Below are positions 1-40,260 of a DNA stretch of 40,260 nucleotides, piece after piece. The notes under the pieces are model-generated. The model saw only the letters and a list, made by a program, of their open reading frames with translations. It did not search any database and was not told the DNA's origin. The stretch spans positions 1 to 40,260 of the forward strand of contig CALLAA010000181.1 of the NCBI GenBank assembly GCA_938002955.1. Reading direction: 5' to 3'. Positions within the stretch are counted from its first letter, which is position 1. The number at the start of each line of letters is the position of its first letter. The translations under genes were made by a program, and so were the position numbers. Origin of the DNA: an uncultured Acidimicrobiales bacterium. GTDB taxonomy: Bacteria; Actinomycetota; Acidimicrobiia; Acidimicrobiales; SHLQ01.

Positions 1-126
1 CCTCTGCAACCGGCTCAGGAGTAAAGACCTCTGCAACCGGCTCAGGAGTAAAGACCTCTGCAACCGGCTCAGGAGTAAAGACCTCTGCAACCGGCTCAGG
101 AGTAAAGACCTCTGCAACCGGCTCAG
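1..126 (-). repeat. 27-bp tandem repeat inside the kinase tail
   Basis: Four identical 27-bp units start at 1, 28, 55 and 82, followed by a fifth partial unit to about 126. In the kinase frame each unit encodes FTPEPVAEV, nine residues, so copy-number change keeps the frame. The array continues past the left edge, so total copy number is unknown. Confidence 0.95.
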
Positions 127-1519
127 CACCGAGGGACGGTAGGTCAAGGCCCGGCATGTCGATGGTTGGAACAGGCTCAGGTGCTGGCATTTGCACCAGG
201 CCATCATCGAACGATGGAACCTCAGGAGGCGTAATAGCGAGATCAGGAATCTCGAGCGTTGGCGCTTCAACGACCGGGGCAGGCTCAGGAAGTGGCGCCG
301 GAAGTGGCATCAACCCAACATCGGGGGTCGGTGGTGCTACCTCTGGAAGTGGCGCCGGAGCGGGCACTTCAGCTATAGGTGCTGGTGCGGGTACCGGCGG
401 TGCGGTGTGGGCAACTGCGCCAGCTGGAGCGGTCTGGGCCCATTCGGCAACGACGTTGCTCGGGACGACGACGGTCGCGGACAATCCGCCATCGTCTGCG
501 TGGTTAAGACGGACCATCAGACCAAGCGAATGAGCCAGTCGGCTCACAACCTGCAGGCCAATCGAATGCGAGATCGTCATGGTCGAGGTCGGCGGACGCT
601 GGAGAAGCTCGTTCAAACGACCGAGCGTTACCTCGTCGACACCAGTCCCGTGATCCAGGATGTGGATTGCGTAGTTACCAGTCGCCGGATCGTGAGCACC
701 CGAAACATCAACGGCCGTGCCCGGAGGCGAATGCTGAGCAGCGTTCTCCATCAACTCGGCGAGCAGGTGTGCGAGGTCCTGTGCCTTGTGGCCAGCGACA
801 TGCATATCGTCGAGCGAGATCGGAATGATGCGTCGATAGTCTTCGACCTCACCGATGGCGACTCGAAGAACTTCACGAAGCTCAACTGCTGGGCTATGGC
901 GTTCAGGAGTCTTGGCGTCAGCGAGGACCAACAGGCTCTCGGCATTGCGACGCATGCGAGTGGCGAGGTGATCGACCCGGTACATCAGCGCCAGACGGTC
1001 GGAGTCGCGCTCTTCGGCTTCGAGGGTATCGATGGCCTCGAGCTGGCGGTCGACCAATGACTGGTTGCGACGGGCGAGGTTCACAAAGGTGTCGGCGATG
1101 CCGCCTTGCAGGACCGACACGCGCTCGCCCACTGCATTGGCGCTCTCTCGGACAGCGCTCAGGCTGGTCGCAACCTCACCGAACTCACTGTCCCCCATGT
1201 CGAGTGGTTCACGATCGCTCGCAAGCTGTGCCACCGGTACACCGTTGGACAATGCGTCGGCGATGCGAGGAAGATCGCTGTTGGCGATGTTCGATGCCTC
1301 GTCGCGGAGTCCAGCAATCGACTCCTTGATGCTCTTCGACACCAAGTAGACGAGGGCGAGACCCGCTACCAGGGCGGCGAGCAAGCCAATGGCTAGATAG
1401 TTGGAAGTGTCACCACCACCGTCGCCCAAAAGCGTCGGCAGAGCGGCGGCGAGAAGCAACAGGAACGGAACTAGTGCAATGAGCGCCAGTTTCCTTCCAA
1501 TGGACAAATTCTTGAGCAT
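1..1519 (-). CDS. CvnA-like sensor histidine kinase, C-terminus cut by window edge
   Basis: Reading the minus strand from ATG at 1519 gives an open frame of about 506 codons that runs off the left edge. GAGGG lies a few bases before the ATG. Two membrane segments (about residues 11-31 and 41-60) are separated by only about ten residues, so there is almost no extracellular sensor. A HAMP-like linker follows. The H-box-like stretch VDHLATRMRRNAESLLVL (182-199) and N box ELMENAAQHSPP (255-266) with DHGTG (289-293) are typical of the actinobacterial nitrate-sensor/conservon CvnA kinases. After about residue 360 the protein becomes a Pro/Ala/Glu-rich tail ending in 9-residue repeats. In conservons such a kinase is followed by roadblock, DUF742 and small GTPase genes; these would lie left of the window (inference). 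It sits 73 nt downstream of gltD on the same strand. Confidence 0.85.
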   Translation of the reverse strand, partial: MLKNLSIGRKLALIALVPFLLLLAAALPTLLGDGGGDTSNYLAIGLLAALVAGLALVYLVSKSIKESIAGLRDEASNIANSDLPRIADALSNGVPVAQLASDREPLDMGDSEFGEVATSLSAVRESANAVGERVSVLQGGIADTFVNLARRNQSLVDRQLEAIDTLEAEERDSDRLALMYRVDHLATRMRRNAESLLVLADAKTPERHSPAVELREVLRVAIGEVEDYRRIIPISLDDMHVAGHKAQDLAHLLAELMENAAQHSPPGTAVDVSGAHDPATGNYAIHILDHGTGVDEVTLGRLNELLQRPPTSTMTISHSIGLQVVSRLAHSLGLMVRLNHADDGGLSATVVVPSNVVAEWAQTAPAGAVAHTAPPVPAPAPIAEVPAPAPLPEVAPPTPDVGLMPLPAPLPEPAPVVEAPTLEIPDLAITPPEVPSFDDGLVQMPAPEPVPTIDMPGLDLPSLGAEPVAEVFTPEPVAEVFTPEPVAEVFTPEPVAEVFTPEPVAE

Positions 1520-1592
1520 GATTCCCTCGACATACGTCGTTCGTACATCGACCTATCGGAATCATGGCGAAACTATTGAGCTGTTCGTTTGC

Positions 1593-3077
1593 TTATCGCA
1601 GAGGCATATCTGTTGGAGTAACCGGTGCAGGAAGAGCTGAATCGATTCCCATGAGTGCAGAATCGACCGCTGAGGCACATGCACGCCCCTCGGCGATAGC
1701 CCAAACGATCAGGGATTGACCCCGTCCCATGTCGCCGCAGACGAACACGCCGTCGACGTTCGTGGCGTACTCAAGATCGCGATCGACGTTTCCGCGATCG
1801 GTGAGTTCGACGCCAAATCCATCGAGAAGCGGCGACTTCTCCGGACCGGTAAAGCCCATTGCGAGGAGGACCATCTGGGCTGGAAATGTCTGCTCTGAGC
1901 CTTCGATGGGTACGAACGTTGGTCGCCCGTCGACGATCTCGGACTGCACGCGGACCGTAGACAGCGATTCGACGTTACCGGACGAGTCCGCATTGAACTC
2001 CAGCGTGTTGATCGCATATTCGCGAACGTCGCCGCCTTCGATCTCGATCGCCTCGAGGTGCGCCGATGGCGTGCGGAGAACTAGCGGCCACGTCGGCCAG
2101 GGGTTTCCCGCTCCGCGCTCTCCTGGTGGTTCTGGCATGATCTCGAACTGGTGGATCGACGAAGCTCCGTGTCGAAGCGCGGTTCCGAGACAGTCAGCGC
2201 CGGTGTCGCCACCACCGATGATGATGACATCTTTGCCCTCCGCCGAGAACGGGTGCTCGTCCAAATCGCCCAGCTGAACCGCGTTGGATGGCGGCAGGAA
2301 CTCCATGGCCTGATAGATCCCGGCCGAGTCGCGCCCTGGGATCGGCAGATCACGCCACTGCGTGGCGCCGGCGGCGAGTACGACTGCGTCGTAGTCGCGT
2401 TGCAGCTCGTCGGTCGTCACATCGACGCCGACGTTCACGCCGGTACGGAATTGCGTGCCCTCGGCCTCCATTTGCTCGAGGCGGCGATCGATGAACTTCT
2501 TTTCCATCTTGAACTCGGGAATGCCGTACCGCAGCAGGCCGCCGATCCGGTCGGCGCGTTCGTAGACGGTGACGGCATGTCCAGCGCGTGTGAGCTGCTG
2601 AGCAACCGCAAGGCCAGCGGGCCCTGAGCCGATTACCGCCACGCTCTTGCCGGTCAGGACCTTCGGCGGCAGTGGTGTAATCCACCCCTGTTCAAACGCC
2701 TTCTCTACGATCTCGATCTCGACCTGCTTGATCGTTACCGGTGGTTCGTGGATTCCGAGGACACACGAGCCTTCGCACGGCGCTGGGCACAACCGGCCGG
2801 TGAATTCCGGAAAGTTGTTCGTGGCGTGGAGCCGCTCCGACGCTGCTTCCCAATCGCCGCGGTACACCAGATCGTTGAAGTCGGGAATCAGGTTGCCGAG
2901 CGGGCACCCGCTGTTGCAAAACGGAATGCCGCAGTCCATGCAACGAGACGCCTGGGTGGTGAGTTCGCCTTCCGGAAACGGTTCGTACACCTCGTTCCAG
3001 TCGAGGATACGTACCGGAACTGGCCGCATCGTGGGCGTCTTACGCCCGTGCTTCATAAATCCGGTTGGATCAGCCAT
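1593..3077 (-). CDS. gltD: Glutamate synthase small subunit (NADPH, FAD, Fe-S)
   Basis: 494 residues, normal for GltD. It passes electrons from NADPH through FAD and Fe-S centres to GltB for reductive glutamate synthesis. The N-terminal cluster cysteines are C46, C49, C54 and C58 ([16 protein letters not shown]), with a second group in [21 protein letters not shown] is the FAD dinucleotide fold and [11 protein letters not shown] the NADPH site. The start at 3077 is chosen because GAGGAG precedes it and [14 protein letters not shown] aligns with GltD N-termini; the open frame extends upstream only into gltB. The start overlaps the gltB stop by 8 nt, so the two are translationally coupled. Confidence 0.97.
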
Positions 3078-6000
3078 GTCGAGCTCCTCGTTCTTTGGCC
3101 GAAGCCATGATTGCTTCCATCTCGTCGGTGCCGGCCTCGCGTGCCGAGGCAGCGGCGTTAAGTACTCGCTTGTAGTCGCGTGGCATGACCTTGACGAACG
3201 ACGAGCGGGCGCTCTGCCAATCGGCGAGCAGTCGGATACCGACGTCAGAACCGGTTTCGATGACATGACGGTCGATGAGGTCTTGGATCGTCGCCTCATC
3301 CTCGTCGCTCAGTTCATCAAGATCGACCATCTCGGTGTTCACACGGGAGGCAAAGTCCCCAGATTCGTCATAGACATATGCGATACCTCCGGACATGCCC
3401 GCTGCAAAGTTGCGGCCGGTTCCGCCCAGAATCACGACGACACCGCCGGTCATGTACTCACAGCCATGGTCGCCAATACCTTCGACGACCGCAACGGCTC
3501 CGGAATTGCGGACGCAGAATCGTTCGCCCACGCGGCCGCGCAGGAATATTTCTCCGCCGGTCGCCCCGTAGCCAATCACGTTGCCCGCAATGACGTTTTC
3601 TTCGGCGACACAGGCCAGATCGTCTGGTGGTCGCACGATGACGCGACCACCGGAAAGGCCCTTGCCGACGAAGTCGTTGGCGTCGCCGGTCAGCCGCAGC
3701 GTGATTCCCTTCGGTACGAACGCTCCGAGACTGTTACCAGCCGACCCGGTCGCGTCGATGATGACCGACTCATCAGGCAAACCGTCAGCACCGTGTTTGC
3801 TGGTGAGGTGATAGCCGAGTTGAGTGCCGACGCTGCGGTGCACGTTCTGAATTAGCGTGGATATCCGCACCGGGGTGCCGCCGTCGATCGCAACGCGTGC
3901 TGCTTCGAGCAGTCGCACATCGAGCGCTTCATCGAGCTTGTGGTCTTGCCCGCTCGTGTTCCGGCGCTCTTCGCCATCGAGCAGCGGCGGTACGTACAGG
4001 ATCGGCGAGACGTCGAGGCCATCGGCCTTCCAGTGGTCGATCGCATCGGTCAGATCGAGGGCCTCGACTTGGCCAATGGCCTCGTCCAAGGTGCGGAAGC
4101 CAAGGTCGGCCATGATCTCGCGAACCTCTTCGGCAATGAACTCAAAGAAGTTCACGACGAACTCGGGTGTACCGCTGAACTTCTTGCGCAGCTCGGGGTC
4201 TTGTGTGGCGACGCCGACCGGACACGTGTTGAGATGACACACACGCATCATCACGCAGCCCATCACCACGAGCGGCGCCGTAGCAAAGCCGTATTCGTCG
4301 GCTCCGAGCAGCGCTGCGATCATGACGTCACGACCGGTCTTGAGCTGACCATCGACCTGGACCACGATCCGCTCGCGAAGGCCGTTCATGAGCAACGTCT
4401 GTTGGGTCTCGGCGAGGCCGAGTTCCCACGGAGCGCCAGCGTGCTTCACCGAGGTCAACGGCGATGCGCCGGTGCCGCCGTCATGTCCGGAAATCAAGAC
4501 GACGTCGGCATGTGCCTTCGATACACCGGCCGCCACGGTTCCAACGCCGAGTTCGCTCACAAGCTTCACGTGAACACGAGAGACCGGATTCGCGCTCTTG
4601 AGGTCGTAGATGAGCTGTGCGAGGTCTTCGATGGAGTAGATGTCGTGATGCGGGGGCGGGCTGATCAACCCGACGCCAGGGGTGCTCTTTCGAGTCTTGG
4701 CAATCCACGGGTACACCTTGTGGCCGGGTAGCTGGCCGCCCTCCCCTGGCTTGGCGCCCTGGGCCATCTTGATCTGGAGGTCGTCGGCGTTCACCAGGTA
4801 GTTGGAGGTCACCCCAAAGCGACCGGAGGCGACCTGCTTGATCGCAGACCGCTTGGAGTCTCCGTTTTCGAGAACCTCGAAGCGCTCGTCGTCCTCTCCG
4901 CCTTCGCCGGTGTTGGACTTCGCTCCGAGGCGATTCATCGCAATCGCAAGCGTCTCGTGGGCCTCGGCCGAGATGGACCCGTATGACATTGCCCCGGTCG
5001 AGAACCGCTTGACGATCTCCGAAACCGGTTCAACGTCGTCGATCGGAATCGACGGGCGATCCTCGCTAAAGCGGAATAGGCCACGCAAGGTCGAGAGGTT
5101 CTTGGCGTGATCGTTCACCGCCGCCGTGTACTGACCAAAGATGTCGTAGCGCTTGTCCCGTGTGGCGTGCTGGAGCTTGAAGACCGTGTCCGGGTTGAAG
5201 AGATGGAACTCCCCTTCTCGACGCCATTGGTATTCGCCGCCCACCTCGAGCGAGCGGTGTGCACGGTGATTGGCGTTGACCGGGAAGGCGCGTCCGTGCC
5301 GTTCGAGAGTCTCTGCTGCGATCACGTCGAGCCCGACGCCACCGAGACGGCTGGTGATGCCACCGAAGTAGGTGCCGAGCACCTCGTCGTTCAGGCCGAT
5401 CGCTTCAAAGATCTGTGCGCCCGTGTAGGACGCGACCGTCGAAATGCCCATCTTGGACATGACCTTGAGCAAGCCCTTGTCGAACGCTTTTACATAGTTC
5501 GAATGTGCGTGATCAACCGTCGTCGTCAGCCCGTTCGCACCGCTTGTGACCAACTCGGTAATCGTCTCGAATGCGACATAGGGGTGAACGGCACGTGCGC
5601 CGAAGCCGAGGAGCGTCGCAACATGGTGGACTTCGCGCGCTTCGCCGGTCTCGACGACGATGTCGGCCTGGCCCCGATTGCCCTTCGCCACGAGATGGTG
5701 GTGAACGGTGGCTGTGGCGAGCAATGCTGGAATCGGAGCGAGGCTCGGAGAAACCGAACGATCGCTGAGAATCAGGATGCTCGCCCCGTCGTCGACGGCC
5801 GCATCAGCGGCCTTACGCAGTGCATCGAGCGCTGTCCGCATGCCGTCGGCGCCTGCAGCGGCAGGAAAGACGATGTCGAGAATGACGCTCTGCAATCCCG
5901 TAGCCGGATCCGGAGTCGGCAGCAGACGTTGAAAGTCGGCCGGTGTGAGCACGGGGTGTTCAAGTCGAATCTGAGTAACCGTGGAGTTATCAGGGTCGAG

Positions 6001-7683
6001 CAGGTTGCTGCGTGGCCCAAGCGTTGTGCCCACTGCGGTCACAAGCTCCTCGCGAATCGCGTCTAGCGGCGGGTTGGTGACCTGGGCGAACAGCTGCTGG
6101 AAATAGTCGGGCAGCAGTCGGGACTTCTTCGACAGGGCCGCAATGGGCGTGTCGGTGCCCATCGACCCAAGCGCTTCCTTGCCGTCGCGAACCATTGGCG
6201 TCAGGAGCAATTTCAGCTCCTCGTGGGTGTAGCCAAACACCAACTGCTGGGTCTCGAGAGTCCCCTCGGTAGTGCGATCGTCCTCGCGGACAGGTAGCTC
6301 TGAGAGCGATGTCAGGGTGGAGTTCACCAGATCGGCGTATGGTCGCTTTGCCGCGACATCGGCCTTGATCTCATCGTCGCGAAGAATCCGACCCTGCTCC
6401 ATGTCGATGAAGAAGATACGACCTGGCTCCAGACGGCCCTTCTCGATGATCGTCGACGGGTCGATGTCGACCACGCCGACCTCAGATGCCATGACGACCA
6501 GGTCGTCGCTGGTCACCCAATAGCGCGATGGACGCAGACCGTTGCGGTCGAGGACCGCTCCGATCACGCTGCCGTCGGTGAACGACACCGACGCTGGTCC
6601 GTCCCATGGCTCCATCAGCGTCGAGTAGTACTCATAGAACGCGCGCCGGTCTTCAGACATGGACTGATGGTTCTCCCAGGGCTCCGGGATCATCATGAGG
6701 ATCGCTTCGGGCATCGAGTAGCCCGAGAGCGTAAGGAGTTCGAGACACTCATCGAACCCAGCCGTATCGGAGGCACCAGGAGTGCAGATCGGCAATGCGC
6801 TTTTCAGCTTGTCGCCGAACAACTCCGACTCGAGCGACGAATGCCGAGCCTGCATCCAGTTGCGATTACCCTTGATCGTGTTGATCTCGCCGTTGTGCGC
6901 AACGAAGCGATACGGGTGAGCCAGTGGCCACGATGGGAACGTATTGGTGCTGAAGCGAGAGTGGACCAGCGCGACCGCTGATTCGAATCGCTCGTCGCGT
7001 AGATCGGAGTAGAACGATCCGAGCTGCGGCGTAGTGAGCATGCCCTTGTAGACGATCGTGCGAGCCGACATGGACGGGAAGTAGACGCCGTCGTGCATCG
7101 CCGACGCCCCGCCCATGGCCTCGTTGACCTCATCGTCGCCCGCTTCGAGGTGAATCTCATGCTCGAAACGTTTGCGCGCAATGTAGAGGATCCGGTCGAG
7201 TTCGATCCCCGAAAGCGTGCCCGAGCTATGGGTAACGAAGGGCTGGCTGAACGATGGCATGGTGACCCGGGCGCCGATACCGATGCCGTCGGGTTCCACA
7301 GGCACGTCGCGCCAGCCAAGGACGACGAGTCCCTCTTCGACCGCGATGCGCTGAATCTCGGCCTTGGCCGTCGCCGCGACCTGGGGATCTTGTGGCAGAA
7401 AGGCGATACCAGTGGCGTAGGTGCCGAACTCGGGCAGCTCAAAATCGAGGACAGCCCGAAAGAACGCGTCCGGGATCTGCGTCAGGATTCCAGAGCCATC
7501 CCCGACGTCTGGGTCAGCGCCTGCAGCACCGCGGTGCTCGAGTGCGCACAGAGCACCAAGTCCCAACTCGACGATCCGATGGCTCGCTCGCCCTTGCATG
7601 TCGCAAACAAAGTTGAGCCCACAGGCGTCATGTTCGTTTTCGGGATCATAGAGTCCCTGCCGGTTTGGCAGTCCGAATGTCAT
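3070..7683 (-). CDS. gltB: Glutamate synthase large subunit
   Basis: 1537 residues, full length. Converts glutamine plus 2-oxoglutarate to two glutamates in the cytoplasm. The N-terminal glutamine amidotransferase begins at the Ntn nucleophile Cys21 (HDACGLNFV), implying removal of a 20-residue propeptide. A central domain follows (about 470-750), then the FMN/synthase domain with the 3Fe-4S motif CHLNTCPVG near residues 1141-1155, and a GXGXG beta-helix domain at the C-terminus. AAGGA lies about 6 nt before the ATG. It is transcribed with gltD and diverges from the M18 aminopeptidase gene across 154 bp. Confidence 0.98.
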
Positions 7684-7837
7684 CGTCGTCCTTCATCCTC
7701 TGGTGTCTTCCACCGAGAAGTGTTGAGTACAGCGTGGTTAGTGGCACGCTGGGACGACGTTGGCCCATGCCTATACGTGCAACCTATCGCCCTGTTAGTG
7801 GCCGCACCAACACCTTCCGAGAGACAAGACTGGACAG
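7684..7837. promoter_or_regulatory. Divergent intergenic region gltB / M18 peptidase
   Basis: This 154-bp gap must hold promoters for both divergent genes. Two copies of GTTAGTGGC lie at 7737-7745 and 7794-7802, 57 bp apart in the same orientation. They could be binding sites for a shared regulator, but a 9-mer pair may be chance. I see no clear -35/-10 pair. Confidence 0.35.
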
Positions 7838-9124
7838 ATGGCACAAGATTTTTCCTCCCACGCAGCCCACGCACAAGCGCTCACCCGCTTTGTCGACGCC
7901 TCCCCATCGCCCTTTCACGTGGTCGCCACGGCATCAGAAATGCTCGATGCCGCGGGCTTCGCGTCGATCGAGCCCGGTGCCATCCCTGCAGGACCGGGTC
8001 GGTATTACACCGCCCGAGACGGAGCGCTTATTGCGTGGGTGACACCTGAGGGCGCATCACCGACGGCACCCTTTCGCGTCGTTGGCGCACATACCGATAG
8101 CCCCAACTTGCGGTTGAAGCCCGAGCCGACAGCGAACACGTTTGGGTACCGGCGCCTCGGGGTCGAGGTATACGGAGGGGTCCTGCTGAACTCGTGGCTC
8201 GACCGCGACCTCGCACTGAGCGGACGGCTTGCGGTTCGTGGTGAGGATGGGCCAGAGCAGATCTTGGTGAAGATCGACGAGCCGATCCTTCGCATCCCGC
8301 AGCTCGCCATTCACCTCGATCGCGAGATTAGCGAAAAGGGTCTGCTCCTCAACCGTCAGCAACACCTGGCTCCGATCTTTGGCCTCGTCGATCAACACGC
8401 TGCAGACATCTGGAGCATCGTGGCCGCGTCGGCCGACGTTGCACTCACGGACATCATCGGCGCCGATCTTATGGTGCACGACACACAGCCTTCACAGCTG
8501 ATCGGTATCGATCAGGAGTTCATCAGTGCGCCGCGTCTCGACAACCAACTGAGTTGCCACGCAGCATTGACCGCAATCGCCGGTGTCACCTCGACATCGT
8601 CGATTGCGATGGTCACGCTGTTCGACCACGAGGAGGTGGGTTCGGTAAGTGCGACGGGAGCTGCGACAAACATGTTGCCACTGTTGCTCGAGCGGATCAC
8701 CGGGGGCCTGGGCGGCGATGCGTCCGATCATGCCGCGGCGCTCAGCGAATCGCTGTTCGTCTCGGCTGACAACGCCCATGCCACACACCCCAACTACCCC
8801 GAGCGCCACGAGCCAGCGCACCACATTGCGCTGAACGCTGGCCCGGTGTTGAAGCACAACGCGAATCAGCGTTACACGACCGATGCGATGACCGAGGGAG
8901 TGTTCCGACTCGCAGCCGAGCGTGCCGGCGTCTCCACCCAGTCGTTTGTCAACCGCACCGACATGGGCTGCGGATCGACGATTGGCCCAACGGTGTCGGC
9001 GCTGCTCGGCATGCGAGCCCTCGACGTTGGTTGTCCGCAACTCGCAATGCACAGCTGCCGTGAACTCGCTGGCACAAACGACCCATGGGATATGACCCTG
9101 TTGCTCGCCGAACTTCTCCACTAA
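7838..9124 (+). CDS. apeB: M18 family aminopeptidase
   Basis: 428 residues, usual size for M18. A di-zinc, dodecameric cytosolic aminopeptidase of the aspartyl aminopeptidase group that removes N-terminal residues from peptides. Metal and catalytic motifs are in order: GAHTDSPNLRLKP (H85, D87), DNQLSCHAA (Asp near 233), FDHEEVGS (Glu pair near 264-265), and TDMGCGSTIGP near the C-terminus with the family's late glycine-rich loop. The start ATG at 7838 gives a normal M18 N-terminus (FVDASPSPFHVV). It stands alone on the plus strand, divergent from gltB and convergent with trkH; no operon partner is visible. Confidence 0.95.
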   Translation: MAQDFSSHAAHAQALTRFVDASPSPFHVVATASEMLDAAGFASIEPGAIPAGPGRYYTARDGALIAWVTPEGASPTAPFRVVGAHTDSPNLRLKPEPTANTFGYRRLGVEVYGGVLLNSWLDRDLALSGRLAVRGEDGPEQILVKIDEPILRIPQLAIHLDREISEKGLLLNRQQHLAPIFGLVDQHAADIWSIVAASADVALTDIIGADLMVHDTQPSQLIGIDQEFISAPRLDNQLSCHAALTAIAGVTSTSSIAMVTLFDHEEVGSVSATGAATNMLPLLLERITGGLGGDASDHAAALSESLFVSADNAHATHPNYPERHEPAHHIALNAGPVLKHNANQRYTTDAMTEGVFRLAAERAGVSTQSFVNRTDMGCGSTIGPTVSALLGMRALDVGCPQLAMHSCRELAGTNDPWDMTLLLAELLH

Positions 9125-9128
9125 CCGT

Positions 9129-9183
9129 CTCAGCCGTGTCGCCTGCGTGGCGAATGAACGCTGTAGAGGTGCGGGCGGCTGAG
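9129..9183. terminator. Inverted repeat between convergent genes
   Basis: CTCAGCC (9129-9135) and GGCTGAG (9177-9183) are complementary 7-base arms flanking a 41-nt interior in the 62-bp gap between the convergent M18 and trkH genes. There is no T-run, so a terminator role is only a guess from position. Confidence 0.3.
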
Positions 9184-9186
9184 CCG

Positions 9187-10791
9187 TCAGAAGGTGTGCT
9201 TGTGCGGCTTGACGCGCCGTAGCGCCCGGCGAGGAGCGGCGAACATAAGGAGCACGGCGAAGAGCTCGAGCCGCCCGACGAGCATCAGGAACGCAAGCAC
9301 CATTCGTGCCGGCGTGGGAAACGCATCCTGGAACGTGGCCGTCGGCCCGGCGTCCCCGTACGCAGGGCCCATATTTCCGAGCGAACCAATGACTCCTGCG
9401 ATGGTCGATTCGGTATCGCCGCCGAGCAAGGTCACGAGCATGAAGCCCCCGACGACGAGCGCGCTGTACGCCATCATGAAAAGGGAGACTTGGGTGACGA
9501 CCCGTTCGGGTACGACGTCACGCCCGAGCTTGACCGGAACAACAGCTCGTGGCTGACGCGCAACGGCCAGGGTGCGATGGCTGATGGCGGCGAGCACACG
9601 CGACCGGATCACCTTGGTGCCTCCCGCGGTCGAACCGGACATTCCGCCGACGACCATCAACAAAAGCAAGATCACGAGTGGGGTCGAGGACCAGACGACG
9701 AAGTCGCCAGCGCTCTGGGCTCCTTGGGCGTTCCCGAAACCGGTACTCGACGCCATGCTGGCGACGTTGAACGACGCGGAACGGAGCGCGGGCCCAAACC
9801 CACCCTCGATCTCGTTGCCTGCGGTAAGGATCGCGGTGATTGCAACCGTGCAGACGATGTAGATCGCGAGATATGCACGGAACTCATGATCTTGGGCGTA
9901 GACCTTGCGACTCTTTGTCAGGAAGAGCCAGTGCAACGCCCAGTTCGACCCGCCGAACAACATCGCGACTTGAGCAACGACCTCGATCGAGATTGAATCA
10001 AACTCGCCGAGAGAGTTTCCGTAGGTGCTAAACCCGCCGGTCGCTGCAGTGGTGAGTGCGTGGGCGAAGCCGTCGTACACGCTCATTCCGGCGGCGGTAT
10101 ATGCGATTGCGATGGCGAGCGTGCCGCCGATGTAGAGCTTCCAGAGGATCTTTGCGGTGTCAGCGGCACGTGGGGCGAGCCGATCAGCTGTTGGACCCGG
10201 TGCCTCGGCGCCCATAAATCCGAGCGCCTTCGAACCGAGCGCCGGAAGCACGGTGATCACGAGCTGCACAAAGCCCATGCCGCCGTACCACTGTGTGAGC
10301 TGGCGATAGAACAGGATGCCTTTGCCAACCTCGGGATCGTTGTCGTTGAGGCTCGGCAGGTTTGTGAGCACGGTTGACCCAGTGCAGGTGTAGCCCGACA
10401 CCGACTCGAAGACCGCGTCGGCGATCTCCACCCAACGGCTGATGCCTTCTCGCTCGAACGTACGAGCGAGGATAAACGGCAGCGCTCCGAGCACCGAGAC
10501 GAGCATCCAGCTCCACGCCACCGACGCAAAGACCGTCCGCAGCGCAAGATCGCCGAGCCTGGTCCCCTGCCACAAACCTCCGCCGACGATGCCGAAGATG
10601 AGCGCGCACGCCACGAGCCACCAGCCCGAGTCGCCGCCACCGACGAACTCGACGATTGCACTGACCAACAGGCCTGGCGCGATCGCGAGCAGGGCCAGAC
10701 CACAGATGTGGGTCACGGTGGCGGGTATCCGGCGAGACGGAGCGGTAAAGCCTTCTTTGCGCCGCGACTGCTGCCGTCGTTCGAGCATCAT
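9187..10791 (-). CDS. trkH: Trk potassium uptake channel subunit TrkH (copy 1)
   Basis: 534 residues, many membrane helices, TrkH/TrkG/KtrB superfamily. The channel subunit imports K+ when gated by a TrkA-type RCK ring. All four selectivity-filter loops with their glycine are visible: TCTGST (near 134), TAATGGFS (near 250), SSTGFG (near 349) and LGNMGPAYG (near 472). The start at 10791 (MMLERRQQ) overlaps the stop of the upstream trkH by 4 nt (ATGA); the second Met is equally possible. It is the last gene of the folate cyclo-ligase-trkA-trkH-trkH operon. It shares the fold with the upstream copy but is clearly diverged, so this is an old duplication. Confidence 0.95.
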   Translation of the reverse strand: MMLERRQQSRRKEGFTAPSRRIPATVTHICGLALLAIAPGLLVSAIVEFVGGGDSGWWLVACALIFGIVGGGLWQGTRLGDLALRTVFASVAWSWMLVSVLGALPFILARTFEREGISRWVEIADAVFESVSGYTCTGSTVLTNLPSLNDNDPEVGKGILFYRQLTQWYGGMGFVQLVITVLPALGSKALGFMGAEAPGPTADRLAPRAADTAKILWKLYIGGTLAIAIAYTAAGMSVYDGFAHALTTAATGGFSTYGNSLGEFDSISIEVVAQVAMLFGGSNWALHWLFLTKSRKVYAQDHEFRAYLAIYIVCTVAITAILTAGNEIEGGFGPALRSASFNVASMASSTGFGNAQGAQSAGDFVVWSSTPLVILLLLMVVGGMSGSTAGGTKVIRSRVLAAISHRTLAVARQPRAVVPVKLGRDVVPERVVTQVSLFMMAYSALVVGGFMLVTLLGGDTESTIAGVIGSLGNMGPAYGDAGPTATFQDAFPTPARMVLAFLMLVGRLELFAVLLMFAAPRRALRRVKPHKHTF

Positions 10792-12278
10792 GCGTCTGCG
10801 CCGATCGCTCGATGTGGTCGGAACCGAGCGAGCCAGCGTCCAACGCCGGCAACGGTGAGCAGAACCGGATAGATCGACAAGCGGCCGAGCAACATGCCAA
10901 ACGACGCAACAATCTCCGTCCAGCCAGACGGGTCAACGTAGCTCTGTAGCTCGTCGCCATTCACGAGCACCCCAATGTTCGACACCAGTCCAAGCGCGAA
11001 GGTGAGCGTTCCGATGATGTCGAGATCGATGTAGAGCAGGGTCGCGACCCCGGCGAGCGTGAAGGCGTGCATCCACAGATAGCCGTATGTCAGCGCGAGC
11101 GATTCTTCCTTCACCGCTACCCCGTCGACTCGAATGATGCTTTGACGGTTCGGACTCAACAGGTGCTGCAAGCTCCGGCGAACTTCGAGCGCGATGCGCG
11201 CAACGCGCGCTTGGCGAAAGCCGCTGCCGACCGAACCGCTCATCGCGCCGATTCCGCCCGCAACCAACAGGGAGGCCTGAACAAACTCCGAGCTCGCAGC
11301 CCAGTTCGCGGAACGAAGGCCCGTGGTCGACAGCATCGACGAGATCGCGACTGCAGCATCGGAGCTGCTGAGGTCGGAGCCTCCGAATCGAACCGCGAGA
11401 AAGCCGAGTGCGAGCAAGGATGCGTACAGGCGCAGTTCGGTCGACTTCCACACCGAGTCGAGGCGGCCGCGAATCGCCCACCAAACAACGAGCAGGTTGC
11501 CTCCGGCGGCCACCATGCCCGCCGCCGCAATCCACTCGATCGCTGTGCTATCGAAGTGCCCGATCGAGTCTGCGTGATTTGCCATGCCCCCCGTCGAGGC
11601 CGTGGAGAGCGCGTACGTAACGCCATCGAAGACGCCCATGCCGGCCCCCAGATAGCCAATGATGAGGGCGCATGTGAGCAGTAGGTACAAGCCGAGGATG
11701 TTTCTGATGGCTTCACGAACCGTGGTGACCAGCTGCCGTCGACCACGAAGTCGACGTTCTGGAAGCAACTCGGCTCCAGCGACCGCTGCGGGCAACACCC
11801 CCATGCTTACCAGCAGCACACCGAGGCCGGTCGCCCATGGCATCGAAACACGGAGAAAGCGAAGCGAATACGACAGTTGCTCGGGGTCCGCGACGGTCGT
11901 GTACCCGGTCGTGGTCGATGCGCTCACGGCCTCGAAGACGGCGTCGAGGGGCGAGGCCAACTCACCCGACAGCCAGAATGCTGCGACCGCAACGGCGTTC
12001 ATGCCAACCCAACCGGCCACAAACATCGACATTGCCGCAGCGCGCGTGATCGTCTGATCTGACTGCAGGCGAGCAAGTGCGAATCCGGCGAGCATCGCCA
12101 CGATTCCGAGAATCAGTTCGCTCACACGCGCTTGGCTGAACTCGTCGCCGTCGGCGAGCAGGCCAATCACACCCGACGCCGTGACGCAGACTCCCCCGGT
12201 CCCGAGGCCAACACCGAATGGCAGGGGCAACACATGCGATGTGCCCGCTGAGCGACGAACGCTCTCGTTTGCGACCAT
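10788..12278 (-). CDS. trkH: Trk potassium uptake channel subunit TrkH (copy 2)
   Basis: 496 residues, polytopic membrane protein of the TrkH/KtrB family. Filter loops are present: TTTGYTT (near 124), TASTGGMA (near 228), LSTTGLR (near 318) and VSNIGVL (near 433). The fourth loop is less canonical than in copy 1 but keeps its glycine. The start ATG overlaps the trkA stop by one base (TAATG), so translation is coupled to the regulator. TrkH channels are homodimers in characterised systems; two distinct, adjacent and coupled subunits raise the possibility of a heterodimer (inference). Confidence 0.93.
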   Translation of the reverse strand: MVANESVRRSAGTSHVLPLPFGVGLGTGGVCVTASGVIGLLADGDEFSQARVSELILGIVAMLAGFALARLQSDQTITRAAAMSMFVAGWVGMNAVAVAAFWLSGELASPLDAVFEAVSASTTTGYTTVADPEQLSYSLRFLRVSMPWATGLGVLLVSMGVLPAAVAGAELLPERRLRGRRQLVTTVREAIRNILGLYLLLTCALIIGYLGAGMGVFDGVTYALSTASTGGMANHADSIGHFDSTAIEWIAAAGMVAAGGNLLVVWWAIRGRLDSVWKSTELRLYASLLALGFLAVRFGGSDLSSSDAAVAISSMLSTTGLRSANWAASSEFVQASLLVAGGIGAMSGSVGSGFRQARVARIALEVRRSLQHLLSPNRQSIIRVDGVAVKEESLALTYGYLWMHAFTLAGVATLLYIDLDIIGTLTFALGLVSNIGVLVNGDELQSYVDPSGWTEIVASFGMLLGRLSIYPVLLTVAGVGRWLARFRPHRAIGADA

Positions 12279-13621
12279 TAGTCGAGGATTCGAGCGACCG
12301 AATCGACGAATGATGGCTCGGCGATCACGATGACATGGTCGCCTTTGCGCAGTGTCGTACGTCCACGAGCGATCTGGGACCGTCCGTCTCGCACCACTGC
12401 GGCGATAAGCACGTCGCGTGGCAGCTTGAGCTCGGCGATGCTCTGACCGTCGGCTTGGGCGTTGCTGTGAATTTCGAACTCGAGCAGTTCGACCTCGCCC
12501 TGGAGGAACGTTGCGACCTGGGCAACGTCACCACGTACGAAGCGAAGCACGCCGTTGGCAGTAGCGGTTCGTGGCGAAAGCGCAGCGTCGACACCCACCT
12601 GATCGAGGAGCGACAGGAAGTTGAGGCGATGCACGACGGCAATCGTTTCGGGAACGCCAGCAGACTTTGCGTACACCGACGCGAGGATGTTTGCGTCGTC
12701 TTCGCCAGTGAGCGCTGCAACGAGTTCGATCCGGGGAAGGTCAGCCTCGTCGAGCACGTCGGAATCGGTGATGTCGCCGTTCAGGACTCGTACCCCGTCG
12801 AGCTTCTCCGCCAGGTATCGAGCTCGGTCGGGATCGCGTTCGATCATCTGAACGCGAGCTCCGGTCTGGCTCAGTTTCTTTGCGACCAGGGTTGAGGTTC
12901 GTCCGCCACCGAGAAGCAGGATCTCTCGTGGAACGTCGCGGGCGAGGCCGAGCAGCTTGGCGACCTTGCGTCGAGCCGACCGCTTACACACCACCCGGAC
13001 GAGGTCGCCTGCCTCGATCGTGTAGTCGCCGCGAGGAATGACCGTTTCATCTCCGCGTCGGATGGTCGAGACGATGAAGTCCCATTCGGGTTCGTTCTCT
13101 ACACCGATCTCGATGAGCGATTTGCCAACGATGGGCGCGTCGATCGGGACACGCGCGCCGATCGCGTAGACCTCGCCATTGCCGAGCTTTGCAACCTCTG
13201 AAGCACCTGGCATTTCGATGAGCGACAAGACCTCCTGTGCGGTCTCCTCATCTGGGTCGATGAAGAGGTCGGCCTGGGAGGCCCGGCGCAGGCCGGCTGC
13301 ATCGCGGCCCCGTAACTCGTCGGCTTCGAGTCGTACGATCGTGCGTGGAACGTCGGCCTCTTTGGCCAACATCGATGCGACCAGGTTGACCTCGTCGCTC
13401 TTTGTAACCGCGACGAGCAGGTCGGCGGAGTCGACGCCAGCGAGCGCGAGCACCGAAGGGTGCGTTCCAGACCCGGTGATGACCTCAACGTCGGCGGTCT
13501 CGGCCAAGTGCGCTGCGCGCTTGGCGTCGCGTTCGATGACGTAGACGTCGATACCTTGCCGACTCAACCGGTCGGCAATGTACGAGCCAACCTCGCCAGC
13601 TCCAACAACAATTACGCGCAT
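12278..13621 (-). CDS. trkA: Trk potassium uptake regulator TrkA
   Basis: 447 residues with two tandem RCK (KTN/TrkA-C) units, like E. coli TrkA. The first Rossmann fold starts MRVIVVGAGEVGSYIADRL with acidic VIERD at the end of beta 2. The second starts near residue 240 with ILLLGGGRTSTLVAKKL and again MIERD. It binds nucleotides (NAD(H), ATP/ADP) and gates TrkH at the inner membrane face. The start at 13621 is chosen because the beta-strand begins there; an upstream in-frame Met would add 19 residues lying inside the preceding gene. It overlaps the cyclo-ligase gene end by 10 nt and the downstream trkH start by 1 nt. Confidence 0.95.
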   Translation of the reverse strand: MRVIVVGAGEVGSYIADRLSRQGIDVYVIERDAKRAAHLAETADVEVITGSGTHPSVLALAGVDSADLLVAVTKSDEVNLVASMLAKEADVPRTIVRLEADELRGRDAAGLRRASQADLFIDPDEETAQEVLSLIEMPGASEVAKLGNGEVYAIGARVPIDAPIVGKSLIEIGVENEPEWDFIVSTIRRGDETVIPRGDYTIEAGDLVRVVCKRSARRKVAKLLGLARDVPREILLLGGGRTSTLVAKKLSQTGARVQMIERDPDRARYLAEKLDGVRVLNGDITDSDVLDEADLPRIELVAALTGEDDANILASVYAKSAGVPETIAVVHRLNFLSLLDQVGVDAALSPRTATANGVLRFVRGDVAQVATFLQGEVELLEFEIHSNAQADGQSIAELKLPRDVLIAAVVRDGRSQIARGRTTLRKGDHVIVIAEPSFVDSVARILD

Positions 13622-14190
13622 CGACCCGTGTCTATCACCTGCGACGGGGTGATCAACGTATGCATGGGCACATCCCACGCTTCCGGTTCGGGTAACGCGA
13701 CGATCTGTACATCGTGCGCAAGCGCCAGTCGGAGGGGGTCATGGTCAGCGGCGAAACACCGGGCGAAGAATCGGTCGTAGAACCCAACGCCATGGCCAAT
13801 GCGGGCTCCTCCATGGTCGAAGCCAACGCCCGGCACGAGCACGACGTCTATCGACTGGATCGGTACGGGATTCTCGATGGGCTCTCCGATCCCATAGCGA
13901 TTCGGTTCGAGCCGCTGACCGATCTCCCACGGGCTGAAGTCCATCGACGCGTCGTCTCCGCAGATCGGTAACACCACATCCCACCCGAGCGTGGTCAATG
14001 CGCGCAGCGTTGGCAACGGATCGATCTCCCCACCATGAGCGACATATCCGGCAACGATGCCCGCTGTGCGCGGCATGGCCGTGACGACCGGATCGACGAT
14101 GCTCGCTGCCGCGGCCAGCTGATCCGCACTCGATATGCCAGATCGAAGCGATTGGAGTTCGCGTCGCAGACTATTTCCGCTAGGTTTCAT
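13612..14190 (-). CDS. 5-formyltetrahydrofolate cyclo-ligase family protein
   Basis: 192 residues from ATG at 14190 (MKPSGNSLRRELQSLR). The family converts 5-formyl-THF plus ATP to 5,10-methenyl-THF in one-carbon metabolism. The basic N-terminal helix and the C-terminal signature VPGVGFDHGGARIGHGVGFY, followed by DRFF, match the family (fau/ygfA/MTHFS). A start 18 residues upstream is open but unlike family N-termini. It heads the operon containing trkA and two trkH genes, overlapping trkA by 10 nt. The metabolic link to potassium uptake is not obvious; shared transcription may be incidental. Confidence 0.92.
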   Translation of the reverse strand: MKPSGNSLRRELQSLRSGISSADQLAAAASIVDPVVTAMPRTAGIVAGYVAHGGEIDPLPTLRALTTLGWDVVLPICGDDASMDFSPWEIGQRLEPNRYGIGEPIENPVPIQSIDVVLVPGVGFDHGGARIGHGVGFYDRFFARCFAADHDPLRLALAHDVQIVALPEPEAWDVPMHTLITPSQVIDTGRCA

Positions 14191-14236
14191 TGGTCTCGTT
14201 CTTCTTTGCTGTGCCTGACGGCACAGTTGCGGATAC

Positions 14237-14313
14237 GGGGCCATGCCCCAACATCTGGGAAACTTAGCGGTCGCATCAACCGACGATGCGACGAGAGCAC
14301 GGAGATACGTACC
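14237..14313 (+). promoter_or_regulatory. Leader of hppA with two hairpins
   Basis: The 123-bp divergent gap holds a GGGGC/GCCCC hairpin at 14237-14249 and an 8-bp inverted repeat GTCGCATC/GATGCGAC (14270-14277 and 14285-14292) with a 7-nt loop. GGAG at 14301-14304 is the ribosome site, 9 nt before the TTG start of hppA. The inverted repeat could be an operator or an mRNA structure; which one cannot be told from sequence. Confidence 0.4.
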
Positions 14314-16407
14314 TTGGAAGCAATCCCCTATCTGGCAATAGTGTCGGCGCTCGCCGCACTAGGTCTCGCCGGTTTCTTCTTTAATAGTGTCAAGGCCGCG
14401 AGCCCTGGCAACGAACGCATGGTCTTCTTGATGACCGAGATTCAGAAAGGCGCAAAGGCCTTTCTGAAGCAGGAATACATCTGGGTGTCTGGTTTCGCTG
14501 CGGTCATGGCGGTGGTGATCGCCATCGTGATCGTTCCTGCCGCAGCAATCACGTACTTGCTCGGCGCGGTTCTCTCCGCCGGTGCCGGTTACGTCGGCAT
14601 GACCGTCGCAACGATGGCAAATGCCCGCACGACCGAAGCTGCCAAGGACGGCCCCGGGAAGGCACTTCCGATCGCCTTCCGTGGCGGCGCTGTCATGGGC
14701 TTCTCCGTTGCTGGCCTTGCCCTTCTCGGCCTCATGATCGTCTACGTCGTGTTCGTGCTGATGCTCGAATCGAGCGACGCGTTTGAGATCGTTACCGCAT
14801 ATGGTCTCGGCGCTTCGACCATTGCGCTCTTTAGCCGTGTTGGTGGCGGTATCTACACCAAGGCCGCCGACGTCGGCGCCGACCTCGTCGGCAAGGTTGA
14901 AGCAGGAATTCCCGAAGACGACCCACGTAACCCAGCAACCATCGCCGACAACGTTGGTGACAACGTCGGCGACGTTGCTGGCATGGGCGCTGACCTGTTT
15001 GAGTCCTACGCCGGTTCGATCATCGCGCCGATTTCGCTGGTCGCCTTTGCACTTGCGATCAGCGCTGAGGAAGCAACCGCGGCGACCAACATCTCGCTGC
15101 TCATGTTCCCCGTAGCGATTGCCTTTGTCGGCATGATCTCGTCGATCATTGGCTCGTTCCTGATCAAGGGCGGCGAGTCCACCGATTCCAAAGCGCTCTC
15201 GAAGGCCCTGCACTTGGGCACCAACGTCGCAATGGCACTCACCATTGTTGCGACCGTCGGTGTTGCCCTGTGGATGTTCGGTGACAACGCTGACTTTGAC
15301 GCTCCTATCGGCCTTGCGATCGCAGTCATTGGCGGCCTCATCGTTGGTTGGGCACTCGGCAAGACCGCCGAGTACTACACGTCGGATCACTTCGGCCCCG
15401 TAAAGAAGATCGCCCAGCAGACCGAAACCGGTCCCGCAACCACGATCCTCGGCGGCATCTCCGCCGGCATGGTCTCGGTAGCAGCTTCGGTTGCCCTGAT
15501 CCTCGTGGGTATCGGCGTTGCGTTCTGGGGCGGCGAGATGGCCTTTGACAACATCGGCGCTCTCGACGGTGGCATCTACGGCATCGCCGTCGCCGCCATC
15601 GGCATGCTCGCAACCACCGGCGTTGTGGTGTCCGTCGACGCATACGGCCCAATCGCCGACAACGCAGGCGGTATTGCCGAGATGGCCGAGCTCGATCCCT
15701 CGGTCCGCGAAGTGACCGACGCCCTCGACTCGCTCGGCAACACGACCGCAGCTGTCGCAAAGGGCTTTGCTGTTGGTTCTGCTGCGCTCACCGCTCTTGC
15801 GCTGTTCAAGAGCTTCGAGTTCGCGGTCATCGAGGCCGGTGGCACCTTGAGCCTCGATGTCGGTGAAGTTGACGTATTCGTTGGACTCTTCATCGGTGCA
15901 GCACTGCCGTTCCTGTTCGCAGCCCTCACCATCGACGCTGTTGGCCGAGCCGCACAGGAGATGATCGAGGAAGTTCGCCGTCAGTTCCGTGAAATCCCCG
16001 GCCTTCGTGAAGGCAAGGAGGGGGTCATCCCAGACTCGGCTCGCTGTGTAGCGATCTCGACCACAGCCTCGTTGAAGGAAATGGTCATTCCTGGCGCACT
16101 CGCCGTAATCGTTCCTCTCGTTGTTGGTTTCATCAGCGTCAACATGCTCGGCGGCCTGCTCGCAGGAGCGCTCGTCACCGGCTTTGCACTCGCTATCTTC
16201 ATGGCGAACGCTGGTGGTGCGTGGGATAACGCAAAGAAGTACATCGAAGCTGGCGCCCATGGCGGCAAGGGCTCCGATCAGCACAAGGCTGCCGTTGTCG
16301 GCGATACCGTTGGCGATCCGTTCAAGGACACCTCGGGCCCGGCAATGAACATCTTGCTCAAGGTCATGACGATCGTCAGCCTCGTATTCGCAAGCGCCTT
16401 CGTCTAG
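14314..16407 (+). CDS. hppA: Membrane-bound ion-pumping pyrophosphatase
   Basis: 697 residues from TTG at 14314, about 16 membrane helices, normal for the family. It couples pyrophosphate hydrolysis to H+ (or Na+) export. The catalytic loop GGGIYTKAADVGADLVGKVE begins near residue 178, followed by the IPEDDPRNPATIADNVGDN motif. The site after GNTT (near 475) reads GNTTAAVAKGF; K+-independent enzymes have Lys directly after GNTT, so this belongs to the K+-dependent type. TTG is chosen because GGAG lies 9 nt before it and the product then starts at the first helix; the longer open frame has no family match. Ends at a strong terminator. Confidence 0.96.
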   Translation: MEAIPYLAIVSALAALGLAGFFFNSVKAASPGNERMVFLMTEIQKGAKAFLKQEYIWVSGFAAVMAVVIAIVIVPAAAITYLLGAVLSAGAGYVGMTVATMANARTTEAAKDGPGKALPIAFRGGAVMGFSVAGLALLGLMIVYVVFVLMLESSDAFEIVTAYGLGASTIALFSRVGGGIYTKAADVGADLVGKVEAGIPEDDPRNPATIADNVGDNVGDVAGMGADLFESYAGSIIAPISLVAFALAISAEEATAATNISLLMFPVAIAFVGMISSIIGSFLIKGGESTDSKALSKALHLGTNVAMALTIVATVGVALWMFGDNADFDAPIGLAIAVIGGLIVGWALGKTAEYYTSDHFGPVKKIAQQTETGPATTILGGISAGMVSVAASVALILVGIGVAFWGGEMAFDNIGALDGGIYGIAVAAIGMLATTGVVVSVDAYGPIADNAGGIAEMAELDPSVREVTDALDSLGNTTAAVAKGFAVGSAALTALALFKSFEFAVIEAGGTLSLDVGEVDVFVGLFIGAALPFLFAALTIDAVGRAAQEMIEEVRRQFREIPGLREGKEGVIPDSARCVAISTTASLKEMVIPGALAVIVPLVVGFISVNMLGGLLAGALVTGFALAIFMANAGGAWDNAKKYIEAGAHGGKGSDQHKAAVVGDTVGDPFKDTSGPAMNILLKVMTIVSLVFASAFV

Positions 16408-16453
16408 CGAGCATCGACCAATCGCCGCCTCGCACAGAGGCGATCTGAACGAA

Positions 16454-16492
16454 CAGAACCCCCACTCCAAGGAGTGGGGGTTCTGCCGTTTT
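16454..16492 (+). terminator. Rho-independent terminator of hppA
   Basis: A near-perfect 15-bp stem (16454-16468 with 16471-16485) rich in C/G with a 2-nt apparent loop is followed by GCCGTTTT. It lies 47 nt after the hppA stop. On the minus strand the following bases are not T-rich, so it mainly serves hppA. Confidence 0.9.
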
Positions 16493-16527
16493 CCGCACGC
16501 TGCTGTCGCGCCAAGGGTGCGTTGTCC

Positions 16528-16944
16528 TCAGCAGGCAGCGAGCTGGCGGAGAGCCGCGAACACCTCACCGACACTGTCGCCGTCGGTATCGAGAACGTCG
16601 GTGGCCACAGAGATCGACAACAGTGCATGAAGGGCTTCCTGGCAGCCGTCAGGCATCGCAATGCCGTAGTCCTCGCAGAACTCAGCCAGACCGAACCACA
16701 GCAGCTCCTGAACGTGCTCGGCGGAGAAACGTAGTGGCGCGTCGGCCATGTCGTCGTGGGCGGACAGGACGACCACAAGCGCAGCAGGAGAGACCGGCAC
16801 GCCACTTTGCAACGTGTGGGCAAGTACCTCCACATGCTGAGAGCGCAGGACCGCCGGTAGCTCGTTGAGAAGTGCTCGACGTATCGTCCGGTCCACCACG
16901 AGTGGCTCGGTTTGGGAAACGGTCGTGTTTGTGGTGCTCGACAT
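16528..16944 (-). CDS. Small hypothetical protein
   Basis: 138 residues from ATG at 16944. Not recognised. The product is acidic, without signal peptide or clear membrane segment. It appears alpha-helical, with a Thr/Ser-rich start and a helix-like body from residue 20 (RTIRRALLNELPAVLRS). The overlapping 182-codon frame on the same strand is a shadow with unnatural composition. The gene ends next to the hppA terminator and diverges from the GGDEF-like gene across 191 bp. I see no domain and give no function. Confidence 0.65.
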   Translation of the reverse strand: MSSTTNTTVSQTEPLVVDRTIRRALLNELPAVLRSQHVEVLAHTLQSGVPVSPAALVVVLSAHDDMADAPLRFSAEHVQELLWFGLAEFCEDYGIAMPDGCQEALHALLSISVATDVLDTDGDSVGEVFAALRQLAAC

Positions 16945-17135
16945 AGAAACAACCTAACGATGCCCTATGACAGTCACTTGAGGTGCCATGACGCCTTTCG
17001 ATGGTCACGCTGTGTGGGCGTTGCTCATGATTCATCGAAAATTGTTGTGTCCAGGCCTTCAGACCGAGGACCGATGAGCCGATTGACCCAGGAGGCGCAA
17101 TACCGCGCCAAAGACCCTGAAGACGAAGGTTCGTC

Positions 17136-17600
17136 ATGTCCAACATGCCTCAGACCAGCACTGCCGCTCAGCGATCTACGCTCCGCTCCACTCCGTCTGG
17201 ATGGTTCGATGAGCTCGTCAGCGAAACGACAAAGCTCGAACAGCTCGGAGTCCATGCCGCCATGCTGGCCGTTCGGCTCCGCGCTCCGCACGACACCACC
17301 CGAGCAGCGGCTCAAGCCCGAACGCTGTTCGGCCTGATTCTGCGCCCAACCGATCGTGTGGACCAGACCACACCTGTCTCCTTCTCGGTACTCCTCGCCC
17401 CGCAAGACGACTTGGCCGAGACCGTACGGCTCTCAAACCAGATCGCCAAGGCCCTCGCAGACGCAAACATCGTCGCGTCGACCGGGTTTGCGCAACGACG
17501 TCCCCAAGAATCGCTCCTCGACACGTGGGCACGAGCCGAGGCCGAACTCGACCGGGCCGCATACCGCATCGAACACCCCAACGGACTCACAATTTCGTAA
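17136..17600 (+). CDS. Degenerate GGDEF-like protein
   Basis: 154 residues from ATG at 17136, with GAAGG about 5-9 nt before. The fold resembles the second half of a GGDEF domain: FSVLLAPQDD in place of the strand after GGDEF, then IVASTGFAQRRP like the aSIGva strand, then AEAELDRAAYRIEH like the final AD-A-AK helix. The GGDEF residues themselves are replaced (TTPVSFSVLL) and the metal-binding Asp of beta 1 is missing (AMLAVRLRA). It should therefore not make c-di-GMP. It lies 20 nt before the GGDEF-EAL gene and is probably its cotranscribed partner, perhaps as a nucleotide-binding or protein-interaction module. The fold assignment is by eye. Confidence 0.7.
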   Translation: MSNMPQTSTAAQRSTLRSTPSGWFDELVSETTKLEQLGVHAAMLAVRLRAPHDTTRAAAQARTLFGLILRPTDRVDQTTPVSFSVLLAPQDDLAETVRLSNQIAKALADANIVASTGFAQRRPQESLLDTWARAEAELDRAAYRIEHPNGLTIS

Positions 17601-17620
17601 GGCGATTTTTCACATGATCC

Positions 17621-19993
17621 GTGTGCGAATCGAAGAAGGGCCATTCGACTTATGCCAACAACCTCCTCCACTGCCGTAGGTCATTTGTGCAGTTGAATCG
17701 TATTTCGGTGGGCAGAGTTGAATGGATCGTGGCTCTGGTGGGCGCCCTGATCGTCGCGCTTTCCGTCGTAGTTGGCGTGATTTCCGTAGCGCTCGCGGTC
17801 GTTGCGAGCATCGTCGTGTTTGCGACGGTTCTTGGGCTCGATATCGCGCGAGCGCACCGGCACAACGACGAGGATCGCCGGCCCGACGGCCTCTTAATGA
17901 TCGCGATCGCGCAGATGCTCGCGACCGCAGGCCTCATCCTGCCCGGAAGCGCGCAGGTACTATCGTTTCTCGTAGCCGCCGCAATCAGCGCAGTTGGAGC
18001 GCATCGACTAGTCGAATACCGGGTGGGCAGCACCCCGGAAATCTCCGAGCGCGAAACGGCCATCGTCGCCGCCGGCCTGTCCCTCATGTTCTTCGTTCTG
18101 CTCGTTGAACCAAACACCGAAGGAATTTCGGAGTTCCTTTCGTCGGCTGTCGCGAGCGGCGCACTCGGGCTTGCGATGTTCGCAATGTTCTACGTGTTTT
18201 GGCTCGTCGGGTACGACAAGGGTGACCTGACGGTCCCGCTCGCGCTCGTCACGATCCCACAGACGATTCTGACGCTCGCCGTTGCGAACTTTGCCGGCTC
18301 GTTCGACATGTTGCCTGTCGCGATCTTGCTGATCGTCGGAATCGGCGCAGCCGTGGGTGCGTATCTGCACCCCGAGTGCATGACGGCCTTCTCCCCCGCC
18401 GTTATCACGTCGTCGGAGGTCAACGTTCGCCGAAGCCTTATCTCCTTCTCGGTGGTTCTCGTTGGGCCGGTCCTGATCGGCATCGACCTCATGACCGGAC
18501 TTGAGCTCTCGCTACCGCTCGTGACCGTTGGTTCGAGCGCGCTCTCGCTCGTCGTCGCGATCCATCTACTCGGCCTCATCCGCCGTTGGGTCGCGGTCGA
18601 GCACCAGGGCCAACACGACCCGCTGACAAACCTGCCGAACCGGCCGCTGTTCTTCACACGCCTTGAAACCGCTATCGAGAGCGCACGATTGCGCGACGCC
18701 CGATTCGTGACGATGTTCCTCGATCTCGATCGCTTCAAGGCCGTCAACGACACCCTTGGCCATGACGCTGGTGACGAATTGCTTCGCCAAGTAGCAGGAC
18801 GTCTGCATGAGGCGTCATTGCGGGTTGGAGCGAACCTCACCGTTGCCCGACTCGGTGGCGATGAGTTCGCGATCTTGGTGCCGGCCGTCAAAGACGCTCG
18901 ACACTCCCACGCGATCGGGCGTCTCTTCCTCGATCAGTTCCTCGAGCCGTTCGACGTTGGTCTACGCGACATCTACGTGACACCGTCGATCGGTATCGCC
19001 GAGTTCCCCAAGGACGGCAACACCGTCGAGGAACTCATCGAGAACGCCGACACGGCAATGTTCGAGGCCAAAGAACGCGGCCGCAATATGGTGGTCAGTT
19101 ACTCCCCGGAACAACGTGTTCCCGGAGCGCATCGTCTCGAGATCGAGGCTGCCCTGCATCGAGCGCTCGACAACCAAGAACTCCAGCTCTATTACCAGCC
19201 ACAGGTAGACATCACGACCGGCAAGATCTTCGCGGTTGAGTCGTTGCTTCGCTGGGAACATCCAACGCTCGGAATGATCAGTCCGGACAAGTTCGTGCCG
19301 GTTGCGGAAGAATCCAGTCTTATCGACTCCATTGGCCAGTGGATTATTGAAGAGGCGTGCCAAACCGCTGCTCGATGGTCCGATATTGGATTGCCGCCGA
19401 TCAATGTCGCGGTCAACCTTTCGCCTCGCCAGTTCCAAAAGTCGGTGCATCTAACCGACAACGTCGCCCGTGCACTCAAGTCGTCCGGATTGCCGCCGGA
19501 ACGACTCGAACTCGAGCTGACGGAGTCGCTTGCTTTGGAGAAGCCCGAAGAGGTCAACGAGACCCTCGTCCGGTTCCGAGAGATGGGCATCCGGACGGCG
19601 ATCGACGACTTTGGCGTCGGCCACACCGGCCTGGACTATCTCGACCGCATCGAGGTCGACACCCTCAAGATCGACCGATCGTTCATCAACCGAATCGGTG
19701 AATCCGGGGCACCCCTCGTGACGGCGGTTATCTCGCTCGCACGCGGCCTCAACCTCGACGTGATCGCCGAAGGCGTGGAGACCAGGGCCCAGGTGAACTT
19801 CCTGAAGTCACACGGGTGCCGCTACATGCAGGGGTTCTTGTTCTCCAAGCCGCTCACCGGCGCTCAACTTGAGCAGGTCCTTCGCAATCAGCAGAAGCGG
19901 ACTGCAGAGACGGCACCCAAAAGCGAGACGGCGACGCAGCAAGCAACCGAACCGCAAGACAACCCTGAAGAACAGGACGAAGCAGCCGCCTAG
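17621..19993 (+). CDS. Membrane GGDEF-EAL cyclic-di-GMP enzyme
   Basis: Up to 790 residues from GTG at 17621; TTG at 17693 or GTG at 17708 are alternative starts just before the first membrane helix and no ribosome site decides. About 8-10 membrane helices fill residues 34-310 (an integral membrane sensor). The GGDEF domain keeps DLDRFKAVNDTLGHDAGD and intact RLGGDEF (near 411); the RxxD inhibitory site is absent. The EAL domain keeps ESLLRWEHP (ESL for EAL), NLSPRQF, ELTES, DDFGVGHTGLDYL, LKIDRSF, AEGVET and QGFLFSKPL, so both synthesis and hydrolysis look possible. A polar Glu/Gln tail ends the protein. The stop overlaps the psuG stop (CTAG). Confidence 0.93.
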   Translation: MCESKKGHSTYANNLLHCRRSFVQLNRISVGRVEWIVALVGALIVALSVVVGVISVALAVVASIVVFATVLGLDIARAHRHNDEDRRPDGLLMIAIAQMLATAGLILPGSAQVLSFLVAAAISAVGAHRLVEYRVGSTPEISERETAIVAAGLSLMFFVLLVEPNTEGISEFLSSAVASGALGLAMFAMFYVFWLVGYDKGDLTVPLALVTIPQTILTLAVANFAGSFDMLPVAILLIVGIGAAVGAYLHPECMTAFSPAVITSSEVNVRRSLISFSVVLVGPVLIGIDLMTGLELSLPLVTVGSSALSLVVAIHLLGLIRRWVAVEHQGQHDPLTNLPNRPLFFTRLETAIESARLRDARFVTMFLDLDRFKAVNDTLGHDAGDELLRQVAGRLHEASLRVGANLTVARLGGDEFAILVPAVKDARHSHAIGRLFLDQFLEPFDVGLRDIYVTPSIGIAEFPKDGNTVEELIENADTAMFEAKERGRNMVVSYSPEQRVPGAHRLEIEAALHRALDNQELQLYYQPQVDITTGKIFAVESLLRWEHPTLGMISPDKFVPVAEESSLIDSIGQWIIEEACQTAARWSDIGLPPINVAVNLSPRQFQKSVHLTDNVARALKSSGLPPERLELELTESLALEKPEEVNETLVRFREMGIRTAIDDFGVGHTGLDYLDRIEVDTLKIDRSFINRIGESGAPLVTAVISLARGLNLDVIAEGVETRAQVNFLKSHGCRYMQGFLFSKPLTGAQLEQVLRNQQKRTAETAPKSETATQQATEPQDNPEEQDEAAA

Positions 19994-20910
19994 CTCGTTG
20001 TCAACGCTGCCGCGACTCGACCGGCAAGGCGTGCATTGTTCGCAACCAACGAGATGTTCGCTGGTACCGATGCGCCGTCCGTGGCCTCAGCAATACGTCC
20101 AAGTACGAACGGGGTGACCTTTGCGCCGACGACTCCGCTGGCCTCGGCATCGTCGAGCGCCTGGGCGAGCGCTTCGTCGTGAACCTGTTGGTCGAGCGCA
20201 TCGTCGAGCGGCACCGGGTTTGCGATGAGCATGCCGCGACCGAACTGCAGCTGCGCCGCCACGATCCGGGAAAGCTCGTCGAGCTGATCGATGCGATAGG
20301 GCAAGGCGTAGGGCGTCTCGCGGGCGGTAAAGGCTGGCAGCACGTCGGTTCCCCAGCCAACGATCGTCGCGCCGAGCGTCTCCAAGGCCTCCAACGTGCG
20401 CGGCAGATCGAGAAACGACTTCGCACCAGCGGACACCGTTGCGACGCGATGACGTGCGATCGCTCCGAGGTCGGCGCTGATGTCGCCGGTGAGCTCCGAA
20501 CCGCGGTGCACCCCACCGATTCCGCCGGTGGCGAACAGCGCTATGCCAGCCGCCTCTGCGATCGCGAGCGAGGCGGATACCGTCGTTGCGCCAACCGACC
20601 AGCGTTGGCCGAGGGCAACGGGCAGGTCGCGCTCTGCAGCCTTGGTGGCCTTACCGAGGATCCGTTCGTATTCGTGCTGGTCGAGGCCAGCGCGCAGCTC
20701 CCCTTCGATTACTGCGGTGACCGCTGGAGTCGAACCCGACTCGGAAATCGCCGCAATGCACTTCTCGAGCGCCGTCGCGTTATCGGGCGACGGAAGTCCA
20801 AGATTCGAATACACGGTCGATTCGAGGGCAACGACCGGCCGGCCGTCGCTCAGCGCATCGGCGACGGCCTCGCTGAGACGGACGGGTACTGCAGGGAGAG
20901 ATCGCGACAT
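19990..20910 (-). CDS. psuG: Pseudouridine-5'-phosphate glycosidase
   Basis: 306 residues, full length. Cleaves pseudouridine 5'-phosphate to uracil and ribose 5-phosphate, a manganese enzyme of the IndA/PsuG family. Visible motifs: VALESTVYSNLGLP with catalytic Glu30, a Lys near 90 in KAAERDLP, TTVSASLAIAEAAGI, ATGGIGGVHRG, and SAGAKSFLDLPRTLEALETLG. The start ATG at 20910 gives the family N-terminus; a longer frame runs back into psuK. It follows psuK by 29 nt. The stop codon shares CTAG with the stop of the convergent GGDEF-EAL gene. Confidence 0.95.
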   Translation of the reverse strand: MSRSLPAVPVRLSEAVADALSDGRPVVALESTVYSNLGLPSPDNATALEKCIAAISESGSTPAVTAVIEGELRAGLDQHEYERILGKATKAAERDLPVALGQRWSVGATTVSASLAIAEAAGIALFATGGIGGVHRGSELTGDISADLGAIARHRVATVSAGAKSFLDLPRTLEALETLGATIVGWGTDVLPAFTARETPYALPYRIDQLDELSRIVAAQLQFGRGMLIANPVPLDDALDQQVHDEALAQALDDAEASGVVGAKVTPFVLGRIAEATDGASVPANISLVANNARLAGRVAAALTTS

Positions 20911-20939
20911 GCGGAGGCGGCCTTTCGCAGGGAGGAGGG

Positions 20940-21797
20940 TTAACCGAGCCGTGCGCCCGGATGTTCGAGCGTACGCCGGGCGAGATCGTGTCCCGCCTGC
21001 AAACACTCCTCTGGAGACTTTTGCCGTAGGTAGGCCGTGAGGAAGGCACCGGTAAACGCATCTCCGGCTCCGGTTGTATCGGTCGCCTTCACCGGCGTCG
21101 GCGACACCCTCGCTTCGTTCCCGTCGGGCTGGACGTAGCGTGCGGGCAGATCCGATGCCGTGACGACGGTCGCGCCGGCGTGGCGGAACCAGGGGTGTCC
21201 ACGAAGGAGAAAGTTGGCTTCTTCTCTGTTCGCAAATACGAGCGCAGGGTTCACTGCCTTTACGAGGTCGAGGAACCGGTCCCGCCCGTAATCCTCAAGA
21301 ACCGATACCGAGCTTGTCGAAATCGAGATTGGGATGTTGCGTTCGACGGCTTCGCCGATCATTGATTGCGATGTCTCGGCGAGTGCGCCAACCGTGAGCG
21401 AATAGGCCGGAATATGCAAGAGGTCGACGCCGTCGAGCGATCCTTCGGGAACCCACGCAAGGTGGACGGCGGCAGCCCGATCGGTGAGAAACGACCGTTC
21501 GCCGGAGGCATCGACCAAGACGACGATCGTGCCGCTGACGCCGCGACGAACCACCCGAAGTTCGACGCCTTGCGATTCGAGTGCTTCGGTGAGCAACGCT
21601 CCCGCCACATCGTCACCAACCTGGCCAACAAAGCGCGCCGACGCGCCGCTCGCTACAGCCGCAACCGCAACATTCGCTGCCGAGCCGCCGCGCTGATAGT
21701 CGATCGACACCGGAGTGTCGGTCCCACGTTGTGGATCGGTGGTCAAATGCACGACCACGTCGGTTACGAGGTCACCGACGCAGCAGATCGTGTTCAT
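20940..21797 (-). CDS. psuK: PfkB-family kinase, probable pseudouridine kinase
   Basis: 285 residues, PfkB/ribokinase fold. GGSAANVAVA near residue 37 is the sugar-binding signature and DTTGAGDAFTGAF the second PfkB signature, with the catalytic Asp in GAGDAF. The family alone would allow several sugars or nucleosides. The assignment to pseudouridine rests on psuG lying 29 nt downstream, the usual psuK-psuG pair. AAGGAG lies 6 nt before the ATG. The DivIVA-like gene ends 27 nt upstream on the same strand, so the three are likely one operon. Confidence 0.88.
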   Translation of the reverse strand: MNTICCVGDLVTDVVVHLTTDPQRGTDTPVSIDYQRGGSAANVAVAAVASGASARFVGQVGDDVAGALLTEALESQGVELRVVRRGVSGTIVVLVDASGERSFLTDRAAAVHLAWVPEGSLDGVDLLHIPAYSLTVGALAETSQSMIGEAVERNIPISISTSSVSVLEDYGRDRFLDLVKAVNPALVFANREEANFLLRGHPWFRHAGATVVTASDLPARYVQPDGNEARVSPTPVKATDTTGAGDAFTGAFLTAYLRQKSPEECLQAGHDLARRTLEHPGARLG

Positions 21798-21824
21798 TGA
21801 AGCTCCTTGGTGGTAGGAGCGAGA

Positions 21825-22640
21825 TTATGCAGGCGAGTTCGTTTGTGCCGCATCGCGAAGGTCGACGACCTCGGCGCCTTCGAATCGGCGTGGTTCGTCG
21901 TCGGCCAGATGCAGAATTCGTTGCGCCATGTCCCGAAGTTCGCTTCGCTGGTCTGCGGTGCGGGCTTGCAGGTGTCCAAGGGTGCTTTGCTGGGTCTCGA
22001 TCTCGGCATTGATCGACGCGAGCTCGGCTTGGACCTTGTTCGCAGCCTCGTAGGCCTTCCGATCGCTTTCCTTTGCGATCTGCGAAGCGGTGAGGTTGGC
22101 TTCGGCGACGATCTCGTCAGCGCGGGTGTGCGCCTCGGCGATGGTCTCTTCAGCGGAACGCCGTGCCATGCGCAGGACGAGCTCGAGGCTCTCTTCGCTT
22201 GCACGGTCGTCGGACTCGACGGCGACGGGAGCTGCGGCTTCGGCGACGGGTGCAGCGACCGGTGGTGGCGGTGCAATGGAGGTGAGCTGGTTACGCAGCT
22301 GATCGTTCTCTGAACGGAGCGCCTCGGTGTTTGCGTTGAGCTGAGTGACATGAACAGCGAGCTCATCACGTTCGTTGCGCAAGGTCTGCAGCTCGACGAG
22401 CAGTTCGGCGTTGCGACGCTCGGCCTCTTCGTTTACCGATGTCGACTCTGGGATCGCCATCGTCTGGGTCGGGGCTGCGGAGTCCTGGCGGCCAATGTCG
22501 CCGTGGAGCACATCGATCTGTGCAGCAACGAGCTCGAGGTACGCGTCTACCTCGATCGGGTCGTACCCGCGTTTGGTCTTGGCTTGGAACGTTTTGGCCA
22601 ACACATCTCGGCCGGTCAGTCGTCGTTCGTTCAATGGCAT
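21825..22640 (-). CDS. DivIVA-domain coiled-coil protein
   Basis: 271 residues from ATG at 22640 with GAGGAAG before it. The N-terminus LTGRDVLAKTFQAKTKRGYD (7-26) and VDAYLELVAAQIDVL are the DivIVA/Wag31 domain, which binds curved or polar membrane in actinobacteria. A coiled coil follows, then a Pro/Ala-rich linker (about 135-155), then a second long coiled coil (SAEETIAEAHTRADEIVAEA). It may be an accessory paralogue of Wag31/SepIVA, organising polar growth or cell envelope synthesis. A longer frame upstream is spurious. It diverges from the LCP gene across about 210 bp. Confidence 0.85.
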   Translation of the reverse strand: MPLNERRLTGRDVLAKTFQAKTKRGYDPIEVDAYLELVAAQIDVLHGDIGRQDSAAPTQTMAIPESTSVNEEAERRNAELLVELQTLRNERDELAVHVTQLNANTEALRSENDQLRNQLTSIAPPPPVAAPVAEAAAPVAVESDDRASEESLELVLRMARRSAEETIAEAHTRADEIVAEANLTASQIAKESDRKAYEAANKVQAELASINAEIETQQSTLGHLQARTADQRSELRDMAQRILHLADDEPRRFEGAEVVDLRDAAQTNSPA

Positions 22641-22851
22641 TGCTGCTCTTCCTCGCACCTTGGTTCTACTGCTCCACCCGCAGTGGCACATAGCCTTGCA
22701 CACCTTGCACGCAGGGGTCGAAACCACAGCCGAACTTCTCACCGATGGTGCCTGGACGGTCGCGTTGGCGGGGCCCACCCAGCGCTGCGCTCGCGAGTGA
22801 TTTGCGGCACGGCGCCACCGTTTCTCCGCGCAAACGTGGTGGACTAGACCC

Positions 22852-24069
22852 GTGGCGAGTGAGAACGAAGAACCGGCAGGCAACTTCCGAGATCGGTTAG
22901 CCCGAATTCCGAAGATCGAAGATCAGCCGACGACGTCCGACCCCTGGGAAGCAGCCGCACCACCGGTCGTGAGGCGTCCCGCCCCCGTGGCACGGCCTCA
23001 GGCATCGACGGTCGCTCCAGTAGCGACCCCACAGGCCGCTCCTCGGTACGAGGAACCCGTCTCACCGTCCTTCCAACCGGGTCTCGATGACGACGACATG
23101 TACCTCCCGGAGGTTCCACGGCGTCGACGGCGGTGGCCGCTCGTACTCGCGGTCCTGATCGGTATTGCGGCGTTGGTCGTTCTTCTCCCGATCCTGCGGG
23201 CCCGCCAGATCTTCAACGGGGTCGAGCGGGTGCCCGTCGCAGAGATCTTGGCGCCACCGCCCGAGAGCGGCCGCAATATCTTGCTCGTCGGCACCGACTC
23301 GCGTAGCGGCATCACGGCCGATACCGACAACGCAGGCGTCATCATCGGGGGCGACGAAGCAATCACCGGCGAGCGGACCGACACCATCATGGTGCTTCGC
23401 TTGCTCGACGACGGATCGGCGAAGTTCTTGTCTCTCCCCCGCGATTTGTGGTTGCCGATCAACGGTGGGGATCCTCAGCGCATCAACACGGCCTTTCGCG
23501 ACGGCCCCGAGGGCATCATCAACACGGTCCAGTCGGAACTGAACATTCCAATCTCGCACTACGTGCAAGTGGATCTGGCCGGGTTCATCGACCTCGTAGA
23601 TGCTGTCGACGGCGTCGAGATAACGATTCCGTATCCGGCGTTCGATGAGAATTCTGGCCTCAACCTCCCGGTGGCGGGCGATGTGGTTCTCGATTCGACG
23701 CAAGCGCTCGCATACGTGCGTAGTCGCTTTTATACCGAGATCGTCGATGGCGTCGAGCGCCGAGACCCAACCAGCGATATCGGCCGGGTGCAGCGGCAGC
23801 AGGCATTCATGCGGGCGCTGATCACCAAGCTGTCGGCGCAGCGAGACCCACGAATCCTCGACTCGATGGGCACCGCAATGGCCAATGCGGTCGTTATGGA
23901 CGACGGCACGACGCTCACCCAGGCGATCGAGATCGCGAACACCTTACGGGCCACCACTCCTGAGTCGGTGGTACTGCCCACGCAGAACGCATCGATCGGC
24001 GGCCGCTCGGTCCTGGAACTCACGAGTGACGCTCCTGCGGTTCTGGCCCAGTTCGGTGGAGCTGGCTAG
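22852..24069 (+). CDS. LCP (LytR-CpsA-Psr) family cell-wall ligase
   Basis: 405 residues from GTG at 22852; no strong ribosome site, so the start is uncertain. A cytoplasmic Pro/Ala-rich region (1-90) is followed by an RRRRR stop, one membrane helix (about 95-114) and an extracellular LCP domain. The domain has ILLVGTDSRSG, ERTDTIMVLRL, LSLPRDLWLPI, and YVRSRF before IGRVQRQQAFM, which carry the conserved Asp and Arg residues that bind the polyprenyl-pyrophosphate donor. The family attaches glycopolymers such as arabinogalactan or teichoic acid to peptidoglycan. A hairpin follows the stop. Confidence 0.93.
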   Translation: MASENEEPAGNFRDRLARIPKIEDQPTTSDPWEAAAPPVVRRPAPVARPQASTVAPVATPQAAPRYEEPVSPSFQPGLDDDDMYLPEVPRRRRRWPLVLAVLIGIAALVVLLPILRARQIFNGVERVPVAEILAPPPESGRNILLVGTDSRSGITADTDNAGVIIGGDEAITGERTDTIMVLRLLDDGSAKFLSLPRDLWLPINGGDPQRINTAFRDGPEGIINTVQSELNIPISHYVQVDLAGFIDLVDAVDGVEITIPYPAFDENSGLNLPVAGDVVLDSTQALAYVRSRFYTEIVDGVERRDPTSDIGRVQRQQAFMRALITKLSAQRDPRILDSMGTAMANAVVMDDGTTLTQAIEIANTLRATTPESVVLPTQNASIGGRSVLELTSDAPAVLAQFGGAG

Positions 24070-24100
24070 CCACCAGCCCATACCGCCGTGGGTGGTGGCT
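24068..24100 (+). terminator. Hairpin after LCP gene
   Basis: AGCCACCAGCCCA at 24068-24080 is almost perfectly complementary to TGGGTGGTGGCT at 24089-24100. It starts at the stop codon of the LCP gene. The tail TCACTACC is not T-rich, so it is a weak or non-canonical terminator. Confidence 0.5.
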
Positions 24101-24179
24101 TCACTACCTCCCGTGGCACATGTCGCTCAATTTGGGAGTTTTCCACAGGAGTCCCTACTATTCGAGGGCTGTGGTAGCC

Positions 24180-25079
24180 ATGAGGCCGCAAAGGCCAGCT
24201 CTTCGACGTCTCTCCGTCAGTATCATCGCCTTCGTCGTGATGCTCACGTCGGTGATGATGGCACCGGTGCTCGCCGAGGACCCATCCAACGGCCTGCCAA
24301 TCCTCGAGCCTCGAGCGCTCGCTCCCACGCTGCCGGGGGCACCGTTTCTGCCGTCGGCGGTCCGCACCGATCTGGTGCTCGACCGTCTCGACGTTCTCTC
24401 CCAGCTCGACGCTCTCGGACATGCCGAAGCTGCGCTCTCGATTCGTGCGGCGGTGGATGGTTCCGATGCTGAGGCGTACGCGGAAACGCAGCGGATCCTG
24501 TCCTCCCAGATCGCATCACTCGAGCGCCAACGTGCCGAGCTCGATGCTGCCGCCCAAGACCTTCGCACCGAGACCGACGAGTTCGGCGTCGACATTGCGG
24601 TCTTCCCTGTCGCATCGCTGCGCAAGCCGTTCTACAACGACTGGGGCCAGCCGCGTTCGGGCGGACGACGCCATCAGGGAACCGACCTCCTCGCCCAAAT
24701 CGGTGTTGAGCTGCGTGCGATAGAGGACGGCTACGTCGAGCGGATCACGAACGGCTCGCTCGGTGGCCTGAGCATCTACCTCATTGGCGACAGCGGATCT
24801 CGCTACTACTACGCACACCTCGACGAGGTCGAAGATCTCGAAGACGGCGAACGGGTCTATGCCGGCCAGCGCGTTGGGACCAACGGCGACTCGGGCAATG
24901 CACGCGGCGCTCCGCATCTGCATATTCAGTGGGCTCCAGATGGCGGCTCGGCCTGGGAGAACCCGTTTCCGTTACTCGACGTCCTTTTCGGTGAGGGTGC
25001 CGCAGCCGAGGCGCTCGCAGCGGTAGACGAAGTCCCAGCAGCGGACCCATCACTGTTGCTGCTGAACGCCGACGGCTGA
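24180..25079 (+). CDS. Secreted M23 (LytM) family peptidase
   Basis: 299 residues from ATG at 24180, which gives a clean signal peptide (MRPQRPALRRLS, hydrophobic core, cut after APVLA). An upstream ATG at 24120 is also in frame. Residues about 95-130 form a short coiled coil (SSQIASLERQRAELDAAAQD). The C-terminal M23 domain keeps HQGTD and HLHIQW, the zinc ligands, so it should be an active peptidoglycan endopeptidase. Between the LCP gene and menD; 19 nt separate it from menD, though the functions are unrelated. Confidence 0.92.
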   Translation: MRPQRPALRRLSVSIIAFVVMLTSVMMAPVLAEDPSNGLPILEPRALAPTLPGAPFLPSAVRTDLVLDRLDVLSQLDALGHAEAALSIRAAVDGSDAEAYAETQRILSSQIASLERQRAELDAAAQDLRTETDEFGVDIAVFPVASLRKPFYNDWGQPRSGGRRHQGTDLLAQIGVELRAIEDGYVERITNGSLGGLSIYLIGDSGSRYYYAHLDEVEDLEDGERVYAGQRVGTNGDSGNARGAPHLHIQWAPDGGSAWENPFPLLDVLFGEGAAAEALAAVDEVPAADPSLLLLNADG

Positions 25080-25098
25080 CGTACACTTCCCAGGAACT

Positions 25099-26790
25099 AT
25101 GACGGTTCCGACACTCGATCCAACGGCAGCCGCCGAGTACTTTTTCGCCGGCGCCCGTGACGCTGGACTCGCACACGTCGTGCTCTCCCCCGGTTCCCGG
25201 TCGACCCCACTGACTATCGCTGCGGCGAGAACTCCCGGCATCTCCACATCGATCGAACTCGATGAGCGGGTGGCGGCCTTTGTTGCACTCGGGATGGCCA
25301 AGCTGTCCGGCAGGCCCGTCGGACTCGTGTGCACGTCGGGAACGGCGGCTGCGAACTACCTGCCGGCAGTAGCCGAGGCATCGATGAGCAATGTGCCCCT
25401 TGTGGTCATTACCGCCGATCGGCCGCCCGAACATCAAGACTGGGGCGTCGGACAATCGTTCGATCAACGAGGCCTCTACCAACGCCACGTGCGCGACGAG
25501 CTGACGATGCCGGTGGGTGGCGATGCCGGGCCTGCATTCTCCCAACGCGCCGGATGGCGGGCGACAGCCACGGCGCTCGAGATGCACGGACCCGTTCATG
25601 TCAACTGGGCCTTTCGGATGCCGCTCGAGCCCGTTGCCGGCCCGATCGACCAGCCGCCGACGTTGTCGGGCATCACCGTGGGGCATCGCAACGCGAGCCG
25701 GGATCACGTCGAGACGTTCGAGGCGGCCCTGCGAGCGTCCCGGCACCCGCTGATACTCGCGGGCCCAGATGCGTGTCCTCGACACGTCGGCGGCGCGCAC
25801 GAGGTGCTCGCCTTCGCGAGGGCTCACGACATACCCATCGTCGCCGACATCTTGAGCGGGCTTCCCTGCGACGACGACGGACCGGTCGTATCGGGACATG
25901 CGCTGCTCACCCACGCGCCGGCATTGCCGTCGCCCGACCTCATCATTCATCTCGGCCAGACCCCGACCGCGAAGATGCTGCGGCTGTGGTGGGAGAAGCT
26001 CGACGCCACACATCTCGCCGTCGATCCATATGACGAATGGCAAGACCCGTCGCATCTTGTGAGCATTCGGCTTCGCTGTACCCCTAACTCGCTGCTCGCA
26101 ATGTCGACGGCGACTCCAGCTGGGGACGCTTCATGGATGGCGACGTGGCAGGCCCTTGGGCAACGCGTCGCCGAGCGCACAGCCGCGGTCCTCGACGGAT
26201 GGCCAACGCTGACCGAGGGACATATGGCACGCACACTCGCAGCGCATGCGACGTCGAACGATCGCATCGTCGCATCGAGTTCGATGCCGGTGCGCGACCT
26301 CGACACCTTTGCGGCCAAGCCGGCTGCCACGATCGTCGCCAATCGAGGAATCAACGGGATCGACGGTGTCGTCTCGACCGCGATTGGGTTGCACGTCGCT
26401 GGCGACGGAGGCCGCACCTACGTACTGATCGGAGACATCGCATCTCTACACGACGTTGGCGGAATTTTGTCCGCCGCACGCAATGGCCACGACCTGACGA
26501 TCGTGATTCCCAACAACGACGGTGGCGGAATCTTCTCGTTCTTACCGGTGAAAGACGCGATTGACCCCGACCAGTTCGCTGCCCTCTTCCACACGCCCCA
26601 TGGCACGACGTTCGAGTTTCTGTCAGGACACCAGAACGTGCAGCACCGTCACACGATCGATCTTGCCTCTGCGCTTGAGGCCACGGCCAATGACCGCGGC
26701 GTCACTATTCTCGAACTCGCCGTCGACACGTCCGATCGGCTCGCACTTCACGCTGCGGTCACTTCGGCCATTGAGGAACTCGCACCATGA
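25099..26790 (+). CDS. menD: SEPHCHC synthase of menaquinone synthesis
   Basis: 563 residues, normal for MenD. A ThDP enzyme joining isochorismate and 2-oxoglutarate to SEPHCHC. N-terminal VVLSPGSRSTPLT and SIELDERVAAF (catalytic Glu), CTSGTAAANYLPAV, ITADRPPE. The C-terminal ThDP-Mg site runs from LIGDIASLHDVGG to NNDGGGIFSFLP. The ATG at 25099 follows a weak AGGA-like site. The stop overlaps menH by 4 nt (ATGA), so menD-menH-menC are one operon. Confidence 0.97.
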   Translation: MTVPTLDPTAAAEYFFAGARDAGLAHVVLSPGSRSTPLTIAAARTPGISTSIELDERVAAFVALGMAKLSGRPVGLVCTSGTAAANYLPAVAEASMSNVPLVVITADRPPEHQDWGVGQSFDQRGLYQRHVRDELTMPVGGDAGPAFSQRAGWRATATALEMHGPVHVNWAFRMPLEPVAGPIDQPPTLSGITVGHRNASRDHVETFEAALRASRHPLILAGPDACPRHVGGAHEVLAFARAHDIPIVADILSGLPCDDDGPVVSGHALLTHAPALPSPDLIIHLGQTPTAKMLRLWWEKLDATHLAVDPYDEWQDPSHLVSIRLRCTPNSLLAMSTATPAGDASWMATWQALGQRVAERTAAVLDGWPTLTEGHMARTLAAHATSNDRIVASSSMPVRDLDTFAAKPAATIVANRGINGIDGVVSTAIGLHVAGDGGRTYVLIGDIASLHDVGGILSAARNGHDLTIVIPNNDGGGIFSFLPVKDAIDPDQFAALFHTPHGTTFEFLSGHQNVQHRHTIDLASALEATANDRGVTILELAVDTSDRLALHAAVTSAIEELAP

Positions 26791-27641
26791 CCGAACCTGC
26801 GGTCGAACATGTCACCGCTGCAGACGGCACGTCGCTTGCGGTTCGACGTCTCGAAGGTACCGGCAACCCAATCGTGACCCTGCACGGCTTTACCGGCGAC
26901 GGCAGCACGATGCTCCCGCTGCTCGAGGCCTGTCGCAACGGACGCCCCGCTATGGCGATCGACCTCGTCGGCCACGGCGCCAGCGCGTCTCCCGAATCGC
27001 TCGAGCACTACGCCATGTCGTCGGTGGTCGACCAGGTGCTTTCGCTGATTGGCCCACATGACCCAGCAACGGTGCATTTGCTCGGGTACTCGATGGGCGG
27101 CCGGGTGGCGCTGTCGATCGCCGCTCGCGCTCCCTGGTACTTCGGCTCGATCATCACCGTCAGCTCAACCCCGGGAATTCTCGATCCGGTCCAACGTACC
27201 GCCCGGTACGAAGCTGACCAGGAACGTGCTGAGCACCTCGAGACGGTCGGCCTTGAATCCTTCATCGACGAATGGCTATCGCTGCCGCTCTTCGCTCCGT
27301 ATGTGGCTGCTCTCGGTGACACCGAACGAGCGCAGACGATCGCTCAACGCTGCTCGGGCAACGTCCTGGGTCTGGCGAACAGCCTTCGCGGAACGGGAAC
27401 GGGCTCGATGCCTCCTACCTGGCAGACCCTGCCGTCGGTCAGATCGCCAGTCCTTGCGATCGCGGGCGCACTGGACACTGCCTATGTCGAGATCGCCAAA
27501 CGCATCGCAGAAGCGGCACCTTTTGGCCAGACAGCCATCATCGACGGAGTTGGCCATGTCGCTCATCACGAAAATTGTTCCGCAGTAGCCGCACCGATCG
27601 CTGCGTTTCTGGAAGGGTGTGATCGTCATGGAGATCTCTAG
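26787..27641 (+). CDS. menH: Alpha/beta hydrolase, probable SHCHC synthase MenH
   Basis: 284 residues. MenH eliminates pyruvate from SEPHCHC to give SHCHC. Motifs: VTLHGFTGDGS oxyanion region, nucleophile elbow GYSMGGR with Ser102, and GHVAHHE with the catalytic His near the end. GYSMGGR plus the position directly after menD (4-nt overlap) support MenH over other hydrolases. The usual MenH is about 250 residues; this one is slightly longer in the N-terminus. The start ATG at 26787 is set by the coupling. Confidence 0.9.
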   Translation: MTEPAVEHVTAADGTSLAVRRLEGTGNPIVTLHGFTGDGSTMLPLLEACRNGRPAMAIDLVGHGASASPESLEHYAMSSVVDQVLSLIGPHDPATVHLLGYSMGGRVALSIAARAPWYFGSIITVSSTPGILDPVQRTARYEADQERAEHLETVGLESFIDEWLSLPLFAPYVAALGDTERAQTIAQRCSGNVLGLANSLRGTGTGSMPPTWQTLPSVRSPVLAIAGALDTAYVEIAKRIAEAAPFGQTAIIDGVGHVAHHENCSAVAAPIAAFLEGCDRHGDL

Positions 27642-28674
27642 AGCGTCCTCAGCCACCTTCGACATCCGGTTGACCGAAACACTGACAACGGGCGCAGGCG
27701 GTATCGGCGACCGAGGCGGGCTCTCGCTTGTCGTCCACGGACGCGACGGCCGCGTCGGACGCGGGCAGACCGCCCCGATCCCGGGCATGGACGGTCCAGG
27801 GCTCGAAGCGCTCGCGGTCGATCTCGACCGCTGGTGCGGCACTGCCTCTGGCACGCCGGTCGACGAGGCCCTCGCTGCCCTGTCGACGTTTACCGGAAGT
27901 CCGCTCGCACGCTTCGCCATTCATACTGCTCTCGCCGACCTTGCGTGCCAGGACGCTGGTCTTCCGCTCGCTCAGTGGCTCCGTTCTGGTTCGCCCGGTT
28001 CGGTTCGGGCGAACGGTCTCGTGACCGAGCTCAACCCCGGTGCGGTTCACTCACGCGCCATCGAGTTGGTGTCCCAGGGAGCGACGGCGATCAAGCTCAA
28101 GGTGGGCGTGGCCGAGAGCGCCCAAGATGTCACCCGCATCATCGCCGCCAGCGAGGCGGCCGGTCCTGACGTGTCGCTTCGACTCGATGCAAACGGCGCG
28201 TGGTCACGAGAAGCCGCCGAGCGTGTGATCGGACGCGTTGGGATGCACCGGATCGACTACATCGAGGATCCAACGGACACGCCGTCGCAGTATCGAGAAA
28301 TCGAAGCGGCAACCGGTGTCGCTGTTGCGCTCGACGTACCCGTCACCCACGATGCAGCGGCTGCAATCGACGCCGCGAACGTGTCGGTCGCAGTCGTCAA
28401 GCCAGCGGCGATCGGTGGTGTCGACCGGGTGATCGACCTCGCACGGTCACGACCGGAGCTTCGGATCATCGTGACATCGTCGATCGACCGCGAGATCGGG
28501 CTGGCAGCAGCGATTCATGCAGCAGCGGCGCTCCCTCGCGACGAGGACGCTCACGGGCTCTCTACGGGCCTGCTCGTGCGCAGCATGCCAGACGCCCTCC
28601 TGCCCCATGCAGGCGCCGTTGCGGTGCCGTCAGAGCCTGGAGTGTGGACCGTCGACCCCTTGGGCGCTGACTAA
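27628..28674 (+). CDS. menC: o-Succinylbenzoate synthase
   Basis: 348 residues from ATG at 27628; GGAAGGG lies 10 nt before it, whereas the GTG at 27619 is too close to that site. Enolase superfamily, dehydrates SHCHC to o-succinylbenzoate. Catalytic Lys pair in AIKLKVG (near 154-156), metal ligands in LRLDANGAW (Asp near 187) and IEDPTD (Glu near 211), and the second catalytic Lys in VVKPAAIGG (near 257). It overlaps menH by 14 nt. The TAA stop overlaps the stop of the convergent VanY-like gene. Confidence 0.94.
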   Translation: MEISRASSATFDIRLTETLTTGAGGIGDRGGLSLVVHGRDGRVGRGQTAPIPGMDGPGLEALAVDLDRWCGTASGTPVDEALAALSTFTGSPLARFAIHTALADLACQDAGLPLAQWLRSGSPGSVRANGLVTELNPGAVHSRAIELVSQGATAIKLKVGVAESAQDVTRIIAASEAAGPDVSLRLDANGAWSREAAERVIGRVGMHRIDYIEDPTDTPSQYREIEAATGVAVALDVPVTHDAAAAIDAANVSVAVVKPAAIGGVDRVIDLARSRPELRIIVTSSIDREIGLAAAIHAAAALPRDEDAHGLSTGLLVRSMPDALLPHAGAVAVPSEPGVWTVDPLGAD

Positions 28675-30005
28675 CTCCGAGGCATTCGTTCAGCACCTTC
28701 GAGGATGCTCCAATGCCACGGCTCCGACTCAAGGTTCTCAAAGCCATACGCCGGTGCATTTCGGGCGAGCCAGACAAAGGCCGAGCTGTCTCGCGACTGA
28801 ATCGATGCGCCGTTGAAGGTGAAGTCGATCGCTCTTCCCTGCTCATGCTTGGAAAACCCCGGCCGTGCCGTTGGTGGAGCACACTCGAAGACCGGGCGAT
28901 GCCAGATGTCGTAGTCGGTGCCGCCGCAATGGGCGGCGCGAAGCTCGATCTGTAGCTGGATTGGCCGGTAGCCCCAGCCGGCGAGGTTTACCCCTTCGTC
29001 AAACGCCTTGTCGAAGAGGGCTTGGGTCTGTTCGGCGATGTCTTCGTGAACCTCGATCTGGAAGAACGGTTCGACGTCGAGCGGGATGAGGACCGGCAGC
29101 TCTTCGCCGGTCTCTTCGTCAATTTCGGGGTCGGGGAGGTCTCCGGGACGGTAGAAGTCGAGGCGAACAATGTCGTCGAGATCGACGGGGGTTGGAATCT
29201 CGACACCATTTCGTCGTGCTGCTGCGGCGACGCGCTGGTTTATCGACGTCTGCTTGTCTCGGATCTTGGTGGCGAGTTCGACGTCGCGCTCTTGCAAGAT
29301 TGCAGCTTCGGCGATCTGGGCTTCGAGACGGATCTCGGCTGCGGTGACGACCTTGGCTTGTCGGTCGAGGGCTTCTTCCAGTGCGAGCGTACGGTCCTCT
29401 ACTTCGGCGAGGAACTGTTCTGCGCTTTCGACGGCGTTCCGCTCCGATTCGAGCAGCAGTTCGGCTTCGAATTCCAGCGCACGTAGCCGGTCGATTCCGT
29501 CGCCCAAGGTGCCCGTCTGGAGTTCGAGCAAGTGGATAAAGCGTGCGGACTCACCAGGATCGTCGGAAAGCACCAATTCGGTGACGTCGTCGCCACTTCC
29601 GCTTTCTCCCGTGAAGCTCGATACCGCCAAATTGGTGAGGTGTTCGCGTACGAGCACCGTCTCCTGCAGGACGAGGTCTCGTTCGTCACGAGCCTGATCG
29701 ATCGATGCGAGGGACGCCTCATAGGCAGTCTCGGCCTCCTGCAAACGAATGCGTTGCAGGTTCACAAATGCGGCCAGGTCGTCGAGTGCTTGGGTGACCT
29801 CTTCGACGGTTGCGGTGACGATGTCGATATCGCCGACGGCGAGCGCGGCCTCTTTCGCGGTGCGCTCGCGCTCTTCCTTCAGATCTTCGATCTCTTGGTC
29901 ATCTTCGGAGTACTGGGCGCCAACCGTCACGGTCGCAGCAAATAGCGCAACAAAAACGAGAAAAGCGCAGGCCAGAGACCGCGCAGAAAACAGGAATCGA
30001 AACAC
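28671..30005 (-). CDS. Secreted coiled-coil VanY-type peptidase, copy A
   Basis: 444 residues from GTG at 30005. Signal peptide (about 1-30), long coiled coil (about 35-270), then an M15B/VanY D-Ala-D-Ala carboxypeptidase-like domain. Zinc/catalytic residues are all present: SKHEQGRAID (His387, Asp394) and EPWHW (Glu428, His431). A conserved Cys pair (AHCGGTDYD...FEC) probably forms a disulfide. An acidic Pro-rich insert (about 300-340) distinguishes it from copies B and C. Coiled-coil N-termini fused to wall hydrolases resemble PcsB/RipC enzymes controlled by FtsEX, so a cell-division hydrolase is plausible. Third gene of the tandem set; stop shares CTAA with menC. Confidence 0.9.
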   Translation of the reverse strand: MFRFLFSARSLACAFLVFVALFAATVTVGAQYSEDDQEIEDLKEERERTAKEAALAVGDIDIVTATVEEVTQALDDLAAFVNLQRIRLQEAETAYEASLASIDQARDERDLVLQETVLVREHLTNLAVSSFTGESGSGDDVTELVLSDDPGESARFIHLLELQTGTLGDGIDRLRALEFEAELLLESERNAVESAEQFLAEVEDRTLALEEALDRQAKVVTAAEIRLEAQIAEAAILQERDVELATKIRDKQTSINQRVAAAARRNGVEIPTPVDLDDIVRLDFYRPGDLPDPEIDEETGEELPVLIPLDVEPFFQIEVHEDIAEQTQALFDKAFDEGVNLAGWGYRPIQLQIELRAAHCGGTDYDIWHRPVFECAPPTARPGFSKHEQGRAIDFTFNGASIQSRDSSAFVWLARNAPAYGFENLESEPWHWSILEGAERMPRS

Positions 30006-30084
30006 GAGGTAACCATCGGCTCAGCGGCGCCGAAGATGAGCCGTTCGACCTAAACGCAAGGCCGAATAGGGGCGCCCGGTTGGC

Positions 30085-31335
30085 CTATTGCCCGGTCGTG
30101 CTCCAGTGCCATGGTTCCGACGGCAGATTCACGAAGTTCCACCGGTGCGCGTTGTTGTTCAACCACACGAATCCTGGATTGGAGTGGGTGGTGATCGATC
30201 CGCCCCGATACGTGAAGTCGATGGCGAGGCCGCGTTCGTGCATCGACTGGCCGGGACGGGCTGTGGGTGGCCGACACGCAGAAGCTGGTTTCTCCCACAC
30301 GTCGTACTCGCTCGTTCCGCAGTGCTTTTGGCGAAGCTCGATCTGTCGGATGTTGTCGCGATAGCCCCACCCGCTGAGATCAACTCCATCGGCACGAGCA
30401 GCGTTGAGCATTTCGTCGACCGTTGCCGCGATGCTGCTGTGCACTTGAATGCCCTGAACGGTGGAAATGTCGGCAGGAGTCGCAACGGGAGGACGCTCTG
30501 CACGTGCCTTGGCAGCTTCGATCGCTGCCCGTCGAGCGGCTTCTTGACGGATCCGGCGAGCGATCGCTTCCTCTTGCTGGCGGATCTTGGCCGCGGCTTC
30601 CGAGTCGCGCTCCTCGAGGACCGCAGCCTCGGCGAGACGAGCTTCCAAGCGGCTTTCGGCCGCGGCGACGAGCTCGATCTGTGATTCTTGGGACGCCACG
30701 AGATCGACGCGACGCCGCTCGGCCTCAATCCGTCCCGCCTCGGCTGCAGCAGCAGCCTCCTGGCGTTGCTGCGAGACGACCTCGGCTTCGGCAACGAGGG
30801 AACGCAGTCGATCGATGCCATCACCGAGCGAACCCGTTTGGAATTCGACAAGGCTACGGCGACGTGCGGCTTCGGTTGGATCGTCGGAGAGCAACAGCGC
30901 CGTGAGGTCCTCGCCGTTCGCTCCTGATTCGCCGGTGAACGACGCAACTGCGAGATCGCGGACCTCGGCCTGGAGCGTCACGACCTCTTCGGCGATTTCT
31001 GCCTCACGACGAGCCGCCTCTGCTGCCTGTGCCTCGGCCGACCGGACGGTTTGCTCGGCATCAACGAGGCGTGCCTCTTGCAAGTCGACGAGGGCGTTGA
31101 TTGCATCGAGTGCCTCAACAACTTCGCCGAAGTCCGCGTTTGCCGCGTCGACCTTGACCGCCTGTGCACCCGCTTCGGCCTGAATTCGTTCTCGTTCGGC
31201 CTTGAGCTCTTCGAGTCGTTCCTTTTCCTCTTCGGTCTGTGCGTTCGCTGGCATGGTGATCGTGAAGACGGCCACCATGAGCAGCAGCAGACCAATACTG
31301 GAGCGCACGAGCGCGCGAAGATGACCACGAATCAC
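30085..31335 (-). CDS. Secreted coiled-coil VanY-type peptidase, copy B
   Basis: 416 residues from GTG at 31335; no clear ribosome site. Signal peptide ending ANAQ (about 32), Glu/Ala-rich coiled coil (35-280), VanY domain. Catalytic residues His366, Asp373 (SMHERGLAID), Glu407 and His410 (SEPWHW) are present. The central block SFTGESGANGEDLTALLLSD plus EFQTGSLGDGIDRLR is shared with copies A and C and interrupts the coiled coil, as a hinge might. It is closest to copy C in the coiled coil. Lies 79 nt upstream of copy A and 67 nt downstream of copy C. Confidence 0.92.
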   Translation of the reverse strand: MIRGHLRALVRSSIGLLLLMVAVFTITMPANAQTEEEKERLEELKAERERIQAEAGAQAVKVDAANADFGEVVEALDAINALVDLQEARLVDAEQTVRSAEAQAAEAARREAEIAEEVVTLQAEVRDLAVASFTGESGANGEDLTALLLSDDPTEAARRRSLVEFQTGSLGDGIDRLRSLVAEAEVVSQQRQEAAAAAEAGRIEAERRRVDLVASQESQIELVAAAESRLEARLAEAAVLEERDSEAAAKIRQQEEAIARRIRQEAARRAAIEAAKARAERPPVATPADISTVQGIQVHSSIAATVDEMLNAARADGVDLSGWGYRDNIRQIELRQKHCGTSEYDVWEKPASACRPPTARPGQSMHERGLAIDFTYRGGSITTHSNPGFVWLNNNAHRWNFVNLPSEPWHWSTTGQ

Positions 31336-31402
31336 AGAGCTGAAACTAGTCGGTTTCAGGTGTTGAGTGGGGCATTGGGCACCCGCTCAAATGCAGGGGG
31401 CG

Positions 31403-32635
31403 CTAGCGGCCGTTCGTCGACCAGTGCCAGGATTCGCTCGGCAGGTTGTAGTAGCCGTACTTGGACGCATTGTTCGACAGCCAGACGAAGCACTCCGAAC
31501 CGCGCCAACAGCTCTGGAAGTCAATCGCAAGACCACGTTCGTGCATGGATTGTCCTGGTCGGGCGGTTGGAATTCGACAGCTGCTCGGCGACGCCGTGTA
31601 CACGTCGGGACATCCGTTGATCACACGAAGTTCGGCAGTGCGCTGCGGCGAGCGGTAGCTGTATCCAGACAGTCGGACACCGGCAGCACGTGCATCGCTG
31701 ATCATGCGGCTTACCTGATCCTGCACCGAGCTGTGTACGTAGAAGCCTTCAGCTTCGACGATGTCTTCGCCAGACGCTGGCTTTGGCGCTGCGGCGGCAC
31801 GACGTGCAGCTTCTGCGGCGGCCTTTCGTGCAGCCTCTTCGCGAATTCGCTTTGCGATGACCTCTTCTTGGGCCCGGATCTGGGCTGCGGCCTCTGCATC
31901 GAGTTCGTCGATGTAGGACGCTTCGGCCAGCCTGGCTTCGAGGCGAGCCTCGACATCGAGTACGAGTTCGGTCTGTGCGTCGACAGCAACATCGAGATCG
32001 CGTCGGCGGTTGAGTGCTTCGGTACGGTTCATCACCGCTGCTTCTACGGCTCGGACCCGATCGACCTCGACCTGTTCGGCTTCGGCCTCGAGAACGCGCA
32101 TCCGGTCGAGTGCGTCGCCAAGATTGCCGGTTTGGAACTCGACGAGGCTGCGACGGCGGACGGCTTCGGTTGGATCGTCCGACAACAAGAAGGCGGTGAG
32201 GTCCTCGCCGTTCTCGCCGGTTTCTCCGGTGAAGGATGCGACCGCAAGTTGGGCGACGAGGTCCTGTATCTCCAGGATCTCCGCGTCGATCGCCAGGCTC
32301 CGAGCCTCGGCTTGTACGACGAGCTGCTCGGCAGACCGAACCGCCTGTTCGGCGTCAGCCAATTTCGCTTCGTGGAGGTCGACGAGAGCGTTGATGTCGT
32401 CGAGCGCCTGGGCAACGGTCTCGAAGTCTGCGGTTGCGGCATCGACACGGACCGCAGCGGCGGCGACCTCGACCTGAATCTTCTCGCGTTCTTCCTTCAG
32501 TTCCTCGAGACGCTCTTCGTCATCCTCTTGAGCAACAGCGTCGCCCGAGAACAAAAACAGGGCCGCGAAGAGAACGACGACGAGGGCGCGCCAACGGCGC
32601 GTTTGAAGTGGCACCGCAAAAGACTGCCAGGTCAA
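31403..32635 (-). CDS. Secreted coiled-coil VanY-type peptidase, copy C
   Basis: 410 residues from TTG at 32635; a GTG at 32614 would remove seven residues and still leave a full signal peptide (ending AVAQ). Coiled coil about 40-275, with the shared SFTGETGENGEDLTAFLLSD hinge block. VanY domain with His365, Asp372 (SMHERGLAID), Glu401 and His404 (SESWHW); Pro is replaced by Ser in the last motif. It has an extra Cys pair (CWRGSEC). First gene of the tandem set; it diverges from menB with only about 53-74 bp between starts. Confidence 0.9.
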   Translation of the reverse strand: MTWQSFAVPLQTRRWRALVVVLFAALFLFSGDAVAQEDDEERLEELKEEREKIQVEVAAAAVRVDAATADFETVAQALDDINALVDLHEAKLADAEQAVRSAEQLVVQAEARSLAIDAEILEIQDLVAQLAVASFTGETGENGEDLTAFLLSDDPTEAVRRRSLVEFQTGNLGDALDRMRVLEAEAEQVEVDRVRAVEAAVMNRTEALNRRRDLDVAVDAQTELVLDVEARLEARLAEASYIDELDAEAAAQIRAQEEVIAKRIREEAARKAAAEAARRAAAAPKPASGEDIVEAEGFYVHSSVQDQVSRMISDARAAGVRLSGYSYRSPQRTAELRVINGCPDVYTASPSSCRIPTARPGQSMHERGLAIDFQSCWRGSECFVWLSNNASKYGYYNLPSESWHWSTNGR

Positions 32636-32688
32636 GCCACGAAGTGCAAAGCAGGGGCATAGACAGCCGTCACGGCTACTGTTCGTGC

Positions 32689-33591
32689 ATGGTTTCGGAG
32701 ATCTTCGATGAGTCCCATTGGTCTGTCATTCCCGGCTTTGAATCGCTGGAAGACATCACCTACCACCGGGCGCGAGCCCACGGCACCGTCCGCGTTGCCT
32801 TTAATCGGCCCGAGGTTCGCAACGCATTTCGGCCCCAGACCGTCGATGAGCTCTACCGCTGTCTGGACCACGCACGCATGTCGAGCGATGTCGGCTGCGT
32901 TCTGATCACCGGAAATGGTCCGTCGCCCAAAGACGGCGGATGGGCCTTTTGCTCAGGCGGCGACCAGCGAATCCGCGGCCGTACTGGGTATCAGTACGCC
33001 GAGGGCGAAACGGCCGACACCGTCGACCCCGCACGCGCCGGACGGTTACACATCCTTGAGGTACAGCGTCTAATTCGTTTCATGCCCAAGGTGGTCATCG
33101 CAGTGGTGCCGGGCTGGGCGGTGGGCGGAGGCCACAGCCTCCACGTCGTGTGCGACCTCACCATCGCGAGCGAGCAGCACGCGATCTTCAAGCAAACCGA
33201 CACCGACGTCGCAAGCTTCGATGGCGGTTACGGCTCGGCCTACCTCGCACGGATGATCGGCCAGAAGAAAGCTCGCGAGATCTTCTTCCTCGGGCAGAAT
33301 CACACCGCGAGCGAGGCTGCCGCCATGGGCATGGTGAACGCGGTGGTACCCCATAGCGAACTCGAGACGACAGCGCTCGAATGGGGCGCTTTGGTAAACG
33401 CGAAGAGCCCAACTGGCCAACGCATGTCGAAGTACGCAATGAACATGGTCGACGACGGGCTCGTTGGCCAGCAGGTCTTTGCTGGAGAGGCAACACGCCT
33501 CGCGTACATGACCGACGAGGCCGTCGAAGGCCGCGATGCATTCCTCGAAAAGCGTGCGCCCGACTGGTCGGCGTTCCCGTACTACTTCTAG
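32689..33591 (+). CDS. menB: 1,4-dihydroxy-2-naphthoyl-CoA synthase
   Basis: 300 residues from ATG at 32689 (MVSEIFDESHW). Crotonase-fold enzyme that closes the ring of o-succinylbenzoyl-CoA. VAFNRPEVRNAFRP, FCSGGDQRIRG and the MenB signature QTDTDVASFDGGYGS are present, and the C-terminus ends RAPDWSAFPYYF as in MenB. The open frame upstream to 32434 overlaps copy C antisense and is rejected. No ribosome site is visible; TACTGT at 32677-32682 lies 6 nt before the ATG and could be a -10 box of a leaderless transcript. It is separated from menDHC by the three VanY-type genes. Confidence 0.96.
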   Translation: MVSEIFDESHWSVIPGFESLEDITYHRARAHGTVRVAFNRPEVRNAFRPQTVDELYRCLDHARMSSDVGCVLITGNGPSPKDGGWAFCSGGDQRIRGRTGYQYAEGETADTVDPARAGRLHILEVQRLIRFMPKVVIAVVPGWAVGGGHSLHVVCDLTIASEQHAIFKQTDTDVASFDGGYGSAYLARMIGQKKAREIFFLGQNHTASEAAAMGMVNAVVPHSELETTALEWGALVNAKSPTGQRMSKYAMNMVDDGLVGQQVFAGEATRLAYMTDEAVEGRDAFLEKRAPDWSAFPYYF

Positions 33592-33594
33592 ACC

Positions 33595-33628
33595 GCATCG
33601 CTACTTTTCGAGGCATCGCTACTTTTCG
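33595..33628. repeat. Two 16-bp direct repeats after menB
   Basis: GCATCGCTACTTTTCG occurs at 33595-33610 and again at 33613-33628, an 18-bp period, directly after the menB stop in the 86-bp gap before the convergent hydrolase gene. No hairpin is evident. It may be a local duplication. Confidence 0.85.
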
Positions 33629-33677
33629 GGAGCATGAGTCGTCGGTCGCCTCGCAATGCGACTCGCCGTGGTGTGTC

Positions 33678-34475
33678 TTAGTGAGCGTCGGGGTCGACCA
33701 GGAATTCGTTGACGACCTGAGCAAGAAGCTCGGGCTGTTCGAGGAGCACCCGATGCTTTGCGCCGCTGACGTTGACCGCTTCACTCCCGTCGATCAGATC
33801 GAGAAGATCCGTCGCCGGGCTATGGCGTAGGACCGGGTCGTCTTCACCAACGATCACAAGCGTGCTCGCCCGAACGTGATGGGCCACATCGTCGAGATCG
33901 GCGTTGCGAAGCGCCTCGGCTCCGGCGAGATAGGCAGCTGGATCGATGTCCAACAGCATTGCGCGAGCGCTCTCTCGACGATCCGGAACCGTGTGCTGCC
34001 AGGCCTCGGAGAAAAACACCGAATCGAGATGATCGACGATGCCGGCCATGCCGAACTCTTCGACGCGACGGACCGTCTCGGCCCACCACGACTCGGTGCC
34101 AATACGCATTGCGGTAGCGGCCAAGATAAGACGTTCGACGCGGTCGGGCACGGCCGCAGCGAGTGTCGTGGCGACCAAACCACCAAGCGATGACCCCATC
34201 ACGTTGGCCCGAGGAATTTCGAGCGCGTCGAGCACCGCTAACGCATCGTCGGCGAGCTCGCCAACGGTGTACGGGAGGATCGGTTCGCCGACGGACAGGC
34301 CGTGGCCGCGCAGATCGAAGCGAATAACCCAATTGCGTTCCTCGAGCTCGGGCAGCATCGGCTCCCAGAAGTCGACTGTGGTACCGAGTGGGTTGATGAG
34401 TAACAGTGGTCGCCGTCGGTCATCGCCGGTGGTAACGACGTTGAGCGGGTAGGCCGAAGAAAGCACGATTGGCAT
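33678..34475 (-). CDS. Alpha/beta hydrolase (3-oxoadipate enol-lactonase-like)
   Basis: 265 residues. Motifs: INPLGTTVDFWEP oxyanion region, RFDLRGHGLS, nucleophile elbow GSSLGG (Ser96), GEDDPV (acid Asp) and GAKHRVLLEQPE (His). The pattern RFDLRGHG and length resemble PcaD-type enol-lactonases, but no other aromatic-catabolism gene is nearby, so the substrate is unknown. It begins 14 nt after the molybdopterin oxidoreductase gene ends on the same strand, suggesting cotranscription. Confidence 0.85.
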   Translation of the reverse strand: MPIVLSSAYPLNVVTTGDDRRRPLLLINPLGTTVDFWEPMLPELEERNWVIRFDLRGHGLSVGEPILPYTVGELADDALAVLDALEIPRANVMGSSLGGLVATTLAAAVPDRVERLILAATAMRIGTESWWAETVRRVEEFGMAGIVDHLDSVFFSEAWQHTVPDRRESARAMLLDIDPAAYLAGAEALRNADLDDVAHHVRASTLVIVGEDDPVLRHSPATDLLDLIDGSEAVNVSGAKHRVLLEQPELLAQVVNEFLVDPDAH

Positions 34476-34489
34476 GTCGGGAGCTTACG

Positions 34490-36712
34490 TCAGCCGACTG
34501 GTTCGACGGTGACGGCGAACCCCGTGAGTTGCGACGTACCCGAAAGCGGGTCGACGACCGTGCTCGGCGTGAGGACGTTGACGTTCACTCCGCCCGCTGC
34601 GCTCGCGACCGCAAGCGCAGTTCCGCTGGCGCCATGCCCCCAACCGTGCGGGATGCACACCACCCCGGGTCGTAACCCATCGTCTACGGCCACCGGAATT
34701 TCTACCGACCCAGCCGACGAGCGCACCCGGGCAATGTCGCCGCCAACGAGCCCCAGGCGATCAGCGTCGGTTGGATGGATCTGCATTGTGCAGCGAGGTT
34801 TACCCTTAACCAAGATCTCGAGATTGTGCATCCAGGAGTTGTTAGAGCGGAGCGTGCGCCGATTGATGAGGCGGAGCGTCGAGGGATCTGGGGCCACGAG
34901 CAACCCGTCCATTCGGGCGATGTCACCCATGAGATCGGGATGCTCAAATTCGGGCCGCCCCGACGGCGTGAGGAGCGCTTCGGGCAACCGCGGTTCGAGA
35001 GCTCCTAGGTCGATTCCGTGCGGGTGCTCGCGAAGGTGCGCGAGCGAGATGCCGTCGGCGAGCCCGAACCAGTCACCGAACGGACCCGATCGCAACATGA
35101 TGTCGAGCAGGCGCTCGGGACCCGCATCGTCGTCGAGGGCACCGACGACGCGTTCCCTATCGAGCCCGTCGGGCGCTGAGGGGGCGCTCAGCGCACCCGA
35201 CACGAGCTGCTCGAAGATCATGGCATCGACGGCCGCAGCGTCGGCGGCCGTACCTTGCGCACCACCGAGAACCGACGCAAGGCGAGCAAGGACTTCCCAT
35301 TCGGGCAGCCCACCATCGTCGAGCGGGAGCACGGGTTCGGAATAATTGGCGACGTTCCGGATCGTGAGATTCCCGAACGCTACGTCGAAGTGCGACTTCT
35401 GCAGGTGGGACGGCGGGGGCAAGATCACGTCGGCGTGGCGAGTGGTCTCGTTGAGGTAGCAATCGACGCTCACCATGAAGTCCAACGACGCAAAGGCTGC
35501 GTCGAGGCGTTCGCTGTCCGGGCACGACAACACCGGGTTACCAGCGACGGTGATCATCGCCGTGATGTTTCGCGTCTCGATCTCTTCGGCCATCACCGCG
35601 ACCGGATACTCGCCGAGCTCGATCGGCATGTGCGAGACCGACGTCTTGCGTCGCCCGAGGGACTGGACTGGCCCATGTGGGCCGCTCCCCCGCGTGTTCT
35701 TTGATCCCGCAGCGTTCTTCGGGAACATTGCCCCGCCGGGAGCGTCCAGGCTGCCGAGAAGCGCGTTGACCACATCGACCAACCAACTCGCGGTTGTACC
35801 AAATGGGGTTACGGTCGTCCCGATACGCGCATACACACACGGCCGTTCGGCATTCGTAAGCTGTACGACGAGATCTCGTATCGCCGCGGATGTGAGCCCC
35901 GTGCCGTCGGCCACCGAATCGGGCGTGAACGCCGAAAGCGCAGCAGCAACCCGTTCGAGGGCTTCGCGATCCTCGTCGACCGGACGGTGTGTTCCTGTAC
36001 TGACAAGTTCGGTGGCGATCGCCGCGAGAAGAAGCACGTCTGCTCCGGGCACGATCGGCAGATGTGTCGTTGCTCGCTGAGCGGTTTTGGTACACGCTGG
36101 GTCGACGACCACCAGCGCTCCGCCGCGTTCGAGCAACGCGTCGATTCGACCCGGCCAGTCGGGTGCGGTGGCGAGCGACCCGTTGCTCACCATTGGATTT
36201 GCCCCGAGCATGACCAACATGTCGGTCCGATCGATGTCGGGAACCGGAATCGTGCCGGAGTGGCCGTAGATCAAGCCGCTCGCGACCTCGCGGGGCCGCT
36301 GATCGACCGTCGATGCCGAAAAGACCTTCTTGGTTCCAAGCCCCACAGTGACCGCCTTGCTGTACAGCAACATGTCGAGCGAGTGGACAACAGGATTGCC
36401 GAGGTAGATGGCTCCCCCGGCCCGTTCGTCGCGATCGAGCACGGGCAGGAGGCCTTCGGCGATTGCTCGATACGCCTCCTCCCATGTAACGGCCACGTGT
36501 GTGCCGTCGCGTTTGACCATCGGTTGACGAAGCCGGTCGGGGTCTTCATGGAATTTGCCAAGCGCTGTGCCCTTGGGACACAAGAACCCCTTCGAGAAGA
36601 CATCGTCACGATCGCCCCGGATTCTGGTGACCGCCCCGCCGTCGACCTCGATCGCCAACCCACAGGTCGCTTCACACAGCGGGCAGGTACGAAAGGACGT
36701 TGAGGAAGCCAT
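34490..36712 (-). CDS. Molybdopterin-dependent oxidoreductase
   Basis: 740 residues, DMSO-reductase superfamily, single-subunit size. The N-terminal 4Fe-4S site is CPLCEATC (Cys10, 13, 17) with a fourth Cys in FLCPKG (near 45). At the usual molybdenum-ligand position the sequence reads FSASTVDQRPREVASG, with no Cys or selenocysteine. This TVDQ-type variant is shared by a group of actinobacterial FdhA/BisC-like proteins of unknown substrate (family recollection). Later parts show GDTDMLVMLGANPM-like (TDMLVMLGANPM), HADVILPPPSHLQKS and the C-terminal cap with RINRRTLRSNNSWMHN-like (LINRRTLRSNNSWMHN) cofactor-binding. No Tat signal, so cytoplasmic. Diverges from tRNA-Val. Confidence 0.92.
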   Translation of the reverse strand: MASSTSFRTCPLCEATCGLAIEVDGGAVTRIRGDRDDVFSKGFLCPKGTALGKFHEDPDRLRQPMVKRDGTHVAVTWEEAYRAIAEGLLPVLDRDERAGGAIYLGNPVVHSLDMLLYSKAVTVGLGTKKVFSASTVDQRPREVASGLIYGHSGTIPVPDIDRTDMLVMLGANPMVSNGSLATAPDWPGRIDALLERGGALVVVDPACTKTAQRATTHLPIVPGADVLLLAAIATELVSTGTHRPVDEDREALERVAAALSAFTPDSVADGTGLTSAAIRDLVVQLTNAERPCVYARIGTTVTPFGTTASWLVDVVNALLGSLDAPGGAMFPKNAAGSKNTRGSGPHGPVQSLGRRKTSVSHMPIELGEYPVAVMAEEIETRNITAMITVAGNPVLSCPDSERLDAAFASLDFMVSVDCYLNETTRHADVILPPPSHLQKSHFDVAFGNLTIRNVANYSEPVLPLDDGGLPEWEVLARLASVLGGAQGTAADAAAVDAMIFEQLVSGALSAPSAPDGLDRERVVGALDDDAGPERLLDIMLRSGPFGDWFGLADGISLAHLREHPHGIDLGALEPRLPEALLTPSGRPEFEHPDLMGDIARMDGLLVAPDPSTLRLINRRTLRSNNSWMHNLEILVKGKPRCTMQIHPTDADRLGLVGGDIARVRSSAGSVEIPVAVDDGLRPGVVCIPHGWGHGASGTALAVASAAGGVNVNVLTPSTVVDPLSGTSQLTGFAVTVEPVG

Positions 36713-36760
36713 GGTTCAGCTTTGCACAACTTTGCGTGTCGCATCTCGACGAGGCAGTGC

Positions 36761-36766
36761 TATCCT
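36761..36766 (+). promoter_or_regulatory. Possible -10 box of tRNA-Val
   Basis: TATCCT lies 11 nt before the first tRNA base, a suitable place for a -10 element. No convincing -35 box at normal spacing is seen. Confidence 0.4.
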
Positions 36767-36777
36767 GATCGACCTTC

Positions 36778-36851
36778 GGGCCGTTAACTCAGTTGGCTAG
36801 AGTGCCACCTCGACATGGTGGAAGTCACAGGTTCAAGTCCTGTACGGCCCA
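36778..36851 (+). tRNA. tRNA-Val (GAC)
   Basis: The cloverleaf folds completely: acceptor GGGCCGT/ACGGCCC, D stem ACTC/GAGT, anticodon stem CCACC/GGTGG, T arm ACAGG/CCTGT with loop TTCAAGT, discriminator A. The 7-base anticodon loop is TCGACAT, giving GAC (Val) with C instead of the nearly universal T at position 33. CCA is not encoded. From base 36807 onward the gene also forms the left 47-bp repeat of an inserted element. Confidence 0.88.
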
Positions 36852-36853
36852 CG
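36807..36853 (+). repeat. attL-like 47-bp direct repeat (tRNA 3' part)
   Basis: Identical over 47 bp to 38579-38625. It covers the anticodon arm, variable loop, T arm and acceptor 3' strand of tRNA-Val plus two bases. Flanking sequences on both sides differ, so the repeat ends are sharp, as for an integrase crossover duplication. Confidence 0.93.
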
Positions 36854-36905
36854 CTGAAAAATCAACACTTTACTGGTTGAATTCGCTCGAAATCATCGAG
36901 TCTGT

Positions 36906-36941
36906 GACATATCCAAAGCGGCGATATGTCATCAATATGTC
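36906..36941. promoter_or_regulatory. Left ATATGTC motif cluster
   Basis: ATATGTC occurs at 36924-36930 and 36935-36941, and inverted (GACATAT) at 36906-36912, starting 53 bp inside the left repeat. A palindrome CGCGTAG-TAG-CTACGCG follows at 36948-36964. With the matching cluster at the right end these look like arm-type recombinase or accessory-factor sites. Confidence 0.55.
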
Positions 36942-37001
36942 GAGATTCGCGTAGTAGCTACGCGCTCAAATCTCACTCTCGGTTGAGATATGAACCCGTG
37001 A

Positions 37002-37019
37002 ATGGTGGAAGTCACAGGT
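37002..37019 (+). repeat. Internal 18-bp copy of the tRNA-Val anticodon/T-arm sequence
   Basis: ATGGTGGAAGTCACAGGT is identical to tRNA bases 36814-36831; flanking bases differ. It lies inside the element, 148 bp after the left repeat. It is too long for chance and suggests a remnant junction from an earlier insertion or deletion at the same site. Confidence 0.85.
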
Positions 37020-37070
37020 GGAGGTTCGTAGCTAGCGAGCCTTCGATGGGCATTGCTGCAAGCCGCCTGG

Positions 37071-38315
37071 CTAGAACAAGCTAGGTGGACCCTCAGGGTC
37101 TGGCCGTGGAGCGACCTGTCGACGCGTGAATTGTGCGAGAAGAGGGACTGCGAGCGAGTACTCTCCGTGACGACTTTTGTAGACGAGCCCCTTGGTGATG
37201 AGTTGTTGGAAGACCTGGCTTAAGTTGCTCGGACTGAAGCCCGAATCCAGAACTACCTTGGACTTCGCAGCGACATCCTGAATCGAAAAGTAGTCAGGGT
37301 CTCCTTCAAGGGCCGCGATTGCCGTGAGTGCGTCGCGTTGTCGTTCCGTAAGAATGTTCCAGCGGCCGGCGAAGAAGTCTTCGTCTAGCTTGGAAACGAC
37401 AGGACCGAGCGGAACCTCGCCGAGATCTTCCCCACGGTTATGACGGCCAACCCATACGTCGAAGACCTCGCGACAGAAGAACTGAACAAAGTATGGGTAT
37501 CCGCTTGATTCTTGCCAGATCGACTCAATGGATGGGTCGTTGAACTGTACGGCTGTGTCCTGGGTCGGCTTCAGAATAGCCTCTCGTGTCTCGCTGCTGC
37601 TCAGAGTGCCAAGCGTTTGAACAGTAAACATGCGCTCGGAATAAGTCCTTGACTCGACAAGCTTGGAATAGAGCGTGGGGAGTCCGGTAAGGACGAGCAT
37701 CATCAGGACGTCGGAATCCGACCGCTGAATCGATTGGAAGACTTCGAGAAGTAGAGCGATCGGCAACTCGGTTCGATCACTATGGTCTTGTAGATTCTGA
37801 GCCTCGTCGTACGCGAAGACGATTCCTCTCACACCCGAGCCTGTCAAAGTCGATTGAACTGCTCTCAGGACGGCCTTTATCTTGTCCGAAGGCAATCCGG
37901 GCGTTTCGTCGTAGAAGCTGTGGAGGTCTGCGTACGAGAGTCGATGAGTTGTCTTCGTCGCCTCAGAACCGAACCCAACGGGGATTCGCGTCTCCTCTCC
38001 GAGAACAACTCCGCTCAATGCGGCCGCTAAGTCGGTCATCAGCCTGACGCAGAGGTTCTCCTCGGTGTGGGTTGATCGCTCCGAAATGTCTGCCCCCACC
38101 CACAACCAGCGGGCCTCTGACGCTATCGGGTGGTAGTCCTCCAAGAGTACGGTCTTACCGACGCCGCGTAGCCCTGTGAGAATGAGATTCTCAGTTACCG
38201 GTTGTTGTTCCAGAAGCTTCGCAAATTGCTCTTTCTCCTCCATTCGGCCAGCAAGAAAGGGAGGGCGATGCCCTGCCCCCGGGCGGTAGGGATTCGTCAT
38301 CTTCTCAGTAACCAT
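37071..38315 (-). CDS. AAA/STAND-like ATPase with C-terminal winged helix
   Basis: 414 residues from ATG at 38315; ATG at 38300 (MTNPYRPGAGHRPPFLAGR) matches the family start as well and neither has a good ribosome site. NPYRPGAGHRPPFLAGR is the N-terminal signature of a family of stand-alone predicted ATPases (COG1672/AAA_16-like). Walker A is GLRGVGKT (48-55), Walker B IVFAYDEAQ (Asp170, Glu171), and a sensor-like strand LVLTGLPTL follows. The last 100 residues resemble a winged helix (LTERQRDALTAIAAL). Function unknown. As the only cargo of a tRNA-inserted element it could be a defence, maintenance or regulatory gene; nothing in the sequence decides. Confidence 0.85.
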   Translation of the reverse strand: MVTEKMTNPYRPGAGHRPPFLAGRMEEKEQFAKLLEQQPVTENLILTGLRGVGKTVLLEDYHPIASEARWLWVGADISERSTHTEENLCVRLMTDLAAALSGVVLGEETRIPVGFGSEATKTTHRLSYADLHSFYDETPGLPSDKIKAVLRAVQSTLTGSGVRGIVFAYDEAQNLQDHSDRTELPIALLLEVFQSIQRSDSDVLMMLVLTGLPTLYSKLVESRTYSERMFTVQTLGTLSSSETREAILKPTQDTAVQFNDPSIESIWQESSGYPYFVQFFCREVFDVWVGRHNRGEDLGEVPLGPVVSKLDEDFFAGRWNILTERQRDALTAIAALEGDPDYFSIQDVAAKSKVVLDSGFSPSNLSQVFQQLITKGLVYKSRHGEYSLAVPLLAQFTRRQVAPRPDPEGPPSLF

Positions 38316-38578
38316 ACCTCTACGGTATTTCTTCTAAATTTAGATTGCAACCTAAATTTAGGAGAATACGAATGCGGCTTAGGTCTGGGTGTCTGGCCAT
38401 ATGTCATTTCGGGACGAAAAATATGTCCGAAATATGTCCAAAAGCGCGGTTCAGCATCACGAAACAAGCGGCGCCTAGCGCTCGATCGTGAGTCCCAAGT
38501 GTCCAAAAATCATTAATTTCTCAATCGAAATGTTACGATTCAAAATGCCGATTGGATAGTCTCGAAACTTGTAGGTTT
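38316..38578. promoter_or_regulatory. AT-rich upstream region of the ATPase with twin palindromes
   Basis: The palindrome CTAAATTTAG occurs at 38334-38343 and 38352-38361, centres 18 bp apart, 19-46 bp before the ATPase start. This is a likely operator or promoter for autoregulation. Further out, ATATGTC occurs at 38399-38405, 38421-38427 and 38432-38438. The remainder to 38578 is AT-rich with no credible gene. Confidence 0.6.
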
Positions 38579-38625
38579 ACCTCGACATGGTGGAAGTCAC
38601 AGGTTCAAGTCCTGTACGGCCCACG
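38579..38625 (+). repeat. attR-like 47-bp direct repeat
   Basis: Exact copy of tRNA-Val bases 36807-36853. It cannot form a tRNA because the 5' half is missing. If the element brought its own 3' end to restore the tRNA, this copy is the displaced original chromosomal end; the terminator 28 bp downstream supports that. Confidence 0.93.
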
Positions 38626-38652
38626 TATCGAACTTCGTTCGAACGAGAAGAT

Positions 38653-38686
38653 AATCGGCTCCTCCGGGAGCCGATTTGTCGTTTTC
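38653..38686 (+). terminator. Terminator hairpin, probably of the original tRNA-Val unit
   Basis: AATCGGCTCC (38653-38662) pairs perfectly with GGAGCCGATT (38667-38676) around TCCG, followed by TGTCGTTTT. It lies 28 bp after the displaced tRNA end. It may also serve the minus-strand gene ending at 38699. Confidence 0.8.
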
Positions 38687-38698
38687 GCCGCCGTGCGG

Positions 38699-39811
38699 TC
38701 AGTCGAGTGCGTCGCCCTGATCTGCGGCAGCAGCTCCGACCATGACGATCGCGGCGACGAGCTCCACGTAAATGCCAATCCCGAGGCCACTCGCGTTGAT
38801 CGCAGCGAGTCCGACGACCACCACACCAACCAGGCCCGCAACGATTGCTGTGGCCTTTGGGAGAACGTGTCGAAAGCCAACGAAGATCGGGCCGGCCATG
38901 GCCGAGCCCACGACCCCTGCGAGGATCGTGGCGGTGCCGTCGCCGCGGACCCATCCAGTCTCGGCAATTGGGTCGATGGTCCACTCGAGGAATGTGCCGA
39001 TGATCATGGCGATACCGGAGATGAACAGCAGTGAGGCGAGGACGCGATCCTTGGTCGATGCGACCTGTAACGGCACGCTCGGCACATGGACGAGAGCGGT
39101 CGATGGTCGTAGCGCCGGTTCAGCGGTTACCGGCGCGGGCGTTAGCCTTACACCGGTCGGCACATCGAGCTCGAGTTCGGTACGCCCTGGGACGCTCGGC
39201 TTTCGAGCTGGGGCGTTCACCACCGAAGGTGGCACCGTTCGATCGAAGACCGGGCGCTCTGGTGGGTTCACGAAGTCGGGTGATGCGACGGAGAATGCCC
39301 GTGACGGCTTTGGGCGACCGAGGTCCTGGGGAATGGAACGCTCGGGCGCGAGCGAGGTCCCTCGCTGCACCGCCGCTGGCTTCGTCTCGACGCCACTTCC
39401 GTCAGGGCCCGTCGAGATGTCGCTCACCCTCGCTGAGGTGCTCTCTGCGGCTCGCTGCTGAGCCTCGACCTGTTCGGCTACGAGCTGCGCTTCACGCTCT
39501 TGGGCCGCGAGCTGCTCGGCAGCCTCCTGGCGTTGTCGTTCGACCTGCTCGAGGTGATCGGACAGCTCCTGGCCGGAGATCTCTGCGGTCTCATCGAGCT
39601 GCGCTGATCGTGAGATCACCATCTCGCTAAACGTGCTTGTCGAGGTCGTTTCGGTGTCGTCGTTGTTGTGGATGCCTACCGCTGGGAAGTCCGACGGTGG
39701 CTTCGCTACGGCGTGCTGGTTCCGATAGTTGATATCGGGGTGGCGTTCCGGCGGGTACCACTTGCCGTCAGAGGCCATCCACCAGCCAGGCCCTTGAAAG
39801 ACGTCACTCAT
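38699..39811 (-). CDS. DUF2510-type membrane protein with coiled coil
   Basis: 370 residues from ATG at 39811. The N-terminus GPGWWMASDGKWYPPERHP is a DUF2510-like motif common in actinobacterial membrane proteins. A Gln/Glu/Ala coiled coil follows (about 85-125), then a long Pro/Ser-rich disordered stretch, then four hydrophobic helices in the last 120 residues (starting VLASLLFISGIAMIIGTFLEW). No enzyme motif is seen. The longer frame to 40000 reads through tRNA-Cys and is rejected. It starts 63 nt after tRNA-Cys on the same strand. Function unknown; membrane location is clear. Confidence 0.8.
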   Translation of the reverse strand: MSDVFQGPGWWMASDGKWYPPERHPDINYRNQHAVAKPPSDFPAVGIHNNDDTETTSTSTFSEMVISRSAQLDETAEISGQELSDHLEQVERQRQEAAEQLAAQEREAQLVAEQVEAQQRAAESTSARVSDISTGPDGSGVETKPAAVQRGTSLAPERSIPQDLGRPKPSRAFSVASPDFVNPPERPVFDRTVPPSVVNAPARKPSVPGRTELELDVPTGVRLTPAPVTAEPALRPSTALVHVPSVPLQVASTKDRVLASLLFISGIAMIIGTFLEWTIDPIAETGWVRGDGTATILAGVVGSAMAGPIFVGFRHVLPKATAIVAGLVGVVVVGLAAINASGLGIGIYVELVAAIVMVGAAAADQGDALD

Positions 39812-39874
39812 CGTTCCAGGACCATTCTGCTCGGAGCGTGGTGTGGTGTCGTCATAGCAAGAACTCGTAAGTAG

Positions 39875-39949
39875 AGCGCCGGGCGGGATTTGAACCCGCG
39901 ACTGTACGGCTTTGCAGGCCGTTCCCTTGGGCCGCTCGGGCACCGACGC
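39875..39949 (-). tRNA. tRNA-Cys (GCA)
   Basis: On the minus strand the acceptor GCGTCGG pairs with CCGGCGC (one G-T wobble), D stem CCC/GGG, anticodon stem ACGGC/GCCGT with loop CTGCAAA giving anticodon GCA, T arm GCGGG/CCCGC. The discriminator is T, the expected identity base for tRNA-Cys. CCA is not encoded. Confidence 0.93.
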
Positions 39950-39994
39950 ACGGCTGCTAAGAATAGCGGAAGTCCCCGGGCTTGCGTCGCGAAA

Positions 39995-40260
39995 GCACAA
40001 GGGTTGTGGCGGAGCGCCGGGACGATTGTGGCGGACCGCCAGGAGCGTTTTGGCCCCCTAGGGCCAAAAGGCGGGAAGTGAGGAGGCGCCACAGGCCAGC
40101 ACAGGGTTGTGGCGGACCGCCAGGAGCGTTTTGGCCCCCTAGGGCCAAAAGGCGGGAAGTGAGGAGGCGCCACAGGCCAGCACAGGGTTATGGCGGACCG
40201 CCAGGAGCGTTTTGGCCCCCTAGGGCCAAAAGGCGGGAAGTGAGGAGGCGCCACAGGCCA
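39995..40260. repeat. 81-bp tandem repeat array with internal palindromes
   Basis: Units at 40026-40106, 40107-40187 and 40188-40260 (73 bp, cut by the window edge) are almost identical; one G-to-A change is seen at 40190. A degenerate partial unit lies at about 39995-40025. Each unit contains TGGCGG-A-CCGCCA and TTTTGGCCC-CCTA-GGGCCAAAA, which can form hairpins. There are no unique spacers, so this is not CRISPR. Reading frames through it exist only because 81 is a multiple of three. It appears to be non-coding; the array continues beyond the right edge. Confidence 0.9.

Follow-up and report, generated by a model that had tools for sequence, protein, structure and literature searches.

The tRNA-Val locus and its insertion

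The window analyzed here is a stretch of 40,260 nucleotides of DNA from an uncultured Acidimicrobiales bacterium. It contains a single intact copy of a tRNA-Val(GAC) gene that is identified by ARAGORN and matches Rfam RF00005 with 63 bits. The 3' part of this gene belongs to a direct repeat that is identical to a second copy at 47 of 47 nt, and the two copies lie 1772 bp apart from start to start. A perfect repeat of 47 bp is far beyond chance. The features of the locus are as follows.

36778-36852, plus strand: intact tRNA-Val gene (anticodon GAC), the putative integration target (ARAGORN, Rfam RF00005)
36807-36853, plus strand: left direct repeat, attL-like, formed by the 3' part of tRNA-Val and one base (47/47 identity with the right copy)
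36854-38625, no strand: probable inserted element, 1772 bp long including one copy of the repeat (repeat spacing, GC drop, tRNA-flank junction in G008, G009 and G010)
36854-37070, no strand: left arm, with ATATGTC at 36924 and 36935 (11 bp apart) and an inverted copy at 36906
37002-37019, plus strand: partial, exact 18-nt copy of the tRNA core, a possible scar of an earlier insertion (repeat search)
37071-38315, minus strand: AAA+ ATPase, 414 aa, Walker A GLRGVGKT, Walker B YDEAQN
38329-38366, no strand: putative operator ahead of the ATPase gene, with a pair of perfect CTAAATTTAG palindromes spaced by 18 bp
38367-38578, no strand: right arm, with ATATGTC at 38399, 38421 and 38432, phased by 11 bp
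38579-38625, plus strand: right direct repeat, attR-like, a displaced tRNA 3' fragment (47-nt identity)
38626-38676, plus strand: displaced downstream region of tRNA-Val, with a TCGAAC-TTC-GTTCGA hairpin and a terminator-like stem at 38653-38676

A first-pass annotation had described exact 47-bp repeats, the first in an intact tRNA-Val gene, enclosing AT-richer DNA with one ATPase gene and no integrase, and all of this holds. The ATPase gene is the sole gene-sized ORF between the repeats and is intact, the longest other ORF fully within the element has 104 aa, and the ORF list contains no integrase inside the element. GC content is 50-58% in 500-bp windows on or overlapping the element and 59-66% outside it (from position 30000 on). 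With the 18-nt copy, the tRNA core is found at three positions in the window. A terminator-like stem lies just past the right repeat, and none was found directly 3' of the intact tRNA-Val gene. An intact tRNA gene together with a displaced 3' fragment in direct orientation is the arrangement of a tRNA island, here without the integrase gene of such an island. We considered a DNA transposon or insertion sequence and rejected it because no inverted repeats (arms of at least 14 nt searched) join the element ends and there is no second gene-sized ORF.

We compared this site with the ten other genomes of the genus. The tRNA region was matched in all ten, in G001 and G003 only as a 74-84% variant. 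The 41-nt core of the tRNA 3' end has two copies in the window's genome, one copy in each of seven relatives (G002, G004, G005, G006, G007, G008 and G009), lies at two contig ends in G010, and is absent within three mismatches from G001 and G003. These counts bear on the suggestion that the repeats are the remains of an old tandem tRNA-Val array with a gene between its copies, which the first-pass annotation had named as a finding that would overturn its reading. Two tRNA-derived copies in direct orientation would fit such an array. However, none of the other genus genomes shows a second core copy, if the contig ends in G010 are set aside; the 5' part of the tRNA is missing from the right copy, the terminator-like stem follows the right copy only, and GC content drops between the copies. 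Thus, a tandem array has no support in any sampled genome of the genus and is almost certainly not the explanation.

Comparison with an empty site, which the first-pass annotation had proposed as a check, shows tRNA-Val without the element in the genus. In G008, G009 and G010 the tRNA-Val gene is directly followed by CGTATCGAACTTCGTTCGAAC, with one base changed in G009, and this is the hairpin sequence found after the second repeat in the window. The 25-bp right flank recurs at other places in the genus, so that alone it is weak evidence for an empty site and supports rather than proves one. In G007, genes like those on both flanks of the element surround a tRNA-Val gene in reversed orientation and the element is absent; the same is seen in G001 around the diverged tRNA-Val, which is also reversed. 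A gene like that of the right flank lies near the left-flank gene in G007, G001 and G008, which argues against an assembly chimera, a reading that we reject. G006, the genome closest to the window's, lacks both the element and the 25-bp right flank and carries different DNA after tRNA-Val; its contig ends about 850 bp past the tRNA gene, with protease-like and lipoprotein-like ORFs recognized by eye and no att copy in this DNA. From these comparisons, insertion into tRNA-Val is well supported. The element is an att-flanked insertion without an integrase, formally a CIME-like islet, if the repeats act as att sites as we infer. This part of the earlier proposal of a minimal genomic island, an integrative insertion in tRNA-Val without its own integrase, therefore stands.

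An AAA+ ATPase with paired upstream palindromes

The ATPase has matches above the cut-off to the Pfam models AAA_16 (1.4e-9) and AAA_22, and no Orc/Cdc6 model is among the matches listed. NCBIfam gave only matches far below cut-off. The best PADLOC match, PDC-S01, has an E-value of 0.007 and covers the N-terminal part; we therefore reject membership in a known PADLOC defense system, and the defense role suggested by the first-pass annotation gains no support from PADLOC. The PHROG family phrog_6841, made of phage proteins of unknown function, matches residues 5-400, nearly the whole protein, with an E-value of 2.3e-43.

An AlphaFold2 model built from alignment A1 has a mean pLDDT of 85.6 and a pTM of 0.80. 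In a Foldseek search of the PDB with this model, Orc1 of Aeropyrum was the best match (1.3e-11), followed by SSO1545, PABY2304 and archaeal and eukaryotic Orc/Cdc6 proteins, with RuvB lower. The four best matches have E-values from 1.3e-11 to 1.4e-10, 15-18% identity and TM-scores of 0.42-0.52 by query length, which suggests likeness of architecture rather than membership in the family. The fold matches point to a winged-helix-like region at the C-terminus, so that the predicted protein, at moderate TM-scores, shows the Orc1/Cdc6 arrangement of an AAA+ fold with a C-terminal winged helix.

The window protein has a mean identity of 50% to 79 relatives, which are 60% identical among themselves. 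It sits on a long branch of the tree and departs from the consensus at six of 117 near-invariant columns, where the median is 0. The key Walker residues are invariant across the alignment, and the window gene is uninterrupted by a stop and keeps both Walker motifs.

Upstream of the gene are two perfect CTAAATTTAG palindromes at 38334-38343 and 38352-38361, spaced by 18 bp. These two are the only such sites in the window at up to one mismatch (mean of 0.05 in shuffles). We examined 89 loci for this motif, leaving out 14 near-copies and loci with short flanks, with some near-copies remaining among the 89. At up to two mismatches, a site occurs within 150 bp upstream of the ATPase gene in 86 loci (11.0 in shuffles) and downstream of it in seven; the three loci lacking a site are L066, L071 and L146. 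Two or more upstream sites are present in 64 of the 89 (0.5 in shuffles), and the pairs are spaced by 18 bp 61 times and by 28 bp eight times. Two plasmid relatives of about 30% identity lack this operator. The strongest indication that the ATPase may bind the CTAAATTTAG pair is that a double palindrome of fixed spacing accompanies the gene. With a double operator this well conserved, the regulatory step is accessible to direct in vitro assays.

Distribution and mobility of the gene

We scanned GTDB contigs with six peptide patterns and obtained 273 stretches with 192 relatives, of which the best 80 were kept; a scan of IMG/VR gave 17 more relatives. The tree contains 70 cellular rows from 15 named phyla, with two rows lacking a phylum. 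Phylum labels, which can be misled by MAG bins, need 28 changes on the tree compared with a minimum of 14 and a mean of 44.2 in shuffled labels, indicating some vertical signal and much mixing. Within the window's class, only seven of 395 genomes, the window's own included, have a match at E <= 1e-60. Among the ten other genomes of the genus, remote relatives are present in six, with 31% as the best identity, and close relatives in none. A search of 50,697 deposited phage records returned a single relative, in an unannotated record, at 30% identity, and an Acinetobacter-type copy used as the query returned one record at 27%; neither query found a close copy, which tells against a role in phages. 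Relatives occur in 108 plasmid records, all below 60% identity and at about 30% among the 30 listed. None was found in E. coli genomes.

The first-pass annotation had also regarded the ATPase as cargo of a tRNA hotspot and proposed looking for it between tRNA repeats elsewhere. A tRNA gene lies within 4 kb of the ATPase gene in only six of the 80 GTDB loci, and none of these six has comparable repeats. We therefore reject a tRNA link as the rule for this ATPase, and the tRNA-hotspot part of the minimal-island proposal is not supported in the form given.

The ATPase gene has no conserved neighbor: its own cluster covers 77 loci and the next commonest neighbor cluster covers seven. When the 141 immediate neighbors were compared with Pfam, housekeeping domains were foremost; compared with PADLOC, they included mad8 three times, mad2 twice and the other listed families once each. 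In G247, a genome of the window's class, the ATPase gene lies just before an hsdM gene (N6_Mtase 1.1e-58, HsdM_N 7.3e-26). We compared 59 pairs of loci that are at least 80% identical over at least 1100 bp. In 18 pairs the shared DNA is confined to the gene, 3-118 bp on its upstream side and no more than 44 bp on its downstream side, and these pairs are not independent, since eight contrast L201 or L038 with near-copies and three involve L032, leaving about seven sets, some with short flanks available for comparison (292 bp in L078, 478 bp in L060). The remaining 41 pairs share further DNA. For L025/L029, L046/L050/L074, L012/L024, L014/L035 and L003/L015, transfer of the gene alone was rejected because flanking DNA is shared too. 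The description of a single-gene unit is thus correct and applies more widely than claimed, as the gene and its near surroundings alone are common to 18 of the 59 similar pairs.

IMG/VR contigs like L203 have flanks that match Acinetobacter phages, and in them the ATPase gene occupies a variable slot before the terminase genes. In three named phages the same slot holds other small genes, so that exact insertion ends are not obtainable there.

Direct repeats close around the gene could be scored in 102 of 104 loci, with 147 control pairs reaching a maximum of 30.0 bits. Clear flanking repeats were found in three loci: L149 in the genome G139 (83.5 bits), the window (75.6) and L196 (58.3). Weak signals, only slightly above the control maximum, were obtained for L024 (36.3 bits), L044 (34.7), L012 (34.7) and L038 (31.6). 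The other 99 of the 102 have no clear repeats, so att-type insertion is not the usual setting of this gene. For the L148 copy, a search for an empty site gave no clear one. In L196, which is an IMG/VR contig, 40 bp are duplicated at the start of an ORF.

In G139, which belongs to another genus of the window's class, an ATPase copy interrupts the 3' end of rdgB and the gene end is duplicated. The repeat is the 3' end of rdgB/HAM1 (Pfam Ham1p_like, 4.7e-59), and its two copies of 110 bp are 73.6% alike, spaced by 1495 bp and in one reading frame. In three genomes of that genus, G263, G174 and G208, the rdgB end occurs once and leads into the same right flank, and this place holds no ATPase. The locus in G274 likewise lacks the ATPase and has one rdgB end, which some 0.9 kb of different DNA separates from the matching flank. 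G247, also of this genus, carries one rdgB end and has its ATPase at another place. Judged by eye, the downstream copy in G139, with its flank, looks like G174 and G263, while the upstream copy is closer to G274 in its final part. This pattern fits an element that would have brought its own rdgB end, with some uncertainty as to which copy is native.

The rdgB case is relevant to how such islets could move. One possibility is that mobility belongs to the one-gene islet as such, with the integrase of a co-resident element or phage acting on it. A second att-like one-gene case at rdgB and the 40-bp repeats of L196 are consistent with this, as is the finding of integrase-like ORFs in the flanks of only three of 102 loci, all three confirmed by Pfam (the profile was built in-house from 16 seeds, including two L076 genes that were recovered in turn, and may miss copies; many flanks are short). 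However, the targets differ (tRNA-Val, the rdgB 3' end and an ORF start), 99 of the 102 loci lack clear repeats, again with many short flanks, and no helper was identified. We regard mobilization in trans as unlikely for the islet, and because of the rdgB case it is still a live rival.

The rdgB copies, being merely 73.6% alike and in one reading frame, also suggest a single crossover of the Campbell type, in which circular or captured DNA with a piece of the tRNA or of rdgB would integrate with no site-specific recombinase. Such repeats would follow from the integration of any circle that carries part of the target. However, 47 bp is short for homologous recombination, phased repeats in the arms would be left unexplained, and tRNA genes are classical integrase sites according to PMC4383910. 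A crossover of this kind is very unlikely.

The window's own genome, which is 89.5% complete, was searched for recombinases. Three PF00589 matches were obtained, all on other contigs. The first represents a kind that is strongly matched in 11 of 11 genomes of the genus, the second another kind matched in most of them, with only a fragment in G001 and no match listed for G008, and the third is a fragment with two TGA codons. The two widespread kinds are probably Xer-like, and no intact island-type integrase was detected in this genome. The arms contain six copies of ATATGTC, several of them in an 11-bp phase, where a Markov model expects a mean of 0.07; in random arms some 7-mer reaches six copies in seven of 1000 cases. 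These copies are possible arm-type sites. Neither the left arm nor the region 38316-38578 on the right side of the element has a match in 18 other genomes of the family, which argues against mobilization in trans, and no IMG/VR contig contains a 28-nt piece taken from the att core. Thus, no helper integrase was found by following the arms in the family or the core in IMG/VR, and no autonomous parent was found.

These observations bear on a further possibility, that an integrase-bearing island in tRNA-Val underwent an internal deletion that left only the ATPase gene and two att arms. The phased ATATGTC copies in both arms could be remains of integrase or excisionase sites, the 18-nt third core copy suggests more than one insertion or deletion, and the fragment with two TGA codons on another contig would be a broken integrase. 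CIMEs are described as arising in this way in PMC5704250. Against decay, no other gene-sized ORF remains in the 1.7 kb, and the similar one-gene layout of 1.5 kb at rdgB in another genus would mean that such stripping had happened twice. We hold decay as a tentative reading that could well be right, and for the window copy we lean slightly toward it over mobilization in trans.

Interpretation and comparison with known systems

We consider it probable that the locus is a CIME-like islet in the 3' end of tRNA-Val, att-flanked and without an integrase, that carries one portable and probably self-regulated AAA+ ATPase gene. A circular DNA with the tRNA 3' end, the phased ATATGTC arm sites and the ATPase gene would have recombined into tRNA-Val through a tyrosine integrase, which would have acted in trans or belonged to a larger element that lost it afterwards. 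The tRNA would be restored by the copy on the element, and the original 3' fragment with its terminator would be pushed 1.77 kb away. As a weaker inference, the ATPase could act as a switch of the Orc/STAND type that uses its winged helix to bind the CTAAATTTAG pair and so controls its own promoter, and it may spread as an accessory gene, perhaps for defense or conflict between elements. A self-regulated AAA+ switch kept as a defense or conflict gene is the leading proposal for its role, which we hold only tentatively and with low confidence. In terms of function and agent, the likeliest account is that of a passenger regulator or defense gene, which would have been brought by a site-specific recombinase that either acted in trans or was lost afterwards. 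Two points weaken the explanation marginally: the rdgB locus in G274 is not cleanly empty, and close copies are absent from deposited phages. A broader alternative is a family of one-gene integrative elements in which the ATPase gene and paired CTAAATTTAG form the whole mobile unit (about 1.3 kb, or 1.5-1.8 kb with att arms) in at least 15 phyla, at times inserted site-specifically at tRNA or protein gene ends by recombinases in trans; we regard this as quite unlikely.

What is new is that the ATPase is a solitary conserved gene that occurs in 15 named phyla and IMG/VR contigs and keeps its paired operator. This solitary, widespread and strongly conserved gene has only general ATPase domains in Pfam and no named function in NCBIfam, PADLOC or PHROGs. 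We recognized no published description of this ATPase, its operator or a similar one-gene tRNA islet in the literature covered, which mostly excludes subscription papers. The protein shares the profile of phrog_6841, whereas the window copy is chromosomal and its close relatives are absent from deposited phages. In Neisseria, minimal mobile elements are single genes swapped between conserved neighbors at fixed sites through homologous flanks. The likeness to our case is the exchange of a single gene; unlike there, the neighbors of the ATPase gene differ between loci.

The likeness to Orc1/Cdc6, SSO1545 and PABY2304 is one of fold, seen at 15-18% identity among the four best Foldseek matches, and we found no evidence of an Orc1/Cdc6-type origin function. 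IniR of mycobacteria likewise combines an SSO1545-like ATPase domain with a DNA-binding domain, as PMC5760070 describes, and this too is a likeness of fold only. That source gives IniR 818 aa and a MalT-like sensor domain, whereas the window ATPase has 414 aa.

The tRNA islands collected by Islander resemble the islet in having intact tDNA at one end and a displaced fragment at the other. Unlike them, the islet has no integrase and is smaller than 2 kb. Islander, a standard tool for finding islands, rejects candidates that lack an integrase or are shorter than 2 kb, by the rules in PMC4383910, and would therefore overlook one-gene islets such as this one.

The closest parallels in structure are CIMEs, as defined in PMC5704250, and the ssrA islands without an integration module in Dehalococcoides, as covered in PMC3146451. 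The islet would formally count as a cis-mobilizable element under the CIME definition, since it keeps attL- and attR-like repeats and lacks recombination and transfer genes. As these sources present them, both groups share with it att-like flanks, a site at the 3' end of an RNA gene, the lack of a recombinase and serial copies of the core. In contrast to both, the islet measures only 1.77 kb, holds one gene, has no autonomous element beside it in the window, and has a one-gene parallel at another target, rdgB, in another genus.

The tRNA-Val locus within the genus

In the closest genome, G006, different DNA lies immediately 3' of tRNA-Val (locus L133, G006:C58, 2679-3526), and the contig stops there. 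This DNA holds lipoprotein-like and trypsin-like ORFs, both named by eye, and may be a further insertion into the site that the element occupies in the window. The orientation of tRNA-Val and the order of its neighbours vary among species of the genus (loci L134, L135, L136, L137 and L143). Thus, the tRNA-Val locus is rearranged within the genus.

Tandem repeats of about 84 bp were observed immediately 3' of tRNA-Val in another genome of the genus (L141, G010:C101, 1-260); these take in the last bases of the tRNA and the hairpin sequence that in the window lies beyond the element's right repeat. The window contig itself has tandem repeats at its two ends. At its start, positions 1-126 are 4.7 perfect copies of a 27-bp unit. 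Positions 40026-40260, up to the contig end, are 2.9 copies of an 81-bp unit (99% matches) that contains the palindrome GGCCCCCTAGGGCC and is adjoined by tRNA-Cys.

An integrase-like fragment and integrase neighbours

One integrase-like fragment was found elsewhere in the window's own genome, at 1282-1482 of L178 (G000:C114). It contains two TGA, and a trypsin-like ORF (named by eye) adjoins it.

In a Coxiellaceae locus (L076), the ATPase copy is flanked by two genes for tyrosine integrases that have arm-binding domains, one gene on each side; the distance to one of them is 263 bp.

ATPase relatives: decay and hsdM

The ATPase relatives at L033 and L129 contain in-frame stops, showing that some ATPase copies decay. 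At L145, hsdM immediately follows the ATPase, and at two other loci (L147 and L148) the region upstream of the ATPase contains, in inverted orientation, an 89-bp piece of the hsdM start.
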